Origin: Phorcus lineatus
Lineage: Eukaryota > Mollusca > Gastropoda > Trochida > Trochidae
DNA: 64,000 bases
Assembly (NCBI GenBank): GCA_921293015.1
Contig: OV121092.1
Location: forward strand, 9,678,001 to 9,742,000
Direction of reading: 5' to 3'
The translations under genes and the position numbers were made by a program. Positions 1 to 64,000 of the stretch are shown piece after piece. The notes under the pieces are model-generated. The model was not told the DNA's origin. It saw only the letters and a list, made by a program, of their open reading frames with translations, and did not search any database. The stretch's first letter is position 1; the number at the start of each line of letters is the position of its first letter.

Positions 1-139
1 GTGTCAAGAAAAAAAGTAGTGCCGTTTTTGTTCGAGCAAAATTTCAATTGAAATTGTATGTAAGTGCCCCTTTGAAAGGAGTTGTGCCCTTTTTAAAATC
101 AACTTGCCCTGCCCTTTTTGCAACCTAGGGGAAACACTA
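1..139 (+). repeat. 3' end of a TIR DNA transposon (family A)
   Basis: Closely matches 26702-26854 in the same orientation and ends in the same 15-bp terminus CTAGGGGAAACACTA. The left half is outside the window. It lies in a HECW intron. Confidence 0.75.
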
Positions 140-356
140 TTAATGTACATTTTACGGAAGACTCAATTATCAATGTGAAATATTTTATGTAAATTTCATT
201 GACCTCATCCTCAACACTTGAGTTCTACTTTTAACTAGGGTAAATTTTCTACTCTAATCACCTAGCCAACACTTGAGTTCTACTTTTAACTAGTGTATAT
301 TATCTACTCTAATCAGTCACCTAGCTTGACCTCAATATACTCTGACCATCACTGAC

Positions 357-25136
<24,780 letters not shown>

Positions 25137-25678
25137 GCTGAGTCTACCGTCTCATTACATGGCCTCTCTACAGTGCAGCTACTTGACTAGTTGAGGTTCA
25201 TCATGGCTGCAAGGTATCCACCATGGTTAGGGCAGGTTTCATCACTCAGTCCATGTTCCAATGTAATTGAGAAATGACCCTTTGATCTATAGACTGTCAC
25301 AAAACTTAATGATGAATCTGAAAAATAAATAAAGATTTTCACACATGTGATATTTTCTTTCAAATCAATCATTTTGTGAGGTGATATTTTATAAAGAACC
25401 TGTTAGGTAAGATGATCAAAGGGTTACAAGTACGTAGAGGTTATCATACGAGTGTGTTCTATTAGATCATTCATAGGTAGATGGAGCTATTGGTAACTAC
25501 AGGCTTCCAACGTGAAGTTTGAGGTTTCAAAGTCATACAGCTTTGAGTTATGCTCTGAACACAAAAACAGACGCACAGAATTACAGTGATTTATCTCCAC
25601 TACATAGTAGTAGGAGTGTAATTAAAAAGAAGAAATATCAACATCAAAGAAATAGGCCCACAACCAAATAATCTCAAT

Positions 25679-26051
25679 ATACTGTATTCGACTTAATAAC
25701 CGCCCACTTCCCTATAAGCGCCCACCAACCGCGTTTTTGACTGAACAATATGCGTCCTGATTTAGCGCCCACCTCTCAACATTGCTTACCTTGCATGCTG
25801 ATTCATTGAAGAAGGTTTTTCAGTCTTGCAATAAGTCTTTTACTTCCACTAAAGTGAAAAATACAGGGTATTTCAAGACCCCCAGACACCATCAAAATGA
25901 TAAAAAGTTATAAAACCATATTTCAAAGACATGTGTATCGTAAGAAAACACTTTCAAGACTAAACTTGAGGACAATTTTTATCGTTTTAATTAGCGCCCC
26001 CTTTTACCAATTTTTAAGCGCCCCAGGCGCTCATCACGTCGAATACTGTAT
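25679..26051. mobile_element. TIR MITE, about 370 bp
   Basis: ATACTGTATTCGAC at the left and GTCGAATACTGTAT at the right form 14-bp inverted termini with two mismatches. Internal GCGCCCACC/AGCGCCCC motifs recur several times. It lies upstream of the HECW start codon. Confidence 0.7.
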
Positions 26052-26177
26052 TACAATTCAAACACAATGTCCAAAATTGAGGTGTCAAATCAGATGCTCC
26101 TTTGAATACTTTTACTCAAGGTAGCCGCGGCTGATAACATAATTTCATATGCACTTTGTTATGTTATGTATACATAT

Positions 26178-27001
26178 CAGGGATTGGGAAAGGTAGGGCT
26201 AGTGTTTCCCCTAGCCCTTTTGAACATGAGCCCTGCCCTTTTTCCTGAGCGCCCTGCCTTGTTGCTAGCCCAAATCTTCATGTAGGCCGTTTACAGAATT
26301 ACATGTACGCACTTATCTATAATGTTGCAATTGTATTTTACATAAGATACTTATCCTATTGTATGAAGAGCTCATCATTGCTATGGTAATAGAACTACAA
26401 GCATTTGACAAAAGAAACAGTGAATAAACCTAAAGAAGAGAATGATTAAATAAACTAATGATACATCCTTTGTTTTCCTGGGACACATCTGCTGACCACA
26501 TGTTTAGCTAGATACAGAAACAATAGGGGGATTACTGACGAACACAGCAGAATAATCTCACTTGATGTAACGAGTGAAATGAACATGTTTGAAATCCGTA
26601 AGTCATTTAAAATTGTTAAAATAAATGTTATTTTTTTTCTGAATCTATTCATAAGATTCAGAAAGTTATTAAAGATATGTTATATTGCTAGAATTGACAC
26701 AAGTGTCAAGAAACTGTTTAATTTACAGAAAGTAGCGCTGTTTTTTGTCAAAACAATTTCAAATGAAATTGTATGTAAGTGCCCTTTTAAAAGGTGTTGT
26801 GCCCTTTTTTTAATCAATTTGCCCTGCCCTTTTTGCAACCTAGGGGAAACACTAACACATTTTTCACGCTGGATGAACAAATGGCCCATTCAAATTTGAA
26901 ATTTTACCGTTGCCACTAAGGGGAATGGCCCATTCAAATTCTGAAAATGAATAAAAATCCCAAAAATGACCCATTGCTAAAGGCGTCTTTCCAAACCCCA
27001 G
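26178..27001. mobile_element. Family B element split by a family A insertion
   Basis: Outer termini CAGGGATTGGGAAAG (26178-26192) and CTTTCCAAACCCCAG (26987-27001) are imperfect inverted repeats matching family B. The right part has the GGCCCATTCAAATT blocks of that family. The interior 26200-26854 is a separate element. Confidence 0.6.
26200..26854. mobile_element. TIR DNA transposon, non-autonomous (family A), 655 bp
   Basis: Perfect 15-bp inverted termini TAGTGTTTCCCCTAG and CTAGGGGAAACACTA. Subterminal GCCCTGCCCTTTTT motifs occur at both ends. The right 150 bp match window positions 1-139. No transposase frame is present. Confidence 0.82.
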
Positions 27002-27128
27002 CATATACCTGTAGTATCAAATTATTGTGTCAGTCCTTATTATAATTGTGTACATTAATATTGGAACCCTTTTTATTGACTTAAAAAGATTGAATTGCAA
27101 TTGGTAATAATTGTTTTCTTTTCATGAG

Positions 27129-27320
27129 ATCTCTTCACTTCCTCAAGAACACATGTACAGTGCCATTACAGGATTGTTGCCAAGGTTAAAGCCTGTACGA
27201 TTCAGGGAAGTAGTTGAATATTTCATGGAGAATGCCTACCATGAAGGAGATGGAGGTGCCCATCGACGGGAGCTTGACATTTGGATGAAGCGAGTTTACA
27301 GTCATTGCATGGAATCCTAA
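27129..27320 (+). other. Unassigned exon-like open frame
   Basis: Sixty-three codons after a possible 3' splice site (TTTTCTTTTCATGAG) end at TAA 27318-27320. The product is well-mixed and not low-complexity, for example LLPRLKPVRFREVVEYFMEN then YHEGDGGAHRRELDIWMKR, unlike translated intergenic DNA around it. An AATAAA occurs about 170 bp downstream (near 27497). It could be the terminal exon of an unseen gene or a retrocopy fragment. I do not recognise the family and see no upstream partner exon. Confidence 0.35.
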
Positions 27321-30300
27321 GCCCATCATCTGGTCATCAAAAACTACAATATCAGCTTGTAAAAGTTCATTTTGTAAGTTCACAAAATGAATTAATTTGT
27401 TGATGATTTATCTAATCCAGCAAAGACAGTCTTAAATAACATTTATGTTTACCCATATAGAAACCATTGAAGTTATGAATAGAACGACCATTGGAAAATA
27501 AAATCAATATTCTAGGCTCATATATTTCAATCATAATTCAACACATATATTGTCAGTTTGAAATAGATTTTCAAACATTTCTCATCAATCATGTATATTT
27601 AAACTCCACCATAAATGCCTTATAACTGATATTGCATTATCATGATAAAAGTGCATCATTCTTATCTAAGAGTCGTTGCCATGGAAACTATCAGCCGACT
27701 TAAAGCCAAATAGTCTTCTCAATAGATAACTCAACACTATCAGTCTCCTATTACACAACAAGTGCCCACTGCGTAAACACCATTGTCAATAACATGCTTA
27801 TTGCATAAATACTAGCAAGCACTGGTGTTCAGGATTATGGATCTGACTTGCGAATAAGTGGTTATCTTGGCACTGGACAACTTAACAGGAGGACAGGCAG
27901 CACAAGGGCATTAGTATACATTGATAAAATAGCATTCTGATAGTCCATCCAGGGCAGACAATTGTATCTTTGAGTAGTATTTTCTGACAGTGGAGCTTTT
28001 GGCTTAATAAGTCAAGCATCACACACAATTGTCATCGCAGTGCTAATTATTCAAGAATCCTGTACTATGTATACAATTTATTGAAACAACAGTAATGGTA
28101 TTTGTAAACTAATAATGCCAGAATCCTACACTCACTATTCAGGAATCCTACAAGGCGTGGTGGGCGTGTTGTACACTTCAGGAAATGGAAGGAATTCGTT
28201 GGAGTCATGCAGAAACATGGATCACTAATTTTTTTTAACATACATTTGATAATCTTTCCAGTATACAATATCTGTAACACTACTGAACAAATGAATGGCT
28301 CAAGAGCATATAGCATAAGCCAACTGCATGGCTGAAGTGTGATGTTGAATATCATCAATCTGCAAATTACTCCTGATAATCAACAACACTCAGACCCATG
28401 CATGTATACTTATGATTCTGATCAGATTATCAGATCTGGGGTAATTTTTGCGAATCATTTACATTAGGAAAATGGTGAAGATATATATACCCCTAAAAAT
28501 TTTAAAGGACACCAGACAAAACACATAAAAACTGCATAAACAACAAATAGTTCTTCAGATATCTCTTAAATCCTTATCATCTGAAAAAAAGTCAACCAAC
28601 TTTCAAGTTGTCTCAGAATCTATTGTACTAACCATATGTGACCTAAACTAACATAACTATAACCAATTTTAATCCTGTTATTGTTTGAAATGCATGAGTC
28701 GACAAAACCGTGATTCAAAATGGATCTAAGAATAAAAAAACTATCCAAAATTTTAGTACTTTTAAAACTTTGTGTAACATACCACTTATACATGAAGTAT
28801 GTAATTTAAGACTTACATTGGAAGTAATTGTTTTCAGGGCACCTCAATGCTCCTACTCTACGTTGCTCTGTCATCACATTTACAATATATTATTGGCCTA
28901 AATCAAGGTACGTCAACACAAGCCATCACCACTTTTGTGCTTAAAGTTGCACTGCTCTTTAGTCAAAACTATCCTCAGCCTCTACCAAAAACTTCCTGCC
29001 ACAATCCTAACATTTTCTTTAAAAAGTCACCATTTTTGGAGGTTAATAAATCTTTTACATATCAAGAAGTTTTTGACTCAAAGCAGTTTTTTGTTCTAGG
29101 TCACAGTGCTTTGGCAAGAAGTCTCCACAATATTAGTTCTTTAAGAAGAAGCAAGTCATTGACTTACAAGGTAAGTTCTAGGTATAATTTGGCAAGACAG
29201 AGATCTTGTTCTAAATTCATGTTAAACAGATTATGTAAAATGTTGTTGCATTATTTTAAGAAAATAACATTTACAAATGCTAAGAACATTAATATAGGCA
29301 AAATGAAAGTTCAGCCCAAACAGCCACCCAAGATTGGAGCACAATTGTTTCTGACCCCTGGCACAATGTCTCACTAATTGATTTGAAATGATCTGGCATT
29401 GCCAGATATTTATTATACATAAGGCTCTCTAGTTGAGATTTTTGTTTTATTGTGGGGAGGAGAACTAAATTTGATTAACTATAAATCTTTCTTAAATGCC
29501 ATAGAGGGTTGAATCCTTTTAATGCTTATTTGTAGTAGTATGCAATGACATTTACAAATCTTTAATTGTCATTATCTAAGACTTGTTATTTCAAATTATT
29601 GAATTTCTAGGATTTCTGGTTTCAAAAGATACTGAAAAGTTCAATCTCAATATAACAGAAAGTATGTTGCTGAAAATTAAGCTTCCTAAAATGTTTTCGG
29701 GGGAAATCAGGTTTTGATGATTCAAATTTTGTGTGAGTCAAGCTAAACGTGTTGTGGTTAAGGACAAGTTTAAATCTCTCTCAAGTGTTCTTGTAAATTT
29801 TCATATTGCAATACAGAAACAACACGATACATACACTTCTCTAAAATATCCAAAATATCAGAGGTTTTAAAATTAACAATTTTTGTGAAGAATTGCAGAA
29901 AAACATAACCAAAAAACATGATTTTACTGACAGTTTTAAACAAAGTGTTAACTCACAAAGTCAAAATAGCAAGGACATGTTAAAATGCAGAAACCAGTCA
30001 CTGAATTATCTCTCTTTACAAAATGACGGCCATTTGAGCTTTAATTGCTGTTATTTAGTCAAGAAGGCATGGAAAATTACAATATGAAAAGTACCAATAT
30101 ATTATGTTTTTCTATATCACAATATATTGTGATACAGAAATGAGCAGCGACACCCATCCTTAATTTCTAGAGCTAAACTTTTGTGAATAGTCAATCTATA
30201 GAAATACAATTGATTATTTATAAAAGGGATTTATCTACGTTGCTAAAAGGTGTATATGGCAATCTTTTATTGTACCCTACAGTAAAGAGTTGACATAACT

Positions 30301-30330
30301 AAGACAAACAATTGTATTCTGTGTGAGATG

Positions 30331-30545
30331 AGGCAATGTGGGGTTAACACCGCTTTCAAGAGAATTTCACCCCTGTCACAGCTGCTAGTATTATTGCAGG
30401 CAGAAAGCCCACAACACTATTGTAGTTTTGCATTGTAGTGAAACCTGTGAGCATTGCACCCAAACCTTACTGTAGAACAGTTCTCTATTGCAGACCAAGT
30501 TGACACTCCCCTTGCGGTAATCAAACCTCGGACCTCTTGGTCCAT
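30331..30545 (+). repeat. SINE-like repeat, copy 2
   Basis: The first 100 bp match 15487-15600. The distal part, read on the minus strand, holds GAGGTTTGATTACC, similar to a Pol III B box, so it may be a tRNA-derived SINE. Confidence 0.5.
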
Positions 30546-31321
30546 TGAACGCAAATGTAACAAAAATTCTAAATTAAAACTATGATGAAGGACATTTCAG
30601 AGACATAAGTTCAGTCAGTGATAGAGAGACAGTGAATGCAGTAACATGACAGTCTGAAAAGATGGGAACATGTTAGACAGTAAAGAAGCTAAGATGTAGT
30701 ATCCATTATGAAGCTTGGTTGGTAGATCCAATTATGTTACATTGTCCCTTTTCAGAAAAAAAAATAAGGTTACACAACTATATAGTCATACTGTATCATT
30801 GTCCAGTTAGCACGAGAATGTGAATTTCAGCCATTGTCAGTAATTCTCAATAAAACAAACTATTGATAAATTGGATGAGAATCAAACGATAACAATAGTG
30901 GCACCTGTAAGACATCAAGCTTATACTTCAGGGCGAGAAGAAGAAATTTTCTCTTGCTGTTGATTTACACTTCTGTGTTACAAACATACACACTTCACCA
31001 CGTTAATCAGATGACACGTATAGTGACTGAAGTTGTTAAAAGAAACCTACACAGATGTATTAAAGATCTAAATAACAATACATATCATTTTGTATCAAAT
31101 AAAACTCTAAAAATTTTCTTTTCTAATTAAATACCATAAATTGATTCTGAAAAAATATAATGAATATAAAAGTTTTTTAAAAAATCTGATCCTGTAAATG
31201 ATCCTTAGCATGAAATTACTTTAAATTAAAAACATTTAAATTGTTCAATGACTTAGCTCAAGTTGTAGACATTCTCATTACACACTTACTTAAAATGATA
31301 GAATCATGAAAAAGGCAAAAC

Positions 31322-31385
31322 GAGGTGGGACAGGCCGAACCCATCCCATCCCCTCAAGGAAGCATGCTTTCCATCTCAGCTGTCA
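31322..31385 (-). repeat. tRNA-like SINE remnant
   Basis: The minus strand shows CAGCTGAGATGG (A-box-like) and GGGTTCGGCC (B-box-like) at tRNA-like spacing. Stems do not pair well enough for a tRNA. Confidence 0.35.
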
Positions 31386-32076
31386 AACTAGGAATGGTGT
31401 AAATAACAACAATCGTAACAACTTCGTAAAGCTTAAGCACATGTTATTTTAAAAATAACAACATTTGAGATAAATTAAACTGTATCACTGTAGCTGAATC
31501 TGGTTTACAAAGTTTACGAATAGATATATTATGACCGATACCACCGCCTAAACCTGCAAAATCAATTAAAATGAATAACTCGTCTGCCCAGCCCATTTAC
31601 TAACATAGTCGTTCTACTGGCTTTTGGTGCCGATACAATGATCGATATCCCAATAGATCACATGTCTTTGGTTAAAAAACACATATGATCGGACACTTAC
31701 GCAATTATAGCTAATGAATTATCCAATTGTCAAAGTTTTCGTGATAAAATGTATCATTTGTCGTACCGTCCTCCATCGTGAACATGGGATTATGGGTAGT
31801 AGAAAATAATTTCCTCTTCCTGTGTGTTAACATACTATTTCCCTCACACTCACATATGCTTGGACACGATGCATATGTATCAAACGTGGTAATCGAGATT
31901 TCAGATTTATTTTGATTTTGTATATTTTTATTTGATTTTCGTCTGAAACAAATATTATATTTTATTATATATTTGGCATATGTGATTTGATACGTCGGAA
32001 GATCCAAAATAGTACATCGTAACTAGTTTGAAACATAACATCACGAAAGGGAATGGCGCCAAGTTGAAATGTCAAC

Positions 32077-35000
32077 ATGGATTATCCCAACACTATCTCT
32101 GCTCTGAAAGTTTTACAATACTCATTGTCATGCACGAAATGGTAATTCAATCTTCAATTCCCAACTTTGTTATGAAGTCAAAATAATTATATAGAGAAAG
32201 GTATTGTTTGATATCCTATTATTGGGCCATCTTCAATCTGATTTCCATTTTGATACCCTTATGTTTCGTGTTTCCGTGATGTTAAGAAATACACTTCTAT
32301 GAGCTCTAAAGCTAATAAAAGACAACCATCGTGAACTTACTAAAGTGATTGAGCACATATTTTCACATTATTTGATATCGAATAGTCATTTGTTTATTCT
32401 ATCGTAAATCTGGTTGACATTTTAAAACAGTTTCCCGTTGATACTAATTTATTTGGTGTCAACGTTGTTCATGTCATGGTATTCGTTATACGTCAAACCA
32501 TGACAATACAACACAGGCTATAGCTTTCACTTAAGTTTTACTGTTTTCGAAACACAGAAAACGTTGAAATTAATGTTGACATATTATTAATACATTTACA
32601 TGGTCATTTCCCAGCAGGCATCCAACATACCTTAATTCCAAGTTGAAATTTAGTTGATTTCAGGTCAGGACCTTGATCAACCAATTTTCAATGTCAGAAC
32701 AACCTTAGTTTCGTGACGTCAAAATCTTTTTGTTTTTTTGACATTGTTTCAACGTCATCAGTACAACATTATACAGACAAGTGATTACTTTAATTAATTA
32801 CATTTGATTATGATTAATAATAATTTACAAGTTAATAAAATACTAATGGATTGTTTTAAAAAATGAAACAAAAAAGCAAAAATGAAGAGTTAACATTGAC
32901 ATGTGATAAGGTTAATAATAGTGGCTTTAGATAAATAAACAATTAACATTCATGTCAATTTTGCAATAATGGGAGGTAACTGTCGTTAGATTTAATTAGA
33001 TTTAAGTACCATAGTATGTGGTATTTTTCATAGATATATATTTTTTCTTTTATCTTTAGAATGGAAAAGATAAATATTTGATTTGAATAATGTCATTAGT
33101 TTTTACAAAACTGATACTGTGCATTTGTAAGAAACATTTTTTGGTGACACTCTGCTCTAAAGTGTTGCAGTGTCATAAAAACATTATACCCTAACGGGAA
33201 AAGCAATTTCTGATTTTCAAACACACTAGATTTATCTCCTAATTATCAATGGATAACTTGTCACAGTTGTCTCCTATCTCCTTGATAAGGCTATGACTAA
33301 GAGCTGACGCATACAGCATCGACTCATACATAAGATGTTTGTATAGAACACATTATAAAAACAAATGCTATCTCAATCTGAACAATCCTGAACAAGACAA
33401 TAGTTAATCTGATGGCTTTTCAACGTTGATACAACGTTGTGGCTTTGATGTTGAACCAATGTCAAAATAATGTCAGATTTCAATGTTAAGGAAAATTTCA
33501 AATGATATCAAGATTCATCGTTATTTCAACGTCAATAAAAAAGATTGTTTCATCATTTCCATGTTGATACAGCGTCAAATTGGCTGTTGAGTTAGTTATT
33601 TATTGTCAAAAATATCTAACATGAAATGTCACATTTCTCGAAAAGTAAAGAAATCATTAATGATTAGGCTACTAATTAAGTGTATACATGGTATCACAAA
33701 ACATTCTAGCCACCAAATCACTTGCATAGCTAACGATTAAATATGAGCAATACAAGTAAAGTTTTAACTGTTCAAGCAATATCTTGCTTTCTTTGCAATC
33801 CTGAAAAATAGCCAAAAATATATATAGAATAGACTTACTATTTCACAGATTTAACAAAAGAACAGGGATTGTACCTTAAAGTCAATGATCAGGATAAGAA
33901 CACATGGGTTTATTTAAAAACATTATTTGAAAAAATTGTAGGGATTATTTATTGTAAAAAATCATCCATGAATGTTTTCCATAAATAGTGGAAAGCATGA
34001 AATTTCTTTGGATTTTCCTCACTGAAGTGAATCGTAAAATGAATGACAAGTGATCATTTTCTGCTTTTATTCACGCAAAACAACTTATTAATAAATGATA
34101 ATGACATGAGACATAAGCCTTAAGTGTTGTTGTCATCATGTTAAAATCTGCCAATGGCTCTTCTTTTTTTTAGCTAAGTCAGCACTGTAAAGGTAGATCT
34201 TTGCATTGACATTAAAACATTGTTTACCATCATGATGCATTTTAGAATTCAATCATAATTACTTCTCCCTTAAACATCAATAACAGACATCTTTTAAGAT
34301 CAAATTGCCTGTTGTGCAGCTTTATAGAAATAACCACATATATATATCAATTCATGGATGTTGTGTCTACATGGAAACCACATTATAAAAAAACAATTTC
34401 GTTGTCGGAACATTGTTTCTTGACGTTAAAATTGACTTTGAAAATTGATTACTTGACTTCCCCACCTTTTTGTCTACTAAAATTTCAAAGGTTAAAAGGT
34501 CACTGCTTTACTGCTGGACTAGTTTAGAATTCTGATCAATCTCACTTTTGATATTTCTATTTTCAGTCACACCTTACGTTCAACCTTATGTACTCTTGGT
34601 GGTTGTGAACATCTTTTCTGTCGGTAAGATATCCTGACTTTCAATTGACCATGGATACACCGATAGAAAATCTTAACTATGAAGGATCGGTATCAGCAAT
34701 GTCATATGTGACTGGATATGTCTTACTTTATCCTTCAATGTGGATGCTGATTTTTTAAATTTATATATGGTTGAATAACACTGTTCCATAAGACAAACAT
34801 GAGTTTGATATGACTCCCATGCAGAGGAACTTTTGCTTAACGAGCAGAACCAAAAGAATCATTCTTGTTGTCTCTTGATTAGTGTAGTTCTGTTTCTCTA
34901 ACTTTACAATAAGTACTTGACATGGTGTGCACCTATAGCACCTACAGATCATTCAGTGTGTTTTGATTTCCTTTGAGAGTTAAGGACCAAAGGAGTTGGG

Positions 35001-35516
35001 GCTCAGTAGGTACTGTAGTGTAACAGATGGGCTTTACATGCAGCAGTATAAAAGTTGCGGCTTTGAGTCTTCCTTTTGCCAAAACATTTTCAGATTAATG
35101 TAAGTTTTTGTTATTATTTTTCCAAATAGTAAGTCATTTCACACTCTAATTTTCACCATAAAGTTAACATCTCAGGGTTAAAAATATATACTTGAAGGCT
35201 TTGTTCTCGAGGTCCTCCTGCACAGGTGTTATGTGGGTTCCTTTCATCCAAGGCTGTGATGTTTTTTTTTTAAAATATATAGTAAGACTTTGCATTGTAA
35301 GTCAAGTTAATCCTTCTCCCTCCATTGACAGAGAGTGCTGCAGCTCCCTTGTTGGCACGAGCTGTCCTGAATGTCAGATCCCGGTTCACGTCAAAGATGC
35401 TCATGTGAACAAGCAACTCTCCAACCTGGTCAGTCTCTGTCAGGAGCTTGGCAGGATTCTTGTGTCTGGTAGTCATGGTGACGACAGAGAGGATCGACCA
35501 ATCAAGAATGCCACAG
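32077..35516 (+). CDS. BARD1: BARD1 exons 1-3: RING domain
   Basis: The N-terminus is short (human BARD1 has about 30 extra residues): MDYPNTISALKVLQYSLSCT. The RING ligands are C19, C22, C35, H37, C40, C43, C52 and C55; the third to sixth lie in GGCEHLFCREC and the last pair in CPEC. C22 is split across intron 1 (TG|T), which confirms the junction. The helix after the RING (VNKQLSNLVSLCQELGRIL) corresponds to the BRCA1-pairing helix. All eight zinc ligands are intact. Confidence 0.95.
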
Positions 35517-38500
35517 GTAGGCTTATGTTGTTCCTAGTGAAAATAGTTCAAAATTATCTTCCAACCTGACATGCACAATTGGTCAATTAGTGGTTTAGTT
35601 TTCTCCCCACAGGAACTAATGATGGCTGTAAATTTTAAACATGGTCAGAACCAAACTTTTTAATTGATTTTGAATTGATCAGTTGCTTTTAGTGTTATTC
35701 TTTGTATATTTTTTGTCTAATCCAGTTCAAGATATTGATGAACATCTGGGAGTATCAAACCTTCATCAGACATCAATTGCCAAAACGGATGTCAACAAAG
35801 CATTTGAGAGAACAAAGGAAACAGATCTCAAGGAAAACAAACATAAAAAACCTGTTTCCAAGGCAACCAGGTTGAGGCAATCTTTTGGAGATGAGACTGG
35901 TAAAGATGGAGGAATTGGTGACCTTGAACTTGATGCAGATGACACAAACATGGAAAGAACATTGCCACAAGAAGGGAAACGAGAAATAAGTGAACAAACA
36001 AAAACAAATAACAAAAAATTAAGTGAGGCAACTCAGATATCAAGGAAATCAGTCCGGAATTCAAAACTGTCTGAAAAAGAGGACAAAGGTGAAAAATTAA
36101 GCGAAAGCAAGGGAGATGACTCTGCAAGAAGAGGACGATCAAGAAGCAGATCCATCATTAGCCAAATATCCAAATTGCAAAATTGTACCTCAAATGGTGA
36201 GGAAGATTCAAGGGACGAAGAAAAGTCTGTGAAAAGAGGACGTAAATCCAAAACATTTGAAAAAACAATTGCTAGTGGAAGAAGAAGAAGTAGAAATAAA
36301 TCTGCTGACCAATCAACGATGACTCAGTTTTATGATTGCAGCGACGAGGAAAAAATGAGCGAGTCCCCAGATGAAGAAGAAAACACTTCCATGCCATCAA
36401 GGAGAGGTCGGAGAAACAGGGAAGGATCGAGACAAAGACTAAATAATTCTGGTAGAAGTAAAAAAAAGGAGACAGAAAAATCAGTCGACCAAAAAACTAT
36501 GACTCAGTTTTATGAATACGAGGACGATGAGGAAATGCCTCTTTTAGAAATGCCAGAAGAAACAAAAGATGAACCAGAAACATTGACAGTAGTCAAGAAA
36601 CGATCAGGAAAGATGCAGAGAAATAAATCTAAAGAAAAACAATCACAAGAGACAATAGAGACGGGCTCCAGTCAGAGGTCAAAGAAGAAGGGTCAAGGGT
36701 CAGTGAAGACGTCACCTGTATTCAGGTCGAGTCCCGTGAAGCGAGGAAGGCGGAGTCTTACTGGCAGCCAGGGGGAGCCACCAGTGAAAAGGAACGCACT
36801 TGGGGAAACACCCCTTCAAGTGGCAGCTATCAAGGTGAGGCTTTTATTGAATTTATTTTATTTTTTACTTCTAAACGACCAAACCAAAAGCAGGGGGGGA
36901 AAGCAGGGGTTGTTGTTTTCAGTTGATCAGCTAAGTTCCAACTTTTTGGGATACCTCTTTCTTTGTAAGTAAGCATTGAAGTGTTCATGGTCACTGACCT
37001 ATCATATTTTGCTTTTGACTTTCACAAAAGATAAGAAAAATAACATATGAAAGTGGCAAGACTTGTATTCCTTCTCCTGACTTGTAATACAGTGAAAAAC
37101 ATATCCCAAACATTTGGAATATCTGTCAATATTTAGAAAGGAGCTGCAACATTTTACTTTCACAATATCTTCTATGCTTTATCCTTTTAGTTGTGGTCAA
37201 TGAGTTTACGTTCCAAATTTGTGGTTGTTAAAGAGTTAAGATAAATTAATATCAATAATTTGATGTTTATTTGATTGGATGCAGAGTGAGCTAATTGTAG
37301 AATGTTATTCCCATTATTTTCCTCTTTGTTCTAACAGGGTGACTTGGAAAGAGTGAAAACATTGCTAGAGGCTGGAGCAAAACCCAACGTGAGAGACAAT
37401 GCTGGATGGACACCCCTGGTAAATATCATACCATCATTTCCCTGAGCATTGAAATTGAAGTGGGCTCCATCTGTCTGCCCTGACACTGTTTCCAGAGCAG
37501 AACTCTAAGCCTATAAGACCTAGCTTGATGACACTTGGATTGTGCATCAGGCGTTATGTGTAAAATGTGTCTCTTTGGGTTTTCAATTAAAATTTATTTT
37601 TTTTGATTGATTCTGTTGAAATGTAGCTTCGAGTTTTGCTTTGTTTTTATTGAAATCCTGGATCAGTTTATAAACATTGATTGAACATCATTCTGGCTAA
37701 AAATCCTCTTGGTCATTGTCAGGCACTTAGTGTTAAAGGGGTTGCCACTTTCTTGACAATCACACCTCTTGAAAAATTACTTAATGTATCATCAAATGTC
37801 TTCTTTTGTAGACTTAACTTTGGTTCGTAAAACTAAGTTTTAAGTTCAGGTTGCAATGATTTCAAGTAGGTTAACATTTCTTAAGTCGAGCCCCGTTGAG
37901 GTAATTCATATGAATGGTCCCTGATAAATTTTTAGCTTGTCCATATTAATAGATACCATTGTCTGTAACCATTCACTTTTTCCCTCAGCATGAGAGCTGT
38001 AACCATGGTTTCACGTCTATCGTGGAGCTACTACTGGACAATGGAGCTTTGATCAACGTGCCCGGCCCGGAGAATGATACACCCCTCCACGATGCTGTCT
38101 CCAACTATCGGCTTGAGGTTGTGAAACTGCTGGTGTCTCGGGGAGCGGCCATTAATGCAAGGTGGAAATTTGTCTTCATTAGACAGACAATTTTGAGTCT
38201 GATAAGAAAATATGGCCTAAGAGTAATTGAGGGGTCCGAATGTCTGAGTATCTTAAACAACTATAAAATGCAACCTAATCCTTGAAAATGGTTCAGATGA
38301 AGATATTCTGAAAGCTGAAATAGTTGACTGTAACATGGTGTATTCTTAAGAATCCTGGAGTTTAGTTGCAAAATGAAAAAGCATCGTGAAATCACATAAT
38401 TTTCGAGTTTGGTTGCAGTCCCCTATAGGCAACTGCAACCAAATTGTTTTTTGTCAAATATTCATCATTTTTCAAGTCTTGGCTAAAAAACATTTGCTTG

Positions 38501-41500
38501 CAGGCATTGAAATTATGTTTTGAAAAGCTTATCAGATCAATTTGGTTGCAGAAGACTTCAATTTTACCTAATTCGACTAGAAAACGATCAAATCAACAGT
38601 TTCATTTTGACATGTTCCCTTGGACACTATGTGTGATGTAATGCCATGTGGTACGTAACACGGCCTTCAATTGGCTAATTCAGTATAAAATATAATCAAT
38701 AAAATTTTAACGTTCCTTTTTACTTATTTATGATTGATTTTGATCCGTTTTCAGAAAAAGTAGTCATTAAATTAACTTTCTAATGTTTATTTTCAATCAA
38801 AATTTGTTTGCTATCAGAGGTATCTGTTACAGCCAATGAGAATTGTGTTGAGATTTGACAACAATTAGAATTTGTCTCAAAGGCCACGTTGTAGACTCAA
38901 ATGGAATTTTGGGAATAATTTGATCAAAGAATGTCATAAATACTAGCCAAGACATGCTATAAGGTAGAATATGTCAAGATTAATCAAGGTTAGTGGAAAA
39001 TGTCCATCTTTTGTGAAAGAAAAGACAGCAAAGCGGGACATGACATGATCGAAAACCGGACTCGGTTGCTTTCAGCAAGTTGCCGATGTTTCTTTAAAAT
39101 TATGAATATAAATCTAGGTAAGGCTGCAACATTTGCGATATCATCATATATTTTCTCTCTGCAAACAAATTATGTTTAGTTGCATTTTACAGTCATTTTA
39201 GAGGCCCCTTCATCCCCTTAATTACTCTTAGGCCAAAAATATAAGTAATATATTCCTTGATTTCAAAGTGCACTAATAGTATGAAATCGAGGAGTGGATT
39301 GCTAATAATTTCTTGTGTTTGAATAGTAGTTGTGTCAGCTTTTCAATAGTGCATTCATGATTGAAATTCCAACTTACGTCCATTTTTTAAGTGGCTTTTT
39401 CATTTACAGTATGAACCCTTCCTGCCTCTAGACATTTCATCCTGAAAACAAATACCAGTTCACAAGCAACACTGTTGTGATAGCTTGTGATATGAGGCTT
39501 TAGATTTCTTTACTCGAGAGTGTTGGTGAACTTTGAATACAATGTCGAAAGATGCTCTATTTTCCTTTTGCAGGAACATCCATGGTAGAACTCCAAAAGA
39601 TTTGGCAACAACAGAGGAAATGCGTCAAATCTTGGAATCTGGTGACACTAAACAAATGGACATTGCTGACATCACAGAGGTTGGTTTATACATGCAAAGA
39701 TAACTCTCCTTTGGATCTGTTGTCTTGAAATTTTTTTAAAACTTTGTTCTTCCATCGCCTTAAAAAACAATCTTTAAAAGTATAAATGTGTTGCATACAT
39801 GATGGAAACTGCCAAAGAATGTTCAACAGTCTTAGTTGAACAATCTTGTTCTTCATATTTTACCACATTACCTCATACAAAACAACAAAAATTTTGCAAC
39901 AAAATTAAGGAAGTGAAAAACACCAAAATGATTTATGAAAATGGGTTACATTCCAGATTGGGTTGGACGATGAATACACCCCACTATGCTTCCTTAGAAC
40001 CGCCCTGCCGCGGGAAGAAGGACGCAAACTACAGAAATGTGCCTCAGTTCTGCAGGCTAAACTTGTTGATACATTTTCTGCTGATGGTAAGATTATTGTG
40101 CTGCTTGTGAAAAAGTTCCCTGACACAAAGTGGTGATAATGTTTTAGCTTTGTCAATGAATGATGTGTCGTTCTGTCAAAGTTAAAGAGGACAGCTTTTC
40201 TCAGAAAGATAGGATAGGAAAACTTTGATGTATTCTGAAAAGTGTGGATTTTTTTTTTACAATTATTACCATTGCTCCTTTTTTTAAAACTCTGTTCTAA
40301 AAATCTGCCAAGGGGCACAGCTTTTCTCAGAAACCATGTAAAAATTGAAGACCAAATTTTGTGTCTGTCTTCAGGGTAGAATATACTCCTTAAAGCCTTT
40401 ATTCTATGATATCAATAAAGAAAATATATTGATTATATGCTGACTAGTAAATCGCCAAAAAAATTCCAATACAATATATTGAATAACTTGAAATCTAAAA
40501 TCAACGAAATCTGGTCTAAATTGCAGTGTCCCATGTTGTGACCTCAACCAACAACCAGGGGCAGTGTCCACGCACCTTGAAGTACCTGCACGCTGTTCTG
40601 GCTGGCAAGTGGGTTGTCTCCCTTGAATGTAAGTGTTTATGGTAATGGCTGTTGTGGTAGATTGCTAACAGGGCTGCCTAATGTATGATTTTGGAGTAAT
40701 GACAGTTCTTTCATATGATCCTACACCAGTGACACAAATTATGCATCCTCACTGAGGAATAAATATCTTAATTTCATCTCATTATTTATTTATAATGGAG
40801 AACTAAGCTGTTACCAAGTTCAATTTCAAACAGCTGAACATCAGACAAGAGCAAATGGCTGAATTTATTTGGTTATTTGAAGTGTCATGCTGTAGCACAG
40901 CTTTTCACATTCATACCATCAACTAATAGATTTATTTCTTAAAATGATGATTGTTTTTAAGTGAATGCAGGCTATTTATTTTTTTAAATTTTACAATTTA
41001 ATGTAATCCCCAAAATAATCCCTTAGCAAAATGTTAAAGCGAATTTTGTAATGACCGTGTATGAATGACAAAAATACATAAATAAATGAAATATTCTCTC
41101 AAATTTCATTTCCACAAAAAGTAACCCTGAGAGAACCCTCAATTAAATCCAAACCCTATTATCTTACATTATCTTCCTCCCAGGGGTGGACATGTGTTTG
41201 GAGTACAAGCAGAAGGTGTGTGAGGAAGCGTTCGAGGTTCCTGGCTCCAGCACCAACCCAGACACACACGCTGCTATGAAGGGGAGGCTCAACAGGAGAC
41301 AACAGGTACTTGATGTCATCCCTGTGATTGAGTTACTATTTTTAGCTTATCTGGCCTGAAAGCCCCGATGGGCGCATGGCATGGCTTCCGACATCCGTCT
41401 ATCCGTAAACTTTTGACTATTTCATCTTCTTCTCCAAAACAATTGACTCAGGAAATCTGAAAATTTATGTACAGACTCCTTGACACAAATGAACAGGTAA

Positions 41501-42056
41501 AAAGTTATGCAGATGATGCTGTGTTCTTTTAAGCTCTTCATTATTTTCATGACTCTGATTTTACTATTAGTACAAATACAAAAAAATTATTCAAAGCATT
41601 TTCTCAACAGAATCTTTTGTGTATTCATAGCACTATTACACGCTTTCTCTTCTATCCTTCTCAAATTTCAAAGGCCCTTTTGATATTGTTACTCATTATT
41701 TAATAATTCTTCAATTTCACTGTACTTTTTCTTTCCAGCTCCCAGGGTTGTTCGATGGCTGCCAGTTTTATTTCCATGGAACTTTCCAAAACCCAGAGAA
41801 GGAAGAACTACAGAGTTTGGTGAAGGACGGCGGCGGGACACTTCTCTCTCGTGAACCCAAGATTCACAACCTGGACGACTACACTCACACTGTCCCCTAC
41901 CATGCCACCAGTACCAGCAAACTGAAGGATTGTGGCCTGTACATCATCCATGATAAAACAATGGCCTACCCCTCAGTAAACTCTACAAGACTGTGCGCTG
42001 TACCCTCAAACTGGATCATGGAATGTATTGCTACTTTCTCTTTGGTTGACCTTTAA
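32077..42056 (+). CDS. BARD1: BARD1, BRCA1-associated RING domain protein 1, complete, 11 exons
   Basis: Obligate RING partner of BRCA1. By family knowledge the heterodimer ubiquitylates H2A, reads unmodified H4K20 through BARD1 ankyrin repeats and H2AK15ub through its BRCTs, and promotes homologous recombination. Exons: 32077-32141, 34567-34623, 35332-35516, 35726-36834, 37338-37418, 37989-38161, 39574-39679, 39957-40086, 40527-40628, 41184-41305, 41739-42056. All junctions are GT-AG and in phase; total 2448 nt, 815 aa (human 777), with 11 exons as in human. The start is supported by an in-frame TGA (32065-32067) four codons upstream. Order: RING (19-55), basic/acidic disordered linker (about 85-455), ankyrin repeats (about 460-590), two BRCTs to the C-terminus. 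AATAAA follows the stop by 80 nt. Confidence 0.97.
32615..33600. repeat. Possible DNA transposon with long imperfect inverted arms
   Basis: Within BARD1 intron 1, 32615-32765 and, inverted, 33415-33595 are both rich in CAACGTC/GTTGA/CAATGTC motifs, with arms of about 150 bp. The match is loose and was judged by eye only. Confidence 0.3.
34985..35070 (+). repeat. tRNA-derived SINE-like segment
   Basis: GGGGCTCAGTAGGT fits a Pol III A box and GCGGCTTTGAGTC about 55 bp on resembles a decayed B box. It lies in BARD1 intron 2. Confidence 0.4.
35726..36834 (+). CDS. BARD1: BARD1 exon 4: disordered linker with twin PIP-box motifs
   Basis: Residues about 103-472, Lys/Arg/Glu/Ser-rich, with several RGR and SRSRS basic patches. 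Two near-identical segments 180 bp apart read DQSTMTQFYD (36307-36336) and DQKTMTQFYE (36487-36516). Each fits the PCNA-interacting-peptide consensus Q-x-x-[LMI]-x-x-[FY]-[FY] and each is followed by an acidic run. The exon ends at GETPLQVAAIK, the start of the first ankyrin repeat. Confidence 0.95.
37338..39679 (+). CDS. BARD1: BARD1 exons 5-7: ankyrin repeat domain
   Basis: Exons 37338-37418, 37989-38161 and 39574-39679. Reads GDLERVKTLLEAGAKPNVRD, NAGWTPLHESCNHGF, NDTPLHDAVSNYRLEVVKLL, NIHGRTPKDL. D492, E501, N504 and D534 sit where human D458, E467, N470 and D500 contact the H4 tail around unmodified K20, so the reader pocket looks intact. Introns 5 and 6 hold no gene; intron 6 has a 12-bp-arm hairpin at 38408-38443. 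Confidence 0.94.
39957..42056 (+). CDS. BARD1: BARD1 exons 8-11: tandem BRCT domains
   Basis: BRCT1 runs from exon 8 (IGLDDEYTPLCFLRTALPRE) through exons 9 and 10 (VSHVVTSTNNQGQ, LAGKWVVSLE, WVDMCLEYKQKVCEE). BRCT2 is exon 11, starting LPGLFDGCQFYFHGTFQNPE and ending VPSNWIMECIATFSLVDL then TAA. The conserved BRCT tryptophans (GKWVVSLEW and SNWIMEC) are present. Intron 10 (41306-41738) contains an inverted fragment of the array-type element. Confidence 0.95.
41343..41490 (-). repeat. Inverted terminal fragment of the array-type element
   Basis: Reading on the minus strand gives the same tail as 21080-21216: gaagaagatg, TTTACGGAT, GGATG, GCCATGC, CGGGGCTTTCAGGCC, then a degenerate CTGATGAGCTA. 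It lies in BARD1 intron 10, opposite in orientation to the HECW copies. Confidence 0.7.
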
Positions 42057-43171
42057 TTGCCCCATCATTGTCAGAATATAAAATTTGTTCAAAGGACCCT
42101 TTGTAAGCACATGTAAAGAGTGACACTTTAAGCTTTAATAAACTTATGACTTCTTCAAATCTGCTGCGCCCAAAAACCATCCACTGAGATGATCCCAGTT
42201 AGGTTTGGGACTGACTTCCTTCAAATATGGACATGGCAGGCATTATCTGTAAAATATTAAACCAAACTACTCCTTGAAGCCCAAATTTCTTTGTTGTAGG
42301 TAGATTTGGTCCCTGTTAAAAAATAGGTGTGTAAACCCCTCTTTTGACTATCCTCCAGAAACCGGTTATGCTAAGAAATCTCAAAATTAGATAATATTTT
42401 CTTTGTAGGTTGAAGACTGTGATCTGAAATAAATCATTGTCCTTCTTAAAAAAATAATTGTGTGGCAGGGGTGAAGTAACAAAAACCTGTTGGTTTAGGA
42501 AGCCTAAATGTTCAGATATATCATCTCGCCACTATACAAAGGTCTTTTGAATGTTATAAACAAATACCCTTGAATTTACTCGGGTAATATATTCTTGTTC
42601 CTCATAGACAATATGTGACTCACTGAATACTAAATATAAACATATATACCAAACCATATTGTCTTCAGTCAGCCCACAATAAGGCTCGGAAATTGGCTAG
42701 ATGTATACATATTTCTTATTTGTTAAAAAAACCCCACTTACTTACTAAAATGCTATACTGCCCTTTTCTCATAACTGTTTGTTCCTTTAATATACATGAA
42801 TGTTCTCAAATCATTATGGGTTATGGTTTGGCCATCTTGGTTTCTTCAGCGGGTGCACTTAACAAGTCAGGAGTCAAAATTTGTACCAGTTCTATCATAA
42901 TGAACACACAATAGATATCAGTAGTCAAATATGACTGACAGAAGTAAGTAGAATTCTTTGAGATAATTTAATTTTGATAACCTTTGTACATATGTATGTA
43001 CACAAAATAAACAATATGTACATCATTCAAGCTTTGTTCATAGTTCTTTAAGATGATGCTGAAGTGAGCCATTATTTCAATCCAACACAGAACCAACCAA
43101 ATCCGAGTTTATGAGTTTATCAGTTTAAGCATGCCATGAGATTGTTGCTTGGCACTGTAAGGACATTGCTA
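42057..43171. other. Convergent intergenic region BARD1/ELP2
   Basis: Holds the 3' UTRs of both genes. On the ELP2 strand the best signal is ATTAAA at 42966-42971 (plus-strand TTTAAT), about 200 nt past its stop. No other coding evidence. Confidence 0.5.
42137..42142 (+). terminator. BARD1 poly(A) signal
   Basis: AATAAA, 80 nt after the BARD1 stop codon and the first one on this strand. Confidence 0.55.
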
Positions 43172-46100
43172 TCATAATCTTGTCATGTCAATATTATACA
43201 CTTTGACGGCATTGTCCTTCCCACAGCTTGCTAACTGTAACCAGTGTGATGCACTGCTTTCAGAATCTTTGTAACCAACACGGCCTGTGATTGGTCGGAA
43301 TCTTAGCCTTGTAACAGCAAGATGGTGGGCAATACTGGGTAGAGTTAAGGCTCAAATATGATTTAACTGCAAAAAAGAGCTTTATTTCATAAATAATGTT
43401 GTCGTCTGATAGGAAATATAAAGACTCGTAAAAAATGAGTTTTTACTTTAATCAATGAATGTTAATATACACAACAACGGTACGTTACATTATATTAATC
43501 ATCTAAATTCATTTCTCATAACATTTCTAAATAATATTGTACAATGTTGACATCTAAATTACTCTATGTAAAGAGGAAACGTAACAAATAATTTTGATTA
43601 TTAAAAATTATTATCTGTATTCGTATCACTTAAAAGAATCAATAGAGCCAAAAGATGAGAAAATATATGCTTTAATTCGACTACAAGGAGACCTTTTATA
43701 CCCCTGTTTTGGATAACCACCCAATGAGACTGGCGAACGCTTAGACAAAATCACCGAAGCATGACTCGAAGCCACGCCCAGTGTGTGACGTGCTAGTCGT
43801 CAGCTGAAGGTCCAGCCCTTTGATTTTCTCTATATTTTTAAGCTTATTCAACAGCAAAATAGAGACAATAGCATGACCGAAAGAATTCCAAAATACAATA
43901 TGTATATGCTTCATGATATCAACTTTCCCTCTTAGTCGTCAAATCCATTTTGATTGGACTGTGACAATCCTAAAATAAAATTTTAATGTTGACTGTAGAA
44001 GAATTATTTTGTATCACTTCACTTTCACGACAACTTAGTACTTAGTGGATGATTCGTTTGTATTTAACTTACATATATATATTATATTGTTATCTAGTAT
44101 AACATATCACACCATGTTGCAATATCTCTGTCTTTGAATTTAAAAATCTATAACATGAAAACATACCTGGCACAAGCGTTACAAACATCCTATGTAATCT
44201 TAAAGAATGTTGTTACCAGTTGTTCACGATGTACTTTTCCATATGTGTGTCATCGTCGGTAGAAGTGCATGGGCCAAATCTCCTCTTAATTTATTGGTTG
44301 AATATATCTTCTACAAGTTCATTAGTTCAAAATGACTGGACGCCGTGACAATAAACTAAGTAGCAGTCGAATGCCAAGATTGCGCCATTATGACAGGACA
44401 TATATTCCGCTTGGTTGGTCCTAGGCGTTAAAATTCAAAGGGTATAATTAGAGACCATTAAATCAAGAATTGAAATTGAATGCGATAGGATTATATAACG
44501 GCCACCTGTGTGTAATAAAAAATAAGACTAGTTAAACCAGTCTGATTGTTGTGACAACATTTGGCAGACGTCGTAATTGATGTACACATGCTATGGGAAA
44601 TGGCGCATAGCATCATAGTAAAACACTGTCTTACGCTTGGAACAATACAAATCATTAAAGATATATTTAACATCAATTTATCGGAGGTTTGAGTTGTTTG
44701 GGTGACTTTCGATATGTTTAAACAGTTGTTAAAACTGTGAGATTTCCTGTTGTTTTTTCATTAAGGAGGTTATACTGCTGCCAACTAGCACGTCACGCGG
44801 CAGGACATGCGGCAGGACACGCCTCCGTGACCATGGGCCAGTTCAGTTCTGTTCAATGGTGCTAATTAGCTGGTGATTTGAAACAGCCGTATTACAGTTG
44901 TTTATCGGCTGATTTTGAAAATTTAAATTCAAGTTACTGGCAAATTAGAATACATATTTTATGACTCAAGAAAGTTGCCATGGGTCATTTCAGTCGATCT
45001 TAAAACAATTCTGATACCATTGTTCAAAATCTACTGTTAAAATAATATCTCCTTGGTAATTTTGCTGATCATCAAAGGACATGAATATTATGGAATACAA
45101 GTAAGCAAGTTCCTTAAAGAGCTAGCTATATCACATGCAAAATGCATTGAAGTGTTGTGTGCTGATAACGGCTGGAAGGATACGATTGTGAGAGAGAGGC
45201 TGCACATGTCCAAGCTCCGTCACTACTCCAGCTGTACAGGTGAATCTGTCCACTCTCCACACCCAGACACACCAGGTACCTGCATCATCATTAACAAGAC
45301 ATTGATTCCATTCAGAAGGATTTCTTGTCTTTATCAAAAGATTAAATGTGTCACAAAGAAAGAGCTTTTATTATTGCTATAAACAAAGACTACCAAATGA
45401 CATCTAAAGTTTCATAAAAATGTTATTAAACGGGACTGAGTTGAGTATTTTATTTATTACTTGGCGATTTTAATTTTAAAGAAAGTTTTTAAATTACTGA
45501 CATTACTATTGCTGCCACGACGCTGATATTGTGACATGCTTAACGAAATGCGATGTCAGTCAACATGCGATAGTATGACGCTAAGTGAAGTAACATTTTA
45601 GATTTATTTAACGGTAGCATCTTCAACGGCGAGTAATGAGTGACTTATTACTCACCCGTGTAAGATACCGCTGTGTAATATTTATAAGACAATATTAAAC
45701 TAGTGTAATACAGCTACACAATGACTCACAACAGTATGTTGTTGTGATGTCACAATGCTAGTACCGCTGTCACAATTGCGTCCATGTCGTGGAAATGTTT
45801 CGTTCTACACACGTTCGGCAATCATGCTTGATTTATGAGGTTAAGTAATAAACATTATACTAAACTTCCTTCAGTCTAATACTATTTTTATTAAACTCTT
45901 TAACAATTTGGTATTAAACTCACTTTCGCTCGTTTTAAACTTAATCATTAACTTGTTTAATAAAAATAGTATTAAATGGAAGTTCGTTTAGTATCCTCTA
46001 TGTAGAATGACTCACTTTCCATGGACAAGACATGGAGCAACATCCACAGCAGTGATAGCATCACTCAGTTCCACACTGGACACCGGCTTGGGAGGATGTT

Positions 46101-49100
46101 CCTTGTTCTCAATGATACTCTTCATACTCCACACTACAGCCTACGACAAAAGGATTAAATACTATCTGAGTAAATTTGTCATATGACTCATAGGAAACGA
46201 GTGTAAATATTTGTTTACATGATAATAACACACATCAGTTGAAACAGGTTACTCAGGGAAATATTTTTGTTGCTTTGATGACAATTTGACAAAAATTAAA
46301 GCACATTTATTTAAAGAGATAAACACAAATGATTTAATTCATAAGAGCTACAAGCAAGAAAAGCTGGTTGGTCTTAACATTAATTACATGTTCATATGAG
46401 GAAATCGAATCAAGACATGTCTGATCTATTCTATGTTTTTATTTTCACATAATGCAAACAAACAAGATGCTGGACCCAGAAGCTGATTTATAAAGCAGTT
46501 ATTTTTTGATACAGTACACTCACCTTCTTATCACGGGAGACAGTGATGAAGTACCGGTCATCATGTGTCCAGCTGGCTGCCCAGATGATCCGAGAGTGAG
46601 CCGTCGTCTTTTTGTCTACCCCACTCAGTCGACTCCACTCATCGCCTATTTGAATGACAAAGAAACTGTTATGTACAAGAGTGGCACTTGAACATTTAAA
46701 CCATCATTTTTAACAAGAGGCACATGTGAATTGACATGGAAGACTGTGGTTAAATTTCTGACTACATACATGAACTAAGACCATTAAAGCAACCAAGCTA
46801 TTATCATACTTTTGATTTATCATTCAAACAGGCAGAAATGCCCTCTTAATCACAGTTATCATTCATTCTGTTCATGCTATATACCGGATTCACATCACAC
46901 AAACAATTATTCTCTATTATTATCCTTCACTACACTTTTGTACTACCTATTTGTACTGCTGAGTAAACAGGCAAATTTTGAACAAGTCTTGCCCAAGATG
47001 ACACCACAAGTAACTCGTTCCTCAGCGTTGGGCATGGAAACACCACAGAAGCTATTAGTTATTTAGCAAGAAAGCAAGTCACCCATCCTTACAGCAAGTC
47101 GTGCCAATCATTGCTGAACTTCATTGATAGCAGTCAACTGAGCTATGCACAGGACCATGTACCCACTACAACTGGACTACATCAAACAATACCGTCCTTT
47201 AACATGACTACTGAGAACCTGTGACAAAACACAAGAATACAATGATTGTTATTTGTCCTTCAATGTATCTTAAAAAAAAAATATCATAAAAATAAATTCA
47301 ATCACATCACCTTGTTTCTGATACAGTGTCCAGGTTCTATCTCTAGACACAGCCAGAAGATGGCATCCATCGTGAGAGAAAGTCAGTTGTGTTACTGTCA
47401 GGGTGGCTCCCTCTAGGGAACAGATCTGTCGCCATGTGGATGTATCCCATAATATGATGTTGGCAAATTCTGCTTTTGAAGCCTGGGAAATGATTTAAAA
47501 CAATTAATCTACATGGTAAAGTTAATCTGAGGATGTCTTGAAAAGTCAGAAACAAGAGTTAATCATATCATGCATTTGGCATACACAGCTATAGGTTTGT
47601 AGTTAGCACATGTTAGGATCAAGATTAAGGGTCAAGGTCAAACTATAACTGGAGTGATGTCATACACCATGAGATAAGCAAGCAGGCTACGTAAAACAGT
47701 GACTGCATTTTTGATTTGACGATGAAATTTGAAAGTCTTTTACATATAAACAGTTGTGTAAGTATTTCAAGGATTCACATAAATTATAAAAATATTTTCC
47801 ATGAGCTCACCTTACAAGAAGTAGCTAACACTGTGCCCTGAGGATCCGCTGCCAGAGCAAAGATCTCGTAACCATGACCGTACAATTTCTGTGTTTCTGG
47901 CCACAGTGTGTTCTGGAGGAGATTTTCCTCACTAGGGGGCGCTGTAACCAGAATGAGGTATTTTGGAATGACTCAAGTTAAATTGTTAAGTTATATATAT
48001 GTAGTATTGACAATCCTCATACTTAATCTGACAATACATGGATAATAATACAGTACCTGTGTCATGACACTTATTTTTCTATTGGAAGTGATCACGGGAA
48101 ATCATGAAATTCACAACATTTCTTACAATGTAGAAAAAAAGCCAACTCCAAAATATCACCACAGCTCAGCTATAAGTGTTTCTGACTATTATCAAATTTT
48201 GATCATCCATGGTTTATCCCCACCTTCCAGTGTGACAGGTTTGAAGTAGACATCGGCATACTGCTGGTTTGGTTGTGCCTCTATCTCTCTGTCCGAGGCG
48301 ATTGTCTCCCCTGCCTGAAAGATGGCTTTGTTCGAGAGCCCGAGAGCTGGCACACTGGCGCCCTCTGGTAGCGAGGATTCTTGCTGGTAATGAGAATCAT
48401 TAAAGAAGATAACTCTTTGTTGTTTTAAATTCTATGTGCATTTACATATAGCAGATACAGTACACAGTGCGAGTTCAAGCTTTGTTCTTTTCTTCATAAA
48501 ATAGGACGCTATGCAGGTACATATTGACGGCAATACATTAAGATTCTTCGATAAAGAGTCTAATCCCACTCTATTTATCATGCTCTATTCCTGGTTCAAG
48601 TCTTTGAAACCAGAGAACATCAAATGTTTCGGAATATCATGTTCATGAAAATTGGTTGTTCCTTGATTATAAAAGGAAAGAGAAACACTTGAGAACACAA
48701 GTTATTGGATGTGATTTGAAGTGAAATGACATCACATCGTAATGATGTGACCCAACATTAGATTCACTGAACATTAAGGATATCTAACCATGAAAGTTAA
48801 TGAACTTAAATACGAACACATAAACAGAGATATGATTATAGTTACTGACTACCTATTGTTAAAAAAATTCACATCTACAACGGTTTACCTTTCATGAATA
48901 AGTCATGTTTTTTGTGAACTGTAAAATACTCTATCTTAATATCTACTGATATCATAATCAACGCAATTACCTCTTGTGTAAGTTCTGAGTTAAGATTAAC
49001 TCCACTCAGTTTGCAAAAATTCTCGATGAAGTTTCTCGGAGCATGGAACACTCGAACAACCTTCTCGTCTGCTCCTGACACAAACTGGTATCGACCAATC

Positions 49101-50776
49101 ATACACAAGCACTGGAGGTCGTAACCATGAATCTGGGGTCGGGCCAACTCGTACCAGCAAGTCTGAAATGTCCATATGTCAAACAGCCTTTAAGACAGCA
49201 GGGTAACATGATGAACTTGCTTTACTTGTTTTAATCCACTTTTTTTGTCTAATTGATCAATTTCGAGCAAAAATATTTTTCAATACTATAACAACACTCT
49301 TTCAATGAAGACGTCATCTCAGAGCATTATGAACAAAAAGTTACAGTAATAGTAGTATTTTATAGTTTACCCACAGAATTGATACCTTTCATGAATAAGT
49401 CATGGATTTGGTTGACCGCAAAATAGTAAACCTCTCCATCTCATTGAAGTTAGATCTAAAATTTGCTCATTTTATTGATGTTCCCTAAATAATAAGGATC
49501 TCAAGCTTTCAGCTTGAAGCTGATGTCCGTGTGACCTGTGGCCCGGAAACGATCCCAAAATACATTGTACAGGGTTAATTATCAGTCAGCACAGTGTTTG
49601 CCTTGTTAGAGTTTTGGAAGTTCACTCAGGTTACGTAGACAGCTTTCTGGATGTCCAATGTCACTTCCGCCTCGACGCGCAACAGGGTTGGGTTTCATGA
49701 GATCTACCTTTCAGTATCCAACATTGATCAATAAATAGCACATCTCAGTAAAATCAAAATGTGAGCGAATGGCTAGATCTTATTTCAGTAAGACTGATTA
49801 CCTCCCTTCCCTGAGAGACCCAGGGGGCATGTAGCCGAGTTGTCTGATCCTCACTGACGCTGACAAGGAACTCCCCCCTCGTCCTCTCCCAGTCCAAGTC
49901 CTGTACACTGGAGAAGTGTCCTCCCCCCGTCACAACCGACTCCCACGTCAGTCTGTCCTGTGCATACAATAAACTATCTTATCTAAGAGTATTAAGACTT
50001 TTTTGAGAGGCATTTAAGAAGTTGATGAGATGAACTAGAACATGGATAGTCAACTTCTTTCTTGCATGAAATGTGAAATTTCTTTGTAGATACTAACACC
50101 TTTATGTAGTAAGTGGGAGATCGGAATATAAACTGGCTAGTCTGTACAGGGAAGAAAAATCATAAAGGAAATTTATCTTTTTGAAAAACAGTTTTTCAAA
50201 TACAACAAATGAATATATTTAAAATAAATTTAACAACATATACAAATCACTTATCAAAGCATTCAAGAAATGAAATATTATTTTTTATGAAAATCTCAGC
50301 TCACACAGATGGTAAAATATCAGATAAGTTCCATGACATATACTTTTAATATACTCTGACTATGTAACCCTTGGGACCAATGGGAACAAATAAAGAAAAA
50401 AAAACCAAAAACATTAATAAAGAGTTCCATGTTCACAATGACAAATTGCTAACAAGCCCCACCTTGGAACGGCACAGGAAATGATAACTGTCAAGTGGTT
50501 CAACGTGAGGGGAAATTATGTTGAAAAATGTGGTAAGAAGCATTTACATCATATCATATTTTATAATCAGGGCTTATATTATAATGTTGAACATGACACA
50601 AAATAACCAAAATTCATTTCAATCAGAAAGTTAAGATCTATTGGAAGGATTACCTCATGATAAGCCCACTGGTGGAACGCTCCATGGTAACCATGGGCTA
50701 GAATAGATTTTCCATCAGGGCTGATGAGGCCCCCGTAGAAACCCAGACTGTTGCCCCCGACCTCACCGACTCTCAC
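43172..50776 (-). CDS. ELP2: ELP2 exons 11-20: second WD40 propeller
   Basis: Diagnostic strings: [172 protein letters not shown]. Exon 19 has a poor donor (ATC|GTATCC) but it is the only one giving the right phase and the match [15 protein letters not shown]. The stop is TGA at 43172-43174. Confidence 0.93.
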
Positions 50777-53700
50777 CTGTAAGATTCACATTTACACCTG
50801 AACACAACAATCAATCTAGTCAAACTACAGGATGGCTAGATATACACCGACTCTCACCTGCAAGATTCACATTTACACCTGAACACATCAATCAAATCTA
50901 GTCAAATTACAGGATGGCTAGATATACATGACATTAAGACAGGGAACAGATTTAACATTGTTATATTTGGGATAACTCTATTTGCTATACAAAAAATCCT
51001 GTACATTTTTGGGGGGAGTCCCTTGTTGGATTCCGATCTACACCCTCAGGGTCAAGCAACACCTCCAGTACTAACTTTACCATTCCATTAAACATAAAGG
51101 ATCTTCTTTTTTTTAGGAGTGCCAATTTTACAAAATCATAAATAACTGTATCAAAAAGGTTTAAATTTGTGCTATTGCAATTTGGTAGATGTGAGGTTCC
51201 AATAGTAAACAAGCTTAGAAAATAAGGCATCTCACCCACAGGAATTTGCGCAGCGATTGCAGATAGTGTGATGCCAAATATACCAATGCAATAGAATGGT
51301 TACCTAATAATTAAGAGTGCACTATCTAATACACCCTTTCAGGAAATCATGTTTTCCTATTTAAACAGTTTGGAGTAAAGTGGAAGAAAGTGATCAAACT
51401 AGAACCCAGGATGACTAGCTAAAGAATATTCAAAGTGGGGAGCAGTTTGGTTACTATTTCGAAGGATTAGATGTTCATACTTAAACATAACAAAATTGCA
51501 TCAGATTATCTTAGCTATCAGAAAATCAGCCAAGCAATACATGTTCTGCTCAACCACAGGATGAAAATTCAGAATTTCAATATAATTTTTTGTAACTTAT
51601 CTGGATGCTTGTATAACCACCTACCATTTCCAACCAGACACCCGATTCCTTGTCATACTGCCATAAAATCATCGTCTTGTCCATGGAGGCTGACAGAATA
51701 GTCATGGGCTGGTGCCACTTGTCCTCTGAATGGGATGATGAGGAAAGAATTCAATTATTGCATATATAAAATGTCACTTATTGCAAGTTCTTTCTATGAT
51801 ATGCTCTAAAGTTTGAAAATATTTTGAGTTGTTCTCAGTCACATTTGTGTAATAATGCGCTTGATCTTTCTGAAAGTGCAAGCTATGATTTGATGCTGGA
51901 TTTCTATACAAAACTAATATGTGCTGGCTATACTAATGATTGGCTGTACTCCACATTAACATTAAACACAACTATAAATTGTATTGTTAAATAAAAATTT
52001 GAACAATAAATGGTATTGTAACATAACTATTAGCACAAACTCACCCATGAGATAACGTGGTTGCCACCTTATACTATATATCCAGTTCTCATGGCCGCTC
52101 AATACCGAATCCAAACTCACAGCAAAGTAGCTTGCCTTGTCTGCGATGATTTCAAGATTATTTTAATTGGTTGATTAACATAGAAGATTATGAAGGGTCA
52201 TGGTTTCAGACAAAAAACTTTTGAAAAATCCAAACATTCACATCAGTGAAAACAATTAAATATTTGGAGTTATTTTGAGTATTTGTAAAAATAAACTTAT
52301 CAAAAATACATAGTTTTCATACAAATTTACAAATCCAAGAAAAATGTGTTAATATTGCCAAATTGATCTATTCAGGTTTTAAATCTTAAGAACATAGAGG
52401 GAAGAAATCTTCAGTTTTAACTATACCGTTATCTACGAAGGAGAAAGTGTTTTCTCTCATCTTGATATCTTCTTGCAAAGGGAGAGAACTGATGTTGGCT
52501 GGAGACTGTCCCGTGTCTGTGTCTCTGTGAGCAAACCTCCAGATTCGGATGAAATGATCCTGTGAACAGCTGGCCAGCAACAGATCCCCGCTGTCTGTGG
52601 AAATAAAAACTTAACTGATTAATCCTTATTTTTCGGGTCCAACATCTTCTCACAGCATACAAATCATTTTCAACATCCCCACTTGGTCAACACATCCTTA
52701 GCCATCTTCCTAGTGATAACCTGTCCCTCCGCTCTGTTAGTATTAAAACTGATTAACCCCTAACCTGCGAGACCAAAAACATCTGCTCATGGAATCATTC
52801 GTACATCCCCTTGCCATATTTGAATCAAAAACCTGTGTGCCAGCCTCAACCTAATCTCATACAATAAATATCTTCCTAGGTAACTTCAATGAACTCTCGA
52901 CCTGTCAGTCCTGTAATAGTTTTAGTTACTAGCCCAACACGGATTTTCCTTTGTTAAAAGTTGTAGGTTCGTTACTTAAAATCTTCTTGCATTGACGAGG
53001 TCAGCAGCAAAAATTGATAAGAAATTTTTCTTCTTGACAGTTTATATGCATGATCTCCATCAATTTTCACAAATACTAATCAATATTAAAGACAACATAC
53101 TATAGTGCACGAGAAAGACAAGGTTCACTGTATGAAATGAAACAAAGAATGAACTTTTGAACTATGTACAAAAACACTACAGCTATATCATTTTGTAAGA
53201 AAAAAGAATATCCTTGTATCCAAATGGTAACTTTCTTTGAACTAATGTCAGTTTCCTTTTATCAAATATTAAATTAGTAAAGCAGAAAATTAACTAAATC
53301 ACCATCAACAGCAAACTCGACATCCCTGACCCAGTCTTCATGACCAACAAGGGAGATTTTCTTCATAAACTGAAACATCACAAAATACTAAAAATGTGAC
53401 GTTTGTTATCCTTTGACAACCAATAAGCATGAGAAAGTATTGCATTGAAAAAGCAAAAATCATTAATCATTTCACTTCATTTTAAATATTGACCAACACA
53501 ATCATTCGTCCTTACGGAATTATTTTCTCTGATTCTTCAAGCCGCATCTCATTTAATAAAACCTTGAATAGAAAAATGTTTTACTCTTTACAGTAGCCTC
53601 ATTACTTTTGTGACAGAATTGGTGTTGGACAAAATTAAATTAAATTAAAATTAAGTATAATGTTGGATAATTAATGAATTTCCCCATGCCTTTTTATTGA

Positions 53701-56700
53701 AAGATTTGGAAATGTTTTTACCTTTCCATCTTGTAAAATATATATATGGATCTTGGAATCATCAGCCCCACATGCCAAAATTGGAACTAAAATCAGAATA
53801 AAAGCTTAGATTTATTAAAAAATACCTGTATTTAAGAAACAGAGGAAGATATTGTTTCAATAATTACATAGTCTTGTATATAACCAGAGATGTAGAGAAT
53901 ACTAAACAATGTCAATTTTGAAACATTTTTATGAATCGAGTATGTGGATAAATATTAAATATTGAAAGAAAGTCAGATACAGATACCATTCACAAGTTTC
54001 ATAGAATGTTATTAATTCGTCAAACATATTGTCAGACATTACAAGATAAATGCTGACATGACCAATATGGCCGTGCCGCAAACATTGTGACGTCATTCTT
54101 GACTTGACATCATGATGATTATGACATCTTATCAATCAGGCATTACACAATGGCATTACACAATGGGTTATAACATTGTAGCTTTATTAAAGAGAATATC
54201 TTCAAAGGGTTAGATATGAATAATATCAACTTACTGTTGGTACCAGGGATGAGGGATAAAGACAGAGATAGAACAAAACCAGATCCATAGGTCAATGTTT
54301 GTAGTTCCTCAAAATCTGAAATGAAATATATCGTTAAGTATCAGTCTTCCTGTTCTGTCAATGAAAGGGAGCTATTGCAACAGTTATAGATGATCTCCCT
54401 TTCCAGACAACTTATTGACAAACCATCAACACATACCTTATAAACAATATGCAGTTCAACAGCTATTTTGAAGGTTTCTGAAATTCAAAGATTTAAACTT
54501 AAATGTTGGTATCTAACTGTGTACTATCCACAGTTTTTAAAATGTACATAATAAAGTTGTGTTGCTAAGCAGAGAATATGTTATGTATTAATTTACAACA
54601 TGTTGGACATTAACATACAAAACATGCATCACATCACCCTCCTATTAGTAACAGGTCTTAAAATATGATTCCCGGCCTTTAGGTTTTATAATAATGAATT
54701 TAAAAGTACGAAGCAAACTCATTAATGATTTGGTATCAAACTCGCTTTCGCTCATTTTATATTGTCTCAATAACTCATTTAATAAAAATAATATTAAATG
54801 GAAGGTGGTTTGTATCCTCTATATATCGTCTATTTCTAAAGAACTAGCCAGATCGCCTTACAGTTAGCAAAAGGACTCACTTGATCACAGTCTTTTAACA
54901 TAACTAATTTTTGGTATACAAGTTGTTACCTTTAAACAGCTGAGTAGCCATTTCAAGGGCTAACAAAATAGTGTAGACTTTCAACCCTGCTTGTATTAAT
55001 GAATGGGTGAGTGAGCTGGAGTTTAACGTGCTTTCAACAATATTTCAGTTATTAAACACGTGGATGACAAGCATCCAAAAGAGAGTGGACAGTTCAGGGA
55101 GAAAGGAATCGACATGATGAGGGAAAAGACGGAAAGAAAGGCAAAGTGAGTGATAGAAAGCAGGTTTTAGAAGGACTCAAATTTGGTTTGGCTTCAACCC
55201 ATCGACCTGTCCAGCTTGGGTGCCCCTACCAGGAGCATGTAATGTATTAATGAAGTGTACCTACCATTTTATATATTTACTCTGAAGTGACCCACCTCTC
55301 TCAGGTTCTCTCCTCCAGATGTGAACTGTAGAGTCTGTCGAGGTGGAAGCCAGGTAAAGGGTGGCAGTGTTGTGATCAAACACATTAGGACAGACTTTGA
55401 CCGTCGCTACTGTCGTCACTGCACCAGTGTGTCCTTTCAAAACTGATTCTTCAACCAACTAGGAAAAAAAACTTTTATGATTAATCTTTAACTGTTAGAA
55501 TAAACTGGAAAAGCGCATTTGGGATATGCCTGCTGCTTACACCAAGTTTCAATTAAGTGGTTTGAAGTTATGTCCCTCCCTTTGGTTCTAGCAGCATTGT
55601 TTGCCATGTTACAAACTACCAGAGCCCAATATTCCTTGTGGGTTAGACGACTGGTAAAACAATTAAGATTCAACACTTCAACACTTAGCTCCCTTAATAA
55701 TCTGAGTAATCCCTATACACGGTGAAAGAATTCATAGGGAATTTCAAAATAATCATAATAGTGGCATCTGTTAGTCCTATTCTTATAAGGGAGGGGATAT
55801 TAGAATCTATATTTGATATTCTTATATATTTATATATATTGATTTTTTTTCAATTACCTGTGAAAAAATTAAAGGTGTAAGTCTTATTCTAAGGTGGCAA
55901 AATAGTTGCTGATGACGTCAATAATTGCTTTGGGGGGGGGGGGGGAGGTGATTGGAGGGAAATACATCCATATATGTGATTAAGGATTTATCCTGACATG
56001 ATAAAGAATGTCAAGTTAATATCTCTGCAGTACAATATAGAGTGAAACTAATCTATTTCTTACATTGTAAAACGTTATCAGAAAACAATTCTCAATTGCA
56101 AACAGTTGAAATTCTTCTAAGGTATTTAGATTTCGTGATACAAGATCATGTTATCGATGACAACTCTTTATTAATTTCCCACAACTTTACAAGCTACTTC
56201 TGGTTAAAGAAGTTGTCATTCATAACAGTGCAATCACTTGAAAATAATCTCAATGGAGTGAAATCAGTTACACAAAAATTCAAATTACCTTGTCTCCATC
56301 CAGTTTCCATATTCTAACTGTCTTGTCCAAAGACCCAGATACCAGCTCAGTTTCCTCACCTGAAATAATGATGTAATCAAAACATTCACAGAGGTGCGAA
56401 GTTTAAGGTAGTTAAAGGGGCACATGGTATGTTGCTGGGGTCAATATGTCAAACTTCATAAATGGTTTTATTTGATCGAGAAGTAGTTGCTCTATCTGAA
56501 AAATAAAGTTGCAATGCTAATCAGTTCAGCAAAGTGACAATAAACAGGTTAGAGTTTTGAAAATATACGCATATGACTAAAACGTAATTTAAGAAACTTA
56601 TTTGTAAACATCAAACACAACAAATCTTTGTGGGTTACATGATGTTTTGGCTCTTATTTAGGCGACTTACAAAATTTCTTTAACCTACTTTGTGTCACTT

Positions 56701-59411
56701 TTGACTACATTGTTCCACTAAAGGATGCCAGGCAGCAAGCTATCTGAACAGAACCATCTTCCCTTAATCACTCATTGTGTGACAACCCTTAGGAAACTAA
56801 ATATCATTTAAAATGAGAAATTAATTACCAAAAGGAATAAAACCAACGGCTTAACAGATCCTTGTTCAGTAAAGGAGGCAAGGTTTTGCAGTAACCATAT
56901 GTGCAAGGTTGGATCACACAAACTATACCTTTTTTTCTTTTTTTTTGTAATTTTTTGAAGTGTAAAAACAAAATGAAAAAAATATAAATTAATGATTAGT
57001 GATAAATGATGATCATAGAGTTGTTACAAAACATACATTTCATGATACAATACATATCATGATAACTAAAACTGATACGCTTTGATATGATAGATATAAC
57101 AGTACCACATTTTCATTTTTTCTTCATACAAAATCAGGTACCTTTCCACAAGAGTATTGATTTTGAGTTATAGAAGCAACTGATAAAGACACTGACTTAT
57201 CGACATCTAGTCTGCCATTTTGTTTTGAGGAAAGTAACATGAAAAAGGGCACTGTACTTTCACTAATTTTACAACATTATAAAACTAACTATTGGAATAT
57301 CCACACTTATACAAATGATTTGTGAGAAGACTAATGAAAAGTCCCTTGTAATGCTGTACAAAGGCTTTTCGCATGCATTGCGCCGATGAATGGATTCACT
57401 TCTCATTCTTGTTTTAATTGACCGGGTGTGCGCTTTCAATAATCTAGTTTTTAAACATTACCCTTCAAATGGGTAATTTTATAATCATATATCTATAACT
57501 TCATGTATAAACTGGAATTTCCCCTTGAATTTTGTTTCCACAAAAAATACCTCGAAAGGACTGTCCTTTAAAGACAAATATCTATCACAACATGAAAATC
57601 TTCAGGTTAAGTACCATGATACAAACTATCTATCACAACATGTATATCTTCAGGTTGAATATCATGATAGACGATACATGTCACAACTCTTAACGCTCTT
57701 ACTGTTATCAGGGTTCCTGATCCACTGAACACAGTTGACTCTTTCATTGTGACCAGAGCTTGTAGATACAGCACTTGCTGGCTTCCTTGTCCAGCCCTGA
57801 AAATATTTATACATACCTTCACTCAAAATAAATCATTGTCCATTTCACAATGTTTTTTCAATACAGTTGTCTCTGTATATATGGAACTCTTGTTCTTAAG
57901 CTCACTTACATGCATGTTGAAATCATGAACAATTCATACGTAGAAGTAATACAGCACAAACTCTACAGGTAAACAATGTTAGCTAAAGGATGGGCTCAAA
58001 GGTGTTGATTAAATTAGTAAAATACTTTTCAAAGCATCTTTTTTATGTTACTGAGTGATTCAACATCATTTCAAGAAACTTAGTTTATCATTCAAATTCA
58101 AAACAAACACTATGCTGACTTAAAGAAACAGAACAGTATCATTAATTAAAGAGTAAGTCCTAATGGCAATCACACCGACATTTTGTTTTTTGGTGAATGA
58201 CATGAAAAAAGGCGATACACTTTTTTCTAATTTTACAACATTATGAAAAGAAAATATATGTATGTACAAAATATCCAATCGTTCATAAATGGTTTATGAT
58301 AAGACTAATCAACAATCCGTCAAATGCCTTAGAAAGACTTTATCATTACTAGCCTAGCCCTTACGCCGTGTAATTAAATGCTGAACTGTTGGGGTTTCGC
58401 AGTGTTTGACTGCGTTACACATTTGCATACGTTTATTAATTTGTAATTTTATATAATTGTGCAATGTTAATCACAATAATGTTATCTTTTGTAAAAATGT
58501 CCAGCAGACAAGTATTTAAAGAATATTGTTGCTAGGCAACTAGTAAATTCTTGCGCGTACACTGTATAACCAGATTATACGCCCTCTGATTTTTCACAGC
58601 AGCCAATCAGAATTGGGTATTTCGCACAGCTATGGTAAAATGATTTATATAAGTAAAGAATGACAGTCCCTAAGCTCAATGTGAAACTAGTGATAATGAT
58701 GTTTCTCAGAGGAGCAATTACAGTGTTGTAGTGTTACTGTGTAAAGCTATGCACCTATATAAGAGCTAAAGTATCATTCATGCCAGTAGAATAATACAAG
58801 ATATGAAGAACATTTATGTCATTGTGAAAATTGAGAGTTTCATTGATAATATCAATGTAAAAATCATGCTGCTATTTCCATATTTCAGCAAGTGTAGGGT
58901 AAAGATATGCAGGCACCGATTGAATACACAAAACATTTGAAATCTTAAGATCTTATAAAGAGTTTTTAGAATTTATGTGATTGAAAATTGATAGTAGGAT
59001 TTATTGTTCGAATTCCACTGACATTTGGTGTGTGAAAAGGCAAATCGTTTGAAGGACGAATTGTATGATGGGAATTTTGTCAGTGTATCATAATAAAATT
59101 GTTTTAACCCATCTACCAACCCACTGTTCAATCTGTCTACGAACCCGCCTAGTCTTTGAACACACAGGTTCATTTTTCGTCTATGAAATAGTGTCAATTC
59201 TGCTGCAGGCTAATTCGACCATGAAATAATTTGAAAACGTGTATCATTTTCAAAAACAGTTTGAAATAATAATGGATAAATATACCTCGGGGTGATATAA
59301 AACAACTGATTTACAAGAAGTGTAACAAATTAGTTCATTCTGGCCCCAGTCTGCACTAAAAGGCGTACGGTTGCATCCACTGCCAATGTAACATGTGTCG
59401 ACGGCGGCCAT
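43172..59411 (-). CDS. ELP2: ELP2, Elongator complex subunit 2, complete, 20 exons
   Basis: WD40 scaffold subunit of Elongator; in the Elp1-Elp2-Elp3 subcomplex it supports tRNA U34 cm5/mcm5 modification in the cytoplasm. Exons 5' to 3': 59286-59411, 57703-57796, 56289-56359, 55296-55458, 54235-54315, 53722-53786, 53303-53369, 52427-52594, 52045-52140, 51625-51725, 50654-50776, 49802-49957, 48971-49162, 48224-48383, 47811-47941, 47311-47482, 46524-46645, 46016-46140, 45184-45279, 43172-43334. Sum 2472 nt, 823 aa (human 826); all phases agree. The start [13 protein letters not shown] is chosen at 59409-59411 because its length before the first conserved block matches human; an in-frame upstream ATG at 59496-59498 is an alternative. 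No catalytic residues are expected. Confidence 0.96.
45855..45998. mobile_element. MITE with about 40-bp inverted arms, copy 1
   Basis: Left arm 45858-45896 and right arm 45954-45992 are imperfect inverted repeats (AATACTATTTTTATTAAAC / GTTTAATAAAAATAGTATT). It ends about 12 bp before the exon 18 donor of ELP2 at 46010-46015. Confidence 0.75.
50764..50927. repeat. 81-bp tandem duplication across an ELP2 exon edge
   Basis: Copies 50764-50844 and 50845-50927 differ at only a few positions plus a small indel. The unit includes the first 13 nt of exon 11 and its 3' splice site, so a second acceptor lies at 50858-50859. Confidence 0.93.
51625..59411 (-). CDS. ELP2: ELP2 exons 1-10: first WD40 propeller
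   Basis: Diagnostic strings: [159 protein letters not shown] repeat GH and W[DEKR] signatures recur at about 40-60 residue spacing, as in Elp2. Exon 4 uses donor AGAG|GTGGGT, fixed by the phase of exon 5. Confidence 0.94.
54713..54828. mobile_element. MITE, copy 2 (right part)
   Basis: Matches 45905-45998: TTGGTAT-AAACTC-CTTTCGCTC, ATTTAATAAAAATA-TATTAAATGGAAG, GTATCCTCTAT. It lies in ELP2 intron 4. Confidence 0.7.
54990..55125 (+). repeat. Molluscan SINE-like repeat
   Basis: GGGTGAGTGAGCTGGAGTTTAA followed by CGTGCTTTCAACAATATTTCAG resembles the conserved central part of SINEs that I recall from gastropods and bivalves; the same GCTTTCA core occurs at 15515 and 30352. Identification by memory only. 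Confidence 0.45.
57160..57420 (+). repeat. Dispersed repeat, copy 1 (ELP2 intron 2)
   Basis: Shares ordered blocks with 58164-58390: CATTTTGTTTT, AACATGAAAAA-GGC, CTAATTTTACAACATTAT, AAGACTAAT. Same orientation, moderate identity. Confidence 0.6.
57579..57672 (+). repeat. 48-bp tandem duplication
   Basis: ATCTATCACAACATG, then ATCTTCAGGTT and CATGATA, occur twice in a row just downstream of ELP2 exon 2 on the coding strand. Confidence 0.75.
58164..58390 (+). repeat. Dispersed repeat, copy 2 (ELP2 intron 1)
   Basis: Counterpart of 57160-57420. The two copies flank ELP2 exon 2. Confidence 0.6.
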
Positions 59412-59685
59412 GTTTGAGGGTATTTGTGTTTTTTGTTCTCTCACGCAGAAGATTTCGAGGGAGAAATCATTACTTTTGTTTGGTTGATAAGGACACACGA
59501 CAGTTTCTTAACATAAAACACTTCAACAGTCGCCCGTATAACACAAAATAGCCGAATTATATGGCAATAATATAATATATGATATACACTATTATGTTAG
59601 AATCTTGCAGTTACTAAACACTTTCCTCAGTACTGGAGTACAAAAGCTATTGTTCTACTTGACTAGCTGTTTTACTGTGCAAATT

Positions 59686-59709
59686 GGGGGGGGGGGGGGG
59701 GGGGGGGGG
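59686..59709 (+). repeat. G24 homopolymer upstream of ELP2
   Basis: An uninterrupted run of 24 G, about 275 bp upstream of the ELP2 start (C24 on the gene's sense strand). A G14 run occurs at 55932-55945 in intron 3. Confidence 0.9.
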
Positions 59710-60959
59710 TATTAGGAGGGAGCGAGAGCGGATTCACATAGGCTGATTTAGCAGGATCGATGCTTGAAAGGATTATCTGATTGTTTGGAGAATCAGCATC
59801 TCATTTCTTAAGATTTTCAGACCCTCTATTTTTCCTCTATATCTCTGTTTTAATGAAATAAAAATCATATCATTGGACACTATCATGATGATTTTCCTTT
59901 CATTCTCTAAAAACATATGATGAATGAAGGCTTTGGGAAGATGGACACAGGGTAGTATTTTTCCTCTAATGCTTACAGGAGTTACCCATTTTCCTGGCTT
60001 TTGATTGGTTGTTTCAAACCAAGTAAAGTGAATGTCGTGCAAGGACTATTTCATTCATCTGACGAACCTTTACGAACTGGTAACTTATTTACGCCTATTC
60101 TACAGTTTAAGTTATTCGACAAAATTTATGCTGTCACAATTAAAGACGTTTTCAAAAAGTGGTAGAAATTAGCTTTTATCAAATATCATATCTATTTCAT
60201 CCTGTTAACCTTACCGTCTCGAAAATGAGACGGGTTTTATTCGATTGACATGAATGTCATACACACGCGCGGCAATAATGTGAAAGTGCTCACAGCTAAA
60301 TCACAAGGATTTCAGTTTCAGTAGGGCGTTACTGGACTCTTCAAATCATTGATGTTAACATGTTGAATCACGGTTAAAAAAAGAAACCATAAAATTCAAC
60401 AGAAATAACAACTAATTTTCAAACATTTTCACAAGAGACTATTTAGCCGTGTGTGGGAATGGGAAATAACGCATATATATATCAAAACTGCCAAATTCGG
60501 AAAACCTTCATTCTTTAGCTGCTGAGATAACATAAACATAGGCTTTGTATAGCTGTATTTCAGTATCCAATTCAAGTGATATGATTATCACGTATATATC
60601 TCTTTTGAGTACGAGGATCATTCACAAAAAAATGATAAAACATAATCATCAGGTTGATCTGTAAAATATTTAATAAGTTAACACCTTTTCAATTACAAGC
60701 GTGTGAGGTTTCAGTAAATATGCTTTTACAACCATCAAACCAATTATCATTAACCATATTGTCCAAAGCATGAAAATAGGGAAACAGTTACTTAGATTAG
60801 CATGTATTAGAAAACACGATGCATCAGAATTGGTAAACTATATTTTGCAAAAGTAAAATTTGGACAGTTTGTGTAAGACAGCCTACTTAATAAAGAAGCA
60901 GATCGACACATTACACATGATATCAATAAATCTCAGTAAGTGATCGAATGTAGAGTTGT

Positions 60960-61670
60960 GTCTATAAGGGGGATGGTTTTGTTGTTCAAAGCCACGTTGA
61001 ATTGCCGCGCCTCTTTTCTCCTTGTGATCGCCGCTCACAATTGATTTAAATAGTCAGCATAGTAGGATCCTATTATTGTAATTTTAGGTGGTTTATAGTC
61101 AATAAGTATAACGCCCCTTAAATTGAGTCCCAGAAAATGGTCGCCATGATTTTGAACTTCTTGGGTGCAAGACAGTGCTGAAGATTCTATTGCATCGATA
61201 TTTGCTTGGCGTTTGGATCCCAGTGATGAATCCACGTTTTATCCCCCTTTACTAGACGGGCATAACAATTATCGGGACAGCATTTTTTTAGATGTCCAAG
61301 TGCTCACGGCCGGATTCGTCTCGAGACACCTTGGACATGTGCAAGTGCTTATGAATTATGTTTCAAACACTTAAATGAGAAATGCACCACTCTGAAAATA
61401 TATCGTTCACATTCTACGAACAGACCTGGCCCGTGCGACCATATAATCTGAAATGGCTTTAATTTAACAGGCCTTTCTGACCATGGGTCATCGTCCAAGG
61501 AGCTGCGACCCCACTTAGGCACAACTGACCAAATTGCAACAGTAGGATATTGATTGTCTTGTTTCCCGTACACATTGGTCATACGTTAATGTATCACGGG
61601 TGCATTAACCCCTTCTTTCATGAGAAACTTGATAACTGCACGATGCTCAGTTTTAAAACTTTCCACGACT
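60960..61670 (-). pseudogene. Decayed mariner-family transposase
   Basis: Minus-strand translation, across frameshifts, shows HTH-like EHRAVIKFLMKEGVNAPVIH, then YPTVAIW and KWGRSSLDDDPWSERPV, the MSKVS segment, RGVILIDYKPPKITI with YYADYLNQL, and a broken DN-APVH region. These are ordered mariner landmarks. There are stops (for example TAA at 61586-61588) and at least one frame change, and the second catalytic Asp motif is not readable. It is non-functional. No clear terminal inverted repeats were found. Confidence 0.7.
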
Positions 61671-61758
61671 ACAGGAGAGATCTGTGTTCAACTTTCTCAA
61701 GTAAATATTCGGGAAGGGTTGTTTATGCCTGTAAACCTTCGTCAGATGACCATCTCAA

Positions 61759-61802
61759 TAACCTGTTTTTTAAAGTAATGCCAATTGTGTTATTTAGATT
61801 TG
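61759..61802 (-). repeat. Coding-like repeat, copy 1
   Basis: The 24 bp TGCCAATTGTGTTATTTAGATTTG plus flanks also occurs at 63957-64000. On the minus strand both read NLNNTIGI, then (T/N)L(K/R)NR, before a possible GT donor. The family is unknown. Confidence 0.6.
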
Positions 61803-62108
61803 TTGGGCCATTTGGTGAAACATAATCGTGGTTGACTAGAAAAACATTATCATAAGGGAGGTATTCAAAGTTCAAATTTACAGCTTGATTTCTTTTCTGA
61901 GATGATGCAAAACCACCCTTGACATGATGATTCATTTGAGTAAACCTACGGTTTTCAGCGTGAATCTTGAATTGGTCACTGGATATAGCATTTTTTTGTC
62001 TTTTCTATGATCTGGCTTTTCTCAATTTGCGCGGCAACTCACCTGTTTTCTTCAAAGTGAGTATCAGTGATAATTCAAAAGAACAAATATCTAGTTTGCA
62101 ACGGTCAT

Positions 62109-62114
62109 TTTATT
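62109..62114 (-). terminator. Poly(A) signal of the glycine-rich peptide gene
   Basis: AATAAA on the minus strand, 87 nt after the stop codon at 62201-62203. Confidence 0.6.
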
Positions 62115-62200
62115 CAAATAGCTGTTTGTTTCACTTTTTCTTGACTGTCTGACAGAAAAGATGCAATCTGCTGTGCTGACAGGGGAAAGTTTAATCACTT

Positions 62201-62551
62201 TCATCCGTGGTGACCCTTTCCTCCTTTACCCCCGTGGCCCTTTCCACCATGTCCTTTGCCTCCACCGTGACCTTTGCCTCCACCACGTCCTTTTCCTCCA
62301 CCACGACCTTTTCCCCCTCCACGGCCCTTGCCTCCTCCTCCTCTTCCGCCGTGTCCAGCCATGGTAGTCCCAAATACGGCAGCAAGAACTGTAAGAGAAA
62401 TTTCATGAGTAAGTGAAAATGAGTAAAATCGTTGAGATATTGTTGTACAAATCAAAATGTCATATACACATCTGATAAAAGAAAATTGGACCCAAACATG
62501 TCCAATACACAAACCTGCTAAAACAAGGAGGGTGATGGTGAAAATCTGCAT
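62201..62551 (-). CDS. Secreted glycine-rich cationic peptide, 74 aa, two exons
   Basis: Exon 1 62515-62551 and exon 2 62201-62388 join in phase (G|TT, Val). Residues 1-23 (MQIFTITLLVLAVLAAVFGT, then TMA) form a typical signal peptide with likely cleavage after Ala23. The mature 51 residues consist only of Gly, Lys, Arg and His, as repeats of GGGKGR changing to GGKGH and ending KGHHG. No Cys, Tyr or aromatic residues. Such composition occurs in glycine-rich antimicrobial peptides and in shell, byssus or mucus matrix proteins; the sequence alone does not decide. The His-rich end could bind metal. The gene has its own TATA box and poly(A) signal. The intron falls inside the signal peptide, as in many secreted effectors. 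Confidence 0.8.
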   Translation of the reverse strand: MQIFTITLLVLAGLCIGHVWVQFSFIRCVYDILICTTISQRFYSFSLTHEISLTVLAAVFGTTMAGHGGRGGGGKGRGGGKGRGGGKGRGGGKGHGGGKGHGGKGHGGKGGKGHHG

Positions 62552-62610
62552 ATTGATGTCTGTTCCTTGCTTCTGGTAGAATGCAATGAAAGAGTCGGAG
62601 TTGACTTTGT

Positions 62611-62618
62611 CTTTTATA
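62611..62618 (-). promoter_or_regulatory. TATA box of the glycine-rich peptide gene
   Basis: TATAAAAG on the minus strand, about 60 nt before the ATG, which leaves a short 5' UTR of about 30 nt. A strong TATA box suits a highly or tissue-specifically expressed gene. Confidence 0.65.
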
Positions 62619-63783
62619 GAAATCTCTCAGCATGAAAGATATGGCAATAACCTGTGGCACACCTCTATCATAGCGATTATGACTTCATATGGAGATATAT
62701 CTTAATCACTGCACTTTTTCCAAAATGCAGCGTTCTTCTTTTTCAGACATGATGTTTCCTAATTAAATGACTCCATGCTGTGATCTCACTTGAGTCCAGA
62801 CAGAATGTCTTTCATCATTCTTACGCTAGAAACACTCACATTGGTCATTGAGGCCATGGAGTAGGGGTATTATCTTTTCGTTTAAGTGTTTAAAGTTACA
62901 GAATATTTCTTTCCAAGTTTAGCCAAACTATTAACAAAAAAACGTATGTCAAAACTAAATATTACAATCGATTTCTGATTTCAAACTGTCAAATTTCTTT
63001 TCAGGTCAATGTCAGGTGCCAGTTGATAGTATGGACATGACACTGATACTTTTTGACAAATCAAAGAGTACACAAACTTTGTAAAATCACTATGGTCATA
63101 TGACTTCCGCACCTTTTTTTAACACATCATTTATGGTTTTCTAATTGTAAATTAACAGGGGCTCGTTTTGTTTTATTAGCGCCAAATGCGTCACCATCTA
63201 TCAAAGTAAAGAGCGTCTGATGTAGGTTTCTTGATGAAATGCTAGGAATAGATTGATAAATGCATGCTTTGTTTAGGAATTCTACTGCAGATATAATGTT
63301 CAATGTCCTTGTATTATAAAGGGTTAGGAATGGATTGGTTGTTTGTGAAATGGGCTTGGTAAGGTCAAAGTAGACTTCTTGAAGAACTTTAATACTGCCT
63401 TGCTAGTCCAAGTTAAACAGGACTTTTACATACAGACCACATGTTAGTTTTCATTATTTGTCATTTCACCATTTGAGTGTGACTCATTAATCACTTTGGC
63501 TGTGATTGTTCAAGACTGAAGGGAAACGTGGCTTTGCTAGTTTCTTTACAACCACAGACAGACCACTGACGCAACACAGGAAGATTTGGCACGAATGCGA
63601 AGCCAGTGTGACGTCACCTCAAATATTGCAATTTCCTTGTTGCATATTTTTTTCTTCAACAAACCGTCTTTATTTAGTAACACTTATCATGGTCGACAAA
63701 GGCTGTATTTTAATGAGCAACGTATTTGATTTTGACTCTTTTAGCATACGCGGCACATTACTGAAGTAGTTGAAAAGTATGCA
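62619..63783. other. Intergenic, nothing recognised
   Basis: AT-rich with no convincing coding segment or RNA gene on either strand. Confidence 0.4.
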
Positions 63784-63842
63784 ATGGCGTTGGATTCTTT
63801 TAAAGTGAAAATAGTTCTTCATGGCACTGATATCAACAGTAG
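63784..63842 (+). CDS. Possible first coding exon of a gene running off the right edge
   Basis: ATG opens MALDSFKVKIVLHGTDINS, then AG|GTAAGT, a consensus donor, with an in-frame TAG 39 nt upstream (11 sense codons between). Reading past the donor meets TAA at once, as expected for an intron. Only 19 codons are visible, so the family cannot be named; the beta-strand-like start is reminiscent of PB1-domain N-termini but this is weak. Confidence 0.3.
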
Positions 63843-63956
63843 GTAAGTTTTCAAACCCGACACTGAAAGTGTGCACACCTAAAACAGTTTAGATAATGCA
63901 ACATAGACTTGGAATGAAATTTCTTTTCTTAGTTTTCATTTCAGTAAATGGCGATC

Positions 63957-64000
63957 AAACCTGTTTCTTAGATTTATGCCAATTGTGTTATTTAGATTTG
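63957..64000 (-). repeat. Coding-like repeat, copy 2, cut by window end
   Basis: Counterpart of 61759-61802 in the same orientation; the exact match runs to the last base of the window. Confidence 0.6.

What the first reader, a model, noticed from the sequence alone, without database searches (positions are those of the whole stretch)
36307..36516. Two p21-type PIP boxes in the BARD1 linker
Seen: QSTMTQFY (residues 298-305) and QKTMTQFY (358-365), exactly 180 bp apart, each preceded by Asp and followed by an acidic run. Known: the PCNA-interacting peptide consensus is Q-x-x-[LMI]-x-x-[FY]-[FY], and M-T-x-F-Y is the core of the high-affinity p21 peptide. Inference: this BARD1 may tether BRCA1-BARD1 to PCNA at replication forks. 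I do not recall such a motif in vertebrate BARD1. Repetition within an otherwise unconserved linker argues for selection.
Basis: partly seen in the sequence, partly recalled or inferred. Interest (0 to 1): 0.78.

Follow-up and report, generated by a model that had tools for sequence, protein, structure and literature searches.

The report
PCNA-clamp-like motif in mollusc BARD1
A DNA-repair protein of a sea snail carries, twice, a short peptide that looks like the tag proteins use to hold on to the replication clamp; abalones, a limpet and many bivalves carry it too, but it also looks like a damage-kinase switch and its acidic surroundings argue against tight clamp binding.

Summary
QSTMTQFY (36310-36333) and QKTMTQFY (36490-36513) are residues 298-305 and 358-365 of an 815-residue, 11-exon BARD1. 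Two copies arose in 0 of 200,000 linker shuffles. The motif is the most conserved 8-column stretch of the linker over 37 mollusc BARD1 rows, window included. An extended PIP pattern is met in 20 of 38 mollusc rows and 0 of 33 other rows; a chiton and two whelks match only a looser one. Cephalopod, heterobranch and some oyster rows lack it.

The PCNA reading is only partly supported. The four PIP anchors are among the best-conserved columns, the linker is predicted disordered, and the snail's own PCNA has the standard pocket. But 21 of 21 extended copies carry an acidic C-flank, and one paper says negative flanks likely prevent PCNA binding. "High-affinity p21-type" is unjustified.

I favour a weak, possibly bivalent PCNA tether switched by such a kinase (0.5) over a purely phospho-dependent docking site (0.3). 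No binding was tested.

The parts
32077..42056 (+). BARD1 gene, 11 exons: 32077-32141, 34567-34623, 35332-35516, 35726-36834, 37338-37418, 37989-38161, 39574-39679, 39957-40086, 40527-40628, 41184-41305, 41739-42056; 815 residues
   Evidence: GT-AG junctions and one open frame; Pfam zf-RING_6, Ank, BRCT; best homologues are annotated BARD1 of Haliotis
35726..36834 (+). exon 4: RING-to-ankyrin linker, predicted disordered
   Evidence: (AlphaFold2, low pLDDT)
36310..36333 (+). motif copy 1, QSTMTQFY, residues 298-305, followed by acidic DCSDEEK
36490..36513 (+). motif copy 2, QKTMTQFY, residues 358-365, followed by acidic EYEDDEE; shares with Haliotis the following [LM]PLL[ED]M
36322..36327 (+). 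TQ (positions 5-6) of copy 1, a PIKK-type [S/T]Q site; the same in copy 2 at 36502-36507
   Evidence: sequence; kinase motif as given in PMC4666095
36298..36357 (+). first unit of the 60-nt direct repeat (second unit 36478-36537, 77% identical)

Best explanation
The two octamers are copies of an old molluscan linear motif in the disordered RING-to-ankyrin linker of BARD1, with majority form P-x-D-Q-[STKR]-T-[ML]-[TS]-Q-[FYH]-[FY]-D-Y followed by acidic residues. It most likely works as a PIP-type peptide that docks in the PCNA pocket and helps hold BRCA1-BARD1 at replicating DNA. Each copy is expected to be weak because of its acidic flank; in this species two copies 52 residues apart could occupy two protomers of one PCNA ring and gain by avidity. 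The [S/T]Q inside the box would let an ATM/ATR-type kinase phosphorylate position 5 and release the clamp, and perhaps create a phospho-site for a BRCT or FHA reader. Shown: the sequence, its conservation, predicted disorder of the linker, the pocket in the snail's own PCNA. Inferred: binding, bivalency, phosphorylation and switching.
For: Highest of 257 eight-column windows in the linker over 37 mollusc rows, window included: 2.29, against mean 0.90 and sd 0.18 for windows not touching it. Column scores of the four PIP anchors: Q1 2.99, position 8 2.70, M4 2.38, position 7 2.28; Q6 scores 2.60. Q1 is the highest in the motif and no rival explains it. Strict consensus in 16 of 38 and extended in 20 of 38 mollusc rows. 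Linker predicted disordered, where most PIP boxes lie (PMC6881253). The own genome has a 261-residue PCNA, E 1.6e-126 to 1axc_A, with M40, H44, V45, L47, I128, P234, Y250 to I255 and K164 in place. Among the 29 copies in the 23 rows examined, [S/T]Q stands at positions 5-6 in 28 and T at position 3 in 29, positions the search pattern did not ask for. Phosphorylation at position 2 of the p21 box is reported to modulate PCNA binding strongly (passage of PMC6881253). Human BRCA1/BARD1 is reported to ubiquitinate PCNA, K164 in a section title (PMC11106271, abstract and section titles). On the flank objection: PMC6881253 also found no such charge correlation in affinities collected from the literature.
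Against: Acidic C-flank: net -3 or lower over 7 residues in 21 of 21 extended copies, against 6.7% of 7-mers in the same rows' linkers; charge per residue over both flanks -0.14 to -0.57, negative in 21 of 21. PMC6881253 says that motifs with negative flanks likely do not bind PCNA, and the PCNA residues it names as contacts of p21's basic C-flank (D29, D122, E124) are present in this snail's PCNA. The acidic flank is conserved, as if the true partner liked it. T3 and Q6 are more constrained than a PIP box needs. 18 of 38 mollusc rows fail the extended consensus, and 8 of 29 copies have L, M or V at position 7. The whelk copies and Littorina's were found by pattern and were not placed in the motif column by the alignment. 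A profile of 19 motifs found no PCNA-bound peptide among PDB sequences, nor did a 22-residue query, though such short queries have little power. No complex could be modelled.
Confidence: 0.5

Rival explanations
1. Not a clamp tag. The core is [ML]-[S/T]-Q-x-[FYW] with an acidic tail: a PIKK (ATM/ATR) phosphorylation site whose phosphorylated form, p[S/T]-Q-x-[F/Y], is read by a BRCT pair or an FHA domain. BARD1 would then act as a damage-induced scaffold, as MDC1 does with its TQXF repeats.
For: [S/T]Q in 28 of 29 copies; S for T in 3 of 21 extended copies (two Mytilus rows, Pinctada), an exchange a kinase site tolerates. Acidic flank in 21 of 21 extended copies. Degenerate copies keep TQ while losing PIP anchors: Mya QTSTTQFY, C. 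virginica QTRRTQLL, Batillaria QNVLTQFR (aligned at the motif), Littorina EATLTQLC (found by pattern). MDC1 carries four ATM-phosphorylated TQXF motifs that recruit RNF8 and, by that paper, Pellino E3 ligases (passages of PMC11884936).
Against: Does not explain Q1, the best-conserved motif column, nor T3. Position 7 is F, Y or H in all extended copies, but the pattern asked for that, so it counts little. FHA domains bind phospho-Thr, so the three Ser copies argue against an FHA reader. The list of degenerate copies is biased, since looked for [LMIV][TS][QHN].
Confidence: 0.3
2. A docking peptide for another surface that likes acidic-aromatic segments (for example RPA70N, TFIIH p62 PH, or LC8, which reads TQ cores); the PIP likeness is a coincidence.
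For: The acidic-hydrophobic stretch after the motif in the window and Haliotis (EEMPLLEMPEET, EELPLLDM) resembles such ligands in composition; the TQ core resembles LC8 ligands (both recalled, no call).
Against: Four PIP anchors coincide; that tail is not shared by the bivalve rows read; the residue after TQ is F, Y, H, L, M or V, not the T or V usual for LC8 (recalled).
Confidence: 0.13
3. No present function: a neutral leftover or a recent local repeat.
For: 60-nt direct repeat in the window; 18 of 38 mollusc rows fail the extended pattern.
Against: Conserved far above the rest of the linker across gastropods and bivalves; chance shuffles.
Confidence: 0.03

Closest known systems
p21 PIP box (144-QTSMTDFYHS-153, as printed in PMC4666095)
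   Same: Q1, M4, T5, F7, Y8 at identical spacing; disordered context
   Different: Q instead of D at position 6; acidic instead of basic flanks; twice in one protein; no PIP degron
MSH6 and UNG2 PIP boxes (QSTLYSFF, QKTLYSFF; PMC6881253)
   Same: Q-[SK]-T-hydrophobic-x-x-F-aromatic, with the same S/K choice at position 2 as the two window copies; reported KD 3 and 34 uM show what a canonical box without p21's flanks can do
   Different: no [S/T]Q, no acidic C-flank
DNMT1 PIP box (QTTITSHF, recalled)
   Same: HF at positions 7-8 as in the four scallop rows QSTMTQHF
   Different: basic flank (recalled); different protein
MDC1 TQXF repeats (PMC11884936, passages)
   Same: repeated [T]Q-x-[F] in a damage-response protein
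   Different: S in place of T in 3 of 21 extended copies; Q1 and M/L4 in the BARD1 motif; Y at +3 in the window
Vertebrate BARD1 linker
   Same: disordered RING-to-ankyrin linker; a DNA-binding interface is reported there (passage of PMC10639053)
   Different: no PIP-type motif in 6 of 6 vertebrate rows

Membership tests
BARD1 | BARD1-type RING, ankyrin repeats, tandem BRCT in one protein | tested here: met
   PF14835 2.2e-11, Ank_2 5.4e-36, BRCT 5e-14 (2 stretches) and BRCT_2 4.9e-12; groups with Haliotis BARD1
PIP box | Q-x-x-[LMI]-x-x-[FY]-[FY] | tested here: met
   both window copies; strict in 16 of 38 mollusc rows, extended in 20 of 38
PIP box | lies in a disordered region | tested here: met
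   Haliotis asinina linker 89-428 nearly all under pLDDT 50; window exon 4 mean pLDDT 51, no helix or strand at either motif
PIP box | non-negative flanks (affinity rule of PMC6881253, not part of the classical definition) | tested here: not met
   charge per residue over both flanks -0.14 and -0.57 in the window, negative in 21 of 21 extended copies
PIP box | a PCNA with the receiving pocket in the same organism | tested here: met
PIP box | physical binding to PCNA through the motif | not testable with these tools
   needs peptide binding or a complex structure
PIP degron (CRL4-Cdt2) | [ST]-D at 5-6 and K/R four residues after the aromatics | tested here: not met
   T-Q at 5-6 and acidic residues after it in both copies; pattern as in PMC4666095
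PIKK (ATM/ATR) site | [S/T]Q | tested here: met
   28 of 29 copies; phosphorylation itself not tested
TQXF (RNF8/Pellino FHA ligand) | phospho-Thr, Q, F at +3 | tested here: inconclusive
   T and Q fit in 18 of 21 extended copies; +3 is Y in the window, F in others; Ser at the acceptor in 3 of 21; phosphorylation not testable

The most novel reading that the evidence does not exclude
Molluscan BARD1 carries a two-state peptide: unmodified it is a PCNA tag that keeps BRCA1-BARD1 on the replication clamp (bivalently in this snail); once ATM or ATR phosphorylates the threonine or serine buried in the tag, it lets go of PCNA and becomes a ligand for a BRCT or FHA reader. The acidic flank would keep the clamp-bound state weak so that phosphorylation can flip it. 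Vertebrates, which read replicated chromatin through BARD1's ankyrin and BRCT domains, showed no such peptide in the six rows examined.
Probability: 0.22. Interest if true: 0.78.

Novelty: new variant of a known kind. Interest (0 to 1): 0.56.

Why it matters
How BRCA1-BARD1 is kept at replication forks is not fully settled. In human cells BARD1 reads H4K20me0 and H2AK15ub (passages of PMC10639053), and BRCA1/BARD1 is reported to ubiquitinate PCNA (abstract of PMC11106271); a phrase search of that paper's main text found 'PIP' only in 'pipet' and no 'APIM'. A clade in which BARD1 may carry its own clamp tag would be a natural comparison, and the embedded kinase site makes a sharp, cheap test possible. 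If it proves not to bind PCNA, it is a clear natural example of a perfect PIP consensus that is something else, which matters for motif prediction.

Tried and rejected
Rejected: a plain 180-bp tandem duplication (only about 60 nt repeat). Rejected: CRL4-Cdt2 PIP degron (no D at 6, no basic residue after). Corrected on the way: my note took position 5 for p21 T145; PMC4666095 shows T145 is position 2. Led nowhere: phmmer of 70- and 22-residue pieces against PDB sequences (0 hits); motif profile against PDB (one hit, Sso2, E 1.3, not meaningful). First regex searches for exon 1 did not find it; tblastn did. Whether the two-copy state (window, 3 Haliotis, 2 Mytilus rows, spacing 50-60 residues) is ancestral to gastropods and bivalves or arose separately could not be decided on 20 residues. 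No row of the three protein searches is named as annelid or brachiopod, so whether the motif is older than molluscs is open. DNA of relatives was not fetched, so there is no codon-level test. Literature on a BARD1 PIP box: 10 of 10 listed; 30 of 129 listed; 2 of 2; mollusc BARD1, 1 of 1; nothing in titles or abstract starts reports one; of those papers I opened only PMC11106271 and PMC7719709. on phosphorylated PIP boxes gave 1, 3 and 0 papers.

Full report
What is there. The window holds a BARD1 gene on the plus strand, 11 exons from 32077 to 42056, with GT-AG junctions and one open frame of 815 residues. Pfam on the product without exon 1 finds the BARD1-type RING, ankyrin repeats and BRCT domains. 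The window lies in a 958-Mb assembly of 74 contigs. A tree of ankyrin-BRCT regions has 38 rows: 34 of the 37 aligned mollusc rows, window included, and 4 deuterostomes; three short rows were dropped (Saccostrea cucullata, Mizuhopecten, Crassostrea virginica X4). It puts the window with three Haliotis at 99/98, so the animal is most likely a vetigastropod-like snail. The finding's two octamers are residues 298-305 and 358-365, as stated. A search of the assembly with a 100-residue piece around them reported only this place at E <= 10 (11 candidates scored).

More than chance. Two copies of the strict PIP pattern arose in 0 of 200,000 shuffles of the linker; one or more arose in 210.

Conservation. 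Three protein searches returned 125 distinct proteins (P0002-P0126). I used 70: 37 classed as mollusc BARD1 and 33 as other BARD1. I set aside 55: other ankyrin-repeat proteins, plant BRCA1-like proteins and one fungal hit. Ten of the 33 others carry no name and were taken as non-mollusc. With the window, the strict pattern Q..[LMI]..[FY][FY] is in 16 of 38 mollusc rows, the extended one (V at 4, H at 7, W at 8 allowed) in 20 of 38, and a looser one in 24 of 38, of which the Octopus match is false since it lies outside any linker; 0 of 33 others match any of the three. Rows with the extended motif are Haliotis (3), Patella, the window, and 15 bivalve rows: Potamilus, Sinanodonta, Pecten, an unnamed scallop, Mizuhopecten, Ylistrum, Mercenaria, Mactra, Ruditapes, Saccostrea (2), Mytilus (2), Pinctada and Dreissena. 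Looser forms only: chiton Liolophura QTTMTQLF, Nucella QTTLTQMF, Babylonia QTTLTQVW. Degenerate and aligned at the motif: Mya QTSTTQFY, C. virginica QTRRTQLL, Batillaria QNVLTQFR. Littorina EATLTQLC was found by pattern and was not placed there by the alignment; nor were the Nucella and Babylonia copies. Not found: three cephalopod rows with linkers, four heterobranch rows (Candidula, Bradybaena, Lymnaea, Elysia), Gigantopelta, Magallana gigas. Some absences may be gene-model errors. In a MAFFT alignment of 37 mollusc rows (window included, Octopus left out), the motif is the highest of 257 eight-column windows in the linker: 2.29, against mean 0.90, sd 0.18 and best 1.51 for windows not touching it. 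The chiton's form suggests that the motif predates the split of chitons from other molluscs, by inference from recalled phylogeny.

Two copies. By the looser pattern six of 38 rows have two copies, 50-60 residues apart: the window, Haliotis (3) and Mytilus (2). Only the window has two copies that meet the strict pattern. The second window copy shares its tail ([LM]PLL[ED]M) with Haliotis's main copy. The two window copies share 15 identical nucleotides over MTQFY, which may reflect local gene conversion; not tested.

What the letters say. One search took the 23 rows with a looser match (the Octopus row left out). Over their 29 copies (21 extended, 8 looser), position 3 is T in 29, and positions 5-6 are [S/T]Q in 28; the exception is H. 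rubra's upstream TH. My patterns did not ask for these positions. [S/T]Q is the PIKK phosphorylation site (PMC4666095). In the alignment of 37 rows the best-conserved motif columns are Q1, position 8, Q6, M4 and position 7. So the motif is a PIP consensus with a kinase site inside it.

The flank problem. In 21 of 21 extended copies the seven residues after the box carry a net charge of -3 or less, against 6.7% of 7-mers in the same rows' linkers; charge per residue over both flanks runs from -0.14 to -0.57. I read the Results section of PMC6881253 as held, its Table 2 rows missing, and passages of its discussion. It traces p21's affinity to basic flanks, shows the p21 box spanning four orders of magnitude with flank charge, and says that motifs with negative flanks likely do not bind PCNA. 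It also says that affinities collected from the literature did not show the same pattern, so the rule is not absolute. The snail's own PCNA, assembled from the genome, is 261 residues with the standard pocket and with D29, D122 and E124, the acidic contacts named in that paper. A weak or avidity-dependent tether remains possible: the 52 residues between the copies span roughly 58 A as a random coil by a recalled scaling law, similar to the distance between pockets on a PCNA ring (recalled).

Structure. AlphaFold2 for Haliotis asinina BARD1 gives confident ankyrin and BRCT domains, a fairly confident RING, and pLDDT below 50 over nearly all of residues 89-428. The window's exon 4 alone is likewise unstructured at both motifs. 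No complex could be modelled.

Literature. PMC11106271 (abstract and section titles; phrase search) reports that human BRCA1/BARD1 ubiquitinates PCNA. PMC10639053 (passages) describes BARD1 reading H4K20me0 and H2AK15ub and a disordered DNA-binding region between RING and ankyrin domains. PMC7719709 (passages) reports BARD1 at damaged forks. PMC11884936 (passages) describes TQXF motifs. Searches for a BARD1 PIP box and for mollusc BARD1 listed no paper whose title or abstract start reports one; one search listed 30 of 129, and subscription journals are mostly outside that library.

Judgement. The motif is real, old and constrained. That it is a PIP-type PCNA tag is the best single reading, because Q1 together with both aromatics is hard to explain otherwise, but the conserved acidic flank is a serious and specific objection. 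The embedded [S/T]Q makes a phospho-docking rival credible and a combined two-state model the most interesting reading. Peptide binding would decide.

Noticed in passing
window 19695-21108: Minisatellite: 9.8 copies of a 145-bp unit, 92% matches.
   Followed up: no
window 16240-16623 and 12070-14040, minus strand: Open frame with a weak C2 match just under Pfam's cut-off (20.5 against 22 bits) and, about 2 kb away, a 657-residue proline-rich frame without Pfam match at E 0.01; perhaps exons of one neighbouring gene, identity not tested.
   Followed up: partly
window 62204-62626, minus strand: Frame rich in Gly, Lys and His (GGKGHGG units) with only a sub-threshold Pfam match.
   Followed up: no
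window 36319-36333 and 36499-36513: The two motif copies use identical codons for MTQFY although synonymous choices exist, hinting at local gene conversion between the copies.
   Followed up: no
P0018 177-184 and P0019 177-184 (Mytilus): An upstream second copy, QRTMTQML, keeps TQ but lacks the aromatics, and sits in a basic-then-acidic context like the main copies.
   Followed up: partly
mollusc BARD1 linkers, just before the motif: Several rows have basic residues and S-[LV]-P-x-D directly before Q (RKSLPID, RRSLPVD, RKSVPID), so the motif has basic-to-acidic polarity; possible NLS or DNA contact, not tested.
   Followed up: no
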